The notes under the pieces are model-generated. The model made no database searches. It worked only from the letters and a program-made list of their open reading frames with translations, and was not told where the DNA came from. A stretch of DNA of 64,000 bases from Planctomycetota bacterium (GTDB lineage Bacteria > Planctomycetota > MHYJ01 > JACQXL01 > JACQZI01), in NCBI GenBank assembly GCA_016207825.1, contig JACQZI010000005.1:124001-188000 (forward strand), given 5' to 3'. Positions within the stretch are counted from its first letter, which is position 1; every line of letters begins with the position of its first letter. Position numbers and translations under genes: made by a program. Positions 1 to 64,000 of this stretch are shown piece by piece.

Positions 1-126
1 CTGGCCGGGTATTTGCGGATTTTTTTCCATCGCGCATTTTGCGGTATCACACCGATTGCCTTTCAAGAATAATTTAATGCCTTCGCGACGGCATATCCTG
101 CAGTTTGCGCCACTTATTTTTGCCAT
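1..126 (-). CDS. rpsD: 30S ribosomal protein S4, N-terminal part (cut by window edge)
   Basis: Only the first 42 codons are inside the window. The ATG lies at 124-126. The start reads [16 protein letters not shown] and continues with two further cysteines, giving the CxxC...C...C pattern of the zinc-binding (C+) form of S4. S4 is a primary 16S rRNA binder that nucleates small-subunit assembly. It follows rpsK in the same direction, which is the usual alpha-operon order, after a spacer of about 90 bases filled by two GC-rich hairpins. The rest of the gene, and probably rpoA and rplQ, lie beyond the left edge. Confidence 0.93.
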
Positions 127-143
127 TTCTAATACTCCTTGCG

Positions 144-200
144 CCCCCGCCTACGGCGGGGGGAGCTCCCTATCGTCCCGCAGAGCGTAGCGGAGCGGGG
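144..200. repeat. Two GC-rich hairpins in the rpsK-rpsD spacer
   Basis: Bases 144-162 form a perfect 8-bp stem (CCCCCGCC, loop TAC, GGCGGGGG). A second weaker palindrome with CCCGC/GCGGG arms spans about 177-199. There is no T-run, so a terminator is unlikely. The first resembles the CCGCC/GGCGG hairpins at 6765-6793 and 43064-43093, so this is probably a copy of a dispersed palindromic element lodged inside the operon. Confidence 0.7.
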
Positions 201-217
201 GAATTAAATAGTTTAGA

Positions 218-670
218 TTATACCCTTCTCTTCTTGCGCGGGCGGCACCCGTTGTGCGGAAGAGGAGTCACATCTTCTATAGATTTAATGGTCAGTCCTG
301 ATGCCTGGAGTGTCCTGATTGCCGAATCACGCCCCGCGCCCGGACCCTTTACCTTGACGTCAATTTCCTTGATGCCGAATTTCTTGGCTTTATCTGCGAC
401 GCTGGCCGCGGCTTTCTGGGCGGCAAAAGGCGTGCTTTTCCTGGAGCCTTTATAGCCGATTGTCCCGGCAGAAGCCGAACAAAGCGTTGCACCGGTAATA
501 TCGGTAATCGTGATAATCGTATTATTGAAAGTGGATTTAACGTGAGCCACGCCGTGGGCGACTTCCCGCTTAATTTTCTTCTTGGCCGGCTTTTTTTCCG
601 GCACCCCGGTACCGCCCTTTTTCTTTTCTTCGGCGCTTCCGTCGATTACTTTCGCTTTTTGTGTTCTCAT
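218..670 (-). CDS. rpsK: 30S ribosomal protein S11
   Basis: 150 residues. The core is a clear S11: [14 protein letters not shown] near residue 45, the [14 protein letters not shown] region, and the conserved C-terminus with THNGC-like [14 protein letters not shown]11 forms part of the platform of the small subunit near the mRNA exit. The N-terminus carries about 30 extra lysine-rich residues compared with the usual 125-130 residue protein; the ATG at 670 has a GGAG about 10 bases upstream, so this extension appears to be translated. It lies between rpsM and rpsD in normal order. Confidence 0.97.
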
Positions 671-698
671 ATTATTATTTTCTCCGTCAATTGATTAT

Positions 699-1082
699 TT
701 ATGTTTTAGCAAGAGACATCTTCTTGCCTGCTACCGTCTTACGAGGTCCCTTCCTGGTTCGGGCATTGGTCCGGGTGCGCTGCCCGCGGACGGGTAATCC
801 CTTACGGTGCCTGAAACCGCGGTAACTGCCGATATCTTTCAAACGCTGGATATTCTGGCCGATCTGTCGCCGCAAAGCGCCTTCAACCACAAAATGCTTA
901 TCAATGATATTATTAATGCGTCCGAGCTGGTCTTCGTTAAGGTTTTTCACCCTGATATTTTCATCGATATTAGCTTCCTTAAGGACTTTTTGCGAAAGGG
1001 TCTTGCCGATGCCGTAAATATACATTAAGCTGATTACCACTCTTTTATTTGCAGGAATTTCCACCCCAGCGATACGTGCCAT
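699..1082 (-). CDS. rpsM: 30S ribosomal protein S13
   Basis: 127 residues, starting [15 protein letters not shown], with the helix-two-turn-helix region [11 protein letters not shown] and the typical basic C-terminus [17 protein letters not shown] followed by [14 protein letters not shown]13 sits in the head of the small subunit, contacting the P-site tRNA and subunit bridges. It is followed by rpsK after 28 bases and preceded by rpmJ, the normal bacterial order. Confidence 0.98.
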
Positions 1083-1103
1083 ATAAGATAGCTCCTTTTC
1101 TTT

Positions 1104-1217
1104 TTATCCTTGTCTTTGTTTATGACGCGGATTCGAACAGATAACTCTGATTTTGCCTTTGCGCCGGATAATCTGGCAATTTTCACAAATACGCTTTACT
1201 GACGGTCTTACTTTCAT
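1104..1217 (-). CDS. rpmJ: 50S ribosomal protein L36
   Basis: A 37-residue protein read directly from the sequence: it begins [19 protein letters not shown] and ends [10 protein letters not shown]. The zinc ribbon ligands CENC...C...H are all present, so this is the zinc-binding (C+) L36. It starts 5 bases after the infA stop codon. Short, but every family hallmark is present and the position between infA and rpsM is the standard one. Confidence 0.97.
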
Positions 1218-1222
1218 GATTT

Positions 1223-1438
1223 TTATCCTCTGTAAACTATTCTGGCTTTATTCAAATCATAAGGGGATATTTCCAAAGTCACCCTATCCCCCGGAATAAT
1301 CTTTATAAAATTCATTCTTAACCTGCCGGCCACATGGGCTAAAACCGTGTGGCCACCTTTTATTTCCACTTTAAACATTGCATTTGGCAAAGATTCTTTT
1401 ACGATTCCCTCTGTCTTAATAAAATCTTCTTTTACCAT
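1223..1438 (-). CDS. infA: Translation initiation factor IF-1
   Basis: 71 residues, a complete OB-fold IF-1: start [20 protein letters not shown], then [20 protein letters not shown] and the end [13 protein letters not shown]-1 occupies the A site of the 30S subunit during initiation. It starts only 4 bases after the map stop codon and is followed by rpmJ, so these genes are co-transcribed. Confidence 0.98.
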
Positions 1439-1442
1439 AGTC

Positions 1443-2198
1443 CTATTCTTTGGTCAGGATATCGTACCCCGAAGCCGTCACGGCAATCGAATGCTCGAAA
1501 TGAGCGCAGAGTTTGCGGTCACGCGTCACGACGGTCCATTTATTCTTAAGGGTTTCCACTTCCCAAGAACCCTCGTTCACCATCGGTTCAATCGCAATGA
1601 CAACGCCCGGCTTCAGGATTACATCTGCCTGCTCTTCGGGAGAAATCCGGTAATTGGGCACCTGAGGGTCTTCATGAAGCTCCGTACCGATTCCATGCCC
1701 GACATACTGACGCACTACCGAATACCCCTGGGATTCAACGAAATTCTGGATAGTTGCCGATATCTCAAAAAGATGCCTGCCCGGCACTATTTTATCAATC
1801 GCCATATCCAGGGCTTTTTTGGTTACCTCAATCAAACGCTTTGCCTTTTCCGAAATCTCCCCGGCCCCCATGGTAAATGCCGCGTCGGCATAATAATTCT
1901 TATAACGCACTCCCACGTCAACGCTGATGATATCGCCGGATTTTATCCTGCGGGAATCCGGTATCCCATGAACCAGTTCTTCGTTTATCGAAACACAGAT
2001 ATTCGCGGGGTAGCCGCGATATCCTTTAAAAGCCATTTCACCTCCGTGCTTTATCACATAATCCATCATTTTTACGTCCAGCTCGATAGTGGAAAGCTCT
2101 GGCTTAATCATTTCCCGCGCTAATTTCATTGCACCGGCAACTATCAAGCCGGCCTGCCGCATTAATTCGATTTCGCGGGCTGATTTATACTTAATCAT
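1443..2198 (-). CDS. map: Methionine aminopeptidase, type I
   Basis: 251 residues, the usual length for bacterial type I enzymes, which remove the initiator methionine from new proteins. Metal ligands are visible in order: D in [17 protein letters not shown] (two Asp), H in [15 protein letters not shown] in IAIEPMVN and a late E in FEHSIAVT. The start ATG overlaps the adk stop by four bases (2195-2198), indicating translational coupling within the ribosomal operon. Confidence 0.97.
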
Positions 2199-2836
2199 TT
2201 GCCTTTTATCAAAGCCATCAGGCGTTCCGTAATCTTATCTATGTCTTCATCGGCTTTAATATTTATGACCGCTTTCTTGTAATATTCCAGAAGCGGGTAA
2301 GTATCCTTACGGTAAACTTCCAGCCGGTGTTTGATGGTTTCGGCTTTATCGTCATTCCTCTGATATAATTCTCCGCCGCATTTATCGCAGATATTTTCCT
2401 TGGCAGGGGCGTTATACTTAATATGGAAATTAACGCCGCATTTACGGCAGGTGCGCCTGCCGGAAAGCCTTTCGATGACAATGCTATCGGTGACATCCAT
2501 GCTGATTACCTTATCAATTTTAAGATTGGATTCCTTCAGGATACCGTCAAGGGATTCGGCCTGCTTTACGGTCCTGGGGAATCCGTCCAGGATGAATCCT
2601 TTTTTGCAATCCGGTTCTTTTATACGCTGGGCGATTATTTCGATGATGATGGAATCCGGCACCAGACCGCCCGCTTCCATGTATTCTTTCGCTTTTTTGC
2701 CTACTGGAGTCCCCTTTTTTATGGATTCCCTCAGGATATCTCCGGTTGAAATATGGGCAATGCCGAGAGCATCTTTAAGCTTTGTCGCCTGTGTTCCCTT
2801 GCCTGAACCGGGAGCTCCAAGTAAAACAACTATCAT
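2195..2836 (-). CDS. adk: Adenylate kinase with zinc-type LID
   Basis: 213 residues. Walker A is GAPGSGKGTQA near residue 7; the AMP-binding ISTGDILRESI and GFPRTVKQAE follow. The LID domain has two CxxC pairs (CRKCG and CDKCGG) about 20 residues apart, a structural zinc site as in Gram-positive and many deep-branching bacterial enzymes. It interconverts AMP, ADP and ATP in the cytoplasm. It starts 2 bases after the secY stop and its own stop overlaps the map start. Confidence 0.98.
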   Translation of the reverse strand: MIVVLLGAPGSGKGTQATKLKDALGIAHISTGDILRESIKKGTPVGKKAKEYMEAGGLVPDSIIIEIIAQRIKEPDCKKGFILDGFPRTVKQAESLDGILKESNLKIDKVISMDVTDSIVIERLSGRRTCRKCGVNFHIKYNAPAKENICDKCGGELYQRNDDKAETIKHRLEVYRKDTYPLLEYYKKAVINIKADEDIDKITERLMALIKGK

Positions 2837-2838
2837 AG

Positions 2839-4176
2839 TTATCTACGTCCTCTCACTCTTCCTTTGGCTAAAAAGCCGTCATATTCCCTGACCAAAAGCT
2901 GCGATTCTATCTTTTGCATCAGGTCCAGTCCAACACCGACCACAATCAATATGCCCGTCCCGCCCAAAAAGCCCGTCACGTAGGTATCCACGTTAAGAAG
3001 CACCGAAATGATATTAGGCAAAACCGCTATCAGCGCCAAAAATGTCGCGCCGGTCAGCGTTATTCTGTTCATTATTTTTTCCATATAATCGGCTGTTTCA
3101 CGCCCCGGCCTTATGCCCGGTATAAAACTGCCCCATTCTTTGAGGTGTTCTGACATTTCAACCGGCCTGAAATAAAGTGCCGTCCAGAAATAAGTGAAAA
3201 AGAATATGAGTATTATATATAAAGACGTGTACCAGAATCCGGATTCGCTCCGGCTGAAAATACTCTGTAACATCTCGCTTTTGGTCACTTGTGCTATCAA
3301 CTGCGGAACGGCCATCAAAGTAACTGCGAAAATAACCGGCATGACTCCGGCCTGATTCACCCTTAAAGGCAGGTAATGCCTCTGGCCACCGTAGACCTTT
3401 TGTCCACGGATGTGCTTGGCGTATTGGACGGGAATCCTCCGCTGCGCCTGGGTCGTATAAACAATCGCCACAATCACCAGGACATATAACGCCAAAAGAA
3501 TCAAAGGCCTGTCTATAGTAACATTGCCTTTCTGGACCGCGTCTATCATCTGGACAACTGCATTCGGCATACGGTCAATAATTCCGGCCATGATAATCAA
3601 TGAAGCACCGTTTCCAATGCCGTATTCCGTAATCTGCTCGCCCAGCCACATCAGGAACATCGCCCCGGCTGTTAAAGAGCATATAGTCGGTAGGATAAAT
3701 GTCCAGAAACCGGGATTGAGAACAACCGGACCAACCCGTGCAGACACTTGAGGTGATTGCAAAACGGCAATCGTTGTGGTGGACCATAAAATACAGATAG
3801 GCAATGCGGCTAACCTTGTATACTGGCTGATTTTCCTGTAACCACTGGGACCTTCCTTGCTCAGGGCTTCCAGGCTTGGGATAACCTTAATGAGAAGCGA
3901 AAACATGATGGAAGCGGTGATATACGGCATAATTCCCAGCGTAAAGATGGAAAACTGGGAAAGCGCGCCTCCGGAAAAGATGGCGATAAAAGATACCGCC
4001 TTGTAGTTTTCTTCCAGTACTTTAAGCCATTCCTTGAGGGCTTCCACATTAACCCCGGGGATCGGTATGGCAAAACCAAGCCGGAAAACCGCCAGGAGCG
4101 CGAAGGTAAAAAGAATCCGGCGCCGGAGCTCCGGAATCATAAAAATGTTTACAATGATTTCTTTAATTCGGGACAT
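2839..4176 (-). CDS. secY: Protein translocase subunit SecY
   Basis: 445 residues with ten predicted membrane segments. Hallmarks include RRILFTFALLAVFRLGFAIP at the start, the plug-region FSGGALSQFSIFTLGIMPYI, the cytosolic loop YAKHIRGQKVYGGQRHYLP and the C-terminal MQKIESQLLVREYDG. SecY is the channel of the Sec translocon in the inner membrane. It follows rplO by 16 bases and precedes adk. Confidence 0.98.
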   Translation of the reverse strand: MSRIKEIIVNIFMIPELRRRILFTFALLAVFRLGFAIPIPGVNVEALKEWLKVLEENYKAVSFIAIFSGGALSQFSIFTLGIMPYITASIMFSLLIKVIPSLEALSKEGPSGYRKISQYTRLAALPICILWSTTTIAVLQSPQVSARVGPVVLNPGFWTFILPTICSLTAGAMFLMWLGEQITEYGIGNGASLIIMAGIIDRMPNAVVQMIDAVQKGNVTIDRPLILLALYVLVIVAIVYTTQAQRRIPVQYAKHIRGQKVYGGQRHYLPLRVNQAGVMPVIFAVTLMAVPQLIAQVTKSEMLQSIFSRSESGFWYTSLYIILIFFFTYFWTALYFRPVEMSEHLKEWGSFIPGIRPGRETADYMEKIMNRITLTGATFLALIAVLPNIISVLLNVDTYVTGFLGGTGILIVVGVGLDLMQKIESQLLVREYDGFLAKGRVRGRR

Positions 4177-4192
4177 ATTTCACCGGCACTAT

Positions 4193-4651
4193 TTAATTGG
4201 CTGCTTTTATCAGCTGGCAAGAACTGTTTGTCTTTTTGGCCTTCTCTGCAACCCCCTGGCTAAAAGCATGCGCGTGAATAATAAGTTTCTTAGTCAAGTC
4301 TCCCTTGCCAAGAATCTTTATTTTATCGTAACTGCCTTTGACAAGTCCTGTTTTAGAAAGCAATTCCGGGGTTACTTCGGTTCCCGCGTCAAACCGGTTT
4401 AAATCCTTGAGGTTGACAATGGCGACAGTTCCCTGGAAACGGGCGTTGGTGAATCCTCTTTTCGGCAGCCTGCGGATTAAAGGCATCTGTCCGCCTTCAA
4501 AATACGGGCGGCGCTGGTGGCCGGAACGGGCCAACTGCCCCTTATGACCTTTGCCTGAAGTGCCGCCATGGCCGGAACGGTCGCCTCTTCCGACGCGTTT
4601 CTTATGTTTACGTGTTATTTTTACGTTGTGTTTTAATTGAGTAATATTCAT
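4193..4651 (-). CDS. rplO: 50S ribosomal protein L15
   Basis: 152 residues, with the glycine-rich N-terminal tail of L15 ([20 protein letters not shown]) and the motif [20 protein letters not shown]. It overlaps the rpsE stop by four bases, leaving no room for rpmD (L30), which normally lies here in E. coli and Bacillus. L15 is a late-assembling large-subunit protein. Confidence 0.98.
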
Positions 4652-5160
4652 ACGGCATTAACACCCCTTAATTCTTCTATTGCTTTCTTTGTCTTTAATT
4701 TCTGCAATGCGACTACGGTGGCCCTGACCACATTCATCGGATTGGTGCTTCCCATAACTTTGGCAAGGACGTTTTCCACGCCAGCCAGCTCCAGAATGGC
4801 GCGCATGGCCGAACCTGCGATAATCCCGGTTCCTTTACAGGCCGGACGGACAATCACCCTTGAAGCACCGTATTTGCCTTCCACACGGTGTGGAATAGTC
4901 GTATCTTTAATCGGGATATCAACCAGGTTTCTTTTGGCCGCCTTGATGGCTTTTTCCACGGCGAAAGGCACTTCTTTGGCTTTTCCGTGCCCGTAGCCAA
5001 CACGTCCTTTTTTATTGCCCACGGTAACAAGTGCGCTAAAGTTAAACCGCTTACCTCCCTTGACAACCTTACAACAACGCTTTACCTTAAGGACAATTTC
5101 TTCGTATTCCGGGGCCTCCCTGGGTTCATCCCTCCTGTTTCTTCTCGGTGGTCTTTCCAA
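4648..5160 (-). CDS. rpsE: 30S ribosomal protein S5 (TTG start)
   Basis: 170 residues. The S5 signature is clear: [20 protein letters not shown], then [14 protein letters not shown] and [19 protein letters not shown]. The start codon is TTG at 5158-5160, fixed by an AAGGAGG Shine-Dalgarno site six bases upstream; no better ATG exists. S5 helps decoding fidelity and mRNA unwinding at the entry channel. It follows rplR by 31 bases and overlaps rplO. Confidence 0.96.
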
Positions 5161-5191
5161 GATTTACCTCCTTAATAGGAAATTCAAATCA

Positions 5192-5560
5192 CTAAAACTT
5201 TAATCCGCCTTCTCGCGCGGAATCTGCCAATGCTTTAATGCGCCCGTGGTAAGGAAATCCGCCCCGGTCGAAAACCACAGTCTTGATATTCTTTTTAACC
5301 GCTTCCTCGGCCACTTTCTTGCCCACGACTTTAGCCGCGGCAACGTTTCCTCCAGACTTAACGCTTTTCTTTATATCCGGGGTGAGCGTGGAAACGGATA
5401 CCAAAGTATGACCCTTTTCATCATCTATCACCTGCGCGTAAATCTGATTAAGGGTACGGGTAACGCACAAACGCGGCTTAACCGCTGTTCCCTGAACTTT
5501 ATGGCGCAGGCGGTAATGGCGAATCGTCCTTTTACGCAGTATTTCTCTCGTTTTATTCAT
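5192..5560 (-). CDS. rplR: 50S ribosomal protein L18
   Basis: 122 residues from the ATG at 5558-5560 ([19 protein letters not shown]). An in-frame upstream start at 5584 would add eight residues unlike L18 and overlap rplF, so the shorter form is preferred; it begins 4 bases after the rplF stop. The ending [19 protein letters not shown] then AREGGLKF is diagnostic. L18 binds 5S rRNA together with L5. Confidence 0.96.
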
Positions 5561-5564
5561 AGTA

Positions 5565-6119
5565 TTACGAAGCTCCGGACACAAAGGTCTTTCCGGCCTT
5601 TTTCTTTATTATTTCGTCGGCATATTTTATGCCTTTAAGATTATACACTTCACAGGGTTTAATCCCCCTCACAGAAGCGGAAAACTGCCCGAGCAATTCC
5701 TTATTCACACCCTGTATTATAAGCATGTTCGGGTTAGGCACAGTGACAGTAAGCCCGGCGGGAATATTTACTTTTACCGGATGGCTAAAACCTATGCTGA
5801 TAGTCAATTCCTGCCCTTGGACTTTTGCGTTATAACCAACACCGTGTATTTCAATCTTTTTCTCGTAGCCTTGCGAAACTCCGTGAATCGCGTTATTGAT
5901 AAGGCTCCGCGCCGTTCCGTAAACGGCTTTATCCGAAGCCAGTTTTATATTGCAGGTCAGCTTTACTTTCTTTGCCGCGGCATCAACCTCCACCTTAACA
6001 TTCGGGGATATTTTCTGCTCTATCTTGCCTTTAGGTCCGGCAATAAGCAAGGTATTATCCTTACGGGTCACATTCACCCCATCCGGCAACTGAATCGGTT
6101 TACTGCCTATTCGGGACAT
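5565..6119 (-). CDS. rplF: 50S ribosomal protein L6
   Basis: 184 residues, start [18 protein letters not shown], middle [20 protein letters not shown] followed by [10 protein letters not shown], and the end [20 protein letters not shown]. All are L6 hallmarks. L6 lies near the factor-binding site of the large subunit. Usual position between rpsH and rplR. Confidence 0.98.
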
Positions 6120-6133
6120 TTAGAAAACTCCTT

Positions 6134-6535
6134 TTAATAAACGTTACAAATTATCTCGCCGCCCAAATTAAGCTTACGGCATTCTTTATCGCTCATTACC
6201 CCTTTGGGGGTGGATAATATGGAAACGCCCAATCCGTCCAGGATTTTGCTCATATTCTTGACCCGGCAATAAACGCGCCGGCCGGGTTTGCTTATCCTAA
6301 CGATTTTATTAATGATGCATTCGCCGTCTTCCCCGTATTTAAGGTAAACGGCAAGCGTATTATTTTTTTTATCCTCGGCTTTAACGGTTTTATAATCTTT
6401 AATATACCCTTCTTCCTTAAGGACACGGGCGATTTCCAGCTTAATGCTCGAAACGGGCATATTAACTTTTTCGGTTCCTCTCATCCGGGCGTTCCGGATC
6501 ATCGTTAACATATCAGCCACCGGGTCTGTGCTCAT
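6134..6535 (-). CDS. rpsH: 30S ribosomal protein S8
   Basis: 133 residues. It starts MSTDPVADMLTMIRNARMRG and ends with LSTPKGVMSDKECRKLNLGG and EIICNVY, both typical of S8. S8 binds the central domain of 16S rRNA and in E. coli represses the spc operon by binding its mRNA near rplE; whether that feedback exists here cannot be told. It starts 14 bases after the upstream partner's spacing and ends 14 bases before rplF. Confidence 0.98.
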   Translation of the reverse strand: MSTDPVADMLTMIRNARMRGTEKVNMPVSSIKLEIARVLKEEGYIKDYKTVKAEDKKNNTLAVYLKYGEDGECIINKIVRISKPGRRVYCRVKNMSKILDGLGVSILSTPKGVMSDKECRKLNLGGEIICNVY

Positions 6536-6564
6536 ACTAACTCCTTTTATAAGTTAAGTTCGCT

Positions 6565-6750
6565 CTACCAGCTTGCTTTCCTGACACCGGGCAACTTGCC
6601 TTCCGAGGCAAGCTTTCTGAAGCAAAGCCGGCACATGCAAAACCGGCGGTAATAAGCCCTGCGCCGGCCGCAAAGGAGGCAACGGTTATATTTCATAACC
6701 TTGTATTTAGGTTCGCTTTGCTGCTTTATCCTTAATGCTTTTGTCGCCAA
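6565..6750 (-). CDS. rpsN: 30S ribosomal protein S14, short zinc type (TTG start)
   Basis: 61 residues, the length of the zinc-binding (type Z) S14. Zinc ligands are CLLC and CRLC (residues about 24-27 and 40-43), and the end [11 protein letters not shown] is diagnostic. The start codon is TTG at 6748-6750, with GGGG six bases upstream. S14 is a late assembly protein of the small-subunit head. A twin hairpin lies in the 54-base spacer before it. Confidence 0.96.
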
Positions 6751-6764
6751 GTTTATCCCCTTTT

Positions 6765-6793
6765 CCGCCTGAGGCGGGCCCGCCTTTGGCGGG
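6765..6793. repeat. Twin CCGCC/GGCGG hairpin in the rplE-rpsN spacer
   Basis: CCGCC-TGA-GGCGG is followed at once by CCCGCC-TTT-GGCGGG, and the pair together form one larger palindrome centred on GGGCCC. There is no T-run. The same two-hairpin layout occurs at 43064-43093 inside a protein gene, so this is a dispersed element rather than an operon-specific terminator. Confidence 0.8.
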
Positions 6794-6804
6794 CAATCTT
6801 CTAC

Positions 6805-7344
6805 TTAACTCCTGAAGGGCATCCCCAATGATTTTAACAATTCATGGGAGGCCTTTTTCGAACCGTTAGAAATCACCATGGTAATATCCATCCCCTGAAC
6901 AAACTGGACCTGATCAATGCTTATCTCCGGGAAAACCGACTGTTCGGCGATGCCCATATTAAAATTGCCCTGATTATCAAATGACTTCGGGTCCAATCCC
7001 CTGAAATCGCGCAAGCGTGGGATGACAATACTGATTAATTTATCTAGGAATTCATACATTGTCCTGCCCCTTAAGGTGACCTTGCAACCGATTTTCTCAC
7101 CTTTTCTCAGTTTAAATCCGGAAATGCTCTGACGGGCATAGGTTACCACCGGCTTTTGCCCGGTTATCGCGGCGATATCTTTTACCGTTGCCTCGATTCT
7201 GTCCTTGTTTTCGATCGCCTTGCCCACGCCGGCATTCACCACGATTTTATCCAGGCGCGGCACCGCCATTACATTCTTAAGGCTTAATTTCTCCTTTAAC
7301 ACCGGGATGCATTCTTTCTTATATTTTTCTAACAGTCTTGACAT
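6805..7344 (-). CDS. rplE: 50S ribosomal protein L5
   Basis: 179 residues, start MSRLLEKYKKECIPVLKEK, then VPRLDKIVVNAGVG, QKPVVTYARQSISGFKLRKG and the late DFRGLDPKSFDNQGNFNMG. L5 binds 5S rRNA and contacts the P-site tRNA. It follows rplX by 5 bases. Confidence 0.98.
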   Translation of the reverse strand: MSRLLEKYKKECIPVLKEKLSLKNVMAVPRLDKIVVNAGVGKAIENKDRIEATVKDIAAITGQKPVVTYARQSISGFKLRKGEKIGCKVTLRGRTMYEFLDKLISIVIPRLRDFRGLDPKSFDNQGNFNMGIAEQSVFPEISIDQVQFVQGMDITMVISNGSKKASHELLKSLGMPFRS

Positions 7345-7349
7345 ATTTA

Positions 7350-7664
7350 TTATGCGGTAATCGCTTGTTTACACTTTTTACAGCTTCTGTTTTTTACGCC
7401 GTCGGGCTGCTTCACAAAACCGACCCGGGTCGGTTTATTGCAATTCGGGCAAATCAGCTTTACATTAGATATATTAATAGGAGATTCTTTCTGGATACGG
7501 GCACCGTGCGGATAGTTAGAGCTGCGTTTCATATGTTTCCAAACCATATTAACGCCCTGCACCAGGATTTTCTCGCCTCCCGTCATGACCCGTATTACCT
7601 TGCCATCACGGTTCTTGTCGTCGCCGCTGATTACTTTTACGATATCGCCTTTTTTTATGTTCAT
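7350..7664 (-). CDS. rplX: 50S ribosomal protein L24
   Basis: 104 residues, with the KOW motif near the start (KGDIVKVISGDDKNRDGKV). The C-terminal part contains CPNC and CKKC (residues about 74-98), a zinc-ribbon-like extension found in many non-proteobacterial L24 proteins. L24 initiates large-subunit assembly. It begins 1 base after the rplN stop. Confidence 0.97.
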   Translation of the reverse strand: MNIKKGDIVKVISGDDKNRDGKVIRVMTGGEKILVQGVNMVWKHMKRSSNYPHGARIQKESPINISNVKLICPNCNKPTRVGFVKQPDGVKNRSCKKCKQAITA

Positions 7665-7665
7665 A

Positions 7666-8031
7666 TTAAACCACCTCCGGAGCCAGTGAAATTATCTTCA
7701 TGAAGTTAGAACGTAATTCTCTCGGGACCGCCCCGAAAATACGCGTTCCGCGCGGGTTGTTTTCGGCATCCAGAAGGACTATTGCATTCCTGTCAAACCG
7801 GACGTAAGATCCGTCTTTACGCCTGATGGGCGCCTTAGTACGGACTATCACGCCGCGGACAATGTCACCTTTTTTTAAAGCACCGCCGGTAATAATCTTC
7901 TTCACATTGCCGATAACGATGTCGCCGACTGCGGCATAGCGGTGTTTGCTTCCGCCCAGCACCTGTATGCAGCCGACTATCTTGGCGCCTGTATTATCGG
8001 CCACGACCAGCTTGGTTTTCATCATTATCAT
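7666..8031 (-). CDS. rplN: 50S ribosomal protein L14
   Basis: 121 residues; [19 protein letters not shown] and the end [18 protein letters not shown] are diagnostic. L14 forms an intersubunit bridge and is the binding site of the silencing factor RsfS. Two Met codons at positions 3 and 4 are alternative starts; the first was kept because L14 usually begins two or three residues before them. It lies 3 bases after rpsQ. Confidence 0.97.
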
Positions 8032-8034
8032 AAA

Positions 8035-8301
8035 TTAATCCTGTTTTAGCTCAGCTTTCTTTACTATGCTTACCAGTCTCCACCTTTTGGTCTTGCTTAA
8101 GGGACGGGTCTCCATTATTTCCACCTCATCGCCTATATTAGCTTGTTCTTTTTCGTCATGGGCTTTATAGACGGTGGATTTTCTTATAAACTTTCCGTAT
8201 TTCGGATGGCGTAACAGCTTTTCCGCTTTGACAGCAATGGTTTTATCCATTTTATCGCTGATTACCACCCCGGTTCTCGTCCGCCTGAGACCTCGTTCCA
8301 T
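8035..8301 (-). CDS. rpsQ: 30S ribosomal protein S17
   Basis: 88 residues from the ATG at 8299-8301 ([20 protein letters not shown]), preceded by AGGAG eight bases upstream. A longer in-frame reading would run through the promoter and is rejected. S17 is a primary 16S rRNA binder (OB fold). It is the first gene of the operon here: rpmC, rplP and the rest of the S10 cluster do not lie upstream, which is unusual. Confidence 0.96.
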
Positions 8302-8332
8302 TTGTAATTCTCCTATTAGTGAAAAACGATAT

Positions 8333-8360
8333 AGTATACAAAATAAAAACAGATTGTCCA
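8333..8360 (-). promoter_or_regulatory. Promoter of the rpsQ-to-rpsD ribosomal operon
   Basis: TGGACA at 8355-8360 (minus sense), 16-bp spacer, TATACT at 8333-8338. The start of transcription should fall near 8326, giving a leader of about 25 bases that contains the rpsQ ribosome-binding site. Confidence 0.7.
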
Positions 8361-8447
8361 CTTTTTTATGCATTTTTATTTAAATAATTATTGGGGCGGA
8401 AAACAGGGGCTAAAACCCTCTAAAGCGCAATCTTAGGAGAAAATTAC

Positions 8448-8475
8448 TTGACACTACCCACAAAACATATAAAAT
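8448..8475 (+). promoter_or_regulatory. Promoter of the five-repeat secreted protein gene
   Basis: TTGACA at 8448-8453, 16-bp spacer, TAAAAT at 8470-8475. The TTG of the -35 box is in frame with the gene downstream and can be mistaken for its start codon. Confidence 0.75.
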
Positions 8476-8513
8476 CCATGTTAATACAGATAAAATCATT
8501 AAAGGAGGCCTTT

Positions 8514-10862
8514 ATGAAGAAAATATTGTGGCTTTTATTAGCGGCATTATGCCTGGCATTTAATACGGCGTCGGCTCAGGAGGAAAGCGACATCATAGGC
8601 TCCGGTGACCCGGACAGCAAGGGCAACAAAACATGGACTTCCGGGGAATGGGGTTTCGAAATAACCCTGCCGGCCGAATGGAAAACGATTAAGTACCCCG
8701 CCGGGAAAAGCGCTCTCGCCCTGGATTTCGAAAACGAGGACAAATCTGTCACGGGATATATCGCCGTGGAAAAATATGACGGAAGATGCGATGATTACAT
8801 TAATTCTATCATATCCCCGCTGATTGAGCAGTATAAAATCAAAATACTTGAAAAACCGGAAGGCGAAAAAGATTCCACTATCGTTTACACCTCAGTTGTC
8901 GGCGAAGACAAAAGTAAGCATTACTGGCGTGTCATCGACGAGCAAGGGGAAAAAATACGCGTGGGATTCACCTGTAAAAGAAGCGAATATGACGATTACG
9001 CGGAAACTTTTGAAACTTGTGCCGCTACTTTAAAAAGCGTCCAGAAAAAAGAAACTGACGAGCCTTCATCAGCCGGAGATAAAACATGGTCAAGCGATAA
9101 ATGGGGCTTCGAGCTTACCATCCCGGAAGACTGGAATATGGAAATTCGTGAATCCGCTCTGGGCACCCTGGTTGCTACTTTTTCCGGCGCCAAAGGAAAA
9201 ATTGAGGGGCTCATCACTATTGCCGAATGGAAAGACGGCTGCGATGCTTATCTTAATAATATTATTGAAACCCTGAAAGACCCCAACAATAATTATGAAA
9301 TTGAAGTGATAAAAAAGCCGCTGGGCAAAACCGACGCAACTATCATCTATACGATCTCCGATTCGGAAAGCAAGCGCCAATACTACCAGCGGGCTATTGA
9401 TATCGGCGGATTTATCCTGCGTGTTGATTTCGATAGCGAAAAGGCTTCCTTTAGCAAATACCGCGATACATTCGAAAGATGCGCCGCCACCTTGAAAAGT
9501 ATCCCCGAAAAGCAAATAAACACGCCCATTGAAACTGAAGATAAAACCTGGTCCAGCGAAAAATGGGGGTTCAGACTAACCCTACCGGCTGACTGGAACA
9601 TGGAAATTTATGACCGGGCCAAGGATGAAGTAACGGTGGCGTTTGCTTCCGATAGCAAAGAAATCAGAGGCTGCGCAATTAATGTCGAAAGGGGCGAAGC
9701 CACCTGCGTCGAATATCTTAATGCCAGCCTGGACAATCTTAAGAAAAAGCTGGAAGTCAAAATCCTGAAAAAGCCTTCCGGAAATGACGACGAGGCGACG
9801 GCAATATACACCGCCGTAGTACAAGACACCACTTTCCAGTATTATGCGCGCGTAATTAGGGCGGATGATACCATCTTAACTGTTTGCTTCCTTACGGAAA
9901 AAAAATATTACGCTGAAACCAGCGATATGTTCGAGAAATATGCCGCCACACTTAAACCCCTGTCCGATACACCCAAACAAAAGCCTAAGGATAAAACCTG
10001 GTCCAGCAAAAAATGGGGGTTTGAACTCTCTCTGCCGGGCGACTGGAAAATAGTTATATTGGATAATATAGACGGGACCATCGTAACCAGGTTTGAAAAT
10101 GAAACAAACGGAATTTACGGAATTGTCACCACCAGCGATTTTGAAGGCGGCGCTGATGACTACCTAAAAGATATCATGGAAGGGCTCAAGGAGAGCGAAG
10201 ATACGGAAATCGTAGTTAAACCAAAAGGCAAGCAAAGTGCCACCTTGGTTTACATATGCGATGTAAGCGGCACAGACTACGAATATTACGCCCATGCTAT
10301 AGACGTTGACGGCAATAAAAAACTCCGGGTTGTCTTTTATTGCGTGGAAAAAATATACGATAAATACAGCGAACTATTCGAAAAATACTCCAGCACCCTT
10401 AAACCACTGGCCGACACACCCAAACAAAAACCTAAGGATAAAACCTGGTCCAGCGAGAAATGGGGATTTGAAATTAATCTACCGGCTGAATGGAAAATGG
10501 ATATTCTGGATAAAGCCGACGGCTCTCTCATCGCGGAGTTTTCCAATGATGCCGCCGGCATTTATGGACTCATTACCAAAAGTGAATTTGAAGGCGGCGC
10601 TGATGACTACCTGAAAGGCGTTCTGGATGGTCTTAAGAACGATGGCGAAGTTGAAGTCGTGGTAAAACCGAAAGGCAAAAGAAGAGCTACTCTAGTTTAT
10701 ATATGCGATATAAACGGCACAGACTACGAATATTACGCCCATGCAATAGATGCTGATGGAACTAAGTTCCGAATTGTCTTTTATTGCCCAAAAACGATCT
10801 ACGATAACTACAGCGATACTTTCGAAAAATACGCCGATACGTTCAACACCCTTGATGAATAA
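8514..10862 (+). CDS. Secreted protein of five tandem ~150-residue repeats
   Basis: 782 residues from the ATG at 8514, which has AAAGGAGG just upstream. Residues 1-22 are a signal peptide (MKKILWLLLAALCLAFNTAS, then AQ). Five copies of one module follow, each opening with KTWxSxxWGFxxxxPxxW at residues about 39, 190, 344, 494 and 643. Each has a middle ADDYL or CDxYLN segment, a KPxGK segment, and ends FEKYAATLK-like. The opening resembles PsbP/DUF1795-type lipid- or membrane-associated modules, but the match is too weak to name a function. Repeats 4 and 5 share a nearly identical linker (DTPKQKPKD) and long identical stretches, so they duplicated recently. It stands alone, divergent from the ribosomal operon. 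Function unknown; exported to periplasm or outside. Confidence 0.88.
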   Translation: MKKILWLLLAALCLAFNTASAQEESDIIGSGDPDSKGNKTWTSGEWGFEITLPAEWKTIKYPAGKSALALDFENEDKSVTGYIAVEKYDGRCDDYINSIISPLIEQYKIKILEKPEGEKDSTIVYTSVVGEDKSKHYWRVIDEQGEKIRVGFTCKRSEYDDYAETFETCAATLKSVQKKETDEPSSAGDKTWSSDKWGFELTIPEDWNMEIRESALGTLVATFSGAKGKIEGLITIAEWKDGCDAYLNNIIETLKDPNNNYEIEVIKKPLGKTDATIIYTISDSESKRQYYQRAIDIGGFILRVDFDSEKASFSKYRDTFERCAATLKSIPEKQINTPIETEDKTWSSEKWGFRLTLPADWNMEIYDRAKDEVTVAFASDSKEIRGCAINVERGEATCVEYLNASLDNLKKKLEVKILKKPSGNDDEATAIYTAVVQDTTFQYYARVIRADDTILTVCFLTEKKYYAETSDMFEKYAATLKPLSDTPKQKPKDKTWSSKKWGFELSLPGDWKIVILDNIDGTIVTRFENETNGIYGIVTTSDFEGGADDYLKDIMEGLKESEDTEIVVKPKGKQSATLVYICDVSGTDYEYYAHAIDVDGNKKLRVVFYCVEKIYDKYSELFEKYSSTLKPLADTPKQKPKDKTWSSEKWGFEINLPAEWKMDILDKADGSLIAEFSNDAAGIYGLITKSEFEGGADDYLKGVLDGLKNDGEVEVVVKPKGKRRATLVYICDINGTDYEYYAHAIDADGTKFRIVFYCPKTIYDNYSDTFEKYADTFNTLDE

Positions 10863-10913
10863 AAACACGGTGGCTTGGCGAATAAAAATCGGTTATTATG
10901 GCGTGGGGCATTA

Positions 10914-11648
10914 TCAGGAAGTCAGCTTTTGCTCAATGATAGCGCCCAGATAATCAAACCCGAACATCTTATTGCAGAAATCGGATACACCCAGCTTGGT
11001 CAGTTTATCTTTTGTTTCTGCACTTAGATAGCCGCTTACGACTATAACAGGCAAATTAGGTTTAAATTCCTTCGCCGTTTTGATCATCTCCTCATATTCT
11101 GTATCGGGTATTTCGGTTTCTATTATTAGAATGCTTGCCGGATTGGTTTTCAGGTGATCCAGAATATCTTTAGCACTCGCAAAACTGATTGCTTCCCGGT
11201 TCTTTTGGCTCAGGTATCCGACCAGGTTTTTTCCGAATTCCGGCCGACTGGATATTACCAACACCCGCGGTTTTAAGACGTTAAACAAACTCATGGCGGC
11301 TTGTCTGTCTTTCGCAATGGTAAAATACTGGGTTATCCCAAGCTTGGCAAACATCTTCATTACTTCGGGCATGGGATTAATCAATATAATATTGCCGTTC
11401 TTTTCCCTGATTAACCGAAGCTTGCTCAAGAAAACCCCTACCCCAGCGCTGCTTATCCGGTCTATCCGGGATAAATCCACGATGAATTTATAAATATGCT
11501 GGTTTATCAGCGGGTCAAAAACCCTTTCAAGCTGCATATAAGAAAAATTATCCAGAACCCCGGAAAGCAGAATGGTGGTAACGCCTTCCTGTTCCTGGCG
11601 GATATTGACTTCTAATAACTCAGGAGACGGTTTGTTTAATTCTTCCAT
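10914..11648 (-). CDS. STAS domain fused to a degenerate receiver domain
   Basis: 244 residues. Residues about 10-115 are a STAS (anti-sigma-factor antagonist) domain with FIVDLSRIDRISSAGVGVFL; Ser66/Ser67 match the phospho-switch serine of SpoIIAA-like proteins. Residues 126-244 have a response-regulator fold, but the acidic pair is Ser133-Ser134, the phospho-acceptor Asp is Glu177 (IIETEIPD), and Lys227 is kept while the following Pro is Met. The receiver should therefore not be phosphorylated at the normal site. Inference: a partner-switch regulator where the second domain acts as a fixed docking module. It converges with the five-repeat gene; its kinase and phosphatase are not in the window. 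Confidence 0.85.
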   Translation of the reverse strand: MEELNKPSPELLEVNIRQEQEGVTTILLSGVLDNFSYMQLERVFDPLINQHIYKFIVDLSRIDRISSAGVGVFLSKLRLIREKNGNIILINPMPEVMKMFAKLGITQYFTIAKDRQAAMSLFNVLKPRVLVISSRPEFGKNLVGYLSQKNREAISFASAKDILDHLKTNPASILIIETEIPDTEYEEMIKTAKEFKPNLPVIVVSGYLSAETKDKLTKLGVSDFCNKMFGFDYLGAIIEQKLTS

Positions 11649-11668
11649 GGACCAAAGCCTTTATAGGC

Positions 11669-11697
11669 ATACTACCCGATTTTTATGACATTGTCAA
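11669..11697 (-). promoter_or_regulatory. Promoter of the STAS/pseudo-receiver gene
   Basis: TTGACA at 11692-11697 (minus sense), 17-bp spacer, TAGTAT at 11669-11674. The predicted leader is about 13 bases, with only a weak AAAGG as ribosome-binding site. Confidence 0.7.
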
Positions 11698-11822
11698 TAT
11701 TTTATTTGGTCCTAAACAAATATTTTAGTTTTCAATTGTATAAAATAAAAGCACCGTCCCTTATGAGAACCAAATTAATCCCTGGTTTTATGCTTCTATA
11801 CGACGGCCTAATCAGGGTGCGA

Positions 11823-12221
11823 TTACGAAGCGGTTATTATACTCAATGCTTTGTCGTTATTTTTGGTAGATAAAACCAGAACCGCCATATCACTCCAGGC
11901 CGTGGCGTAGCAATAATTAATCTCAATTCCCACATCGCCTATCTTCTTGGCTATCGGCGCCAGTGTTCCGGGTTTGTTACCGATATTTACCAGCAGCACA
12001 TCTGTTTCGGTCACTCCGTATCCTAACTTTTTTAAGGCATCGCCGGCTTTGGCGTTATTCGAAGTGAGCATACGAAAATAGCCCTTGTCTTTTTCTCCCC
12101 AGGCAGATAAAGTAATAAAATTTGCCCCGGCGGCGGATACGGCTCCGGTTACTTTTCCTAAAGCGCCCACCTCGTTAGGCGTGGTTACCAAGAGTTCCTT
12201 TCCTTTTGTTACGTGCGGCAT
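11823..12221 (-). CDS. Tandem ACT-domain protein
   Basis: 132 residues made of two ACT-type ligand-binding domains, residues about 8-65 (LLVTTPNEVGALGKVTGAVS) and 75-130 (VLLVNIGNKPGTLAPIAKKI). ACT domains bind amino acids and regulate metabolic enzymes; this free-standing form has no catalytic part. The start ATG has AGGAGGGG six bases upstream. It is monocistronic with its own promoter. The ligand cannot be deduced. Confidence 0.9.
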   Translation of the reverse strand: MPHVTKGKELLVTTPNEVGALGKVTGAVSAAGANFITLSAWGEKDKGYFRMLTSNNAKAGDALKKLGYGVTETDVLLVNIGNKPGTLAPIAKKIGDVGIEINYCYATAWSDMAVLVLSTKNNDKALSIITAS

Positions 12222-12278
12222 TGTTTGTCCCCTCCTATAATATTAGAACGTTGATTTTATCAATAATCGGCTATACTG

Positions 12279-12307
12279 ATTTTACTCTTGTGCGCTAAAA
12301 TAGTCAA
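12279..12307 (-). promoter_or_regulatory. Promoter of the ACT-domain gene
   Basis: TTGACT at 12302-12307 (minus sense), 17-bp spacer, TAAAAT at 12279-12284; a leader of about 50 bases carries the strong Shine-Dalgarno site. Confidence 0.7.
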
Positions 12308-12360
12308 TGTTTTAATGGGGTGCCGGGACTCAGGTTTAGGCTAAGGAGAAGGTGAATGGA

Positions 12361-13470
12361 CTACCTGCGATTAATGCGGCTGCGGACTAAAATATCATTA
12401 CCGATAAGCCTGACTTCCGGGTCTGCCAGCGTGAAAGCGTTTTTCAGGATATCTAATCCTTCCCCTGCAACCGGCGTCTTGGCGTCCCGCCCTCCGATAA
12501 TCTTGGGTGCGATAAAAACCATCACCTCATCAACCAAATCCGCCTCAAAAGCGCTTGCCAGAACCTCACCTCCGCCTTCTATCAACACTTTGTTTATCCC
12601 AAGCTCGGTCAGCTTGCGCGCCAGTTTCAGGAAATTGATCTTACCGCTCACTTCTTCTATCTCAAAAATCTTAACGCCCAACTCAAAGAGTTGTTTAACC
12701 TTTTCCTGGGGCGCGTTCGGGGAAATGACCACATGGGTTTCCGCCTGTTTCAGGGTCTTGACTATCTCGCTGTCCGGCGGCAGCCGCGCGAAACTGTCCA
12801 GGATAATGCGCCGCGGATTGTTCTTGGCGCCTTCCCTTCCCAAAAGCTTCGGGTTATCCTTAAGAATCGTGCCGATTCCCACCATTATCGCGCCCATCTT
12901 TTCCCTGAACTCGTGGGAAAACGAGCGGGATTCTTCCGAAGAAATCCATTTGGAATCGCCGCTCCGGGTGGCGGTTTTGCCGTCCACGGTCATCGCCCAT
13001 TTGGCGATAAAATACGGCAGGCCTTCGGTATGGAGCTTGAAGAACGGCGCATTTAATAGGCGCGCCTTGCGTTCGCCGATGCCTTCCACCACGTCAATGC
13101 CGGCATTGCGTAATATCGTCACGCCTTTGCCCGCGGTGACAGGATTCGGGTCGCGCACGGAAAAGACCACCTTGCCTATCTTGGCTTTTATAATGGCATC
13201 CACGCATGGAGGCGTCTTGCCGAAATGTGCGCATGGCTCGATATTAATATATAATGTCGCACCTTCAACAGACTCTTTGGTGTTATTGAAAGCGTTGATT
13301 TCCGCGTGAGGGCCGCCGAAATGTTCATGCCAGCCTTCGCTTATCACCTTGTCATCCCGGACGATGACCGCACCAACCATCGGGTTGGGCTCAACCATGC
13401 CCTCGCCCCTGGCGGCCAGTTCCATCGCCCTGTTAATGTATTTTTGATGCAGTTCTAAATCTTCCGGCAT
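12361..13470 (-). CDS. ribD: Bifunctional riboflavin biosynthesis deaminase/reductase RibD
   Basis: 369 residues. The N-terminal deaminase has the zinc motif PHAEINAF (His55, Glu57) and PCAHFGKTPPC around residues 79-89. The C-terminal reductase follows from about residue 148, with AKWAMTVDGKTATRSGDSKW and GIGTILKDNPKLL, then VLIEGGGEVLASAF. It deaminates and then reduces the pyrimidine intermediate formed from GTP. Other riboflavin genes are not adjacent. It starts 9 bases after the potassium channel gene ends, so the two are probably co-transcribed. Confidence 0.96.
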   Translation of the reverse strand: MPEDLELHQKYINRAMELAARGEGMVEPNPMVGAVIVRDDKVISEGWHEHFGGPHAEINAFNNTKESVEGATLYINIEPCAHFGKTPPCVDAIIKAKIGKVVFSVRDPNPVTAGKGVTILRNAGIDVVEGIGERKARLLNAPFFKLHTEGLPYFIAKWAMTVDGKTATRSGDSKWISSEESRSFSHEFREKMGAIMVGIGTILKDNPKLLGREGAKNNPRRIILDSFARLPPDSEIVKTLKQAETHVVISPNAPQEKVKQLFELGVKIFEIEEVSGKINFLKLARKLTELGINKVLIEGGGEVLASAFEADLVDEVMVFIAPKIIGGRDAKTPVAGEGLDILKNAFTLADPEVRLIGNDILVRSRINRR

Positions 13471-13479
13471 AATTATTCT

Positions 13480-14490
13480 TTACGAATGAATAAACTCAGC
13501 CGCTCCCTTGATTTTAGCGACATCGCCCAGAGCGACTACTATATTGCCTTCTTTCAGAATTGTATCCGCCGGCGGGTTATACACTATCTCGTCGGTATCC
13601 GGTCTCATAACCGCCAGTATCAGCAATCCGAATTTATCACGAAAAGGTGTTTCCGCCAGTTTCTTGCCGATTATGGACGCATTCTTCCTGACGATGATTT
13701 CCTCAATCCTGAATGTCCGCTCGGTCTGCCTGAGCATTGTATCCAGGAATTTAACCGCATAAGGCCTGACCATTTCAGAAGCCATCCTCAATCCGCCGAT
13801 TGCCGAAGGCGCCACCACGGAATCCGCCCCCACTTTCTTAAGCTTATTGATGGCTTTATCCTCCACACCCAAAGCTACCACCCGTACTTTGCTGTTATAT
13901 TGCTTGGTCATAACCGTGACATAAAGATTATCCTTATCCGAAGGCAGCACCGTGACAACCCCCAGGGCCCGTTCTACTCCGGCCGCCAAGAGCGATTCGT
14001 CATCCGTGGCATCACCTTTAATGTAAAGAAGATTCGGGATAGCCGCCGCCAGCTTTTCCAGCGCCTCCTGGTCAACATCAATCACCACAAATGGATGGAG
14101 TGTCTTTGCCAGTTCCTGGATAACATGCCTCCCGTTCTCCCCTGCCCCGCAGATAATGTAATGGTCTGATAACTTGCTGATGTCTTTATTCATTTTACGT
14201 CTCCTTAATGAACCTGTTAATTCTATTTCCAAAATTGACGCTGCCAAGAGCGATGTGATAACGGCAATCGTCACGAGCGAAAGAACGATGAATACGATGG
14301 TAAAAACCCTGCCACCCGGGCTGTGGGAAAGGTCTATTATTTCTCCGTATCCGACCGTGCCGGCGGTGATTACCGTCATGTATAAAGAATCCAGAAAGTT
14401 TCCGCTAATATACCAATAACCAATCGTCCCGACAGCCAGGACAACCAGTAATAAGCTTATACCGAGAATAATTCTGTTACGTATATTCAT
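13480..14490 (-). CDS. Two-helix potassium channel with RCK (TrkA-N/TrkA-C) domains
   Basis: 336 residues. A first membrane helix (residues about 7-28), a pore with selectivity filter TVGYG at 45-49, and a second helix (about 62-90) make a KcsA-like pore. The RCK domain follows with the NAD-type motif CGAGENG near 114 and VVIDVDQEAL; a TrkA-C domain occupies about 240-336. This is the MthK type of ligand-gated K+ channel in the inner membrane. It lies between miaB and ribD. Confidence 0.93.
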   Translation of the reverse strand: MNIRNRIILGISLLLVVLAVGTIGYWYISGNFLDSLYMTVITAGTVGYGEIIDLSHSPGGRVFTIVFIVLSLVTIAVITSLLAASILEIELTGSLRRRKMNKDISKLSDHYIICGAGENGRHVIQELAKTLHPFVVIDVDQEALEKLAAAIPNLLYIKGDATDDESLLAAGVERALGVVTVLPSDKDNLYVTVMTKQYNSKVRVVALGVEDKAINKLKKVGADSVVAPSAIGGLRMASEMVRPYAVKFLDTMLRQTERTFRIEEIIVRKNASIIGKKLAETPFRDKFGLLILAVMRPDTDEIVYNPPADTILKEGNIVVALGDVAKIKGAAEFIHS

Positions 14491-14570
14491 TGTTTATTGC
14501 CTATTTTGCAGGACGCTAGCATGGCAAATTATGCAATAAAACCGCCTCAAAGTAAAGGAAAAAAGTCTTG

Positions 14571-15863
14571 TCAGGTCAACTCACCGCGCAGGCTTAAGGC
14601 GGTGGATGAGGTTATTTTAATCTTAACCAGTTGTCCCGTTAAATCATCAGTAGAATTGAATATCACGATATGATTCTGCATTGTGCGCCCAGTCTGGGTC
14701 ATTACATTGGTTTTGCTCCTGCCTTCAGCCAGTATTTCCACCTCTTTTCCGACCAAAAGCCTGTTTTTCTCCTCAGATATCTTGCCCTGTATATCCAAAA
14801 GTATCTTGTTCCTTTCCTGTTTTACCTTATAAGGCACATCATCGGCCATTTTATCCGCCGCGGTTCCGGGTCGGGAAGAATACTTAAAGACAAAGCTGTT
14901 AAGGAATCCCACTTCCCTGATAAGGCTTGCCGTATCCTCAAAATCCGCTTCGGTCTCTCCCGGAAAACCGACGATAAAATCGCTGGCGATTTCTATTCCT
15001 GGCACGATTCCCCTCGCCTTTTCCGCGAGCTTTAGGTAATCGCCCCTTGTATACTTCCGGTTCATCGCCTTAAGTATTTTATCCGAGCCGGATTGCGCCG
15101 GCATATGTAGATGCGGGCAGACCTTGGGCAAATCCTTTATCGCCTTAAAAATATCTTCGGTCGTATAAGCCGGGTGCGAAGTGACAAAGCGGATTCGTTT
15201 AATTCTAACCATCTCATGGACCGCCTTAAGGAGATGCGAAAGCTTACTACCACGGTCGGCATAGGAGCTGATGCACTGTCCAAGCAGGATAATCTCCTTG
15301 GCGCCTTTCTCGGAAAGCATTTTCGCTTCATTGACTATTTCCCCCAACGGGCGGCTGGTCTCTTTTCCACGGACATAAGGCACCACGCAATAACTGCAGA
15401 AATTATTGCATCCCTTCATCGCCAGGACGTATGCCGAAAGGCTGCCAAGCGTACGGATTGGGCTTTTGCCGGCTGATTCGCCGTCCCCGGTTTTAATAAT
15501 CCTGCTCCTGGTTTGGATTATTTCATCTATCGTATCGGAAATAGCCTCTTCCTGATTCGGCCCGCAGACGATATCGAGAAACGGTATTTTATCCAAGGCG
15601 TTTGCCTTTTCCTTTTCCGCCATGCAACCGACCAATCCGATAATGAGGCGCGGATTCTTATCCTTAAGCGGCTTAAGCATGCGCAGATTATCATACACCT
15701 TGTCTTCCGCGTGCTTCCTGACACTGCAGGTATTGAAAAGAATGACGTCGGCGTCTTTCTCGGTATCGGTTTGCTTATGCCCTTTGGACAGGAATTGCTC
15801 CAGCATAAGCTCCGAATCCAGCTTATTCATCTGGCAGCCAAAAGTCCTTATATAGATGTTCAT
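14571..15863 (-). CDS. miaB: tRNA-2-methylthio-N6-dimethylallyladenosine synthase
   Basis: 430 residues. The UPF0004 domain has three cysteines (TFGCQMNKLDSE, FNTCSVRKHAEDK, LVGCMAEKEK); the radical-SAM site is CNNFCSYCVVPYVRG near residue 150, followed by a short TRAM domain at the end. It methylthiolates A37 of tRNAs reading UNN codons and needs two Fe-S clusters. The family is clear; MiaB rather than MtaB or RimO is chosen because of the GCQMN start and the overall length. Confidence 0.93.
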   Translation of the reverse strand: MNIYIRTFGCQMNKLDSELMLEQFLSKGHKQTDTEKDADVILFNTCSVRKHAEDKVYDNLRMLKPLKDKNPRLIIGLVGCMAEKEKANALDKIPFLDIVCGPNQEEAISDTIDEIIQTRSRIIKTGDGESAGKSPIRTLGSLSAYVLAMKGCNNFCSYCVVPYVRGKETSRPLGEIVNEAKMLSEKGAKEIILLGQCISSYADRGSKLSHLLKAVHEMVRIKRIRFVTSHPAYTTEDIFKAIKDLPKVCPHLHMPAQSGSDKILKAMNRKYTRGDYLKLAEKARGIVPGIEIASDFIVGFPGETEADFEDTASLIREVGFLNSFVFKYSSRPGTAADKMADDVPYKVKQERNKILLDIQGKISEEKNRLLVGKEVEILAEGRSKTNVMTQTGRTMQNHIVIFNSTDDLTGQLVKIKITSSTALSLRGELT

Positions 15864-15869
15864 GCATTA

Positions 15870-15929
15870 AAACAACAGGATTAAACGGATTTTACGGATT
15901 ATCAGTGTAATCTGTTAAATCCCGTTGTT
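15870..15929. repeat. ~60-bp imperfect palindrome (AACAAC element) between antiporter and miaB
   Basis: Both ends read inward as AACAACRGGATTWAACRGATT, with a central A/T-rich loop, so the whole unit folds on itself. A half copy (AACAACGGGATTAAACG) lies at 43914-43930. It covers the stop codon of the antiporter gene. Looks like a small non-autonomous dispersed element. Confidence 0.75.
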
Positions 15930-17163
15930 ATTTTCTTTTCGGACGGATGAGTGAAAGAATCGCGTTGCGCCGGTTATGGGAAAGCATTATCATCAGTATT
16001 GACAGCGCGATGTAAAATCCCCCGTAAAAGAGCCGCGCCTTTATTTCAAGGGCCTTCAAATCCGCTTCCGGCATATTCGGGAATATCGAAGGGAAAAGCA
16101 ACGGAATAACCAGCTGGGTGGAAAAGAGTATTAAAAGCGCGAACGCCTCCAGCATGGAAAAACGGAAATTGGAAAGTATGAATATGGCGAAGAGCGATTG
16201 GCCCGCGGTCAGGAATATCTCTTCAATCTGCTGTTTATCCAGCTCCATACCCCAGATTGAGCCGCCGGCTAAAGTATAGGCTATCGGCAGAGAGGCAATA
16301 AGAAGCGTCCACTGGTTGACCTTGGAAGAAATAAGCGTCCCGAGCGATGCCCCGGCCATGGCGCGTGTGGCGAATATTATCGCCACGATAAACTCGGGCG
16401 ATTCCGAAGCCAGCGGCGCCAGCCACTGGACCAGGATAAACTCATCCACCCCCCAGGTCTTTCCGCTGGCGATAAGCCCTTCGGCAAACGGTTCGGCGGA
16501 AATATAAATCGTGAATCCGGAAATGGCAAAGAACGCCAGCGTCACTATACATCTATACAGCCTTGAGCCCTTGCTGAAAAGCTCGACCGGCCCTTCCAGC
16601 TCAGGCTCGACATGGTGCGCCTTGCTTGCCGCGATGATGTAAAATATAAAGATTGCCAGGAGCACGACCGAATCGATTAACTGGATGCTCCCTTTTATCG
16701 GGATGAAAAAGGAATAGAAAGTCGCCGCCAGAAGCGCGAAGAGTTCTATCCGGTGTCCCGGCTCAAGATCGATATGCTTTTTCTTAGTGGCAAACCAGTA
16801 GGCAAAGAGCACCACCGGCCAGCCCAAGCCTATTAAGAGCCTGTTCGCCCCGGTCATATTGGCGGTGGCGTAATGGATGTATTTCGGGTCGGTTCCGGCT
16901 GACCAGGCAAAATATAAATCCACCGCGTATTCAGGGAGCACCGCGATAAGCGCCAGGAACGCCAAGGCCAAGGTTTGTGGTATTTCCATCTGGGCAAGCT
17001 CCGCCGCCCAGGAAAGCATAAACGCCGCGCCGAAGATTGCCAAGCCCGGAACCAGCGCCTCCCAACCGGGACCCAAGTGAATCCCGAGCGCCTTTAAAAC
17101 GGTCTGCTGTCCGATTAATCCCAAGGACACAACCAGCCACAAAATATGCTTAAAGCGTTCCAT
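15928..17163 (-). CDS. Sodium/calcium exchanger family membrane protein
   Basis: 411 residues with about ten membrane segments. Two inverted alpha-repeat motifs are visible: LPEYAVDLYFA...ATANMTGANRLLIGLGWP (residues about 85-117) and LASESPEFIVAII...GTLISSKVNQWTLLI (about 240-275). These carry the acidic and polar residues that coordinate ions in CaCA-family antiporters. The ion specificity cannot be told. Its promoter is so near the ATG that the mRNA should be leaderless. miaB follows in the same direction after 64 bases. Confidence 0.88.
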   Translation of the reverse strand: MERFKHILWLVVSLGLIGQQTVLKALGIHLGPGWEALVPGLAIFGAAFMLSWAAELAQMEIPQTLALAFLALIAVLPEYAVDLYFAWSAGTDPKYIHYATANMTGANRLLIGLGWPVVLFAYWFATKKKHIDLEPGHRIELFALLAATFYSFFIPIKGSIQLIDSVVLLAIFIFYIIAASKAHHVEPELEGPVELFSKGSRLYRCIVTLAFFAISGFTIYISAEPFAEGLIASGKTWGVDEFILVQWLAPLASESPEFIVAIIFATRAMAGASLGTLISSKVNQWTLLIASLPIAYTLAGGSIWGMELDKQQIEEIFLTAGQSLFAIFILSNFRFSMLEAFALLILFSTQLVIPLLFPSIFPNMPEADLKALEIKARLFYGGFYIALSILMIMLSHNRRNAILSLIRPKRK

Positions 17164-17173
17164 AAAGCCTAAC

Positions 17174-17202
17174 TTTATATCAATTCGCTTTTATTTAGTC
17201 AA
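17174..17202 (-). promoter_or_regulatory. Promoter of the antiporter gene (leaderless type)
   Basis: TTGACT at 17197-17202 (minus sense), 17-bp spacer, TATAAA at 17174-17179. Ten bases separate the -10 box from the ATG at 17163, so transcription should begin 2-4 bases before it. No Shine-Dalgarno site is present. Confidence 0.75.
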
Positions 17203-17221
17203 GTAATCCAGAACCACCATT

Positions 17222-17252
17222 TTCACCGCTAAGGCGCAAAGTACGCAGAAAG
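17222..17252. repeat. Dispersed intergenic repeat arm (CACCGCTAAGGCGCAAAG)
   Basis: Single arm of the repeat family described at 54671-54746. Non-coding. Confidence 0.6.
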
Positions 17253-17290
17253 CATCACGGCTTAAAACCAATTGAAATAACAAAAAGACC

Positions 17291-17318
17291 TTGCAAATCG
17301 TTTTAGCTATTGTATAAT
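17291..17318 (+). promoter_or_regulatory. Promoter of the HEAT-like lipoprotein gene
   Basis: TTGCAA at 17291-17296, 16-bp spacer, TATAAT at 17313-17318. The leader of about 45 bases ends with AAAAGGAG, a normal Shine-Dalgarno site. Confidence 0.7.
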
Positions 17319-17368
17319 ATGCGCTTTAAGCCATTCAAATAACAAGTTTATTAAAAGGAGCGTATGGA

Positions 17369-18577
17369 ATGAAAAAGGCTTTTATCTCATGTTTATTCTT
17401 ACTTCTATTAATTGGTTGCCTGGATATGGATGAACAGGTTGCCTATTTCTTTTATGACAAGCCAAAGGATGAACTGCATTTGCTTCTTTGTTACAAAGGA
17501 ATTTATAGCGACAATGATATTTCCGACTCGGGAACACAGATGTCCGGCTTCTTCAAACCTGACTGGGAAATCGCCTTTGGCGGCTGGTTAGGGCATGTAA
17601 CAAAAAAAGGAATCCAGGACAATATAGACGATGAAAATTCACCGGAAGTCGTCAAAAAGTTTGCCGCGTTCTTGCTTAAGAATATAACGGTTACCACCGG
17701 AAAGTGTTTCCTGGATGAAGATAAACGACTGAGTTGTTACCAAACCATCACCGTAACAAACGCCTCAAAAATCATCGGATTGTTTAACGAAATAACATCT
17801 CAAATTATCATAGAACAAACTTATGACGCTAAAAAGCTTTTTAGCGCGTTGGACAAAAAGAGTATTGATTTGTTTACTGCCGCCGCAAAGGAAAAGCATC
17901 AGTGGTTACAATTAGAGGGGCAATCCATCAGGTTTTCATTCCCGATTAGCGACGAGACTTTTATGAAAGCAAAAGCCGAACTGCTTGAGAAATTAAAGAG
18001 TTGCCCGGCAAAAGATTATAAGACAATCACTGCTCTCTTTGCGCTAAATGATATTTCTTTTACCAGGGACGGCAACTTTATAACTCTTATCCTGGGCAAT
18101 AAGGACGTCAATAAAGCCATTCCATTATTGCTAAAGCCTAAACAGGGAGATTACAAGGATAACATGGTCGAATTTGCCAGAAAAGAATTCGGGATAAACC
18201 AGGAAACCACCGAAGAATCAATCGCTGACCAATTCATATCCGGCCTGGTTGACTCTGAAACGGTAAAGAAAATAGAAGAGTTCATCCGGAAATTAGGGTA
18301 CGATGATTTTGAGACCAGAGAAAATGCCACTTTAATGTTAATCAAAATGGACAGTTTGGCATTATCATGGATAAGAAAAGCATCAAAAAGCGAAGACCCT
18401 GAAGTGCGCCTGAGAGCCAAGAAGATATTAGAAGCAATCGCAATTTCCCCGGAAGAAAAAGAGGAAATAGAAGATAATATTATGACTATCGAATTACCTC
18501 CCCCAGAAGAAGATATTGATACGGACCTTCCAAAAGATGTAATAGAAGATGACGACCAACCGGAAGGCGATGATTAA
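17369..18577 (+). CDS. Lipoprotein with C-terminal HEAT-like module
   Basis: 402 residues. A lipoprotein signal peptide (MKKAFISCLFLLLLIGC) places Cys17 as the lipidated residue. Residues about 20-290 match nothing I recognise. Residues about 300-365 form a HEAT-like pair (YDDFETRENATLMLIKMDS followed by SEDPEVRLRAKKILEAI), a module common in planctomycete secreted proteins. The C-terminal 35 residues are very acidic and proline-containing. It is monocistronic with a normal promoter and Shine-Dalgarno site. Function unknown. Confidence 0.85.
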   Translation: MKKAFISCLFLLLLIGCLDMDEQVAYFFYDKPKDELHLLLCYKGIYSDNDISDSGTQMSGFFKPDWEIAFGGWLGHVTKKGIQDNIDDENSPEVVKKFAAFLLKNITVTTGKCFLDEDKRLSCYQTITVTNASKIIGLFNEITSQIIIEQTYDAKKLFSALDKKSIDLFTAAAKEKHQWLQLEGQSIRFSFPISDETFMKAKAELLEKLKSCPAKDYKTITALFALNDISFTRDGNFITLILGNKDVNKAIPLLLKPKQGDYKDNMVEFARKEFGINQETTEESIADQFISGLVDSETVKKIEEFIRKLGYDDFETRENATLMLIKMDSLALSWIRKASKSEDPEVRLRAKKILEAIAISPEEKEEIEDNIMTIELPPPEEDIDTDLPKDVIEDDDQPEGDD

Positions 18578-18604
18578 CAGAAAATTGATTGCTCTGTCAT
18601 ATCC

Positions 18605-19765
18605 CTAATGCTCTATCACTATCTTCACTATCTCGCACCTGGAAAAGAGCCGCATCGGCGGTCCCCAAAAACCTGTTCCGGAAGTGGTGTATAGGTGAGA
18701 GGAATTTACAGTATAGAATCCACATGGATACTTGAAGTTTAACTGCACCAGGATATCCACCGGAGGAATCTGTCCGGCGTGGGTATGTCCCGAAAGCTGG
18801 AGATTCACTCCGTTCTTAATCGCTTCATCGAATATATCCGGCTGGTGTGATAGCAGAATAACGAGCTTGCCTTTGCCTATCACATTCGGTGTCTTAAGCG
18901 CGGATGCCAAATCGCAACCGCTTTCTCCGAAACTCTTTCCGGTATTGTCATCCACCCCGACCAGTTGGATGAAATCATTCAGCTTTACATTATTATTCCG
19001 TAAGACGGTGATTCCGGACTCCTTGGCGGCATTCATAAAGGTATCAATCCCGGCATAGAAATCGTGGTTGCCTGTAACGGCAAAGACGCCGTATTTCGCG
19101 CGTAAACGCCTTAATACGGAGCAGAAATCGGTTCCCCCGCCCGAAGGCGAGGCTCGCCCTAATGGCGGCTTACATATATCTGAGTCTACCAGGTCGCCGG
19201 TAATCACGATTAAATCCGGATTCTGGCGGTTGGTCTCCTCCACTATCCCTTCCAGCCACGCCTTCGAGCGCAGTTTATGAAGATGCAAATCCGAAAGTTG
19301 GACGATGGTAAACGACGGCACGGATTTAGGTAATCTCAATTCGTCTACCTTTATATGTATAGTCTTCAGTCTTGGGAAACGGGCGACGTTATAGATGGAA
19401 TAACTGCCGGTAAGAACCAAGAGAATCAGCGCAGAGATGGTCAGCCAATATCTTTGGAGAGGTGAATGCAGGAAAAGCCTGCCGATATCCGCGAGCACCA
19501 GAAACGTAAACGCCATGACGACCAACCCGACCCAGATGCTTCCCGCGCCAAGAACCGCTTTGGCAAGAAAGAAATCCGTCCGACGGCTCAAGACTTCTCC
19601 TAAGATAAATAACAGGGTAAAGGCAAGCATGGAAATCTGAAGCGCCCGGCGGAAGTTACCCGAAAACGTTAACCCGTTTGCCACGCGGGAGTAGGCGAAA
19701 TAATTCATCCCGAAGAAGATACTTAAGACGATAAGAAGGAACATAACAAAATATACTCTGGACAT
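18605..19765 (-). CDS. Membrane-anchored calcineurin-like phosphoesterase
   Basis: 386 residues from the ATG at 19763-19765. A TTG 30 bases upstream lies inside the promoter spacer and is rejected. Four membrane helices (residues about 5-130) precede a metallophosphoesterase domain: QLSDLHLHKL, VITGDLVDSD, VTGNHDFYAG, LLSHQPDIF and SGHTHAGQIP give the complete metal-binding set. It resembles YkuE/YaeI-type enzymes, some of which act on lipids such as UDP-diacylglucosamine; the substrate here is unknown. Between the second and third motifs a palindromic element (19137-19168) adds a short in-frame segment rich in Pro, Gly and Ser. Confidence 0.9.
   Translation of the reverse strand: MSRVYFVMFLLIVLSIFFGMNYFAYSRVANGLTFSGNFRRALQISMLAFTLLFILGEVLSRRTDFFLAKAVLGAGSIWVGLVVMAFTFLVLADIGRLFLHSPLQRYWLTISALILLVLTGSYSIYNVARFPRLKTIHIKVDELRLPKSVPSFTIVQLSDLHLHKLRSKAWLEGIVEETNRQNPDLIVITGDLVDSDICKPPLGRASPSGGGTDFCSVLRRLRAKYGVFAVTGNHDFYAGIDTFMNAAKESGITVLRNNNVKLNDFIQLVGVDDNTGKSFGESGCDLASALKTPNVIGKGKLVILLSHQPDIFDEAIKNGVNLQLSGHTHAGQIPPVDILVQLNFKYPCGFYTVNSSHLYTTSGTGFWGPPMRLFSRCEIVKIVIEH
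19137..19168. repeat. In-frame palindromic element inside the phosphoesterase gene
   Basis: Outer arms CCGCC/GGCGG and inner arms GGCGA/TCGCC, a diverged copy of the twin-hairpin family at 6765 and 43064. On the minus strand it encodes the loop KPPLGRASPSGGG. Confidence 0.6.
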
Positions 19766-19779
19766 ATTTAACAGGAATG

Positions 19780-19808
19780 ATTTTAGAAAAAGCAACCAAG
19801 CCGGTCAA
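19780..19808 (-). promoter_or_regulatory. Promoter of the phosphoesterase gene (near-leaderless)
   Basis: TTGACC at 19803-19808 (minus sense), 17-bp spacer, TAAAAT at 19780-19785; 14 bases to the ATG at 19765, so the leader should be about 7 bases. No Shine-Dalgarno site. Confidence 0.7.
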
Positions 19809-19899
19809 ACAAATAACAACCACGCAGGCAAAACAGTATTTATAAGGAGACCGGGAAGGCAGGAGTGTTTTCCGGAAAATGGCATTGGCTCCCCTATAC

Positions 19900-20163
19900 T
19901 GTAACGCCCCATACCCTAATAGTATATCCCTGTCATCCTAATACCATTCCCTATATACCCTAATACCATATCCTATAGTCCCCAATACCATATCCTATAG
20001 CCCCTGATAGCATATCCTATAGCCCCTAATGATATACCCTATAGTCTCTAACAACATACCCTATAGTCCCTAATGGCATATCCTATAGTCCCTAATGGCA
20101 TACGCTATATATCCTAATACTATTCCCTATAGTTCCTAATACCATACGCTATATATGCTAGCC
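19900..20163. repeat. Tandem array of ~12 degenerate 22-bp units
   Basis: Units follow each other without spacers at exactly 22 bases: starts at 19944, 19966, 19988, 20010, 20032, 20054, 20076, 20098, 20120 and 20142 are clear, with two weaker units before them. The plus-strand unit starts CCATATCCTATAG and ends TCCCTAATA. The array is full of stop codons in all frames and lies in a 630-base gene-free stretch (19809-20438), which otherwise holds only a G-quadruplex motif, an arm of the dispersed repeat family at about 20263-20297, and unremarkable sequence. Not a CRISPR: there are no spacers. Confidence 0.9.
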
Positions 20164-20197
20164 AGTCACTTATAAATTGCGGGTAAAGCAATATTTT

Positions 20198-20224
20198 GGG
20201 GTAGGGGGTATAGGGGGCCAGGGG
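20198..20224 (+). other. Canonical G-quadruplex motif
   Basis: Four runs of four or five G separated by loops TA, TATA and CCA. It sits 35 bases after the 22-bp array and about 215 bases from the end of the next gene. Confidence 0.75.
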
Positions 20225-20438
20225 AATTCTAACGTTAAATTAAGATACTGATTTTTAAATATTGCCGCCTAGGCACTAAGGCACAAAGGACGGCAGAGGG
20301 GGCTATTTGTTTTAAGGGTTCGGCATGGCGTCACCTGAACGCAGAAAAGTTATTGGCGAGGCATTTTGGAAAAATCATGTCCCGTAATCCGCTTAAACAG
20401 GTTGATAGGAGGCAAGGTGTGCGTCACCGGATAATCTC

Positions 20439-20693
20439 TTATTCCGTCTCTTCCTCCTGGGACAATTCATATAACGATCCTGACGCAATAAGTTTCCCCT
20501 GCTTAACAAGTTCATCCCAGACTTCCTGAGGGAATTGATCCGGAGGTCTGATGGCGACGATACCAGAAACTTTTCCGCCACTAAAGGCACCTCCCCCCAG
20601 ACTACTTTCATCGTCTAAGCGCATTATTTTCAAACGTTTCCGAAACGCTTTCAGGGCTCTTTTAAGTACGACCTTATCAATGGGATCCGTCAT
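20439..20693 (-). CDS. Small conserved protein of unknown function
   Basis: 84 residues from the second ATG (20691-20693), which has GGAGG six bases upstream; the first ATG overlaps that site. It reads MTDPIDKVVLKRALKAFRKR, then LKIMRLDDESSLGG, SGIVAIRPPDQFPQEVWDEL and a C-terminal YELSQEEETE. I recall similar small proteins with the basic helix, LDDES and VWDEL motifs in planctomycete genomes, but no function. The basic first helix could bind nucleic acid; this is only a guess. Confidence 0.75.
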   Translation of the reverse strand: MTDPIDKVVLKRALKAFRKRLKIMRLDDESSLGGGAFSGGKVSGIVAIRPPDQFPQEVWDELVKQGKLIASGSLYELSQEEETE

Positions 20694-20714
20694 TTTCATC
20701 CTCCACGTAATTCC

Positions 20715-20848
20715 GGGGACACCTACTAATTCCTGATAATCAGTATGCTGTCCCCTACAATAATATAATAGATATGGGCGTCCTCACAGAGGGCTGTCCC
20801 CTACAACAATATACCAGATTTGGGCGTCCTCACCGTGAAACGGTGAGG
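20715..20848. repeat. Duplicated 40-base unit with inverted GGGGACA/TGTCCCC and a perfect hairpin
   Basis: Two direct copies at 20748-20787 and 20794-20833 (46-base period) agree at 36 of 40 positions. GGGGACA at 20715-20721 is inverted relative to TGTCCCC at 20749-20755. The second copy runs into a perfect 9-bp hairpin, CCTCACCGT-GAA-ACGGTGAGG, at 20828-20848. It resembles bacterial REP-type sequences; no REP-associated transposase is in the window. Confidence 0.7.
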
Positions 20849-20877
20849 GCTGCCCCCCGAATTCCCATGGATGTGTT

Positions 20878-21897
20878 TTAAAGTCTCCATGGATATTGCG
20901 CTATCATTTGTTTTTTTCTAGTTACAATGGTTTCTTCCGCCCATTTAATAGCATTTTCTATAACATTATTAAGACTATCAGTTGTATATTCAAATTCTTT
21001 CATAATCGTACTCGTATTTGAAATTCCCGCAGTCATAAAAGTGCTTTTTTGCCCTTGCTCTCTAAGGATAACTGTAATCCAATCATTATTTTTACAATCA
21101 TCAAGTTCTCTAAGATGTCCAGACGGAGATGAATCTTCCACTATCACAAATCGGCTAACCGAACCTATCGTAATAGCTTTTTGCCTGATATCTTGATACA
21201 AACTATCTGGAATATCTTTAACAAGAATCGGAGTGTATCTTTTGCTTAACGCTGCTGCTATTTCTCTTAACCGTTGTTCTCGTGAATAATCTCCAATAAT
21301 AAGAATGGTTTCAGCCTTGCGTTGTTTTACAAAATCATCAATGCTTACTTGGTACTTCTTGGTTTGTGAAATATCAGTAAGAGCAATAAGAATTTCGTCC
21401 TTAGCGCGTGTTATTGCTAATTCTGTAGTCCAAAAGTCTTTCTTCCTGTTGCCAAAAATCTCGCCTAATGCTATATATCGCTTCCAGTTAAGGGCTTCAC
21501 AAGTAGTGTTAAATATTCGTATCCTTGCGTTTAAAGATTCTAAACTAAAAGGATATATATTTTTAAACTGCCCAGAATCAAGAATAATGGTCCCACTACC
21601 ATAAGCAACTATCCCTCGACTTTTTATATTTCTAATTTGCTTTGTAGTTTTAAGAAATAAATCTTCTATTCGTGAGCTTCCTCTAACAATTTGGATATCG
21701 TTCTTGCCTGGCACGTACTCATACCCAATGCCAAAGTTTGTAGAGAGATATCCAATAATATGGGATGGTTGAATAGCGAATGACCATAATTTTGTAACAT
21801 ACTCTTTAGGTAAAAATTTGTTTACGGTTTCTTCTAAAGTCTTATGGTATGTCTCTAGATATTGTTTGAATTCTATTTCGCTTACATTTTGACTCAT
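20878..21897 (-). CDS. AT-rich orphan gene with a C-terminal Rossmann/TIR-like domain
   Basis: 339 residues, start MSQNVSEIEFKQYLETYHKT. The first ~195 residues are unfamiliar. Residues about 198-300 alternate strands and helices: ILIIGDYSREQRLREIAAAL, TPILVKDIPDS, FVIVEDSSPSGHLRELDDC, WITVILREQG. This layout, with a Glu after a SxxSGH motif, recalls TIR-like and nucleoside deoxyribosyltransferase-like folds found in stress or anti-phage effectors, but I cannot assign a family. The DNA is visibly richer in A/T than neighbouring genes, the start has no good Shine-Dalgarno site, and repeats flank both ends. Probably horizontally acquired. Confidence 0.7.
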   Translation of the reverse strand: MSQNVSEIEFKQYLETYHKTLEETVNKFLPKEYVTKLWSFAIQPSHIIGYLSTNFGIGYEYVPGKNDIQIVRGSSRIEDLFLKTTKQIRNIKSRGIVAYGSGTIILDSGQFKNIYPFSLESLNARIRIFNTTCEALNWKRYIALGEIFGNRKKDFWTTELAITRAKDEILIALTDISQTKKYQVSIDDFVKQRKAETILIIGDYSREQRLREIAAALSKRYTPILVKDIPDSLYQDIRQKAITIGSVSRFVIVEDSSPSGHLRELDDCKNNDWITVILREQGQKSTFMTAGISNTSTIMKEFEYTTDSLNNVIENAIKWAEETIVTRKKQMIAQYPWRL

Positions 21898-21983
21898 AAA
21901 ATCAATTTTAATTTTTGACCTCGCAGAACACCTACCAATTCTTGCTAGTATTTTCTCTGTGTTCTCTGTGGTTATATCACTGC

Positions 21984-24071
21984 TTACTGCTTCGGCTTAG
22001 CCAATAATTCATTAAACTCCGCCCTGAGCGGGGCGTAATCATCAGCCAGCTTCTTAATCAGCTCTTTATAACGCGGGTCGTCTTTCACCACCTTAAAGTG
22101 GTCGGAGATAAACCAGGCGTAACTGGGGCCGCCTGATGCGATTGCCTTTTCGAGCCATTCAATAGACTTTTCCTTTTCTCCCTGCAGGGCGTAAAGCGCC
22201 GCCATCTCCTGCATGATGCCCCATGATTCCCTCGCGGAAAAGCGCGCCATTTCCCCTTGCGCTTCCTTGTATTTTCCTTGTCCGGTATAAATCCATGCCC
22301 TGACCTCGCTCGCGCTTAACGCCTGCGGGTCGAGCGCCGCCAGTTTGCCCAATACCTTTTCGGCGGAGGCGATATCACCCAGCCAGACATAATTCATGGC
22401 AATCTGGGTAAGCTCATCCACTCCGTGCGCCCGGCCTTCAGCCAGCTTATTCGCGTTCAATCCCTCACTTATCCTGCCGGCGAAGAAGAGGTTAATCGCC
22501 CGGCGCATATAAAAATTATAGGTCGGGTCAATCCTGCCGATAAGTTCCAGGACTTCCAGCGCCGTCTCGAATTCGCCCATATAAAAGGCATAGCGCGCCA
22601 TATAAATCAAAGACGGGACATATCTTCTATCAAGCTTAAAGCATTGGATATATTCACGCGTCGCCTCCAGCCGCTTTCCTTTGGCTTCCAGCGTATAGGC
22701 AAGGGCGTGATGGGCTTCTATCAGGTTTTTATCCAGTTCCAGCGATTGCCGCGCGGTTTTCTCCGCTTTTTCCAGCCACGCGGTATCATTGGAAAAATTC
22801 CACCAGAAGTGCAGGGCATACGCATAAGCTAGCGAGGCGTGGGCGCGGGCGAATTTGGGGTCAAGCGTCACAGCCGTTTCCAGGCAGCTTATCGCGGAAT
22901 TGTTGCTTTCCTTGGTCACCTCGCCGGAAAGATAGGCAACGCCTTTCAGGTAATTGTCATAAGCGGGGATATTTTCCGTCCCGTATTTGAAGATATCCTT
23001 GTTGTCCATAATCTGCAGGCGAAGGGCGTTTGCCACCTGGCGCGAGACCTGGTCAAGGAGATTTAAGGTATCGGTATCCTTTCCCTGGTATGCCTGCACC
23101 ACCGGGCGCTCCCTGCCATAGGCATCGATGATTTCCACATTCACCCGCAACTGCCCTTCGGAACGGATAAAGCTCCCGCTGATTATTTTGGAAACCTGAA
23201 GCTCCTCTTTTAAGGCTTCCGCTTTCCATTCCTTGCCTTTATACGGAAGCGTGGCGTTAAGCGGGCGGATGACGAGCGATTCAATCTTCAGGAGCTGGAC
23301 ATTCAGCTCGGAGGTAATGGCAATCGATAAATAATCGGATTCCTTGTCGTTATTCAGGTTGCGGAAGGGCATGACGGCAATGGCGTCATAGGGCTTGGTG
23401 AAAAGGAATACTTTTAATAAGACCGCGGCGATGATAAAGACAAGTATCAGAGGGATAACGACCGCCTGTTTCTTAAAGAGTTTTACGGTGCGCCTTGTAA
23501 TCCTGCCTAAAAACGATAGCGGGCGGACTTCCGGCGACTGCGTCAATTCAAAGAGCTCCATCAGCTCGACATTGCCTTTAAGCTCGCGCTCGCCGATGGA
23601 TTTGAAATCAAAGCGCTTGTCTATTTTAATCAGGTCACGCAGGGTGCGTGAGATGGTGATAATATCCGGACCGGCATTGGATTTTATCCGCTCGGCCATA
23701 TTTACCGCGTCACCGAAGATATCATTGCCGCTTTCGGAAACCAGCCCGTAATGTATCCCGATACGAATGTGCAGGTCTTTATCTTCAGTTTGCGTTTGGC
23801 GGACTTGGGCAAGTTTCGCCTGCATGCTAAAGGCGGCTTTCAGGGCGTCGGTCGGGCGTTCAAAGACCGCCATAATGCTGTCTCCGATGGTTTTTACGAC
23901 GCGGCCGTTGGCATGCTCGACTATCGGGAAAAGGTATTGGTTGTGCCGCTTTATCATTTCAAGGCCGGCCGTGTTGCCCTGCGAAGAGAAATATTTAGAT
24001 GAACCGACGATGTCGGTAAAAAGGATGGTGCGCGCCCTGATGAACGCTGATGAGTGGCTGTCAATACCCAT
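21984..24071 (-). CDS. Class III adenylate/guanylate cyclase with TolB-like and TPR domains
   Basis: 695 residues. Residues about 12-185 form a class III cyclase: metal ligands Asp20 (LFTDIVGSS) and Asp64 (KTIGDSIMAVF), Lys60 at the adenine-selecting position, and transition-state Asn124 and Arg128 (GDAVNMAERI), so it should be active. A membrane helix lies at about 205-227. A TolB/FlgO-like domain (IAVMPFRNLNNDKESDYLS) follows to about 345, then eight or so TPR units to the end. The catalytic part is cytoplasmic and the TPR part should lie across the membrane. Its promoter is of the leaderless type. Confidence 0.93.
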   Translation of the reverse strand: MGIDSHSSAFIRARTILFTDIVGSSKYFSSQGNTAGLEMIKRHNQYLFPIVEHANGRVVKTIGDSIMAVFERPTDALKAAFSMQAKLAQVRQTQTEDKDLHIRIGIHYGLVSESGNDIFGDAVNMAERIKSNAGPDIITISRTLRDLIKIDKRFDFKSIGERELKGNVELMELFELTQSPEVRPLSFLGRITRRTVKLFKKQAVVIPLILVFIIAAVLLKVFLFTKPYDAIAVMPFRNLNNDKESDYLSIAITSELNVQLLKIESLVIRPLNATLPYKGKEWKAEALKEELQVSKIISGSFIRSEGQLRVNVEIIDAYGRERPVVQAYQGKDTDTLNLLDQVSRQVANALRLQIMDNKDIFKYGTENIPAYDNYLKGVAYLSGEVTKESNNSAISCLETAVTLDPKFARAHASLAYAYALHFWWNFSNDTAWLEKAEKTARQSLELDKNLIEAHHALAYTLEAKGKRLEATREYIQCFKLDRRYVPSLIYMARYAFYMGEFETALEVLELIGRIDPTYNFYMRRAINLFFAGRISEGLNANKLAEGRAHGVDELTQIAMNYVWLGDIASAEKVLGKLAALDPQALSASEVRAWIYTGQGKYKEAQGEMARFSARESWGIMQEMAALYALQGEKEKSIEWLEKAIASGGPSYAWFISDHFKVVKDDPRYKELIKKLADDYAPLRAEFNELLAKPKQ

Positions 24072-24081
24072 ATATTAAAAA

Positions 24082-24110
24082 GTTATACAAAGCCTCAGCG
24101 TAAGGGTCAA
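24082..24110 (-). promoter_or_regulatory. Promoter of the cyclase gene (leaderless type)
   Basis: TTGACC at 24105-24110 (minus sense), 17-bp spacer, TATAAC at 24082-24087; ten bases to the ATG at 24071. No Shine-Dalgarno site. A dispersed repeat arm follows at 24122-24150. Confidence 0.72.
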
Positions 24111-24197
24111 ATAAAATCTATCGCCACAAAGACACCAAGGAACAAAGAGCGATTTTATGACCGGAAGTGAAGGCAACACTCACTTTCAGCCCGGCAA

Positions 24198-25373
24198 TTA
24201 TTTAGTGATAACCGCCTTAAGCGGTTTGGTGGCGCGCCTTAAGAACAATACGGCAAAACAGGTATCAATCGGGTTAGACATCCAACTGCCGTTTTCCCCC
24301 TGTTCTTTAAGGAGATATTCCGCGCCTGTTGCATACCATTCGTTATTACCGAATAATTCTGTGTTAGCCAGTATGCCGGCTCGCTCAAGCGCATAAAGGT
24401 AATAATAATGGTGCTTTTTAGTATCCAGATATTTGGCGTGCTCAGTAACCGTGAAGTTTTTAGCCAGCCAGTCAACGGCTTTCGGGATGCATTTGTCTTT
24501 ATCCTTGCTTTCCTTAAGGTAAAAATCATAGATACAAAGGCAACCTAATCCTCCCGCCGTCATGGCGCCGTAAGCGGATTGGCCGGCTGAACCATCGGCC
24601 GCATAATGCCAGCCGCCGTCAGTCGTCTGGGAAGAGCGCCACCATTGCAGGGCTTTTTTAAGGATATCGTCCGGTATGATAATGCCGGATTGCATGCAGG
24701 CCCTTAAACCCAATGCCGCATACTGTGAATTGGAATTATCGCCGGCCGGAGGCCCTTTGCGTTTTTGTTTGATGGCAACTTTCTTTACACTATCGGCATA
24801 ATCGCCGTCTTTGCCTTTCTTTTTAGGCGCCGGCTTTTTTTTCGAATCATCCGGCGTGCCGGTAACTTGCGCTTTCGAGTCTTTTTCGGGCGGCTTCTCC
24901 AAAACCGTTTTTTCCCCATAGCTCCATTGCCCGTTAGCACATTGGTTATCAATAAGGAATTGGGCGCAGTTCTTGATTTCATCCTGGTATTTCACCATAT
25001 CAATTGCCTCTAATGTCATGGCCCGTAACGCGACATGATAGGTGAAATCGAGCTCGTTTGACAGGACTTTTTCCAGGAGCTTGTCGATATCCGCCTCTTC
25101 GGCGCCAGCATGCACGATAGTATAAAGAATCAATTCTTCGGGACGGAATTTGCGCGTCACTTTTTTGTAATCAGTAAGATCAAAAGTAATATTGGTGTTT
25201 TTAACCAGGAAAGCCACGCCTTTCCTGATGGCACCATCGACTTTTTGCTGGTCAATCTTTGGGCGTGCCTGCTCGTCTTTCTTTCCGGGAGGCTTACCCT
25301 GAGCGAATATGAAACCGGCTAATCCAAACAATGCAATAATGAAAAAAGCAAATGCTGTTTTGTTTTTTATCAT
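24198..25373 (-). CDS. Secreted squalene-cyclase/prenyltransferase-like toroid protein
   Basis: 391 residues from the ATG at 25371-25373, which has AGGAG seven bases upstream; a longer start is rejected. Signal peptide to about residue 25 (FFIIALFGLAGFIFAQ). Alpha-toroid repeat motifs are visible: DNQCANGQWSYG near 150, WWRSSQTTDGGWHYAADGSAG near 250, LLKEQGENGSWMSNPIDTCF near 365. A lysine/proline-rich linker interrupts the first two. Such proteins, lacking evidence of cyclase activity, are abundant in Planctomycetota. No catalytic DxDD motif is seen, so a structural or carbohydrate-related role is as likely as terpene chemistry. Confidence 0.85.
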   Translation of the reverse strand: MIKNKTAFAFFIIALFGLAGFIFAQGKPPGKKDEQARPKIDQQKVDGAIRKGVAFLVKNTNITFDLTDYKKVTRKFRPEELILYTIVHAGAEEADIDKLLEKVLSNELDFTYHVALRAMTLEAIDMVKYQDEIKNCAQFLIDNQCANGQWSYGEKTVLEKPPEKDSKAQVTGTPDDSKKKPAPKKKGKDGDYADSVKKVAIKQKRKGPPAGDNSNSQYAALGLRACMQSGIIIPDDILKKALQWWRSSQTTDGGWHYAADGSAGQSAYGAMTAGGLGCLCIYDFYLKESKDKDKCIPKAVDWLAKNFTVTEHAKYLDTKKHHYYYLYALERAGILANTELFGNNEWYATGAEYLLKEQGENGSWMSNPIDTCFAVLFLRRATKPLKAVITK

Positions 25374-25466
25374 ACCGATATCTCCTATGTAATATAACAA
25401 TTGGCACTTAGGAATTATTCCTTCGCGCCAAAATAAGTTCAGTATATCATTGCCGCTAAGGGCTTA

Positions 25467-26768
25467 TCACACCGGGATAGAAAGCCAGAGAATAAGCGCC
25501 GCATAGATTAAGGAGGAAAATACGCTTAAGCCAGCGGACACATTGCGCCCGCGGCGCATCAAAAGATAAATGCCGTAGGCAACCCCGATAACCATCAGGG
25601 CTATCTGGCAATACCAGACTCCCGGCTGCATCTTCCAGCCGCTCATTATGGAGGAAATCCAATCCGTATTGCCGAAGAGATTCCAGTTCCAGCCGAACGG
25701 GTCATTCAGCGTGTAAAGCATTTCCTTTATATGGATGGAAAACTGCTTGATAATCAGTCCCAGATGGGTGAAAATCAGGACCGGAATGAATGCATGTATG
25801 CGGGAAGAAAAGCCGAATAACGATACGCTGAATGATTTCATAATCGTAACGGCCAGGATAGCCATCACGAAAAGAGCGGAGATATGATATTGGTTAAAAG
25901 AGAAACGGGTTACCATGTATTCATTAACCCGTATCCCCAGCGCACTCGTATAAAAGGCGTGGAATAAAGTGAAAAGCAATAAGAGTATCACCAGAAAATT
26001 ATAGGAGTGATTATCTGTATGAGCGCTTTTCAGGTCAGAAGCAGGCGCTCTTGCATTGATGGTGATATTATCATAAGGGCAGGCCTTCGGGCACTCCAGG
26101 CACAGCGTGCAGTGCATATTGGTATCCATGGTCGAAGGGAATTCGAAGACCGGACAGCCCACGCCTTTCTCATTACCGTTCAGGCAATCCTTATTGGGGC
26201 ATTTAGCGCAAACATCCTGGTTGATACTGCGCAGTTCAAACGGCGCGAAGAGCGCGTACAATCCGCTCATTATTCCAACCGGGCAGGCATAACGGCAGAA
26301 AGATTTGCGGTTAAATAGGAAGACGAATATAATCGCCAGCGCAACCATGGCCAGCCCAATATAAGCGGTCATGCGCGGGTTCAGGGAAATCCCGATGCTG
26401 TATTCAAGGAAAACCATGACGCATAATAAGGTAACCGGCAGCCATAGTTTCCGCAGGAATGGCGGGATATCCGGCTTACTGCTTTCCAATCGCTTTTTGC
26501 CGCTTATCGCACCGAACCATCCGGCGATGGTATTCCACGGGCACACCGTACACCAGACCTTGCCGAAGATGATGGCGAAGATGCTTATTAAGGTGAGCCA
26601 GATAATGCCGGTGGCGACGGAGGCGATATTGCGGTATGTCCCGCCGAAAAGGCCGGCGTAGACAATCAGTCCGAACAAGAGGACGAACACGAGGCGGAGA
26701 ATAAACAGCCACCACCTGGTTTTAGCCAGGTTTTTTATAATGCCCACAGTAAATAAATTATATTTCAT
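25467..26768 (-). CDS. NapH/CcoG-like inner-membrane polyferredoxin
   Basis: 433 residues with about nine membrane segments. Four cysteine clusters are present: CTVCPWN near residue 72, CRYACPVG near 158, CAKCPNKDC with a later C near 188-203, and CTLCLECPKACP near 219-230. The last is a complete [4Fe-4S] ferredoxin motif, and the CxxCP/CxxxCP pair is typical of NapH, NosR and CcoG proteins that move electrons across the inner membrane. Its ATG overlaps the stop of the giant barrel gene by one base, so it is the third gene of that operon. The electron donor and acceptor are unknown. Confidence 0.87.
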   Translation of the reverse strand: MKYNLFTVGIIKNLAKTRWWLFILRLVFVLLFGLIVYAGLFGGTYRNIASVATGIIWLTLISIFAIIFGKVWCTVCPWNTIAGWFGAISGKKRLESSKPDIPPFLRKLWLPVTLLCVMVFLEYSIGISLNPRMTAYIGLAMVALAIIFVFLFNRKSFCRYACPVGIMSGLYALFAPFELRSINQDVCAKCPNKDCLNGNEKGVGCPVFEFPSTMDTNMHCTLCLECPKACPYDNITINARAPASDLKSAHTDNHSYNFLVILLLLFTLFHAFYTSALGIRVNEYMVTRFSFNQYHISALFVMAILAVTIMKSFSVSLFGFSSRIHAFIPVLIFTHLGLIIKQFSIHIKEMLYTLNDPFGWNWNLFGNTDWISSIMSGWKMQPGVWYCQIALMVIGVAYGIYLLMRRGRNVSAGLSVFSSLIYAALILWLSIPV

Positions 26769-29700
26769 TACTTGCTAAATGCCACAACAAACCTAACAAA
26801 CGCCCCCTTAAGCGAGTAGTCGTTATTAATGGTCAGGTCATCGGAGAAATCGGTAAAGTTATAGCCGCCGCCGATATAAAAGCTGTCGGCAAGCTTATAA
26901 AGGACTTCGGCAAGGAATCCGCTTTTCGTGTCATCCGCCAGATATTGCCTCAAGGTGCGGTATTCCAAGCCGGCCGTCCACTTATCAAATATCTTATAAT
27001 TGAAGCGCGTCAGGTGCAAGGTGGTCTTGCTATCCATCCACGGATAATTGACAACCTTTTCCTCGCCCTCTTTCAACGCGTATTTTTCGATTACCTCAAG
27101 TTTCTTGGTGACGTCATACGCCAATTCAATCGAATAAATATTAAGGCGCTGGCGGGTGATTCTTATCGCGTTAAGCAAATCGGCCTGGCTTGCCGGGTAA
27201 TCGTCGGTCAGGCGCGTGTATTTGGCAAGGATGTTCAGCCTGTCCCAGTTTACCGGACGGTAGCCGACGCCAAGCCCGTATTCGCGGTATAAAGCCTCGG
27301 TCGTTTCGGTTGCCTGGTTTAAGGTCTGCGCCCAGTTGAAACGCCCGTCAATATAAAGATTGCGCTCCATGTTCCACTTGAACGAATTAGATGTAAGATA
27401 CTGGTTCCTGTCTCCGACCATGGTATTCTCATCGAATCTTACTTCCAGCCGCGTGGTTATAACTAACGGCTTGGAATAATAGCCAATCGCCGTGGAAGCG
27501 CTGTAACGCTCGGTTTCGCTGGTATCATAATTCTGCAACCGGCTCTTTTCGAAATTGCCGTTCCAGCGCCAGTAGACATTTATTTGCTTATCCACCCCGA
27601 CGCGCTGGGAATTAGCCTCGCTTATCTCGGACTTTTTATATTCCTGCTGGGTGTACACCCGTGTGGATTCATCCGGCTTATAGGCAGTGCCCGTGGTGAA
27701 TAGGGATTCCCTGCCTTCGGTTCTGGTCAATCCCTGGCGGTAATTCGTATAAAGGCTCCATAGCTCGTTAAGTTTCGTTTCCACCCCAACGAGTTGCGCA
27801 TTTCCGTCCGTCCCGCTGGTCGCTTCCACTCTGGCGGTAGAAACGATATCCATGGTGTCCGGGTCAACGATGCTTGCCGCCGCGCCTAAAGTCGTCTGGT
27901 AATTCGAGTCTCCGTTCAGGGTTGCCTGCTGGCCGAGATACGTCCTGAAAACCCCGCCGTAGAACTTGCGCTCCACCCTCGCGGCAACTATATCCGTATC
28001 GCGGTTGGTTTCCCCTTGGATGGCGTTAAGCGGAATATGCGCTTCTTGGTGGCGGTATTCGCCGTTAAACGCCCATTGGTTATTGGGCGTGTAGTTGCCG
28101 TGTAAAGAAGCGGTTTCCGTCCGCTTGGCTCCGACCTGGAATCTGGTGGCAAGGTTTTCCGTATCAAGCTCCAATAATTCCTGCGCGTCGTATCTGGCGA
28201 TGAGATTGAGTTTTCCTTCCAGCATGGAATTGGAAACCGACAAGCCGTATTTCTCCGTCCCTTGCTGGTTAACGGTATCTGAGCTTATGAAATCAGGCTG
28301 GAGGCGCTTGTAATACGCGCTTATCGGCAGGCGGTCAATCTCGTTAATCGTTGTCTTGATGCTGTAAGCCGCTCCTTTCGGTTGCACGGCGTTCGGGATG
28401 TTACTGAAACTTAATCCGCCGTCCGTTGACAGCGAATTGGGAATCGCGAAGGAAACCGATTCCGCGTATTCGATATCCAGCTTGTTCTTGGTGAATAGGG
28501 TCAAGGACGTATTCGCGCCCCTTAATTCATAATTCTCATCGAGCGTCTCTTCCCTGATATAAGTCCCTCCTAATTTCACCTGGAACTGTTCGCCGGGTAT
28601 CGGGATTTGCCGGCTGGCTGAACCGCCATAACTGCCCCTAGTCCAGTGGCTCCGGTCCGGCTCGTATTCATAGTCTATTATAATGTAAGCCGGATTCCCG
28701 TTTAAGAGCCCTGTTGAGATAAGGCCGTTGGAAGATTCAACCGAGGCAACCGGTTTGGTCAGGACTATCCGGCCGTTGGAATAATCTATCTCGTAATCAT
28801 CGCCCTGCGACAATGGCGTATTGGATAAAGTCAGGTTGGTGATTTTATCGCGCACTTCAATGCGGATTTGTTCCGAGCCCCGGACGACATTCCGGTTTTC
28901 CAGGTAATAAAATGTCCCGCCGGTCGCCTTGAATTCGTTATGGCCGCTTAACTGTTTAGCCTGCGCGCCGAACAGCGTTGCATTGGTCATCGTCTTTTGG
29001 TCATTGTTCGTTTTATTAACATATACCTTTGCCCCATAAAGAGTCCGATTATAATTAAGCAACTCCGTTTTATTCAATCCCGTCTGGTAATTCCCGACCA
29101 CCAGGTTACTGCCGCTGGGCAGGTGCTCTGCCAGAAGATAAACCGGCCCTTGCGTATTGGTCGCATCCCAAGATACTTTGGACGTATCGCCGTAAGTGAG
29201 ATAATATTTATCCGGGTCGATATAACGGGACAAACTACGTTCATTCTCACGGTTTGCGATTCTATCTGTATCAACGGATGAAGTAATGCGGTACTTCCCG
29301 TTAATGGTCGTCTTTAAATAACCGGCAACCCGGCCCTGGCCGTAAGCGCCGTCATTATACATATCATTATGCTTTACCGGATTAATATTGCCGCTCGTAT
29401 TATTGTAGCCGGCAACGCCTTCTCCTAAGATGACCAAGTCTAAGGAGTCCGTAGAGTTTGTAGAATTCTTGGAGTTGACAGGGAAGTTCACTTTGCACAA
29501 TAACCCTTCCGTAACTCTCACTACTTTTGAACTATTAAACCCTTGAACTTTTAAACTTAAGAGGTGCGTTCCCGGCATCACCCCCGGCACGTGGTATTTC
29601 CCGTCCTTATCCGTGGTGATGATTGTCCCGTCTTCCATTATAATTTTCGCCTTGGCTATACCCTTTTCGCCTTCATCCTGGACGCCGTTGTTGTTGGCAT

Positions 29701-32065
29701 CCTCAAAGACCTTTCCGATAATCGTCCCCAAATCGAATATCGGGTCGGGAATGACCGTGACCGATTCGCGCGCGGTATTGGAACGCCCCTCGGTGACCGG
29801 CGGGACATTGTAATAATATACCGCATACGCCTTGTTTTCATACTTGCCGAAAGTGACTCCGCTTCCCACGACTAATTGATAAGTTAAAATCTTACTCTCG
29901 CCGACAATAAAATCACCCGCGTCAAAGGCAAGCGTTGCCGCACCGGTCGGGTCGGCCTGCTTAACCCCGTTCAGCAACGTCGAACCCCGGACATATTTAA
30001 AGCCAAAAGGAATCCGGTCGTAAACGGTCGTCGTCCTCGTGGCATCGGTCGGGTCAGGGCCTTTGTTGGTAATATTGATTTGATACGTTACGATATCGCC
30101 GATTGTTACTTGCTGCTTATTAGCTTTCTTGGTAAGGGAAATATCCGCCGGGTCGGGCGGCGCTTGTCCGATGGCGTAAAGCTTGTCGTCATTGGCGCCG
30201 ACATAAACTACCGGGCTTATTGCAGAGCTGTTTGCCAGCGCCGGAGTGGAACGGATTGGCTGTCCCGTATTATAATCCCAGTTGGCGATCCCTGTCGGCG
30301 AGATAGAATATAATTTACCGTCATCCGAACCGATATAAACCGCGCCGGTTGAATCAATGGTCGGCGATGAACGGATATTATTTCCGGTAACAAAAGGGAA
30401 TCCGGCAACGATTGCACCGGTAGGATCCAGGCAATAAAGCTTGTCGTCATCCGACCCGAAATAGATATTGCCTCCGGCATCGACGGCTGGTGATGAATAA
30501 ACCGCCCCGTTGGTCTGGTAGCGCCACTTCAATGTCCCGTCCGCATTTAACGCGTACAAATAATTATCCAAAGAGCCGATGTAAACCGTTCCGTCCGCCG
30601 CTATCGCCGGAGATGAAACGATGCCGCTACCGGTCGGGTAAGACCACTTGATGGTGCTATCCGGATTCACGGCGTAAACCCTGCCGTCTGCCGAGCCGAC
30701 ATAAATCGTCCCGTCCGCCGCTATCGCCGGCGATGTCTCCAGCCACGGCCCACACTGGCGCGACCATTTGAAACTACCGTCGTAATTAATCGCGTAAAGA
30801 TTGCCGTTAATCGAGCCGACGTAAACCGTCCCGTCCGCGCCGATTGCCGGAGAAGATTTCAGCCAGCTTCCCGTATCATAAGTCCATTTCTGCGTCCCGC
30901 CCGGATTGATTGCGTGGAGCATGCCGGATGCCGCGCCGATAAAAATGGTGCCGTCCGCGGCAATCGCCGGGGATGAATGAACCAGCCCGCCGATTACATA
31001 CGGACCCGCCCAGACAGTGGAACTCGATGGCGTGATTTTGTAAAGGTTGCCGTCGTAAGAGGCAATGTAAATATTATTGGCGGCGTCTATTGCCGGTGAC
31101 GATTCCACATCTCCGCCTGTAGAAAATGCCCATTTGAACGTATTGGTTATCGGCCCCTGATACGGGCTTAAGCCGGTGTGCCTAAGGTCGTGGTGGAACA
31201 TCGGGCTGGGGGAATTCAAGAGCGCCGAGCCATCCGCAATCACGTTGACGTCCGCCGTGGCTGATGCCGTAAAGCCCTGGTTATCCGCCAACTCCATCTT
31301 TACCGTGTATGTCCCGACTCCCGGATACGTATAGGAAGAGGTTTTTATTTTGCTGTATGCCGTATCCCAGACGCCATCGTTGGTGTAATCCCAGCGCACC
31401 ATCAAAGCCGAGGCGGTTTCGTGGAGGTCATAAGATGCCGAGCCGTCAAGGTAAAACGCCGTGGAAACCGTGCCGGTAACCGGGATGGCCGTAAGGATGG
31501 CGACTGGGGGTAATTCGGGCACCTCGCTTTCTTTCTGGTTAAAGTTGATGATACTGCCGACCACCACGGCCAATCCGCCAAAATGCCATAGACCAAGTTC
31601 CGTCTTCTCCCCGATTTGCGATGCCACCTTCGTAACCATCTGGATATCCGAAACAAACTCGGCCGAAGATCCCGCGAGCTTCGTCCCAATCTTTAAAAGG
31701 CCTTCGGGCGTTTTCTGGTAATAGACTATCTCGTATTTCTCCGGCGGCGAGAATTCTATGAGGTTCGTGTATTTCTCGTAAGTGATTTCCTTTCCGTCCA
31801 GCAGAATCTTTTCCGGAATCCATGCCTGGTTAACCCGCGACGGGGTCTTGCTGATGGAAACGTCATCCTTTGCCCAGGCATACATGATATAATAGTAATA
31901 TGCCTCAGCCGGAGCCATGGTCTTGGTAAAGCGGTCGAGCACCACGGAATCTACCTGGTTTAAAACCTCCTGCCAGCGGTAAACAACCTCGATAGTTTCG
32001 GCAGACAAGGAAAGATTCACTGCGGCTATTATTATAAAAATATAAATAAAAACAGCTTTCCTCAT
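26768..32065 (-). CDS. Giant outer-membrane protein: PKD, 8-bladed PQQ-type propeller, DUF11, SdrD-B, beta-barrel
   Basis: 1765 residues. Signal peptide to about residue 21 (VNLSLSA). Then an unassigned N-terminal domain; a PKD-like domain about 190-285 (FYLDGSASYDLHE); an eight-bladed propeller about 305-635 with the repeated SSPAIAADGTVYIGS motif; a DUF11 domain about 640-770 (ADISLTKKANKQQVTIGD); a SdrD B-like domain about 778-850 (IIGKVFEDANNNGVQDEGE); and about 880 residues of alternating amphipathic strands ending in FVRFVVAFSK, which fits an outer-membrane barrel. The propeller lacks any visible PQQ or metal site, so it is probably a binding platform. Two stretches near residues 845-880 are simple, repeat-derived sequence. 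Cotranscribed with a lipoprotein upstream and the polyferredoxin downstream. Confidence 0.85.
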   Translation of the reverse strand: MRKAVFIYIFIIIAAVNLSLSAETIEVVYRWQEVLNQVDSVVLDRFTKTMAPAEAYYYYIMYAWAKDDVSISKTPSRVNQAWIPEKILLDGKEITYEKYTNLIEFSPPEKYEIVYYQKTPEGLLKIGTKLAGSSAEFVSDIQMVTKVASQIGEKTELGLWHFGGLAVVVGSIINFNQKESEVPELPPVAILTAIPVTGTVSTAFYLDGSASYDLHETASALMVRWDYTNDGVWDTAYSKIKTSSYTYPGVGTYTVKMELADNQGFTASATADVNVIADGSALLNSPSPMFHHDLRHTGLSPYQGPITNTFKWAFSTGGDVESSPAIDAANNIYIASYDGNLYKITPSSSTVWAGPYVIGGLVHSSPAIAADGTIFIGAASGMLHAINPGGTQKWTYDTGSWLKSSPAIGADGTVYVGSINGNLYAINYDGSFKWSRQCGPWLETSPAIAADGTIYVGSADGRVYAVNPDSTIKWSYPTGSGIVSSPAIAADGTVYIGSLDNYLYALNADGTLKWRYQTNGAVYSSPAVDAGGNIYFGSDDDKLYCLDPTGAIVAGFPFVTGNNIRSSPTIDSTGAVYIGSDDGKLYSISPTGIANWDYNTGQPIRSTPALANSSAISPVVYVGANDDKLYAIGQAPPDPADISLTKKANKQQVTIGDIVTYQINITNKGPDPTDATRTTTVYDRIPFGFKYVRGSTLLNGVKQADPTGAATLAFDAGDFIVGESKILTYQLVVGSGVTFGKYENKAYAVYYYNVPPVTEGRSNTARESVTVIPDPIFDLGTIIGKVFEDANNNGVQDEGEKGIAKAKIIMEDGTIITTDKDGKYHVPGVMPGTHLLSLKVQGFNSSKVVRVTEGLLCKVNFPVNSKNSTNSTDSLDLVILGEGVAGYNNTSGNINPVKHNDMYNDGAYGQGRVAGYLKTTINGKYRITSSVDTDRIANRENERSLSRYIDPDKYYLTYGDTSKVSWDATNTQGPVYLLAEHLPSGSNLVVGNYQTGLNKTELLNYNRTLYGAKVYVNKTNNDQKTMTNATLFGAQAKQLSGHNEFKATGGTFYYLENRNVVRGSEQIRIEVRDKITNLTLSNTPLSQGDDYEIDYSNGRIVLTKPVASVESSNGLISTGLLNGNPAYIIIDYEYEPDRSHWTRGSYGGSASRQIPIPGEQFQVKLGGTYIREETLDENYELRGANTSLTLFTKNKLDIEYAESVSFAIPNSLSTDGGLSFSNIPNAVQPKGAAYSIKTTINEIDRLPISAYYKRLQPDFISSDTVNQQGTEKYGLSVSNSMLEGKLNLIARYDAQELLELDTENLATRFQVGAKRTETASLHGNYTPNNQWAFNGEYRHQEAHIPLNAIQGETNRDTDIVAARVERKFYGGVFRTYLGQQATLNGDSNYQTTLGAAASIVDPDTMDIVSTARVEATSGTDGNAQLVGVETKLNELWSLYTNYRQGLTRTEGRESLFTTGTAYKPDESTRVYTQQEYKKSEISEANSQRVGVDKQINVYWRWNGNFEKSRLQNYDTSETERYSASTAIGYYSKPLVITTRLEVRFDENTMVGDRNQYLTSNSFKWNMERNLYIDGRFNWAQTLNQATETTEALYREYGLGVGYRPVNWDRLNILAKYTRLTDDYPASQADLLNAIRITRQRLNIYSIELAYDVTKKLEVIEKYALKEGEEKVVNYPWMDSKTTLHLTRFNYKIFDKWTAGLEYRTLRQYLADDTKSGFLAEVLYKLADSFYIGGGYNFTDFSDDLTINNDYSLKGAFVRFVVAFSK

Positions 32066-32088
32066 TCTTCCTCGCTATTCACTCCTCA

Positions 32089-32856
32089 CTACTCGTTACT
32101 CTCCAAGAAATCCAATCTCCTCGTCTTTTCCGTAATCACTGTCTGCGCCCCGGTAGTCTGGTAAGCCAGAAGGATAATCTGGGTGCGGTATTCTCCCTCA
32201 TACAACAACGCCTTGACCAAGCCGGAGAAAGGGAGGGGCGGGGCATACCAGATAGCGCCTTCATAGCCATCTTCATCCGGTATCAGGTTTACCTTATCGC
32301 ACTTAAGCCAGGTTTCTTTATTGTTTACGTTTATCTGCACCTCATCGGTTTCCTTTTTACCCGAATGTTCCGGCTGGGTAAAAGGAATCGGCGGGATGCT
32401 CCGGGTCATTTCATAGAAGAGCCCTTCCGCGCTCAGGCGCGTCCGCACTTCCCAGCGCTTCAGCTCTATTTCCACCGCCTGCATGTTATTGAATTTCATG
32501 ATTAGCTTGAAGGGCTGGGGATTGCCTTTTTCATCCACCATGAATTTGAAGACACGTTGCTGGTCGGTGCCGTCGTTTATGACGTATTCCACCCAGAAAT
32601 ACTCGGCATCTTTCCAGAGCGCCTTGCTGGTGATGCTGATTTTGACGATGCCTTCGGAAAGCTGGCTGGGATTGGCTTCCGGGCTGTATTTGACATAGCG
32701 CCGGAGGCGGTAGGTGACGGATTCGCCGATGGAGAAGGAGGAAGGCAAGGCAAGCCGTGAAGCGGCGGGGACAAATTCCGTAACAACCAGCTTCTCCACC
32801 CCCTTACAGCCGAACGCTGACAAAACAAACAATAGGCAAAGGCATAATTTCTTCAT
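32089..32856 (-). CDS. Lipoprotein, first gene of the barrel/polyferredoxin operon
   Basis: 255 residues. Lipoprotein signal MKKLCLCLLFVLSAFGC, with Cys17 as the lipidated residue. The rest looks like an all-beta domain (VTYRLRRYVKY, VKISITSK, YFWVEYVINDG); no family recognised. It starts at the ATG 32854-32856 directly behind a strong promoter with only nine bases between -10 box and ATG, so its mRNA should be leaderless. The giant barrel gene follows after 23 bases, suggesting that this lipoprotein helps assemble, or works with, that barrel. Confidence 0.85.
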   Translation of the reverse strand: MKKLCLCLLFVLSAFGCKGVEKLVVTEFVPAASRLALPSSFSIGESVTYRLRRYVKYSPEANPSQLSEGIVKISITSKALWKDAEYFWVEYVINDGTDQQRVFKFMVDEKGNPQPFKLIMKFNNMQAVEIELKRWEVRTRLSAEGLFYEMTRSIPPIPFTQPEHSGKKETDEVQINVNNKETWLKCDKVNLIPDEDGYEGAIWYAPPLPFSGLVKALLYEGEYRTQIILLAYQTTGAQTVITEKTRRLDFLESNE

Positions 32857-32865
32857 GGCAAGTCA

Positions 32866-32894
32866 ATTATAAATTTAGATTGTAACGGGGTCAA
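32866..32894 (-). promoter_or_regulatory. Promoter of the lipoprotein-barrel-polyferredoxin operon (leaderless type)
   Basis: TTGACC at 32889-32894 (minus sense), 17-bp spacer, perfect TATAAT at 32866-32871; nine bases to the ATG. No Shine-Dalgarno site. Confidence 0.8.
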
Positions 32895-32928
32895 GGTAAA
32901 AAATTTTCATATATTTTTATTTTTTGGC

Positions 32929-32957
32929 TTGACAAAGTCATAATTATGGTTTATACT
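32929..32957 (+). promoter_or_regulatory. Promoter of the endonuclease Q gene
   Basis: TTGACA at 32929-32934, 17-bp spacer, TATACT at 32952-32957; leader of about 84 bases with AAGGAAGAA before the ATG. Confidence 0.75.
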
Positions 32958-33047
32958 TTTAGCGTTAGTTTTAAATAGTGTGCTTCTAAGAAACCGTCAG
33001 GCATAGCGTGAGCTTTGCTTGAATATAAAATAAGGAAGAAGTTCCCA

Positions 33048-34331
33048 ATGAAGTTCATTGCGGACTTTCACATACATTCCAAATACAGCCGGGCGACCAG
33101 CCCGGAGATGAATGTCGAAATACTCTCCCGCTGGGCAAAAATCAAGGGCATCAAACTTTTAGGCACGGGCGATTTTACCCACCCCAATTACTTCGCGGAA
33201 CTACGCTTGCGCCTGACAGACGCAGGGAACGGATTCTTCACCCTAAAGAAAGGCGAAAAATCCACCCACTTCATCCTGAGCGCGGAAATCAGCAATATCT
33301 TCACCCAAAACGGCAAAGGCCGGAGAATCCATACGCTCATCCTGGCCCCCAGCTTCGACGCGGTCAGCAAGATAAACGCCAAGTTGAAGCGCATGGGCAA
33401 CGTTTCCTCGGACGGACGCCCCATCTTCGGGCAGCCGGTCAAGGAGATGGCCAAGATGATCATGGATACCGCTCCGGAATGTTTCCTCGTGCCAGCGCAT
33501 GCCTGGACGCCCTGGTTTTCCCTCTACGGGGCGAATTCCGGGTTCGATTCCATCGAAGAATGCTTCGGCGAAGAGGCCAAATACATCCACTGCATCGAAA
33601 CCGGGCTCTCTTCCGACCCGGCGATGAACTGGCGGCTCTCCAAACTGGATAAGGTTGCCTTGATTTCCAATTCCGACGCGCACTCACCCCGTAAAATCGG
33701 ACGGGAGGCGAACGTCTTTGACGCGGAGTTTTCCTATAAATCCATCATCGATACCCTCAAGGCCAGGGACCCCAAGCGATTCCTTTACACGATAGAATTT
33801 TTCCCGGAGGAAGGCAAATACCATTTCGACGGGCACCGCGACTGCAACGTGGCGCTTTCGCCCGCGGAAAGCAAGAAGAACAATAACCTCTGCCCCAAAT
33901 GCAGGAAGCCGCTCACCATCGGCGTCATGCACCGGGTAGAGGCGCTGGCCGACCGGCCGGAGGGATTTGTCCCACCCAACAGCATCCCCTATAAAAACCT
34001 GGTTCCGCTGGAGGAAATCATCGCGGATGCGCTCGATGTCTCCACCGGAACGACCACGGAAGAAGCCGCCTACGACAAGCTGATTGAAAAATGCGGTAGC
34101 GAATTCAAGATACTCCTGGATATGCAACTGGATGAAATCTCCCACTTCGCGGACGATAAAGTCGTAAAAGGCATCAAACTGGTCCGGGAAGGGAAGCTCC
34201 ATATCGAACCGGGCCACGACGGCGTTTACGGGAAAATCAGGATTTTCGAACACACCCCGCCGAAAGACGCACCGGCAAGCCAGCTTTCCTCTTTCAGGTT
34301 TGCCCCGCCCAGCCAGATGAAGCTTTTCTAA
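33048..34331 (+). CDS. Endonuclease Q-like PHP-domain nuclease
   Basis: 427 residues from ATG 33048 (MKFIADFHIHSKYSRATSPE), preceded by AAGGAAGAA; eleven extra upstream residues are rejected. PHP metal motifs: DFHIH (His8, His10), GTGDFTHP, the AHAWTPWFSLYG segment and SNSDAHSP. A zinc-finger-like region follows (DCNVALSP, then CPKC near residue 284). This arrangement is characteristic of EndoQ, which cuts DNA 5' to deaminated bases and abasic sites. EndoQ is widespread in archaea and patchy in bacteria. The last six residues, SQMKLF, fit the bacterial sliding-clamp binding motif QLxLF, in the place where archaeal EndoQ binds PCNA. Confidence 0.87.
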   Translation: MKFIADFHIHSKYSRATSPEMNVEILSRWAKIKGIKLLGTGDFTHPNYFAELRLRLTDAGNGFFTLKKGEKSTHFILSAEISNIFTQNGKGRRIHTLILAPSFDAVSKINAKLKRMGNVSSDGRPIFGQPVKEMAKMIMDTAPECFLVPAHAWTPWFSLYGANSGFDSIEECFGEEAKYIHCIETGLSSDPAMNWRLSKLDKVALISNSDAHSPRKIGREANVFDAEFSYKSIIDTLKARDPKRFLYTIEFFPEEGKYHFDGHRDCNVALSPAESKKNNNLCPKCRKPLTIGVMHRVEALADRPEGFVPPNSIPYKNLVPLEEIIADALDVSTGTTTEEAAYDKLIEKCGSEFKILLDMQLDEISHFADDKVVKGIKLVREGKLHIEPGHDGVYGKIRIFEHTPPKDAPASQLSSFRFAPPSQMKLF

Positions 34332-34430
34332 ATTTCCCCGGTGCCCTTATGGAACAAATCCGGCTTTATTCGTGCCATTCGTGTTTATAAATCAGCGCAT
34401 AAAAAAAATGAATAATTTTCAAAATTAGAG

Positions 34431-34459
34431 TTGACATTTCAGGTTTTTGCGGTTATACT
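34431..34459 (+). promoter_or_regulatory. Promoter of the pseudopilin and winged-helix genes
   Basis: TTGACA at 34431-34436, 17-bp spacer, TATACT at 34454-34459, followed by CCGGAGG before the ATG at 34481. Confidence 0.8.
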
Positions 34460-34480
34460 ATTGCCGGAGGAATTTAAAAT

Positions 34481-35014
34481 ATGCAAAATAAAAGATTACA
34501 TCATGGGAAAAACACGGGCTTCACGCTGATAGAACTCCTGGTCGTCATCGCCATCATTACGGTATTAGCCACGTATCTCATGGTAAACTTCCTGGGGTTT
34601 AACTGTTCGGCCAGGCAGGCGGCATCCAAGGCGGCCATCAGCGCCATGTCCGAATCCTTAGAATTATTCTACGCGGACTACGGCGGCTATCCCAAACAGG
34701 CCGCGTCAAACTTTTCGTCATCGGTCCTGGTCGAGGCTTTGAAAGGCGACCTGACCGCCGACCCGCCCAAAAAGCAATACTATCCCTTCAAAAGGGGGGA
34801 AACCGGACAGGGCGGCGAATGGGTCAACAAACTGGGATTCCCCTATTATTACCGCAATAATAACGCAGAAAATTATTCCAGCAAAAAACCACCCCCGCCC
34901 GACGTGCGGAATATAAGCACCTTTGATATCTGGAGCCAGGATTGCAAGACCCCTGAAGGCATGACTGACCCCATGCAAATAGCCGGTAAGACGATTATTT
35001 GCAATTGGGAATAA
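34481..35014 (+). CDS. Type IV pilin-like / type II secretion pseudopilin
   Basis: 177 residues. The prepilin cleavage and N-methylation motif is intact: KNTGFTLIELLVVIAIITVL, with Gly13 before the cut and the Glu at +5. The globular part has GspG-like features (MSESLELFYADYGGYPK and a later FDIWSQDC). The protein is an orphan: no pilus or secretion ATPase genes are near. Whether it is a minor pilin or a pseudopilin cannot be told. A winged-helix gene follows after 52 bases. Confidence 0.87.
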   Translation: MQNKRLHHGKNTGFTLIELLVVIAIITVLATYLMVNFLGFNCSARQAASKAAISAMSESLELFYADYGGYPKQAASNFSSSVLVEALKGDLTADPPKKQYYPFKRGETGQGGEWVNKLGFPYYYRNNNAENYSSKKPPPPDVRNISTFDIWSQDCKTPEGMTDPMQIAGKTIICNWE

Positions 35015-35066
35015 CGGTTAATAATCAAGAGGAATTTTGAAATTAGTTATAGAAGGAGGGGATATT

Positions 35067-35303
35067 ATGCTGCCACAAATAGGCGAGACTGCCGGACAGG
35101 TCTGGTATGCACTGGGCAAAAACGGGAAGACACCTGCAAGCAAACTGGGGAAAATGCTCAATCTTTCCCCCGAACATGTGCACCTGGCAATAGGCTGGCT
35201 GGCACGGGAAAACAAAATTCATCTTTCCTTTGACGGCAAAACAGCCAATGCCGAACTGACGGACAGCGAAAAGAAGGCCTACGCGCACCACTGCAAGAAA
35301 TAA
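35067..35303 (+). CDS. Small winged-helix DNA-binding protein (DUF2582-like)
   Basis: 78 residues from ATG 35067, which has AGAAGGAGGGG just upstream; an earlier in-frame start is rejected. It reads MLPQIGETAGQVWYALGKNG, then SKLGKMLNLSPEHVHLAIGW and LARENKIHL, which is the winged-helix fold of the DUF2582 family. Possibly co-transcribed with the pseudopilin. It converges with the ABC exporter gene, leaving only two bases between stop codons. Regulatory targets unknown. Confidence 0.85.
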   Translation: MLPQIGETAGQVWYALGKNGKTPASKLGKMLNLSPEHVHLAIGWLARENKIHLSFDGKTANAELTDSEKKAYAHHCKK

Positions 35304-35305
35304 GC

Positions 35306-37108
35306 TTAAGCCTTGAACTGGAGCTTGTAGAGCTTGTAGTAGATGCCTTTTCTTTCCAATAGTTCCCGGTGGGTTCCCATTTCTTTCAACTCGCCGTGAT
35401 GTATCACCAAGATTCTATCCACGTTTTTGATGGTGGAAAGGCGGTGGGCAATGATGATGGACGTTCGGCCTTTTATCACCTTCTTTATGGCGTCCTGGAT
35501 ATAGCTTTCCGTTTCTACGTCGATGGAGGAAGTGGCTTCATCCAGAATCAATATCCTGGGATCGAAGACCAGTGCCCTAGTAAATGAAAGGAGCTGGCGC
35601 TGGCCCGTGGAAAAAGTGACGCCGCGCTCCGCAACCGAGCCCTCGTATTGGTTGGGCAATTGTTCGATAAACGTATCCGCATGGACATACTTCGCGATTT
35701 CCCGGCATTTCTCCAGGCTGATATTTTTCTCACCCAAACAGATATTGTCAAGGACCGTGCCGGAAAAGAGGAATACATCCTGGAGGACTATTCCCATCTG
35801 TTTCCGCAATTCGGACTGGCGCAGGTTACGGATATCCACTCCGTCGATAAGTATCCGCCCTTTGCCGACGTCATAGAACCGGGAAAGCAGGTTGATGATG
35901 GTGGATTTGCCGCTACCGGTTATCCCGACGATGGCGATGCTTTCACCGGGCTTGACCGAGAATGATATATTCTTCAGGACATAAAGAGGCGGGGCTTCCT
36001 TATTCTCATCCGAAGGATAGGCAAACCAGACGTCTTCAAACTTTATTTCGCCCTTTATTGCGGGCAAAGGAATCGGCTTTTCCGCATCGACGATATCTTC
36101 GGGCGTATCCATAATCTTAAACACCCTTTCAGCCGAAGCCATGGCGGACTGGAAAAGGGTGTATTTATCCGCCAAATCCTGTATCGGGTCGAAAAAGTGC
36201 ATGGTATAGGTCAGGAAGGTAACCAGGACGCCTAATTCGATGACTTTATCAAAAACCGCGCTGCCCCCGTAATACAACACCAGCCCGATAGAAACAGCCC
36301 TCATGATAGTTACCGAAGAAATAAACGAACCGTCATATTTAATCGAACGGTAGCATGCATCAAAATGCTCCTTGTTGATATCGTTAAACAGTTCCTGGTT
36401 TTTATCCTCCCGGTTGAATAATTTGGTGATGCGGATTCCCGCGACATTTTCCGCGATATAGGCGTTAATCCGGGCAAGTTTTATCCTGATATCACGGTAG
36501 GCATTGCGTATCCGCACTTTAAAGAAAAAGGTCAGCGGAATCAGGAATAACGCAATTGAAAGTGCGATTAAGGTCAAATAGATATCCATCCACCACATCA
36601 CGATAATAAGGCCGATAAGCATTACGACATCCTGGAAAACCGTAATCAGCCCGACCGAAAATAATTCGCTCAATGTCCCAATATCGTTGGTGACGCGGGT
36701 GACGAGGCGGCCGACCGGGTTTTTATCGAAGAACCGGAGCGACATTTTCTGCAGGTGGGAAAAGAGCCGCGCCCTCAAATCAAACATTATTTTCTGCCCC
36801 AGGTAGGCCAAAACATAGGTGGAAACATAATCGGTAAGCCAGCTTAAAAGCATCACCGCCAGGTAAAGTGCGGACAGGCTGTATAATTCCTGGAAATTCC
36901 TGGGCTTAATCCCTAAATCTATTATCAAGCCTATCAGCCTCGGCCCGGCAAGGAAACACGCGGTTGAAACCAGCACCAAAAAGAGCCCCAGTGCAAAGAC
37001 GGCGTAATATGGGCGGGCATAACCAAACAGCCTCCTCATGAGCGTATGGTCATACACCTTGCCGAGGATTTCATCATCCGCGTGATAACTTTTTCCGTGG
37101 CCTCTCAT
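35306..37108 (-). CDS. ABC exporter half-transporter, catalytic partner
   Basis: 600 residues: six membrane helices (about 40-330) then an ATPase domain. Walker A is GITGSGKSTIINLL near residue 390, Walker B ILILDEATSSID keeps the catalytic Glu, and the H-loop is IIIAHRLST. The signature loop is FSTGQ instead of LSGGQ. Together with the overlapping partner gene this fits a heterodimeric exporter of the TM287/288 or BmrCD kind. The substrate (lipid, peptide or drug) is unknown. Confidence 0.93.
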   Translation of the reverse strand: MRGHGKSYHADDEILGKVYDHTLMRRLFGYARPYYAVFALGLFLVLVSTACFLAGPRLIGLIIDLGIKPRNFQELYSLSALYLAVMLLSWLTDYVSTYVLAYLGQKIMFDLRARLFSHLQKMSLRFFDKNPVGRLVTRVTNDIGTLSELFSVGLITVFQDVVMLIGLIIVMWWMDIYLTLIALSIALFLIPLTFFFKVRIRNAYRDIRIKLARINAYIAENVAGIRITKLFNREDKNQELFNDINKEHFDACYRSIKYDGSFISSVTIMRAVSIGLVLYYGGSAVFDKVIELGVLVTFLTYTMHFFDPIQDLADKYTLFQSAMASAERVFKIMDTPEDIVDAEKPIPLPAIKGEIKFEDVWFAYPSDENKEAPPLYVLKNISFSVKPGESIAIVGITGSGKSTIINLLSRFYDVGKGRILIDGVDIRNLRQSELRKQMGIVLQDVFLFSGTVLDNICLGEKNISLEKCREIAKYVHADTFIEQLPNQYEGSVAERGVTFSTGQRQLLSFTRALVFDPRILILDEATSSIDVETESYIQDAIKKVIKGRTSIIIAHRLSTIKNVDRILVIHHGELKEMGTHRELLERKGIYYKLYKLQFKA

Positions 37109-38868
37109 TCAATCCTCTCCAAATCGCTGATTAATTCCTGCTGCCTGTAGAAACCGGAATACCTGCCTTTTTTGGCCAATAATTCCTGGTGGGAACCGGT
37201 TTCGACGATGCGGCCTTTTTCCATGAAGATTATTATATCCGCAATCTTCACGACCGGCAGGCGGTGCGAAATGATTACGGTCGTAATGCCGGGCAATACG
37301 GTCTTGAACCGGCTCAAAATCGTTTCCTCGGTTTCCACGTCCACGCTGGAAAAACAATCATCCAGGACGAGTATTTTGGGCTTCTTAGCGAGTGCTCGCG
37401 CAATGGTGATGCGCTGTTTCTGCCCGCCGGAAAGGTTTACCCCCCGTTCTCCCAGGAGCGTCTCGTATTTTTCCGGGAAGCTTTCGATATCCTGGTTAAT
37501 CATGGATAACTCCGAAGACTTCCTGATATTCGGCATCTCCGAATCGATCGTTTGAGACAGGCCGAACCCGATATTTTCTTTTATGCTTTCGGAAAAGAGA
37601 AATACGTCCTGCGGGGTGAATCCGATTCGCCTGCGGAGTTCCCCCAAATCATATTGCCTGATATCAACCCCGTCAATCAAGACGCTTCCTTCGGTCGGGT
37701 CAAAGAGCCGCGGGATGAGGTTTATCAAGGATGTCTTGCCGCAGCCGACCGGTCCCATAATCGCCACGGTCTTGCCCGCCGGTATTTTGAGGCTTACTCC
37801 GGCTAAAGCCGGTTCTTTCTGCACACTTTCCAGCCCAAGCCCCTGGTAGGCCAATCCGACGTTTTTAAACTCGATTGCACCCTCTATTTCTTTGGCGACC
37901 GGTTGCGCGGGCGAAACGATTTCCGCTTTCGCATTAAAGATTTCCCTCAAGCGCTGCATGGAAGCGGCCGAACGCTGGAATATGGAAATCGTCCAGCCCA
38001 GCGCCATCATCGGCCAGAGCAGCCTGCCCATATATAAAGTGAAAGCGACAAAAGTGCCCGGGGAAATGACCCCGTTAATCACTTCCTTGCCGCCGAAATA
38101 GAGAACCACCAAAATGCCCGCAGCAGCGCAAAAATGGAGCGTGGGTGAAAAAACCGCCTCCACTTTGGCAAGCGAAAGATTTTGATTCACATATTTGTCG
38201 TTTATCTCTTTAAAACCGGCTTTTTGGTTTTCCTCCTGGGCGAATGACTTCACGACGCGGATGCCGGCGAAGTTTTCCTGCGCGTATGTGCTTATTTCCG
38301 CCGAGGTCTCCTGTATATCCTTGAAACGATGGTGGATAAGATTCCCCATACGGTTGACGAAAAACGGCAGGAACGGCAATAGGAACATGCTCAAAATGGT
38401 GAGCTTCAGGCTCAGGAAAATCATTATCACCGGAACGGTGAATATATAAACGATGATATCCGCCCCGATAAAAAGCCCACGGGCATAAAACTGGCGCACG
38501 GCCTCGATATCGCTGGTCGCACGGGACATGATATCCCCGGTATAAGTCCGGTTAAAATAATTGCTGGAAAGGGTTTGCAGGTGGGAAAATAATTCCTCCC
38601 GGATATCGCGCGCCACCTTGAAGGAAGTCCCGAAGAAGAAAATACGGTACCAGTATCTGCCCCTTCCCTGGATGATGCCCAATCCGACGTAGATTATCGC
38701 ATACCATATAATAATTGCCAGCGCATTCGGCTTGGATAAATCGTCAATCGCGTATTTGATGACCAGCGGGAAAGCGACATCCACCAGGTCGACGATTCCC
38801 AGCAGGATTATCGCCATGAAAAACTGCCACCGGTAACGCTTGAAGTATATCCAAAAAGCCTTAAACAT
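37105..38868 (-). CDS. ABC exporter half-transporter, degenerate-site partner
   Basis: 587 residues: six membrane helices and an ATPase domain with Walker A GPVGCGKTSLINLI, a normal signature NLSGGQKQR and Walker B ILVLDDCFSSVD, where the catalytic Glu is Asp. The stop overlaps the partner's start by four bases, so the two are translated together. A TATATA box nine bases before the ATG suggests another leaderless start, but no good -35 box was found. Confidence 0.93.
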   Translation of the reverse strand: MFKAFWIYFKRYRWQFFMAIILLGIVDLVDVAFPLVIKYAIDDLSKPNALAIIIWYAIIYVGLGIIQGRGRYWYRIFFFGTSFKVARDIREELFSHLQTLSSNYFNRTYTGDIMSRATSDIEAVRQFYARGLFIGADIIVYIFTVPVIMIFLSLKLTILSMFLLPFLPFFVNRMGNLIHHRFKDIQETSAEISTYAQENFAGIRVVKSFAQEENQKAGFKEINDKYVNQNLSLAKVEAVFSPTLHFCAAAGILVVLYFGGKEVINGVISPGTFVAFTLYMGRLLWPMMALGWTISIFQRSAASMQRLREIFNAKAEIVSPAQPVAKEIEGAIEFKNVGLAYQGLGLESVQKEPALAGVSLKIPAGKTVAIMGPVGCGKTSLINLIPRLFDPTEGSVLIDGVDIRQYDLGELRRRIGFTPQDVFLFSESIKENIGFGLSQTIDSEMPNIRKSSELSMINQDIESFPEKYETLLGERGVNLSGGQKQRITIARALAKKPKILVLDDCFSSVDVETEETILSRFKTVLPGITTVIISHRLPVVKIADIIIFMEKGRIVETGSHQELLAKKGRYSGFYRQQELISDLERIE

Positions 38869-38926
38869 AAATTGTTTTTATATAAAATCGAGGGTTCCGA
38901 TCCGCTTAGGGTAAAAACAGCGGGCC

Positions 38927-39949
38927 TTAACTTCGCTTTTTCGGAATGCCTGATATTTGTTTCATTATCACATCAACCGATTTATAAACATTCGTCTTGC
39001 CGCTTAAAATCTCATCAACAGATTTATCGATAAGCGTCCTTATTTTTTTATCATTGCCGATAAAGTCCTCGAACTCCTTGAAAACGAGCGACTTTAGTTT
39101 CTCTTTGACGATAAGTTTGCGCTTCAGGGATAACTCCCCGCTTTCTTTCAAGTGATGCCAGCGCTCTTCTAGAAAACCCAGGACCTCCGTGATGCCGACT
39201 GAATTGATTGCCTCGGTCTTGAATATGGGAATAGCGGTTTTGCATCCATCCGAGAGCGAAGTCTTATTCCGGCAATTCAAGGATATTTCGCCCCCCGAAG
39301 TTTCACTTGGGGGACTCCATTTCATTTCGCACGTGTTCCTAATGGCATCTATCAGGTTATCCGCACCGGGCCGGTCGGATTTATTCATCACGATTACATC
39401 GGCTATCTCCATGATACCCGCCTTCATCGCCTGGATGGCGTCGCCTGATTCGGGCGAAAGGACGAGGATGGTCGTATCTACATTCTTGAATATCTCTATC
39501 TCGGACTGGCCCACCCCGACCGTTTCTATGATGACGTATGATTTGCCGGAAGCATCGATGATATCCGCCGCGTCGGAGGTGCTCCGGCTGATGCCGCCTA
39601 TCCAGCCGCGGGTAGCCATGCTCCTGATAAAAACGCCGGCATCAATCCCGATTTTCTGCATCCTGATACGGTCGCCCAGGATTGCCCCGCCGCTGAAGAT
39701 ACTCGAAGGGTCAATGGCGATAATGCCGACCGTTTTATTGCGCTTCCGCAAATTTATGGCCAGCTCGTCGACCAGGGTGCTTTTCCCCACGCCGGGCGGC
39801 CCAGTAATCCCTATCCGGTGTGCTTTACCCAGGTGCGGGTAAAGTGCTGATAAAAGCTTGGTGGATTTATCGGCGTCGTTTTCAACCAGCGAAATAGCCT
39901 TGGCCAAGCTCGGCTTATCTCCGGCTAAAATCTTTTTCTTATCAATCAT
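38927..39949 (-). CDS. meaB: MeaB/ArgK-type GTPase chaperone of B12-dependent mutases
   Basis: 340 residues. G1 is GPPGVGKSTLVDEL near residue 51; IDPSSIFSGGAILGDRIRM and ETVGVGQSE follow, then NKSD as G4. MeaB loads and protects methylmalonyl-CoA mutase and relatives; no mutase gene is in the window. It starts one base after the acyl-CoA dehydrogenase stop, so both belong to one operon, suggesting branched-chain or propionyl-CoA metabolism (inference). After NKSD an insertion of about 25 residues coincides with a hairpin-forming repeat (39292-39313). Confidence 0.92.
   Translation of the reverse strand: MIDKKKILAGDKPSLAKAISLVENDADKSTKLLSALYPHLGKAHRIGITGPPGVGKSTLVDELAINLRKRNKTVGIIAIDPSSIFSGGAILGDRIRMQKIGIDAGVFIRSMATRGWIGGISRSTSDAADIIDASGKSYVIIETVGVGQSEIEIFKNVDTTILVLSPESGDAIQAMKAGIMEIADVIVMNKSDRPGADNLIDAIRNTCEMKWSPPSETSGGEISLNCRNKTSLSDGCKTAIPIFKTEAINSVGITEVLGFLEERWHHLKESGELSLKRKLIVKEKLKSLVFKEFEDFIGNDKKIRTLIDKSVDEILSGKTNVYKSVDVIMKQISGIPKKRS
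39292..39313. repeat. In-frame hairpin element inside meaB
   Basis: Arms CCCCC and AAGT pair with ACTT and GGGGG around a TTC loop with one bulged G. It encodes part of SPPSETSGGEI on the minus strand, which is not typical of MeaB at this place. Confidence 0.5.
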
Positions 39950-39950
39950 T

Positions 39951-41120
39951 TTATTGGCGCGAAGAAACCCAGTTTTTGCCGAATAATTCCTTGTTTATGA
40001 CTATTCGCTGGATTTCTGACGTGCCTTCGTAAATTTCCGTTACTTTGGCGTCGCGGAAAAACCTCTCCACCGCAAACTCCTTGGTATAACCCATCCCGCC
40101 GTGTATCTGGACGGTTTCCTTGGCCGCCTTATTGCATACGGTCGAGGCGAATAATTTCGCCATGCAAGCCTCTTTTATATGGGGCTGTTTTTTATCTTTG
40201 AGCAAAGCCGCCTGGTAAGTCGAAAGCCGGGCGGCATTTATTTCTGTGGCCATATCGGCTATCTTCCACTGTATTGCCTGGAATTCCGCCAGTGCCTTGC
40301 CGAATTGTTTCCGCTCCTGCGCGTATTTCATCGCGGCGTCAAGGCATGCCTGGGCAATACCAACAGACTGCGCGGCAATCCCGATTCGGCCGCTGTTTAA
40401 AAGTTCCATCGCGAGATTAAACCCCTTGTTTTCCTCGCCCAGCATGTTTTCCGCCGGCACGGCGCAATCTTCCAAGACAATCTCGCTCGCTTTGGCGCCT
40501 TTTACGCCCATTTTTTCCTCGATTGTGCCAAGCTTAAAACCCTTGAATGACGGCTCAACCAAAAACGCGCTGATGCCTTTGCCCCTCAAAGATTTATCCG
40601 GATTGGTCCGGGCAAAGACAATCGAAACACTGGCAATCGGGGCGCTCGTGATAAAAATCTTGTTGCCATTAAGGATATATTGATTGCCTTTCTTGTCCGC
40701 TTTGGTAATAAGCGAAGCGGCATCGCTTCCGGAAGCCGGCTCGGTCAAGGCGTATGCCCCGATAATTTCCCCACCGCCAAGCTTGGGCAGGTATTTCTTT
40801 TTCTGCTCGGTTGTCCCATATTTTACCAGTGCGTTGCAAACAAGAGAATTATGGACGGACATGGTTACCGAGGTTGAGGCACAGACGCGGCTGATTTCTT
40901 CCAGGACCAAGACAAGTGAAAACGTATCCAGCCCCGCCCCGCCGAATTCATCCGGCACGATAATCCCCCAAAAGCCCAGTTCCGCCAGCTTCTTGATTAC
41001 TTCCTGCGGTATCCGCTCCTCGCGGTCTATTTGCTTGGCGTATTTGGAAAGGGTTTCTTGGGCAAATTCGCGTGCGGTATCCCTGATTAGCTTCTTCTCT
41101 TCATTCAATTCGAACAACAT
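39951..41120 (-). CDS. Acyl-CoA dehydrogenase (short/branched-chain type)
   Basis: 389 residues from ATG 41118-41120, the usual family length. A TTG at 41160-41162 is part of the -35 box and is rejected as start. FAD and substrate motifs: GAYALTEPASGSDAASL, NGNKIFITSAP, AQERKQFGKALAEFQAIQ, QIHGGMGYTKEFAVERFFRD and the catalytic Glu in EIYEGTSEIQRIVI. It oxidises acyl-CoA to the 2-enoyl-CoA and passes electrons to ETF, whose genes are not nearby. Operon with meaB; leaderless-type promoter. Confidence 0.94.
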   Translation of the reverse strand: MLFELNEEKKLIRDTAREFAQETLSKYAKQIDREERIPQEVIKKLAELGFWGIIVPDEFGGAGLDTFSLVLVLEEISRVCASTSVTMSVHNSLVCNALVKYGTTEQKKKYLPKLGGGEIIGAYALTEPASGSDAASLITKADKKGNQYILNGNKIFITSAPIASVSIVFARTNPDKSLRGKGISAFLVEPSFKGFKLGTIEEKMGVKGAKASEIVLEDCAVPAENMLGEENKGFNLAMELLNSGRIGIAAQSVGIAQACLDAAMKYAQERKQFGKALAEFQAIQWKIADMATEINAARLSTYQAALLKDKKQPHIKEACMAKLFASTVCNKAAKETVQIHGGMGYTKEFAVERFFRDAKVTEIYEGTSEIQRIVINKELFGKNWVSSRQ

Positions 41121-41130
41121 AAGGTCGTTT

Positions 41131-41158
41131 ATTATAGGATTAATTAGCCCACTGTCAA
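41131..41158 (-). promoter_or_regulatory. Perfect-consensus promoter of the acyl-CoA dehydrogenase-meaB operon (leaderless)
   Basis: TTGACA at 41153-41158 (minus sense), 16-bp spacer, TATAAT at 41131-41136. Ten bases to the ATG at 41120, so the expected leader is 3-4 bases. No Shine-Dalgarno site. Confidence 0.85.
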
Positions 41159-41198
41159 ACAAATCAATCCGCCATCGCTCCGGAACAACGACCGTTTA

Positions 41199-41283
41199 TG
41201 TCACTCTGAGCAGAGTAAAGAGCCTAATCCGTGAGAATAGATTCTTCTCCCGTCCCGCCTGGCGGGACCGGCTCAGAATGATA
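41199..41283. repeat. ~85-bp palindromic element with TGTCAYTCTGAGC ends
   Basis: The left end reads TGTCACTCTGAGC, the right end read on the other strand TATCATTCTGAGCC. The right half contains a GC-rich hairpin (GTCCCGCC/GGCGGGAC) followed by GAAGAATCT. It lies between two divergent promoters. A related half-copy lies in frame at 44877-44915. Confidence 0.75.
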
Positions 41284-41294
41284 TGATAAAATGT

Positions 41295-41322
41295 TTGACC
41301 GATTCGGATACTTCGATATAAT
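41295..41322 (+). promoter_or_regulatory. Promoter of the Fe-S/flavin fusion gene (near-leaderless)
   Basis: TTGACC at 41295-41300, 16-bp spacer, TATAAT at 41317-41322; 13 bases to the ATG at 41336. No Shine-Dalgarno site. Confidence 0.8.
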
Positions 41323-41335
41323 CTATTTAAGACGT

Positions 41336-43906
41336 ATGGTCACCATTAAAATAAACAATGCCGAATTAACCGTCGCGGAAGGATTAACCATCCTCAAAGC
41401 GGCGCTGGCGAATAATATCTATATCCCGCACCTTTGCGCACATCCGGATTTGCCGCCTTCGCAGGATTCAAGGACTTCCGATAAAATATTCCGCGGCGAC
41501 CTCAAATCAACTAATGAACCGGTGAACAATTTAACCGAAGTCATCGGCTGCCAGTTATGCCTGGTTAAAATAGGCGGGGTGGATAAGCCTCAGCGTTCTT
41601 GCGCCACGATAGTTAAAAACGGGATGTCCATAGAAACTGATACACCGGAATTATTGTCCCTTCGGAAGGACAATCTCTCTAAAATAATTGCCGAGCACCC
41701 GCATTCCTGCCTGACCTGCGCCCAGCATGAAGGCTGTTCCTTGACCCAATGCTCCAGCAACGTCCCTAATAACGAGCGGTGCTGTCCCAAATTCGGCAAA
41801 TGCGAACTGCAAAAGGTCTCCGAGTATATCGGCATCAAGGCAGAAACGCCCCGCTACAAACCCAAGGAGATGCCTGTTATCGAAATAGACCCGCTTATCA
41901 AGCGCAATTATAACTTATGCATCGGCTGCACCAGATGCGTGCGCACCTGCAAAGACCTGCGCGGGATAGAGGCATTGGGATTTGTCATAATCGGCGGCAA
42001 GGTTGTTGTCGGCTCGCATGAACCGGCGCTTAAGGATTCCGGATGCAAGTTCTGCGGAGCGTGCATAGAAGTCTGCCCGACCGGCGCGCTTATGGATAAA
42101 GATGTAAAATCAACCGAGCGCGAAACGGATTTAATCCCCTGCAAATACACCTGCCCGGCGGGCATTAATGTCCCTGAATATATCCGCCAAGTAAAACTGG
42201 GCAATCAGGATAAAGCATTGGAAGTGATAAAAGAATCGGTTCCGCTTCCCGCGGTTTTGGGGAATGTCTGCTTCCATCCCTGCGAGGAAGTCTGCCGCCG
42301 TAAGGAAGTTAACGAACCGATTGCAATCTGCGCACTCAAACGGTACGCAACAGATAATAGTACCGAAAAACCACAATCTAAAAACTCTAATCTAAAAACT
42401 AGCCACATTGCAGTGATTGGCTCAGGACCTTCCGGACTGACTGCCGCGTATTATCTTGCCAAAGAAGGTTATCCGGTAACCGTATTTGAATCACAGCCCA
42501 AGGCCGGCGGGATGATGCGTTACGGCATCCCGGCTTACCGGCTGCCTGATGAAATACTGGACGCGGATTTAAAACACATCACGTCAAGCGGTGTGGAGAT
42601 AAAACTGAACCAGACTCTCGGAAAAGATTTCACCGTGGAAAGCCTTAAAAAAGACGGATTTAAAACCATCCTTATTTCTACCGGCGCCCAGATGGCCAAA
42701 CAAATCCCGCTTAAAGGATTAAATCTAACATCTGATACCCAACAACTAACATCTGTATTATGGGCGATGGATTTCCTGCGCGGTGTCCGCCAGGGGAAAA
42801 AATACACAATCCCATCAAAAGTCTTGGTCATCGGCGGCGGGAACGTGGCAATAGATACAGCGCTTACCGCCAAGAGACTCGGCGCCAAGAGCGTTGAGAT
42901 GGCATGCCTGGAATCAGCCGATGAAATGCCCGCCCATGACTGGGAAATAGAACAGGCGCGCGAGGAAGGGATAACCATAAATAATTCCTGGGGTCCGGAG
43001 GAGCTTATCGGAGATTCCAACTGCGTCAAAGGCGTCTGCTTCACCAAGTGCACCGCGGTTTTTTCCGCCGAAGGCGGATCCGCCTTTGGCGGAGACTCTG
43101 CTAAACGCTTCAATCCCCAGTTTGACAAGTCCGTTACCCATAAAATAGAGGCGGATATGGTCATTCTTGCCATCGGCCAGAAACCGGATAAGGAATTGCT
43201 CCAAAAGATGGGATTGGATGTGGCAAATTCCGGCGCAATCAAGGTGGATGAAAATTCACTGGAAACAAATCAGCCCGGCATCTTTGCCTGCGGTGAAGCC
43301 GCGCATAATCCGAGCTCGGTCATCCAATCTATCGCCGAAGGAAAGAAGGTTGCCGTCTCGATTGACAAGCATCTCGGCGGCGACGGCAAACTTGTAACTT
43401 CTAGCATGAAACTTCTAACTCCTAATCCCCTCTTCGGCCGCGATGAATCCTTCTCCTCCTGGCAGCGCGTCAAGATGCCCACGAGACCGATAGCGGAAAG
43501 GGTAAATGATTTCGGGCAGATAGAAAAGGGGTTCAGTAAAGACAATGCGATAAAAGAAGCCGCGCGGTGCTTGCAATGCGATATGCGGTTCTGCATCACG
43601 CCGGTTACCTTCCCGCCCAAGAAAGAGTCGCACCTAAAGTTTGACGCCCAATCACTTGACGCAGTCCCGGAAAAGGAAGGCGTATATCAGTTGCTGGATG
43701 ACGCCAAGAACGTGCTGATTATAAAAGGGGTAGCAAACCTGAAAGAGGGACTGAAGGAACAGCTCTCAAATAGCAAGGCAAAGCATTTCACCTTTGAGCT
43801 TGAACCGTATTATACCAAGCGCGAAAGTGAATTGATACAGCATTATATCTCCCAGCACGGCAAGATGCCCGAAGGCTCAAGCAGTGAACTGGATGATTTG
43901 TTTTAG
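41336..43906 (+). CDS. NuoG-like Fe-S module fused to GltD-type flavin oxidoreductase and a GIY-YIG-like tail
   Basis: 856 residues from ATG 41336. Domain order: [2Fe-2S] ferredoxin (Cys34, 72, 75, 89); a NuoG His/Cys cluster (HPHSCLTCAQHEGC, about 118-131); two [4Fe-4S] motifs (CIGCTRCVRTC and CKFCGACIEVCP); a GltD N-terminal cysteine region (CKYTCPAGINVPEYI); an FAD fold (IAVIGSGPSGLTAAYYLA near 355); an NAD(P) fold (VLVIGGGNVAIDTALTAKRL near 497); a CLQCDMRFC cluster; and a tail of about 75 residues resembling GIY-YIG (EGVYQLLDDAKNVLIIKG, then TKRESELIQHYI) without the catalytic Tyr and Arg. It should shuttle electrons between NAD(P)H and ferredoxin-like partners, perhaps as an electron-input module for a hydrogenase or bifurcating complex. 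A palindrome is inserted in frame at 43064-43093. Confidence 0.88.
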   Translation: MVTIKINNAELTVAEGLTILKAALANNIYIPHLCAHPDLPPSQDSRTSDKIFRGDLKSTNEPVNNLTEVIGCQLCLVKIGGVDKPQRSCATIVKNGMSIETDTPELLSLRKDNLSKIIAEHPHSCLTCAQHEGCSLTQCSSNVPNNERCCPKFGKCELQKVSEYIGIKAETPRYKPKEMPVIEIDPLIKRNYNLCIGCTRCVRTCKDLRGIEALGFVIIGGKVVVGSHEPALKDSGCKFCGACIEVCPTGALMDKDVKSTERETDLIPCKYTCPAGINVPEYIRQVKLGNQDKALEVIKESVPLPAVLGNVCFHPCEEVCRRKEVNEPIAICALKRYATDNSTEKPQSKNSNLKTSHIAVIGSGPSGLTAAYYLAKEGYPVTVFESQPKAGGMMRYGIPAYRLPDEILDADLKHITSSGVEIKLNQTLGKDFTVESLKKDGFKTILISTGAQMAKQIPLKGLNLTSDTQQLTSVLWAMDFLRGVRQGKKYTIPSKVLVIGGGNVAIDTALTAKRLGAKSVEMACLESADEMPAHDWEIEQAREEGITINNSWGPEELIGDSNCVKGVCFTKCTAVFSAEGGSAFGGDSAKRFNPQFDKSVTHKIEADMVILAIGQKPDKELLQKMGLDVANSGAIKVDENSLETNQPGIFACGEAAHNPSSVIQSIAEGKKVAVSIDKHLGGDGKLVTSSMKLLTPNPLFGRDESFSSWQRVKMPTRPIAERVNDFGQIEKGFSKDNAIKEAARCLQCDMRFCITPVTFPPKKESHLKFDAQSLDAVPEKEGVYQLLDDAKNVLIIKGVANLKEGLKEQLSNSKAKHFTFELEPYYTKRESELIQHYISQHGKMPEGSSSELDDLF
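43064..43093. repeat. In-frame twin-hairpin palindrome inside the flavin fusion gene
   Basis: CCGCC-GAA-GGCGG and CCGCC-TTT-GGCGG around a GGATCC centre make a 30-base palindrome with one mismatched pair. Being exactly ten codons, it keeps the frame and encodes SAEGGSAFGG. Same layout as 6765-6793. Confidence 0.8.
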
Positions 43907-43913
43907 GCAATAA

Positions 43914-43962
43914 ACAACGGGATTAAACGCCTGCCCGTCCAGAGCAAAGCGTAGGCGGGGAT
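43914..43962. repeat. Fragments of two dispersed repeats after the flavin fusion gene
   Basis: AACAACGGGATTAAACG (43914-43930) matches the end of the element at 15870; it is followed by a CGCCTGCCC...GTAGGCGGGG palindrome related to the GC-rich hairpin family. Confidence 0.6.
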
Positions 43963-44001
43963 TATCCATCCAAGAGTAAACAAGCCGCTGATTACGATGA
44001 T

Positions 44002-45345
44002 TTATTCTCCCAACACCTGCGGCAGGAGCCAGGCATAGGCAAGCGGCAGGTAGATAACCTGTGTCGGTGTTATTTCATCCCAGCCGGCATAGTCGCGGGT
44101 AAAAACAATTATCTTCTTTGCCTTTATCCGCCTGCCGAAATTCACCAACGCCCACCTGCCGGATTTCTCCAGAGGGAAATCATATAACGCGCCGACCAGG
44201 TGCCTGACCAATCCGTGCTTCAGGCAGAAGCCGGTAACATCGCTCGTCTCGCTCGCCCAATATTTTATATCTTTTATCCACGGAATAAACCGCAATTCGT
44301 TATAGACTAAATTATCAATAAGCGCTTTCCGGTCTGTGCGGGTATCAATTGGCTGGAATGAATCTGCCAGCATATTCCTTAACCCATTGTCATTGAAATA
44401 TAAAATCGGCGCACCTTTATCAGGATAAGGGAAAACCTTATTAACGCAATAATCGGATTCAAGCGCATCTATAAAAGCCGAAACCTTGCGCCATTCTGCC
44501 TTGATTTCCTGTGCTAACTTATTAACGTTTAAGACCGTACCGTGTATGCGGGTTAACTCGTCCAGAATCTTCCTTTGTTGGGTTTGCTCTAACCGTTCTT
44601 GCTTGGACTTGGGCTGGTGGGAAAACTGAGCCTGGTAAATCTTCCGCAAAATAGCCGGACGCTTGGAAAGGGTATATTCCTTAACCGTTTCGGCGTATCC
44701 GCCGTAACGCAGGTATCCATCCAAAACAGGAAGCGCTAAGGTGTAAAAACTGCTTTTGGGCAAATCCTTTATTTTCTCCGGCAGTTTGTATTTAGGCAGG
44801 TAAATATTATTCGGGTTAAGCATCCGGTTCCAGTATTCCGTGTAAGAGACCATACCGAGTTCAAATCTTTGAATATTGTCATTCTGACCCCGATTACTGT
44901 CGGGGGAAGAATCTCTAACCGAACTCGCCATAATTAGTTTACTATTATCCATTAACTTTTCCAGCTCCTGAACCATGGCGGAATCAAGGTGCTGGACTTC
45001 ATCAAGGAAAATCCAGAGCCGTGTTTTCTTATCCGGGCTGAATCCGTTAATGAATCCGGCGACATCATCCGCTCCGGTGAATCCTTCGCGCGTCAGGACA
45101 TCGTCCAGATTAAAATAGAATATGGCGGAAGGCGGAATCGACTTTTCCTTGATAAGGTGTCTGATAGTCAATTGAAGAAGAGTGGTTTTTCCCGCACCGC
45201 GCGGGCCGGAAAGGAGTATCGGCTTATCGCCTTTAAGCGCGTCCAATAATTTGGGCAATAATGAACGGTCAAAAGACCAGCTTATGAGTTTGGATTCATC
45301 CTGGCGCCAAGGGTTTTGCTGTAGGAAATTCTCCGCATTAAACAT
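44002..45345 (-). CDS. AAA ATPase with DUF4143-like C-terminal domain
   Basis: 447 residues from ATG 45343-45345, which has AAAGGAG just upstream. Walker A is LLSGPRGAGKTTLLQLT near residue 39, Walker B LWIFLDEVQHLD near 115. The C-terminal half follows the AAA_14/DUF4143 pattern (ILDELTRIHGTVLNVNKLAQ, a winged-helix part, then YNELRFIPW and a late KKIIVFTRDYAG). These ATPases are common, patchily distributed and of unclear role; some are linked to mobile DNA or toxin-like systems. Between Walker B and sensor, an in-frame repeat (44877-44915) replaces the usual short loop. No partner gene is adjacent. Confidence 0.88.
   Translation of the reverse strand: MFNAENFLQQNPWRQDESKLISWSFDRSLLPKLLDALKGDKPILLSGPRGAGKTTLLQLTIRHLIKEKSIPPSAIFYFNLDDVLTREGFTGADDVAGFINGFSPDKKTRLWIFLDEVQHLDSAMVQELEKLMDNSKLIMASSVRDSSPDSNRGQNDNIQRFELGMVSYTEYWNRMLNPNNIYLPKYKLPEKIKDLPKSSFYTLALPVLDGYLRYGGYAETVKEYTLSKRPAILRKIYQAQFSHQPKSKQERLEQTQQRKILDELTRIHGTVLNVNKLAQEIKAEWRKVSAFIDALESDYCVNKVFPYPDKGAPILYFNDNGLRNMLADSFQPIDTRTDRKALIDNLVYNELRFIPWIKDIKYWASETSDVTGFCLKHGLVRHLVGALYDFPLEKSGRWALVNFGRRIKAKKIIVFTRDYAGWDEITPTQVIYLPLAYAWLLPQVLGE
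44877..44915. repeat. In-frame TGTCATTCTGA...GAAGAATCTC element inside the ATPase gene
   Basis: TGTCATTCTGA, then a hairpin with CCCCGA/TCGGGG arms, then GAAGAATCTC. It is 39 bases, 13 codons, and encodes RDSSPDSNRGQND on the minus strand. It matches the right half of the intergenic element at 41199-41283 in layout and flanks, with a different hairpin core. Confidence 0.75.
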
Positions 45346-45364
45346 AAAAACTCCTTTCCTTTTT

Positions 45365-45424
45365 GCCACAAAGACACCAAGCCACTAAGAAAAATTAGAC
45401 CTTTCTTTGCGCCTTTGCGGTGAA
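45365..45424. repeat. Dispersed inverted repeat (GCCACAAAGACACCAAG ... CTTTGCGCCTTTGCGGTGA)
   Basis: Two arms facing each other directly upstream of the ATPase gene. The same arms occur at 54671-54746 and, alone or altered, near 17222, 20263, 21951, 24122, 45581 and 52714. Confidence 0.7.
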
Positions 45425-45426
45425 CC

Positions 45427-45492
45427 TTGTCAACTCAAATCTTCCACTTTGTCAAGTCTTTTCTTCCATTTTGTCAACCCAAATCTTCCGTT
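45427..45492. repeat. Three tandem 22-bp units starting TTGTCAA
   Basis: Units at 45427, 45449 and 45471, each TTGTCAA followed by a T/C-rich stretch ending TCTTCC plus three bases. Different sequence from the neighbouring array but the same 22-base period. The following stretch to 45775 holds two direct copies of AAGTCGGTTATTTC (about 45619 and 45732) and nothing else recognisable. Confidence 0.8.
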
Positions 45493-45775
45493 TATTCTAT
45501 AAAACTCAATATAATCAACAACCATCTTCAATATAGTGAGTTTCTTATGTGCATTATATTAAAAATGTATCTTTTCATACCCCTCTGTGCCCTCTGTGGT
45601 CGTATTTTACCCCAAAAAAGTCGGTTATTTCGGCACGTTTTGCAGATAAAACCTACTTTTATTACAAGAATCTATTCAATTTTACCCATCAAATGGGCTG
45701 ATTACGTGTTATATTGAGTATTATACCATAAGAAGTCGGTTATTTCAACAATTTCTGCCTATGGGGGTGGGGGTA

Positions 45776-46083
45776 CCCTACCCCTACTCCACCCTAACCA
45801 TACCTCTACTCCATAGTGACCATTACTATACTCCGGTGTAATCATACCCCTACTCCCCTGTAATGGCTATAATACTCTGGTCTAACCATACCTCTACTCT
45901 ATGGTGACCATACAGATACTCCCCTCTAACCATACTCCTATCCCCTTGGTGCGTAGCCTCCCCTTGGGGATAGCCATATCTATACTCTATAGTAGCCATA
46001 CCTCTACTCCATGGTGACCATACCTCTACCTAGGTATAATCACACCCCTACTCCATGATAGGAATAGATATACTTACAGAGTG
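45776..46083. repeat. Tandem array of ~13 degenerate 22-bp units
   Basis: Units start at 45776, 45798, 45820, 45842, 45864, 45886, 45908, 45930, 45952, 45974, 45996, 46018 and 46040, all exactly 22 bases, with a decayed one at 46062. The best units start CCATACCTCTACTCC and end ATGGTGA; the junction ATGGTGACCAT is a near-perfect dyad. The array is non-coding, lies in the 800-base gene-free stretch 45346-46147, and begins beside a G/C-rich palindrome centred on GGTACC (about 45763-45784). Confidence 0.9.
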
Positions 46084-46147
46084 GATTACTAACCATCATA
46101 GGTAACACTTTGGCTCTGTTCGGAATAGCATTACCAATAACTTCCCA

Positions 46148-46996
46148 TTATTTTGCCGGTCGGTGGGAGATGATCTCCTTGCAGGCCGTAATAAATTTAT
46201 CTACCCGCTCCTTTTGCTTTTCATCCTTTAGGTCTTTTTTGAACTTCTCGCAGTAATTCAGCCAGTTATCCTTGCCCAAGGTTTTCTCCAATATTTCCAG
46301 GGCATTTTCATTCCAGATTTTCTCTACTCTTTCTTTATTAAGAGTTGCGGCATCTATCCCTCGCTCCTCCAGTGTTTTTTTTAGGTATCGGTCGTCTTTA
46401 TCCGGATAATAATCGATATTTATAGTATTTTTGTCTTCCCCAGTTGCAAGATAATCTAATATTTTTCGTGCCGATGAATCTCCGGGAATCTTAGATAGGA
46501 CATATTTAGCCGGATATTTCTCTGAAAGCGAATCGGACCAATCATCCAAAAGAGGGTAGATTTCCCTATCGTTTTCAAATAGTATGCGTTTTTCCCCGTC
46601 CTGATTAAGGGCAAGATAATTAACAAGGATAGAGGAACAAGAATTATCTCGACTTTCAAAGGCATTTAACAGATAAATCGCTCGTGATGTAGCTTTTACC
46701 CAATTGGGCAGTCTTTTATCTCTGGGTGTTTTTACCTGCTCTTCCAAAAAATCCTTGCATTTTTCGACAATCGAGAATTTAAGATCCGACAAACCAACAT
46801 CATTCATAAGAAATGCCAGCATATCTGTTTCTTTGATTTCATCCCTGAGAGACTTTATGTCATTACCAAACTTTTCTTTTTCCTTCATCCATTTGGGGTC
46901 TTCTTGCGATTGCCCATCGGCCTTGATAACCGTATAAACTGCGAACGAGGCTGCCAGAATGCCTAACAATGCCATTGTTTTAAAAATCTTTTGCAT
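46148..46996 (-). CDS. Secreted or membrane-anchored protein, companion of the giant surface protein
   Basis: 282 residues. The N-terminus MQKIFKTMALLGILAASFAVYT is a signal peptide or anchor. The rest is highly charged and helical (WMKEKEKFGNDIKSLRDEIK; TLGKDNWLNYCEKFKKDLKD); no family recognised. It starts 20 bases after the giant gene's stop with AAAGGA as ribosome-binding site, so it is co-expressed with it. Function unknown. Confidence 0.8.
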   Translation of the reverse strand: MQKIFKTMALLGILAASFAVYTVIKADGQSQEDPKWMKEKEKFGNDIKSLRDEIKETDMLAFLMNDVGLSDLKFSIVEKCKDFLEEQVKTPRDKRLPNWVKATSRAIYLLNAFESRDNSCSSILVNYLALNQDGEKRILFENDREIYPLLDDWSDSLSEKYPAKYVLSKIPGDSSARKILDYLATGEDKNTINIDYYPDKDDRYLKKTLEERGIDAATLNKERVEKIWNENALEILEKTLGKDNWLNYCEKFKKDLKDEKQKERVDKFITACKEIISHRPAK

Positions 46997-47016
46997 AACT
47001 CGTTATCCTTTCTTCT

Positions 47017-50000
47017 CTATGGTTTATATAGCTTTGCATCTGTCGCTCTTGAAATCTCATCATCAATAATTTCTAATTCCACTAAAATGCTATCCGCGTC
47101 TTTAGTGTCTTCTTTAAAAAGCACTTTAATAGGGTTAGGATCGTTTTTGAATTCCAATTGATCAATAACCTCATCGTTTTTAAGCGCGGTTAGCGTCCAC
47201 TTATAGGTATTGATTTTTCCGTCTTTATCAAAACTCCCACTTCCATCAATATCAATAACCAATTGTTCTTCTGTATTTCTAGAGATTTTCTCCAGCCGAA
47301 TAATAGGCATTGGTCTCTCGTTAACAACTGCCACTACATCAACTTCATCAAACCACTTAGGAGCTTTAGTCGCATTTTCTGCCTTAACGCGAGCTAAAGC
47401 AAACGAACTGTTGTGTAAATGCAGAAGGGAAAGTCCAGCATAGGTGTACAACTGATTTTCTCCAACAGCATCATTGCCATCACCAAAAGACCACTTAAAA
47501 GATGTGTTTACGTCTTGTTGGTTAGGATTAGCCGTAAACTGAATTTTAGTTTTAAGCTTGGGGTCAGGCCGTTCAGCCTTCGGTGAAACATAAAAAGATA
47601 GAGCATTGACTGTATCAATAGTGAGATTGGTTGTTCCTGTGGCAATAGTATTATCCAAATTATTTGCGCCACCGCCAGCTATCTTTTCCATTTCCCAGCG
47701 TTTTGGTTTACTATCTCCCGGATCAACCACTTTTGCTCCGGCACGAATGTAATAACCAAAATTATCGGAACAAACCAGGTTGATTTGTGTTCCTAAAGTA
47801 ACCCAGCCATTAAAATTCATCCGTATAGCTATTTTTGTGTCTATGTCTAGCTCTGTGGCATCTGAGTCAACGTCAGGAGTGAAACCAGGACCATCAAGAA
47901 AATAAATTTTTCCTTGCAGTGGAACTATTGTAGACCACATACTCTTTGGATTGTCCTTGGAATTACATCGCGCATTGCTGAATGAAACAGAATTATCCGG
48001 CTTTATTATATACATTGCTGACCTTAAAACCTCTTGATTAATAATCAGAGGTAGATTATAATCGTTTGGTTTAACGGTACCAAATATCTCAAATCCAAAT
48101 TGAACAGAGTTTGTGCGAGTTATGACACCCAAATATGGTTTGCCAAATCCTTTTGGATGTTGATAGAATGGCTTGCAAGTATTATCGTTGGAAACTTCAA
48201 CTTTGTCAAGCCCTTGGGGGATAGGAGTAAATGCAAGATCTACCCAAACGACAGTGGCTGTTTGCTTCCCGATTTGTTCGCCATCCGCATTGTTTTTATT
48301 AATAACAATGGCGGTGTCACTCATCAATTGGCTTTCTTGCTCGCCGGAAAGGTCGAAATCAACCCAATTATTATGTTCCTGATTATCCGGCGGTAATACT
48401 AACGTAATACTATCGGCAACCGAGTTAGCAGCATTTGAAAAACTTAATTTACCGCTGCCATCGTTCTCAGGGGGGGCATTTTTATCAGGAAGATTATAAA
48501 GGTAAACAGTTAATTCCGCATTGGATTTGTTTCTTATACGGCAGGGAACTTTAGGCATATAAGTCGTTGTCTTTGATTTACGAGGGACAATATAATCGGT
48601 TAATCCAGGGGCTTTTTCCTTATTAATCTGCATTTCTACCAGAGATGTGTCCTGAGTATTCCCGGCATTCGTCTCGTAAAACTTCCCTCCTCCAAATAAT
48701 GATGTTGTTATTCCTCCGCTCACAACCACGGTTTGGCCATTGCGCGTGCTTACCGGATACAGCGTGCCTTTCAACGAACTCGCAATATTAACATGATTAG
48801 GAAAGTTAACGCTGGCCATCAGCAAGTTACAAGTAAGCTCTATATGGCCATTGGTCAGGTTGAGTGTTCCGACCGATGGATTCTCTGTATCATTGATAAT
48901 CGCAATTGCGCCAGTATTTGCCCCATTAACCGTTATTGCCGCTCCCTGATATGCCGATTGGGTAACAGTCATTTCAACGATATCCGGGTTAGCCGTTGGG
49001 GCAAGATTGACGGTCAAATTACCGCTTAACGCACTGCTTGCCATCGCTCCATTGGAATCTATGAAATCAATCACGCTGTCATCATAAAATTCGCTTAAAC
49101 TTAAATTAAGCGTTGATGAACCGGTATGCAAAGAAACATAGTCTTTGATTTCATTAAGTGAATATTCAAAATATGTCCGCGCCTTGTTAGTCATCTCCGT
49201 ATCAGTCAATCCCGCTAAAGTAGTCCCAATGGTATTGAGTGGAGTTAATGCGGATGAATAATCATTCAAGCCCAGATAGTATTTTGACAGGTTAAGTCCA
49301 TCCAAGAATGACTGGTAAAGCCCGGTCTGTAAAATGCCTTCGTGGATAATATTCAAACTTTCAATAGTTTCGTCTATGGTCGGGATTTGGGCAAAAGTAA
49401 CCGCCGCGGACATATCAGAATAAGCGCTGTTTCCGGCCGGGTTGCAAGCGCGGACGCGGTAATAACAAGGTTTTCCCGGCTGAAGATGGCTATCTGAAAA
49501 ACTTACCGAACCCATGGTTCCTTCTCCCGGGCCAACAGACGCAATCTGGACAAAGGTATCGTGAGAGGAAAACTTACGTTCTATCGAGAACCAAAATTCA
49601 TTATCAGAATTATCCTGCCAGGTAAGGGTAATTTCCGATGAAGAAGACCCTTCAGCGCTTAAATTAGTCGGAGCATTATGGGGCGCTTCCATAACCACAC
49701 CGTTTTGGCTGATAGTCCCAAACGCTCCGTCATGTGCGCCATTACCCCCTCCGGTTCCGCCATTAATCCTAATTATTCCGTTAAATGCAAAGTCGGTATA
49801 ATATAATTTTACCCTACCGCCACTTCCACCGCCACCACCGCCGCATCCTTCGCTCGGAATACCGCCGTTGCCGCCTTTGGCAAATACAAAACCGGTTAAG
49901 TTTATAGTTTGGGCATTAAAAAGAATCCCGCCGCCCGAACCACCACCGCCGCCGCCGCTATTAGCGCCATTTTCCCCATCATTGCCGGACGCGTCTATTA

Positions 50001-52557
50001 TCCCTGAAATGTCCAGAGTTTGCCCGGCGGAAAAGAGTGCCCTTCCGCCCATGCCGCCGTAAGGGTCAATAAATTCATCAATAGTAACGTTGCCGCCTTT
50101 AGATCCCACGGCAATATCATTCCCGGTGCCGGTGCCTCTTGTTCCGCCGCCTATGCCGGGAGAAGTGCCGCCGCCTGCGCCGCCTGTTCCGCCGTATCCG
50201 CCACCGCCTGCGCCGCTGGTCTGATTATTGGCATCCGCGCCTTGTGTTCCCGTGGAATCTGTTCCGCCATAAGAATAATCACGCAGGTTAACCCTTCCGC
50301 TTATAGTTAAAGCCTCGCTGGCTGATAATTCCAGCAAATCACGCGAGATAGAGCTAAGGGTTCCGGTAATTACGATATTAGTGGCGTTAATTTTCATGCC
50401 GCTGCCGGTCTGGATTAAAACGCTATCTTCTTCATTAATGGAGAAAGTGCCGATATTATAGTGCTCCCCGCCGATGGTATCGCCGTTAGCCAAAGTCCAA
50501 TCCTGGCCTTTGTGGTCGCCGCCTGTCAGCATATCCCAGGTTTCCTTAATAAGGAGCGAGTATTCTTTCTGCGCTATCGGATTAAGGGTGCTATCCGTGC
50601 CGGCGACTTGAATCGTGAAATTATACGTTCCGGTTACGGTAGGCGAACCACTCAAAAGCCCGGTCTCAGAATTTAGGGTTATGCCATCCGGAAGAGTGCC
50701 ATTGATAACAAACCAAGCATAAGGCAACGGCGCACCCGCGGCATTTAAAGCAACGCTATAAGCTACATCCTTCCTGCCATACGGAATAGTTTGGGTAGTG
50801 ATATTGAAATTATAATTAACCGTAAAGGAAAATTCCTTTGTGATAATAGAGCCGTTATAATCACGTGCCCTAAGGGTAAAGGTGCTGGTGCCGGTGACGG
50901 TGGGTGAACCGGTCAAAAGCCCCTGGCTCGGCAACCAACCGGAATAATGATTATTGCCCTGGTCATACCAATCTTCAACCGAGCCGCTGGTAGTTTGCAA
51001 GCTTGCCCAGTCCGGAAGATTTCCGGCGGAAATATCCCAGCGATAACCGGAGCCGCCCGGATAATCACCTTCCTGTCCGTCAACTATCATGGAATCATAT
51101 CTTATTCCGCCTGCCGCATTAATAACCGTGTTGTATGCAATCCCGACTTTCGCCTGCGGCAAAGGGTTATTGGTGGTGATAGAACAAGGCGGCGCAATAA
51201 GGATAGTAAGGGTTTTTGTTACAACTTGGCTATCCGATGAAATCACCTGAAAAGTAATATTGGTAGAACCGTTTGCCGTTGGCGTGCCGCTGATTATTCC
51301 CGTATTTAAAGCTAATCCGTCCTGCAATGAGCCGGTTATGATAGACCACGTATACGGAACCACTCCGCCGGAAGAAGCAAGAACCGTGCTGTAAGCAACT
51401 CCCTCTGTTCCCTGAGGCAGGGAATTTGTGCTAATGGAAAGCTGAGCGGCAATAACCGTTACGCTGAAATCCTTGGTAGAAATCGTGCCGTCATAAGCTG
51501 TGGCTTTTAAGGTGAAGTTATAGGTGCCTGGCTGTGTGGGTGTGCCGATTATTTTTGCCTGACCGGCTACTAATCCATCATGCGAAACATTTCCCTGGTC
51601 ATGCCAATCTGACGATGAACCATTGGTTGAATCAAGAGTCATTCCTGGGGGGAGGGTACCGGCTGTCTTTTCCCAAAGATAACCGGCTCCACTAATATGC
51701 CAATATTCTTCCGAATCGGGACCGGTAGCATCATAAAGAATCCCACCTGTTGCATTTACTTGAGTATTATACGCGGTATTAAGCGTGGCATCGGGCAAGG
51801 GTGAACCAGTGCTAATTAAACAAGTAGCCAGTATATTTAATGTAAGAGTTTTTGTAATAACCTGGTTATCAGATGAAGTTACCTGAAAAGTAATACTTGG
51901 GGAACCGCTGGCGGTTGGCGTACCGCTGATTATTCCTGTGCTTCCGTTTAACGATAATCCCGCCTGAAGCGAACCGCTCGTGATTGACCAAGTGCGCGGA
52001 GCGGCACCGCCGGTGGCTTGTAGTGTTGCGCTATAGGCAACAGTCTGCGTTCCCTGAGGCAGAGAGTTTGTAGTAATAGAAAGTTGTCCGGAAATTACCG
52101 TGATAGTAAACTCTTTGGTTACATTTACACCGCCGAAACAAATTGATTTTAAGGTGAAATTATAAACGCCGGTCTGCGTAGGAGTGCCGATTATTTTAGC
52201 CTGGCCGGGAAGCCATCCGCTAAAATAGTTATATCCCTGATCATACCATTCGTCAACCCAGCCGCCGTTTGTTTGCAGGCTCATTCCTGTAGGTAAAGCG
52301 CCGGCAGAGATTTCCCAGCGATAACCGGAGCCGCCGGGCCAATCGCCGTATTCTCCGTCAACCACCATGGCATTATAAAGAGTGCCTCCCGCGGCATTGG
52401 CCTGTGTATTGTATGCGGTATTAAGCGTCGCATCGGGCAAAGGAGAATTAGTTGTTATTGTAATAGGATCAGCAAATGCAAGGTTTGCGGTGGCTATACA
52501 TATTAATAGGGTAATGCCGATGGTTTTCCATGCGCCATGCTTTTTACGCTTATCCAT
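47017..52557 (-). CDS. Giant surface protein with alternating He_PIG-type Ig repeats, Gly-rich domain, FN3 and PKD-like domains
   Basis: 1846 residues. Signal peptide to Ala29 (ITLLICIATANLAFA). Residues about 32-670 hold six Ig-like putative domains alternating in two kinds: long A type with an extra aromatic loop (SPLPDATLNTAYNT ... GQAKIIGTPTQTGVYNFTLK) at about 32, 246 and 458, and short B type (SLPQGTQTVAYSATL) at about 157, 370 and 584. A Gly-rich region with runs such as GGGGGGSGGG spans about 757-955. An FN3 domain follows (about 960-1057), then a long unassigned part, and PKD-like modules near 1677 and 1748 (DIDGSGSFDKDGKINTYKW). No wall anchor or barrel is seen, so it is probably released or bound by partners. 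It has a full-consensus promoter. Confidence 0.88.
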   Translation of the reverse strand: MDKRKKHGAWKTIGITLLICIATANLAFADPITITTNSPLPDATLNTAYNTQANAAGGTLYNAMVVDGEYGDWPGGSGYRWEISAGALPTGMSLQTNGGWVDEWYDQGYNYFSGWLPGQAKIIGTPTQTGVYNFTLKSICFGGVNVTKEFTITVISGQLSITTNSLPQGTQTVAYSATLQATGGAAPRTWSITSGSLQAGLSLNGSTGIISGTPTASGSPSITFQVTSSDNQVITKTLTLNILATCLISTGSPLPDATLNTAYNTQVNATGGILYDATGPDSEEYWHISGAGYLWEKTAGTLPPGMTLDSTNGSSSDWHDQGNVSHDGLVAGQAKIIGTPTQPGTYNFTLKATAYDGTISTKDFSVTVIAAQLSISTNSLPQGTEGVAYSTVLASSGGVVPYTWSIITGSLQDGLALNTGIISGTPTANGSTNITFQVISSDSQVVTKTLTILIAPPCSITTNNPLPQAKVGIAYNTVINAAGGIRYDSMIVDGQEGDYPGGSGYRWDISAGNLPDWASLQTTSGSVEDWYDQGNNHYSGWLPSQGLLTGSPTVTGTSTFTLRARDYNGSIITKEFSFTVNYNFNITTQTIPYGRKDVAYSVALNAAGAPLPYAWFVINGTLPDGITLNSETGLLSGSPTVTGTYNFTIQVAGTDSTLNPIAQKEYSLLIKETWDMLTGGDHKGQDWTLANGDTIGGEHYNIGTFSINEEDSVLIQTGSGMKINATNIVITGTLSSISRDLLELSASEALTISGRVNLRDYSYGGTDSTGTQGADANNQTSGAGGGGYGGTGGAGGGTSPGIGGGTRGTGTGNDIAVGSKGGNVTIDEFIDPYGGMGGRALFSAGQTLDISGIIDASGNDGENGANSGGGGGGSGGGILFNAQTINLTGFVFAKGGNGGIPSEGCGGGGGGSGGRVKLYYTDFAFNGIIRINGGTGGGNGAHDGAFGTISQNGVVMEAPHNAPTNLSAEGSSSSEITLTWQDNSDNEFWFSIERKFSSHDTFVQIASVGPGEGTMGSVSFSDSHLQPGKPCYYRVRACNPAGNSAYSDMSAAVTFAQIPTIDETIESLNIIHEGILQTGLYQSFLDGLNLSKYYLGLNDYSSALTPLNTIGTTLAGLTDTEMTNKARTYFEYSLNEIKDYVSLHTGSSTLNLSLSEFYDDSVIDFIDSNGAMASSALSGNLTVNLAPTANPDIVEMTVTQSAYQGAAITVNGANTGAIAIINDTENPSVGTLNLTNGHIELTCNLLMASVNFPNHVNIASSLKGTLYPVSTRNGQTVVVSGGITTSLFGGGKFYETNAGNTQDTSLVEMQINKEKAPGLTDYIVPRKSKTTTYMPKVPCRIRNKSNAELTVYLYNLPDKNAPPENDGSGKLSFSNAANSVADSITLVLPPDNQEHNNWVDFDLSGEQESQLMSDTAIVINKNNADGEQIGKQTATVVWVDLAFTPIPQGLDKVEVSNDNTCKPFYQHPKGFGKPYLGVITRTNSVQFGFEIFGTVKPNDYNLPLIINQEVLRSAMYIIKPDNSVSFSNARCNSKDNPKSMWSTIVPLQGKIYFLDGPGFTPDVDSDATELDIDTKIAIRMNFNGWVTLGTQINLVCSDNFGYYIRAGAKVVDPGDSKPKRWEMEKIAGGGANNLDNTIATGTTNLTIDTVNALSFYVSPKAERPDPKLKTKIQFTANPNQQDVNTSFKWSFGDGNDAVGENQLYTYAGLSLLHLHNSSFALARVKAENATKAPKWFDEVDVVAVVNERPMPIIRLEKISRNTEEQLVIDIDGSGSFDKDGKINTYKWTLTALKNDEVIDQLEFKNDPNPIKVLFKEDTKDADSILVELEIIDDEISRATDAKLYKP

Positions 52558-52600
52558 ACAAATTCTCCTTATATATTTAGATTAATTATTTGTTAAAAGA

Positions 52601-52629
52601 ATTATAGAAACTCGATATATTACTGTCAA
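52601..52629 (-). promoter_or_regulatory. Consensus promoter of the giant surface protein gene
   Basis: TTGACA at 52624-52629 (minus sense), 17-bp spacer, TATAAT at 52601-52606. The leader of about 35 bases carries AAGGAG before the ATG. Confidence 0.85.
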
Positions 52630-52797
52630 GTATAATCTGGCAAATAGACTCCGATTTTTACTTTTTGCCAACGGGAATATACACTATTTGGGGCAATTTG
52701 AAGTCTGATTCATTTAGTTTCTTAGTGTCTTTGTGGCTATTTTCATACTCCCAAAACGCCATATAGACGATAATTACCTTATCACTATTTACTGATT

Positions 52798-54663
52798 ATG
52801 GAAAATACGGAATTCAATAAGAAGATACGCAATATCGCCATCATCGCGCACGTTGACCACGGCAAGACGACGCTGGTTGATTTTATGCTCCGCCAGAGCG
52901 GCGTCTTCCGCCAGAATCAGGATGTCACCGAACGCGTCATGGATAACCTTGACCTGGAAAAAGAGCGCGGGATTACCATCGCCGCCAAGAACTGCTCCAT
53001 CTGGTGGGAAGATGTCCGGATTAACATCCTCGATACGCCCGGCCACGCCGATTTCGGAGGCGAAGTCGAGCGGAGCCTCAGCATGGTCGATGGCGTTCTC
53101 CTTCTGGTTGATGCCGCCGAAGGCCCGCTTCCCCAGACGAGATTCGTCCTAAAGAAAGCCCTTGAAGCCGGACTCAAAATAGTCGTCGTCATAAATAAAA
53201 TAGACCGTAAAGACGCCCGCCCCGTCGAGGTTCTGGACGAGATATACAATCTCTTTATTGACCTGGACGCCAACGAACACGACCTTGATTTCCCGGTTTT
53301 ATACGCCATAGGTCGCGAAGGCATCGCCCAGAAAACGCTTGCCGTGCCGGGGACAAGCCTGGCGATACTTTTTGATACCATTCTTAAAACCATTCCCCCG
53401 CCTTCGTATGACCCGGCTGAGCCTTTCCAGATGCTCGTTTCCGACCTGGATTATTCCGATTACGTCGGACAGCTTGCCATCGGCAGGGTCTTCAACGGCT
53501 CGGCTCGCTGTAACGACGCCCTGGTCTGCATCAAGGAAGAAGGCGCGCCAATGCCCCTGCGCGTGACGAAACTGCAGGTATATAAAGGAATTTCAATCGA
53601 GCCGGTTGATGAAGTCAATCCGGGCGATATCATAATTTTAGCAGGAGTGGAAAATGTCAATATCGGCGATACCATCTGCACGCTGGAAAAACCCAAGGCG
53701 CTGCCGCGCATCAAGGTGGATGAGCCGACTGTTTCGATGATGTTTACCATGAACACCTCGCCTTTCGCCGGGAAAGAAGGCACTTTTGTCCAATCGCGCA
53801 AGATTCTCGACCGCCTGCGCAAGGAAACACTTCTTAATGTCGGCATACAGCTGGAATCCAATGAAACGGATACGTTTATCGTCAAAGGCCGCGGGGAATT
53901 CCAGATGGAGATACTCCTGGAAACCATCCGGCGCGAAGGCTTCGAGGTCAGCGTCGGCCGGCCGCAGGTAATATTTAAAAAGAAAGACAGCGTTACACTG
54001 GAACCTGTCGAGCATTTATTCATAGATTGCGACGAGGCGCATGTCGGCGTCATCACGGAAAAGATTTCCAACCGCAAGGGACAGATGGAAAATATGGTCA
54101 ACCACGGCACGGGCCGGGTGCGGCTGGAATTCACCATCCCAACCAGATGCCTTATCGGCTACCGCAATGAGTTCCTGACTGATACGCGCGGAACAGGCAT
54201 TATGAGTTCATATTTAAAAGGATATGATGAATACCGGGGCGATTACCAATCGCGCCTGACCGGCTCGATTGTGGCGGACAGGACAGGAGTTGCGGCTTCC
54301 TATGCCCTGCAGAACCTCGAACTGCGCGGCAATCTTTTCATCAAGCCCGGCGACAAGGTCTACGAAGGAATGGTCGTGGGCGAATACCCGCGCGACTTCG
54401 ATATCAACGTGAACGCCGCCAAGGGGAAAAAGCTGACTAATATGAGGAGTTCAACGAGCGACGATATCATCGTCCTTAAACCGGTCCTGCCTATGACGCT
54501 GGGACGCGCCATCACTTTTATTAAAGACGACGAGCTGGTCGAAGTCACGCCGAAATCCGTCCGCCTGAGGAAGAAGATACTTTCCGTCCAGGAACGCCGG
54601 GGCTCGCATCGCTTAAAACTACAGCAGGAACGGGCGACTGAAGAAGAAGACCAAGAAGATTAA
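52798..54663 (+). CDS. typA: Ribosome-associated GTPase TypA/BipA
   Basis: 621 residues. G1 [17 protein letters not shown] near residue 15, switch I with [15 protein letters not shown]3 [17 protein letters not shown]4 [16 protein letters not shown]-like domains III and V follow, and the BipA-specific C-terminal domain ([20 protein letters not shown], then [12 protein letters not shown]). It acts on the 50S subunit in assembly and stress adaptation. The start has no Shine-Dalgarno site and no strong promoter was found; a dispersed repeat arm lies at 52714-52739. Confidence 0.97.
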
Positions 54664-54670
54664 CAGATAT

Positions 54671-54746
54671 TCACCGCCGAGGCGCAAAGTTCGCAGAGAA
54701 GATTCTTAATAAAATTATTATTTGCTTAGCGTCTTTGCGGTAAAAC
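54671..54746. repeat. Dispersed inverted repeat after typA
   Basis: Left arm TCACCGCCGAGGCGCAAAG, right arm CTTAGCGTCTTTGCGGTAAAA, about 35 A/T-rich bases between. Best complete example of the family also seen at 45365-45424. Confidence 0.7.
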
Positions 54747-54772
54747 GCTTTGAAACCCTATAAATATTTGTA

Positions 54773-54802
54773 TTGACACGTCAAATAATCGGATGATAGA
54801 AT
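54773..54802 (+). promoter_or_regulatory. Promoter of the cyclophilin lipoprotein gene
   Basis: TTGACA at 54773-54778, 18-bp spacer, TAGAAT at 54797-54802; AAAAGGAG precedes the ATG at 54823. Confidence 0.7.
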
Positions 54803-54822
54803 AATATTAAAAAGGAGCCTTT

Positions 54823-55401
54823 ATGATTAAACGAATTGTTTTATCTGCCCTGATTTTAAGCCTGATTGCTCTGGTTTCCGCCTGTTCATCGACTGATAAC
54901 AAGGCGACGGATTTGCCAAAGGAGAAGGAAACCATTGCCATCATAAAGACAACTATGGGCGAGATGACCTTCAAGTTCTTCACCAAAGACGCGCCGTTAT
55001 CTTGCGCTAATTTCATCAAGCTCGCAAAGAGCGGATTCTACAATAACCGCGAGTTCTACCGAGTGGTCAAGGGACACGTCATCCAGGCCGGGGTCGGCGA
55101 AGGCGAAGGGGTTGATTACACCGTTAAGGCGGAATTCAATAAGAACCCTCATATCACCGGCGCGGTCGGAATGGCGCGCGCCGAAGACCCGGACAGTGCT
55201 TCAACCGAATTCTACATCTGCCACACCCCGCGTCCGCACCTGGACGGCAGATACACGGTCTTCGGGCAGCTGACAGACGGATTCGATGTCCTGGATAAAA
55301 TAGGCAATACCGAGGTCGAGGAGAAAATGATTGAAGGCGTTGCCTTTAATAAGCCAAAAGTGCCGGTTAAGATTCTTTCTATCACCATTGAAGAAAGATA
55401 A
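54823..55401 (+). CDS. Lipoprotein peptidyl-prolyl cis-trans isomerase, cyclophilin type
   Basis: 192 residues. Lipoprotein signal MIKRIVLSALILSLIALVSAC, Cys21 lipidated. The cyclophilin fold follows from about residue 40: MTFKFFTKDAPLSCANFIKL, FYRVVKGHVIQAG, HITGAVGMARAEDPDSASTE and LDGRYTVFGQLTDGFDVLDK. The catalytic Arg is present in FYRVV. It helps fold exported proteins at the membrane surface. Monocistronic. Confidence 0.94.
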   Translation: MIKRIVLSALILSLIALVSACSSTDNKATDLPKEKETIAIIKTTMGEMTFKFFTKDAPLSCANFIKLAKSGFYNNREFYRVVKGHVIQAGVGEGEGVDYTVKAEFNKNPHITGAVGMARAEDPDSASTEFYICHTPRPHLDGRYTVFGQLTDGFDVLDKIGNTEVEEKMIEGVAFNKPKVPVKILSITIEER

Positions 55402-55407
55402 ATATCT

Positions 55408-55459
55408 GCCACCAAGTCACTAAGAATTAAATCTTTTTGTGCCTTTGAGTCTTAGTGAC
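55408..55459. repeat. Dispersed inverted repeat covering the end of the aminopropyltransferase-like gene
   Basis: GTCACTAAG (55416-55424) and CTTAGTGAC (55451-55459) form a perfect 9-bp inverted pair. The stop codon of the minus-strand gene lies in the loop, and its last ten residues (VTKTQRHKKI) are encoded by the repeat. Confidence 0.7.
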
Positions 55460-57793
55460 TATTAATAGGATTGTTCCTGACAGGTTTAAGAACGCGATAA
55501 AGACGCAGGTCTGGAATATCCCGAAAAGCGGGATGAATACGACACCGGTAACTAACGCCCCCAAAAACGCGCCGAAGTGGTCCGCGCTGTCTATCAAGCC
55601 CGATGCCTTACCGATTCTCGGCTCGGATTCGAGATACAGGCGACTGGCAACCGGATAAGCCAATCCGGTGATAATCCCGCATAGCATAATCAAAAGGATA
55701 AACGGGTATTCTCCCATTCCGGCATCTTCAATAAGCTTTATCGCCGGAGTTAAGAGCAAGGCGAATATTACCAGCGCCAGATTAATAAACGCTAAAACCC
55801 TTTTCCATCTTAACGCTTTGGTTATAATAAAACGGTTGGAGATAATTCCGCCCAGCGCCAGCCCGAGCATAAACAAGGCGATTATCAGGCCTATTTTCTG
55901 GTAGATATATCCGTAGATATTCTGGAAGGCGAAGAGGAGCATAAGTTCAGCGGATAATCCGGCCAATCCGATGGCAAAGATTGAATATAAACTATTAAAC
56001 CTTTGGTGATGAGCTGCCCTTTTGGGAGTTATAAACACATAGGCCAATCGCAATAAGAATAATATTCCGATGATTGCCAATACCCACCAGAATTTCAGGC
56101 TTTGCAATATCTTAAAAAATACGCCAGGCTCAGTCCCGTAACCGCTCATAATCGTATCCCAGAGGATAAGGTTAAAGAAATAACTGATAGGCTGTAAATC
56201 GGTATTGACATAGCTTTCTCTTTTTTCTTTAAATACTTGTTCCATAAAGGCAAGCTGTGAAGACTGGATATAAAGCTCGTATTGGGCGGGCGAGATGAAT
56301 CTCTCCGTAGCGATATTGCGCTCTTTAAAACGTTTGTCGAGCGCCACGATATCAAATGTAATAACATTATCGGAATCCGTGGCAAAGAAGCATGCCCGGT
56401 CGCCCGGCGTTACCAGGATATTCTTAAACTCCGATTTCAAGGTGTCATAAAGCGAGCCAACATAAACCAGAACCGTCGGACTGAAGTAATTGACAGCCGA
56501 AGATATACTCGTCACCACCACCCCGCCCGGCGCAAGAATCCGTTTTGCCTCGTGGAAAAAGTCCGTGGTGTAGAATCTATTTATCATGGCGGTTGAAGGG
56601 TCTGGTAAATTGAGAATTACCATATCAAATTTATCCTGAGCTTGTCTAAGGACATGTTTTACAAAATACCGCCCGTCTGAATAATGGATGAACAATCGAG
56701 AATTATCTTTCGCGTTAATGAGGGGGCTATCCCTCTGGCGCAGATATTTTCCGACCAGCTCAGTCATCTTCGGGTCGAGCTGGACATAATGCAACTCCCG
56801 GATTGAAGGGTGTTTTAAGATTGGGGAAAGCATGCCCTCGATTCCGCCTCCGATTAAGAGGACTCTTTTCGGTTCCGGATGCTGGGTGAGCAGGAAATGC
56901 GCCAGCGGCTCGTGGATATAATCATCAGGAAAGCTTGAAACCAACTGCCCGTTGCCGTAGAGCTGGTACTGCTCCCCCAATTTCCCGATGACGAGGTTTT
57001 CGTATTTGGAGTCCACGCTTTCCAGCAGTTCTTCTCCCGGGCGGAAGAATTCCCATCTCTTCTTGACCGAATACTGATGCAGTGAATTTGCATATGTAAA
57101 TATTCCCAACAGATTTGCCAGAAAGAATAAAATAGCCAGCCCGGCCAGAATCTTCCGTGAAACTCCACTTAATATAATAGTGCTTGCCAGAAGCAGGCTG
57201 TTTGATATCATGATAATGGTGAAAGAATTGAAATGCTCAACGAGGAGGAAGGTAAAAACAACCCCGCCCAGTAAACTGCCCAATGCTTCGTAGATATACA
57301 CCCACCCGATTTGGATAGCAAAATCCCCCCCCTCACCCACCCCGCTCCCGCCAGTGGAGAGGGAAAAAGAAGTTGTATACACCTTGCACAACAAAGGAAA
57401 TATAATGCCGATAAAGATACTGAAAGGAACGACCAGGAAAAAGCTTAAGTAAACCATCGGGATAAGCGGAATGGGCTGTCCGGATTGGATGGTAATAATG
57501 CCTCTGGCAATCCTGATAAAATATACCATAAGCGGCAGGACGGAGGTCATGGCGATAATGACAATAACCAGGACCGGATAAAGATTCTTAAGCCTGTCGA
57601 TAAAGAAGGCGGTTAAGCCGGCTCCCAAGGTGATGCCGATGAGCCAAACACCGAAGATGATGCCAAGAGCGACTTCATTCCCCTGGAACACGACCAGCAA
57701 TTCGCGCGCCATAACCGCCTGGGCGATGAGCGCGGAAAAGCCTATCAGGATAAAACCGATAACCAAATTAATGCGGTTTTTTTCGATGGGCAT
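55427..57793 (-). CDS. Membrane protein fused to a spermidine-synthase-like domain
   Basis: 788 residues from ATG 57791-57793; a TTG at 57829 is the -35 box and is rejected. Residues about 6-255 hold seven or eight membrane helices; about 270-510 form a spermidine-synthase-like methyltransferase fold (QYQLYGNGQLVSSFPDDYIH, RVLLIGGGIEGMLSPIL, DMVILNLPDPSTAMINRFYT); about 570-788 hold further membrane helices. The usual catalytic DxHD motif is not evident (YVQLDPK is the acidic loop), so aminopropyl transfer is unproven. Two dispersed repeats are inserted in frame. Leaderless-type promoter. Confidence 0.87.
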   Translation of the reverse strand: MPIEKNRINLVIGFILIGFSALIAQAVMARELLVVFQGNEVALGIIFGVWLIGITLGAGLTAFFIDRLKNLYPVLVIVIIAMTSVLPLMVYFIRIARGIITIQSGQPIPLIPMVYLSFFLVVPFSIFIGIIFPLLCKVYTTSFSLSTGGSGVGEGGDFAIQIGWVYIYEALGSLLGGVVFTFLLVEHFNSFTIIMISNSLLLASTIILSGVSRKILAGLAILFFLANLLGIFTYANSLHQYSVKKRWEFFRPGEELLESVDSKYENLVIGKLGEQYQLYGNGQLVSSFPDDYIHEPLAHFLLTQHPEPKRVLLIGGGIEGMLSPILKHPSIRELHYVQLDPKMTELVGKYLRQRDSPLINAKDNSRLFIHYSDGRYFVKHVLRQAQDKFDMVILNLPDPSTAMINRFYTTDFFHEAKRILAPGGVVVTSISSAVNYFSPTVLVYVGSLYDTLKSEFKNILVTPGDRACFFATDSDNVITFDIVALDKRFKERNIATERFISPAQYELYIQSSQLAFMEQVFKEKRESYVNTDLQPISYFFNLILWDTIMSGYGTEPGVFFKILQSLKFWWVLAIIGILFLLRLAYVFITPKRAAHHQRFNSLYSIFAIGLAGLSAELMLLFAFQNIYGYIYQKIGLIIALFMLGLALGGIISNRFIITKALRWKRVLAFINLALVIFALLLTPAIKLIEDAGMGEYPFILLIMLCGIITGLAYPVASRLYLESEPRIGKASGLIDSADHFGAFLGALVTGVVFIPLFGIFQTCVFIAFLNLSGTILLIVTKTQRHKKI
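56631..56653. repeat. In-frame TTATCCTGAGCTTGTCTAAG element
   Basis: A copy of the common environmental repeat that reads LRQAQDK when translated on the minus strand; here it gives HVLRQAQDKFD within the catalytic domain of the spermidine-synthase-like protein. Confidence 0.65.
57325..57363. repeat. In-frame CCCCTCACCC...GGAGAGGG element
   Basis: A C-rich arm followed by CGCTCCCGCCAGTGGAGAGGG; it encodes the Gly/Ser-rich loop SLSTGGSGVGEGGD between two membrane helices. It resembles a widespread bacterial intergenic repeat. Confidence 0.6.
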
Positions 57794-57800
57794 TAAATCA

Positions 57801-57829
57801 ATCATAAGTACTCTTAGACAAGAGGTCAA
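57801..57829 (-). promoter_or_regulatory. Promoter of the aminopropyltransferase-like gene (leaderless)
   Basis: TTGACC at 57824-57829 (minus sense), 17-bp spacer, TATGAT at 57801-57806; seven bases to the ATG at 57793, so transcription should start at or next to the A of the ATG. Confidence 0.72.
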
Positions 57830-57885
57830 GAGTTTGTTATATTTAAATATTGAACCGCCCTATTTTTGACGATTAGACTATAGTT

Positions 57886-58410
57886 ATGGCGAAAGATAAA
57901 GAGAAAGAAAAGGGGAAAGATAAGGCCAAAGGCTCCAAACCCGGCGGCGGCTCATCCGGCTGGTTCCTAAAAACAGTCACATTTATACTCTTTGTAATCG
58001 GCATTGCCATGCTGGCCGGCTCGATTTTCACGCCCTGGGCAAAGGCGCGAGTGGTTCTGGGCCTGACCACTAAATTTATCTACGCCTATAAAGAACAATC
58101 CTTGCATATTATACTCCTGGTCCCGCCGTTTGTCATCGGAGGCGTAATCATCGCGGCGATATTCGGCTTATCCAAAACCTGGAGATTGCTTGCCGGATTA
58201 ATTATTTTCCTGCTTTCCGGAGGCGTCTGCGCCCTTGGGGTTTTCCTTAAAGATAGGATAGAGAAGAATGACGTCAGTTTCTTAGGAATAACGCCTTTGC
58301 AGCTTGCCAATGTCCAGCCATATGTAGGGGTGTTTTTCCTGATAATCGGCGGCGGTGTCCTTGCCCTGATCGGATTGAAATACATGATTACTTCCGGCGG
58401 TGGAAAATAA
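57886..58410 (+). CDS. Small membrane protein, unknown function
   Basis: 174 residues. A lysine-rich head (residues 1-24) precedes four predicted membrane helices, starting FILFVIGIAMLAGSIFTPWA, then IILLVPPFVIGGVIIAAIF, LLAGLIIFLLSGGVCALGVF and VGVFFLIIGGGVLALIGLKY. No family recognised. The ATG lacks a Shine-Dalgarno site; a weak TTGAAC/TAGACT pair ends six bases before it. Its stop codon abuts that of the next, convergent gene with no base between. Confidence 0.75.
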   Translation: MAKDKEKEKGKDKAKGSKPGGGSSGWFLKTVTFILFVIGIAMLAGSIFTPWAKARVVLGLTTKFIYAYKEQSLHIILLVPPFVIGGVIIAAIFGLSKTWRLLAGLIIFLLSGGVCALGVFLKDRIEKNDVSFLGITPLQLANVQPYVGVFFLIIGGGVLALIGLKYMITSGGGK

Positions 58411-59100
58411 TCATTCACCCCATGCTTTGCCCATGCAAAAAAGCCCGGTTGTCCAGAAGATTGTCTTGAATATGCCTACAAATACGAATGCGAACGCAGC
58501 TAGCGCCATCGGTTCACCTTCCAGAGAAGAATTTAAAAGTATCAGCTTATCCGTGCCGGTCAGGTAACTGACAAAACCGCCGTAGATCATAAACTCCGCG
58601 GCAAACCTCATGCCGACAAACGGCATCTGCAGTATATTAAATGTAAACCAGGTAACGATATCGGCCAATATAACGCCGTTCAGCATGGCAAGCCAGGAAG
58701 GGTCTGAAGCAAAGTATAATGAGCCGCCGAAATAAGCGGTTACACGGGCGATGACGATTGCGATAAATCCTTTATTAAATGTAGAGGCAACGGATTTAAC
58801 ACCCTCGACAAATGGGTTACCTTCCCGGGATATAATCCTGAGGAAATTCTCTTTTTGAAGCGCGGTTGGCTTTTGTCCTGAATCACCTGCTGAAATACCG
58901 ACATTTTCTGGTATATCTCGAGGTCTCTCGGCAGTATCAACGGTTCTAGGCGGGTGGCGGAGCCACTCATTCTGCCTTTCAACAATCAGTTTAAGACATG
59001 AAGCGCAGATGGTAATATTCCTAACCCGTTTTAATTGCAGAGGAGAAAAAGATTGCAGACAAATACTACAAAGCTGTTTGGTAAAGCAGGCTTTAGGCAT
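58411..59100 (-). CDS. Zinc-ribbon-like membrane protein, unknown function
   Basis: 229 residues. The N-terminus has CxxC pairs (CSIC at 11-14 and CASC near 32-35) like a small zinc ribbon, then a polar linker, then about four membrane helices from residue 110 (FIAIVIARVTAYFGGSLYFA; MLNGVILADIVTWFTFNIL; ALAAFAFVFVGIFKTIFWTT). No family recognised. A near-leaderless promoter is present. Confidence 0.78.
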   Translation of the reverse strand: MPKACFTKQLCSICLQSFSPLQLKRVRNITICASCLKLIVERQNEWLRHPPRTVDTAERPRDIPENVGISAGDSGQKPTALQKENFLRIISREGNPFVEGVKSVASTFNKGFIAIVIARVTAYFGGSLYFASDPSWLAMLNGVILADIVTWFTFNILQMPFVGMRFAAEFMIYGGFVSYLTGTDKLILLNSSLEGEPMALAAFAFVFVGIFKTIFWTTGLFCMGKAWGE

Positions 59101-59106
59101 GGGTAT

Positions 59107-59134
59107 ATTTTAACAAAAGCCTCCGGTTCAGCAA
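59107..59134 (-). promoter_or_regulatory. Weak promoter of the zinc-ribbon membrane protein gene (leaderless type)
   Basis: TTGCTG at 59129-59134 (minus sense), 16-bp spacer, TAAAAT at 59107-59112; six bases to the ATG at 59100. Confidence 0.5.
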
Positions 59135-59718
59135 AGATATTTTATCATGATAAAACCAAGAATAGCCAGAATGACAAACGCGATGGTCAACAAGTTGAAA
59201 TATTTATCGATAAAGATTTTGGCTTTGGGTCCGATAAAATAAAGAATAGCGGCAACCAGGAAAAACCGTGCCGAACGGCTGATGGCGGAAGCAACGACGA
59301 ACACGGTGAAATCCACCCTGAATACGCCTGCCGCAATGGTGAAAACCTTATAAGGGATCGGGGTGAACCCGGCGACCATAACCGCCCAGAAGGCGTTTTC
59401 ATCGTAGAGCTTACCGACTTTCTGGAATGAATCGTTTAACTGATATAAATCAATAATGGGCCTACCGATGATTTCATACAACTGCCAGCCGATAAGATAA
59501 CCGAGACATCCTCCGGCAACCGAACCGATTGAGCAAATCAAGGCATACCGGAACGCCTTGAGCGGAATGGCGATAACCAACGCAACCAAAAGGACATCCG
59601 GCGGCACCGGGAAGAAGGATGATTCGGCAACGGCCAGCAGGAACAATGCCCATACGCCGTAAGGAGTCTGTGCCCAGGATAAGACCCAATCATAAAGCCG
59701 TTTTATGGGATTTTTCAT
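59128..59718 (-). CDS. YqaA-like VTT-domain (DedA-related) membrane protein
   Basis: 196 residues from the ATG at 59716-59718; a TTG two codons earlier is less likely. The VTT-domain features are AESSFFPVPPDVLLVAL near residue 30 and the re-entrant VMVAGFTPIPYKVFTIAAGV near 115. Proteins of this superfamily act as lipid scramblases or flippases (undecaprenyl phosphate for DedA); the YqaA branch is uncharacterised. Divergent from the ABC operon. Confidence 0.88.
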   Translation of the reverse strand: MKNPIKRLYDWVLSWAQTPYGVWALFLLAVAESSFFPVPPDVLLVALVIAIPLKAFRYALICSIGSVAGGCLGYLIGWQLYEIIGRPIIDLYQLNDSFQKVGKLYDENAFWAVMVAGFTPIPYKVFTIAAGVFRVDFTVFVVASAISRSARFFLVAAILYFIGPKAKIFIDKYFNLLTIAFVILAILGFIMIKYLC

Positions 59719-59730
59719 ATCCAAGAAAGT

Positions 59731-59780
59731 ATTCTATAACGAGCCGATTTTAATTGCAATTTATTTGCTGCCTGTATAAT
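59731..59780. promoter_or_regulatory. Divergent promoters sharing one palindromic -35 box
   Basis: TTGCAA at 59754-59759 is its own reverse complement. Leftward, a 17-bp spacer leads to TAGAAT (59731-59736) and the YqaA-like ATG 12 bases further on. Rightward, a 15-bp spacer leads to TATAAT (59775-59780) and the ABC operon, with a 33-base spacing to the ATG containing AAGGGGG. Confidence 0.65.
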
Positions 59781-59813
59781 ATAGATAAAATATTTTATAA
59801 GGGGGCAAATAAT

Positions 59814-60677
59814 ATGGACGGTAAAGTAATTCTTGAAGCGCATAATCTTACTAAGATTTATCGGTCTTTTTTCAGCCGTTATGAAGTAAAAGCACTGGAC
59901 AACCTCAATCTGGAGGTTTCCCAGGGCGAGGTCTTCGGGCTTTTAGGACCGAACGGTTCCGGTAAGACCACGACCATGAAGATATTTATGGGACTCATCA
60001 ACCCGACTTCCGGAAACGCCCTGCTTTTAGGCAAGCCCCCTCATGACGTGAGCGTCAAGGAGCGCATCGGATTCCTGCCGGAAGAGAGTTATTTGCATAA
60101 GTTCCTCAACGCGGATGAAACGCTCGATTTCTACGGAAGGCTTTTCCGGATGCCACGCGCCATGCGCCAAAAGAAAGCCGATGAATTGCTGGATTTATTG
60201 GGCCTGGCATGGGCTCGGAAGAGACTGGTTCGCGAATATTCCAAAGGGATGATGCGCAGGCTCGCCTTTGCCCAGGCGATTATCAACGACCCGGACGTCA
60301 TCTTCCTGGATGAGCCGACATCGGGGCTTGACCCTTTGATGTCGCGCCATATCAAGGATATCATCCTTGACCTAAAGAAACAGGGAAAGACTATTTTCCT
60401 TTCCAGCCACTTATTGGCCGACGTGGAAAACGTCTGCGACCGGGTGATAATTCTCCATAACGGCGTCACCCAGAAAATCGGCGCGGTTAAGGATCTCTTG
60501 ACCATAAACGAGCTTTCCGAAATCACCGTGAAAGGATTATCGCCGGAATTGGAGGCAAAGCTAAAGGCATTCATCCAGAAAGAAGGTGCGGAACTGGTTG
60601 ATATCCAAACGCCGACCGAATCACTGGAAGACCTGTTCCTAAAAACCATAAAAGACCGGCCGGCAAAACCGGAATAA
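59814..60677 (+). CDS. ABC-2 type transporter ATP-binding protein
   Basis: 287 residues from ATG 59814 (MDGKVILEAHNLTKIY); an earlier TTG at 59754 is the -35 box. Walker A GPNGSGKTTTMKIF, Q-loop FLPEESYL, signature YSKGMMRRLAFAQA (degenerate LSGGQ, normal for ABC-2 ATPases), Walker B VIFLDEPTSGLDP, H-loop LSSHLLADVE. It powers the permease encoded next. First gene of a four-gene operon ending in hppA. Confidence 0.95.
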   Translation: MDGKVILEAHNLTKIYRSFFSRYEVKALDNLNLEVSQGEVFGLLGPNGSGKTTTMKIFMGLINPTSGNALLLGKPPHDVSVKERIGFLPEESYLHKFLNADETLDFYGRLFRMPRAMRQKKADELLDLLGLAWARKRLVREYSKGMMRRLAFAQAIINDPDVIFLDEPTSGLDPLMSRHIKDIILDLKKQGKTIFLSSHLLADVENVCDRVIILHNGVTQKIGAVKDLLTINELSEITVKGLSPELEAKLKAFIQKEGAELVDIQTPTESLEDLFLKTIKDRPAKPE

Positions 60678-60682
60678 CAAAG

Positions 60683-62011
60683 ATGAGCAAGATTTTAGCC
60701 ATTATCATCTTGACCTTTAAGGAAGTCATAAGGAAAAAGATATTCCTGATTATCGGACTTTTTACCATACTCCTTATTGCTTCTTCGGCATTATTCCCGG
60801 CTATCGGAGAAGGCGGCAAAGTTAAGCTGGTTGAGATATGGCTGGTCAGGGGAATTTCTTTCTTCGGCATGATAATGGCAATTTTCCTGGCAGGAGCTTC
60901 TATCCCGGCAGAGATAGAAGCGAAGCTCGTTTATTTCGTAGTCTCCAAACCGGTCAGCAAGGAAACATATTTAATCGGTAAATTCCTCGGATTCTGCCTG
61001 GTCATCGCCTGCTTTATAGCGGTTATCGGTATTATTGGTATCATATATTTGCATACGGTTGATTTTATAACGGCCAAAAACCAAACCGGCATTTCTTACC
61101 CCAAGGAATCTATCAAGGCGGATAGTTTTTATTTCGTCCAGCCACCTAACCAGCCTGGAGCGGGAATGATGGGAGTAAAGGAAACTAACCAGCCGGTTAC
61201 AGTTACCTTAAAAGGCGATGGCGACAACGAAGCGACCTGGTATTTCGAAAACCTTGACAAAGACACCCTGAAAGACCCGGTTGAAATAAAGCTGACCGCT
61301 CAAATCAGGGAAAGCCAGTACCAGATATCATCGGATATGGCGCTGGTCATACGCAACATAACGGAAGAGAAAGAAACAACCCAGCGTTTCACGCTGTTTT
61401 ACGAGCGGCCGATTGTCCTCCAATTCGATCGCTCTTACATAGACGCACTGGGAAAAGTCAATATCACCGCCAAACGAATAAACCCGGCAAGCGAATTGAC
61501 GGTCACTCCGGAAAGCCTGGCCATCCTTTCCGCGCCGAGCAGTTTCGAATGGAATTTCTTTAAAACGAGCCTGCTTATTTATCTTAGAATCATCCTGATA
61601 ATGGGAATACTTATCGGGGTATCCACCTTTCTTTCGGGCGGGGTAACCATATTCTTAGGAATATTTCTTTATTTTACCGGGAGCGCCATGGGCTTTTTCC
61701 GCGAATCGCTAACCGCGATGGAAAAGATGATGAAAATAATCGCCGAGCAAAATCTCCAGGCCGCGGCAGGGCGACATGTGCCTTACGAGGATGTCATGCC
61801 TTTATGGCTTATGAAACTTTCTAAATCGGTAAGTTACTTCGTCTTTGAAATCCTGCCTGATTTAGGCAAATATGACGGAACTAATTTATTGCTCACCGCC
61901 CAGCCGGTTACCAAAGACCTAATCGGCGGCTCTTTTTCTTATATGCTTATATATGTCTCCGTCGTTTTCATTATCGGATGGATAGGTTTTAGAAGCAGGG
62001 ATTTGCAATGA
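60683..62011 (+). CDS. ABC-2 type transporter permease
   Basis: 442 residues, six membrane helices: two near the start (IFLIIGLFTILLIASSALF; ISFFGMIMAIFLAGASIPAE), one near 107-125 (FCLVIACFIAVIGIIGIIYL), and three in the C-terminal part. A soluble beta-rich insert of about 150 residues (about 130-285) faces outside. The IEAKLVYFVVSKPVSKETYL segment is typical of ABC-2 permeases. It begins 5 bases after the ATPase gene and overlaps the next gene by four bases. Substrate unknown. Confidence 0.92.
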   Translation: MSKILAIIILTFKEVIRKKIFLIIGLFTILLIASSALFPAIGEGGKVKLVEIWLVRGISFFGMIMAIFLAGASIPAEIEAKLVYFVVSKPVSKETYLIGKFLGFCLVIACFIAVIGIIGIIYLHTVDFITAKNQTGISYPKESIKADSFYFVQPPNQPGAGMMGVKETNQPVTVTLKGDGDNEATWYFENLDKDTLKDPVEIKLTAQIRESQYQISSDMALVIRNITEEKETTQRFTLFYERPIVLQFDRSYIDALGKVNITAKRINPASELTVTPESLAILSAPSSFEWNFFKTSLLIYLRIILIMGILIGVSTFLSGGVTIFLGIFLYFTGSAMGFFRESLTAMEKMMKIIAEQNLQAAAGRHVPYEDVMPLWLMKLSKSVSYFVFEILPDLGKYDGTNLLLTAQPVTKDLIGGSFSYMLIYVSVVFIIGWIGFRSRDLQ

Positions 62012-63339
62012 TTGTATCATCAAAACAGAAATACAACCTGATTGCCATAGTGGCATTGCTTATCCTGATATTTTTCCTCCGGTTGAAGATTGACCGCCTG
62101 CCCGAAAAAGAGGAAATAACCCAGAGTAGCCCCATGGAAACGCTTCCTTCGGTAGAATATATCAGCGCCTATACCGGCAGTATCGTTCTGGGAGGTTTTA
62201 AACCGCTGGTCATAGATTACCTCTGGATTACCGCGGATAAGCTGAACCAGCACCACCAGTATGACGAACTAAAATCAATCCTGAACCTGACTGCCCGTTT
62301 ACAGCCCAAAGTAGTGGATGTCTGGACATTTAACGCCCATGCCATGGCGTATAATATCTCCTTGAGGTTAAAATCAGAAGCACACCAGTGGGAATGGGTC
62401 AATGCGGGATTAGAACACCTTTATGACGGCCTGCGCTGGAATCCGGATAATAAGGATATTATGAGTTCTATCGGTATGATATATTATCACCGTTTTCCCC
62501 AAGACCGTATTATAATGGAAAAACTTGAGAAGCTTACCGGTAAAAGCTGTTATATCATCGCTTCAGAATGGTTCCAAAAGATTGTCGAAACGCTTACCGC
62601 CAGAGGCGATTCCAAATACGAGATTGAAAAATGGGCGATGATGGATGCGGCCTGCCGTTTTAACAACATCTTCGAACGGCTGCGGAAAGTTGAATTCAAT
62701 TTAGCGATAAAAGAAACCGGTGAACTATCCGGTCTCTACGCGGAAATCTTCCGGAAATACGGAATTGACGGGGAAATGCTGGCGGAAAAAGCCAAAGGCT
62801 GTGATTTATTGAAAGCGGCCTTTATCCTGGAAAAAGAGCTGTGGAAATACAACCCCGAAACAACGCCGGACGAATTCTTCTCACGCCTACCGGACGTTTT
62901 AAGGGAATACGATAAGGTGCTGGCAAACGCGAAATACACGGATAATGTGCCGATAAGGGCGCGGATGGAACAGCTCTTTTCTCCTTATTTAGCGGAGATT
63001 TTTAAGGGCATTTATGCCGGACGATTCGATGCGGCAAAAGAATGGCTTAAAAAGATGATTGCCCTGGAAGAAGAAGTCATTCCAGACGACCCCGCGCATA
63101 GCTCGGCATTCTTCTTTAACGCCTTCAAGGAACGTCTTGTGAAACTGGAAGAAATCATCCGCGCGGAAGAAGCGCTCGCTGCAACCCCGCACAATAACGA
63201 AAAAGCATATATTCCTTTACTTAGAAAAACAATTGAGCTATATGTAATCTACTTTTCTCAGTATAATTACATGTTTAATCTTGCTATTGAGTTTGAAAGA
63301 ATGAACAGATTGCAATCTGTTTGGCAGAAAGGAGAGTGA
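62008..63339 (+). CDS. Membrane-anchored helical-repeat (TPR-like) protein
   Basis: 443 residues. One N-terminal membrane helix (YNLIAIVALLILIFFLRLKI), then paired helices of TPR character (HHQYDELKSILNLTARLQPK; GLEHLYDGLRWNPDNKDIMS). No known family. Start ATG overlaps the permease stop (ATGA) and the stop lies one base before hppA, whose Shine-Dalgarno site is inside this gene. Probably a scaffold or accessory of the ABC transporter. Confidence 0.85.
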   Translation: MIVSSKQKYNLIAIVALLILIFFLRLKIDRLPEKEEITQSSPMETLPSVEYISAYTGSIVLGGFKPLVIDYLWITADKLNQHHQYDELKSILNLTARLQPKVVDVWTFNAHAMAYNISLRLKSEAHQWEWVNAGLEHLYDGLRWNPDNKDIMSSIGMIYYHRFPQDRIIMEKLEKLTGKSCYIIASEWFQKIVETLTARGDSKYEIEKWAMMDAACRFNNIFERLRKVEFNLAIKETGELSGLYAEIFRKYGIDGEMLAEKAKGCDLLKAAFILEKELWKYNPETTPDEFFSRLPDVLREYDKVLANAKYTDNVPIRARMEQLFSPYLAEIFKGIYAGRFDAAKEWLKKMIALEEEVIPDDPAHSSAFFFNAFKERLVKLEEIIRAEEALAATPHNNEKAYIPLLRKTIELYVIYFSQYNYMFNLAIEFERMNRLQSVWQKGE

Positions 63340-63340
63340 T

Positions 63341-64000
63341 ATGGCAAGAAAGTTACTGGTGGCGGGTTGCACTGCGGCGGGATTGTTCGCGACCGGGACG
63401 CCTTTATGGGCCGAGGAAGCGGCTGTCCAGTCGACGCGCTCCATCCCCACGATCTGGTGGGTCGCCCCGTTTGGTTCATTGGTTGCCCTGGGATTCGCCT
63501 TGATGTTTTATTTCTGGATGAAAAAGCAGAATCCGGGCGAGCCGGAAATGGTAAAGATTGCCGGCTATGTAAAAAAAGGCGCCATGGCTTACCTTAAACA
63601 GCAATACAAAGTGGTAGCTATCGTCTTTGTAATAATCTCAATCCTGTTAAGCATTATGGCATTCGGACTGGGCGTCCAGTCTGTCTGGGTGCCTTTCGCG
63701 TTCCTGACAGGCGGATTTTTCTCAGGATTATGCGGCTACCTCGGAATGCTCAGCGCGACCGAAGCCAGCTCCCGCACCGCCTTTGCCGCCAAGGACAGCC
63801 TTAATAAAGGCTTGAAAGTCGCTTTCCGAAGCGGCGCGGTCATGGGATTGATTGTGGTCGGGTTCGGACTGGTCGACATTTGCCTATGGTTCCTGCTCCT
63901 CTACAAAGGAGTCCCCGCGCTTCACCAAATTTATCCCAACTTCATTTTCTTCCAGCCGATGGAGTTGAAAGAAATAACCGTGGTCATGCTTTGCTTCGGA
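63341..64000 (+). CDS. hppA: Membrane ion-translocating pyrophosphatase, N-terminal part (cut by window edge)
   Basis: 220 codons are inside the window. It starts MARKLLVAGCTAAGLFATGT, a signal-peptide-like extension ending near AEEAAVQ, followed by membrane helices (WWVAPFGSLVALGFALMFYF; VVAIVFVIISILLSIMAF; AFLTGGFFSGLCGYLGMLSA). The segments EPEMVKIAGYVKKGAMAYLK and GYLGMLSATEASSRTAFAA match the first conserved region of H+/Na+-pumping pyrophosphatases. The ion type depends on residues beyond the window. AAAGGAG precedes the ATG. Confidence 0.92.
   Translation, partial: MARKLLVAGCTAAGLFATGTPLWAEEAAVQSTRSIPTIWWVAPFGSLVALGFALMFYFWMKKQNPGEPEMVKIAGYVKKGAMAYLKQQYKVVAIVFVIISILLSIMAFGLGVQSVWVPFAFLTGGFFSGLCGYLGMLSATEASSRTAFAAKDSLNKGLKVAFRSGAVMGLIVVGFGLVDICLWFLLLYKGVPALHQIYPNFIFFQPMELKEITVVMLCFG

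What the first reader, a model, noticed from the sequence alone, without database searches (positions are those of the whole stretch)
45776..46083. Second 22-bp array 26 kb away, same period and partly similar unit
Thirteen units of exactly 22 bp, again non-coding, again between two minus-strand genes. Read on the minus strand, units of both arrays end in G-x-TATGG; about 8 of 22 consensus positions agree. Two independent arrays with equal period in 64 kb point to a genome-wide system rather than chance expansion. The junction ATGGTGACCAT forms a dyad at each boundary of the best units, a possible protein site repeated every two turns.
Basis: partly seen in the sequence, partly recalled or inferred. 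Interest (0 to 1): 0.78.

Follow-up and report, generated by a model that had tools for sequence, protein, structure and literature searches.

The report
Capped two-helical-turn DNA repeat arrays
An uncultured planctomycete scatters dozens of non-coding DNA blocks between its genes, each about twelve copies of a 22-letter unit that is private to that block; the shared spacing of two DNA turns and the usual G/C-rich cap suggest a structural job, perhaps protein docking, that has not been described as far as we could search.

Summary
The array is real: 13 in-register 22-bp units at 45782-46067, non-coding, between two minus-strand genes. The two window arrays are not detectably similar in sequence (z = 1.4), but the claim of a genome-wide system is right. 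In 676 kb of unbiased sample of this 2.89-Mb Planctomycetota (Candidatus Brocadiia) genome there are 16 arrays of period 22 and 6 of period 21, and nearly every other tandem period is an in-frame protein repeat. Arrays occur in two families of the order. None was found in 1.4 Mb of unrelated genomes. The 36 period-22 arrays studied have private units, 11.8 +/- 2.3 copies, no slipped register in 388 units, and a G/C run at one end in 33 of 36. Duplicated arrays diverge unit by unit, without homogenisation, and in two of four pairs conserved columns changed significantly less. A conserved TA step recurs in 32 of 36. RNA folding gives no consistent signal. Best reading: a new class of capped, two-turn DNA docking arrays for a sequence-tolerant DNA-binding protein. 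The class is well supported; the mechanism is inferred (about 0.4).

The parts
45782..46067 (+). 22-bp array, 13 units in exact register
45763..45790 (+). G/C cap GGGGGTGGGGGTACCCTACCCCTACTCC: outer G-rich arm, inner C-rich arm next to the array; can fold as a hairpin, or possibly as a purine-motif intrastrand triplex (inferred from sequence)
   Evidence: caps of this kind enriched at array ends
45427..45762 (+). AT-rich leader, shared with arrays on contigs C32 and C10 (78-79% identity) and in part with C7
44002..45369 (-). AAA_14/DUF4143 ATPase; co-duplicated with the leader and array on C32, but absent from array-bearing relatives, so unlikely to be the machinery
46148..46996 (-). protein of 282 aa with no Pfam match, other neighbour of the array
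19915..20156 (+). first 22-bp array of the window (11 units), unit CCTAATACCATACCCTATAGTC; relative on contig C12
20198..20224 (+). G-rich run GGGGTAGGGGGTATAGGGGGCCAGGGG beside the first array

Best explanation
Each element is a non-coding DNA platform of about 12 binding sites at exactly two helical turns (22 bp), capped at one end by a G/C run or hairpin. The most likely mechanism is that a DNA-binding protein with loose specificity, reading TA/GGTA steps rather than one fixed sequence, occupies the sites cooperatively on one face of the helix, with the cap as boundary or nucleation point. The many copies would act as chromosome-organising or compaction sites. Shown: the class, its period, copy number, caps, strict register, shared TA/GGTA signature and unit-by-unit evolution. 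Partly shown: lower substitution in conserved columns, which fits selection but also site-specific mutation. Inferred: the protein, cooperativity and the chromosome role.
For: Non-coding tandem arrays in the unbiased sample are almost all of period 21-22. No unit of 388 is out of register and no off-multiple lag wins in any array, at about 31% pairwise unit divergence. Copy number is narrow, 11.8 +/- 2.3. Unit identity hardly falls with separation (0.69 to 0.67), and columns more than about 6 bp apart vary almost independently, so most arrays do not look like recent unit copies. Duplicated arrays align collinearly (0.69, 0.90, 0.83 against 0.48-0.62 in shifted register). Conserved columns changed less in W2/C32 (identity 0.78 against 0.51, p = 0.005) and W1/C12b (0.88 against 0.46, p = 1e-5). 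Conserved columns are overdispersed (mean z 4.0). A conserved TA step occurs in 32 of 36 arrays (permutation 19.9 +/- 2.7) and GGTA/TACC is 3.4-fold enriched. 33 of 36 carry a G/C run of 5 or more at an end, against 39 of 328 random windows. No preference for gene orientation.
Against: No protein identified, and no single core sequence is shared by all arrays. No 11-bp sub-period or A-tract phasing. Two of four duplicate pairs show no significant slowing at conserved columns (p = 0.10 and 0.42), and overdispersion can also arise from shared ancestry. Some arrays were homogenised at some time (C10a) or have higher-order repeats (L075, L071b). Position is not strictly conserved between species.
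Confidence: 0.4

Rival explanations
1. Ordinary minisatellites: replication slippage or unequal crossing-over makes neutral arrays, and 21-22 bp is simply the step this cell's machinery favours, helped by an unstable G/C cap.
For: Tandem architecture; homogenised cases C10a and C12b, higher-order repeats in L075, L062 and L071b; G/C triplex motifs are reported as a source of instability in bacteria (PMC4666352); synteny changes beside an array.
Against: Neighbouring units are hardly more alike than distant ones, little linkage across the unit, no homogenisation since three array duplications, strict register, narrow copy number.
Confidence: 0.27
2. A non-autonomous mobile element family: leader plus cap plus array moves or is copied as a module, and the array is a recognition or packaging region.
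For: Paralogous modules W2/C32/C10a/C7, W1/C12b, C3/C10b, L258/L270/L266; an IS630-like HTH gene beside C10a and C7; array plus gene exchanged at the RlmN locus between G000 and G001.
Against: No shared element ends or target duplications seen; most array pairs share no sequence; W2/C32 and L258/L270 look like larger segmental copies that include genes.
Confidence: 0.17
3. The arrays are transcribed into repeat RNAs that act as scaffolds or sponges.
For: AT-rich promoter-like stretches upstream of several caps.
Against: Fold energies of 22-bp arrays are mostly no better than dinucleotide or column shuffles; no Rfam match; strict register is more natural for DNA.
Confidence: 0.11
4. The two window arrays are sites of one sequence-specific regulator, recognised through a shared G-x-TATGG motif and the ATGGTGACCAT dyad.
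For: Shared TA/GGTA composition.
Against: Unit similarity at chance; dyad in 2 of 13 units.
Confidence: 0.03

Closest known systems
Borg tandem direct repeats (PMC9879509)
   Same: Pervasive tandem arrays through one lineage's genomes, many intergenic, unit sequences differ between arrays
   Different: Borg units are perfect, about half are in ORFs, lengths vary (20, 18 and 21 nt in one example), A-enriched, formed recently; here units are about 31% diverged, intergenic, fixed at 21-22 bp and usually G/C-capped
Plasmid iterons
   Same: Direct repeats of about two helical turns in exact phase (own knowledge)
   Different: One sequence beside a rep gene; here private units at many chromosomal sites
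Bacterial minisatellites/VNTRs
   Same: Head-to-tail intergenic repeats
   Different: Narrow copy number, constant period genome-wide, no neighbour similarity
G/C intrastrand triplex motifs, BoxC/PIT (PMC4666352)
   Same: G-arm/C-arm fold-back at many intergenic loci
   Different: Here it caps a repeat array; triplex folding not tested

Membership tests
VNTR/minisatellite | Head-to-tail tandem units | tested here: met
VNTR/minisatellite | Unit turnover by local copying (neighbours more alike, linkage across the unit) | tested here: not met
   exceptions C10a, L075, L062
VNTR/minisatellite | Copy number variable among strains | not testable with these tools
   no strain series held
Iterons | Exact helical phasing of direct repeats | tested here: met
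Iterons | One recognised sequence with an adjacent rep gene | tested here: not met
   private units; no rep-type Pfam match among the neighbour genes scanned
CRISPR | Constant repeats separated by unique spacers | tested here: not met
   units contiguous; one Cas1 in the genome, not next to the window arrays
RT-made arrays (retron or DRT type) | Reverse transcriptase in the genome | tested here: not met
   PF00078 absent
Borg tandem repeats | Perfect units of varied length, genic and intergenic | tested here: not met
   definition
REP/BIME-type repeats | One shared palindromic sequence | tested here: not met

The most novel reading that the evidence does not exclude
A new class of bacterial chromosomal element, order-wide in this lineage, in which selection keeps spacing (two turns), site number (about 12) and a G/C cap, but lets each copy keep a private sequence: a bacterial DNA-structure code comparable in logic, not homology, to satellite or nucleosome-positioning arrays.
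Probability: 0.38. Interest if true: 0.85.

Novelty: new variant of a known kind. Interest (0 to 1): 0.68.

Why it matters
If upheld, roughly 70 array loci per genome (extrapolated) form a repeat class defined by geometry rather than sequence. That makes a testable question of whether bacteria have chromosome-structure elements read by spacing and step composition. It also warns assemblers: two contigs of a relative begin inside such arrays.

Tried and rejected
Similarity of the two window arrays (chance). RNA structure in 22-bp arrays (no consistent signal). DNA bending by 10-11-bp phasing (absent). Cap-end growth polarity (cap-proximal and distal units equal, p = 0.51). CC-to-GG word swaps as a special signal (not exceptional among transversions). 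Link to gene orientation (none). AAA_14 as the machinery (absent from array-bearing relatives). Reverse transcriptase (none). Rfam, phage and plasmid matches (none). Literature searches for a prior description found none in the open-access library; Kuenenia is reported to hold 260 short tandem repeats, period not given in the passages read.

Full report
OBSERVATION. The array exists as described: 13 units of 22 bp in register from 45782 to 46067, with no long open frame, between minus-strand genes at 44002-45369 (AAA_14/DUF4143 ATPase) and 46148-46996 (no Pfam match). The other window array is at 19915-20156. A Markov control of the sampled sequence gave no comparable periodic window. The units of the two arrays are not significantly alike (z = 1.37 against column permutations), and the ATGGTGACCAT dyad is exact at two boundaries only.

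GENOME. The window is contig C5:124001-188000 of a 2.89-Mb, 97.6% complete genome. SecY places it in Planctomycetota: the nearest named record is Candidatus Brocadiia isolate DeMMO3_52 at 96% SecY identity.

A GENOME-WIDE CLASS. Searching the array and its leader in its own genome found relatives on C32, C10, C7 and C12. A de novo period scan of stretches chosen without reference to arrays, 676 kb together with the window, gave 16 arrays of period 22 and 6 of period 21. All other tandem periods were in-frame protein repeats except three two-copy repeats at 132-133 bp. Scaling the 22-bp count gives roughly 70 per genome, an extrapolation. The same scan found arrays in G001 and in G003, another family of the order. 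It found no period-22 array in 1.38 Mb around SecY in 74 assorted genomes, nor in the class and phylum relatives sampled. Two G003 contigs begin inside arrays.

ANATOMY. Thirty-six period-22 arrays were framed by hand from these scans. They average 11.8 +/- 2.3 units. All sit between genes. Thirty-three have a G or C run of at least 5 near one end, against 39 of 328 random intergenic windows, and half have a G-run/C-run fold-back, the C arm usually next to the array. Most array pairs share no sequence, but small subfamilies do: W2/C32/C10a/L062, W1/C12b, C3/C10b and L258/L270/L266. What nearly all share is composition: a conserved TA step in 32 of 36 (permuted 19.9 +/- 2.7), GGTA/TACC 3.4-fold over intergenic DNA, and few AA/TT words. 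There is no 11-bp harmonic and no consistent RNA fold signal.

HOW THEY EVOLVE. Unit identity hardly changes with distance inside an array (0.69 next door, 0.67-0.70 beyond). Variable columns are linked only over a few bases. In three duplicated pairs the collinear register is by far the best (W2/C32 0.69, L258/L270 0.90, C3/C10b 0.83, against 0.48-0.62 shifted), so whole arrays were copied and their units then diverged separately. W1/C12b cannot be judged this way because its registers are nearly equal. Conserved columns changed less in W2/C32 and W1/C12b; the other two pairs are not significant. None of 388 units is out of register and no array prefers an off-multiple lag. The cores were chosen as in-phase rows, which favours this result, but the unselected scans also show only multiples of 22 for these arrays. 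C10a shows that homogenisation can happen: it shares the leader of C32 but has a new, nearly uniform unit.

SYNTENY. At the RlmN gene, G000 and G001 both have a 22-bp array, with unrelated units and different genes on the far side; the G001 gene has its 93% relative on contig C18 in G000, also near an array. Arrays thus sit at, or take part in, rearrangements.

MACHINERY. AAA_14 has four copies in the genome, three beside arrays, but it is absent from order relatives that carry arrays. No reverse transcriptase is found and there is one Cas1. No DNA-binding partner was identified.

INTERPRETATION. Constant two-turn spacing, narrow site number, strict register and private sequence fit a DNA platform read by geometry and step composition better than slippage repeats, RNA or CRISPR-like systems. 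That a protein docks there is inference. Site-specific mutation rates could mimic the column test, and the literature search covered open-access papers only.

Noticed in passing
L068:4249-4542; L188:1622-1831; L197:7521-7646; L272:18186-18395: A second array type of period 21. Several have units that are palindromic hairpins with paired changes (e.g. GCCC-GCAA-GGGC / GCTC-TCAA-GAGC), and the L188 array has a strong fold signal (z to -9.5). They rarely carry the G/C hairpin cap (1 of 11).
   Followed up: partly
window 45427-45489; L051:7591-7643; L055:10710-10761: A different 22-bp direct repeat (TTGTCAACTCAAATCTTCCACT, about 3 copies) lies at the start of the leader of three arrays.
   Followed up: no
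L257:9000-9779, L258:8032-8580, L197:7341-7481: A repeated non-coding element with a sigma70-like promoter and, in L258, a terminator-like end, near arrays in two species; no Rfam match.
   Followed up: partly
L201:13700-13758; L259:9077-9135; L260:9289-9344; L261:10456-10488: Short interspersed repeat (core GAGGCTCGCCAAAGGCGGCAAGCACGGAATGACA) shared by G000 and G001.
   Followed up: no
L051:7004-7465 and L055 (reverse strand, about 0.5-0.95 kb beyond the C7a array): IS630-like HTH gene, 90% identical over 433 bp, beside two arrays that share the leader.
   Followed up: partly
L168:1-374 and L169:1-374: Two contigs of a relative begin inside 22-bp arrays, so arrays probably break short-read assemblies.
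   Followed up: no
L202:2169-2462; L223:15921-16212; L219:14292-14787: 21-bp tandem arrays in more distant planctomycetes (G024, G055) and in G007 of the same order; coding status not settled.
   Followed up: no
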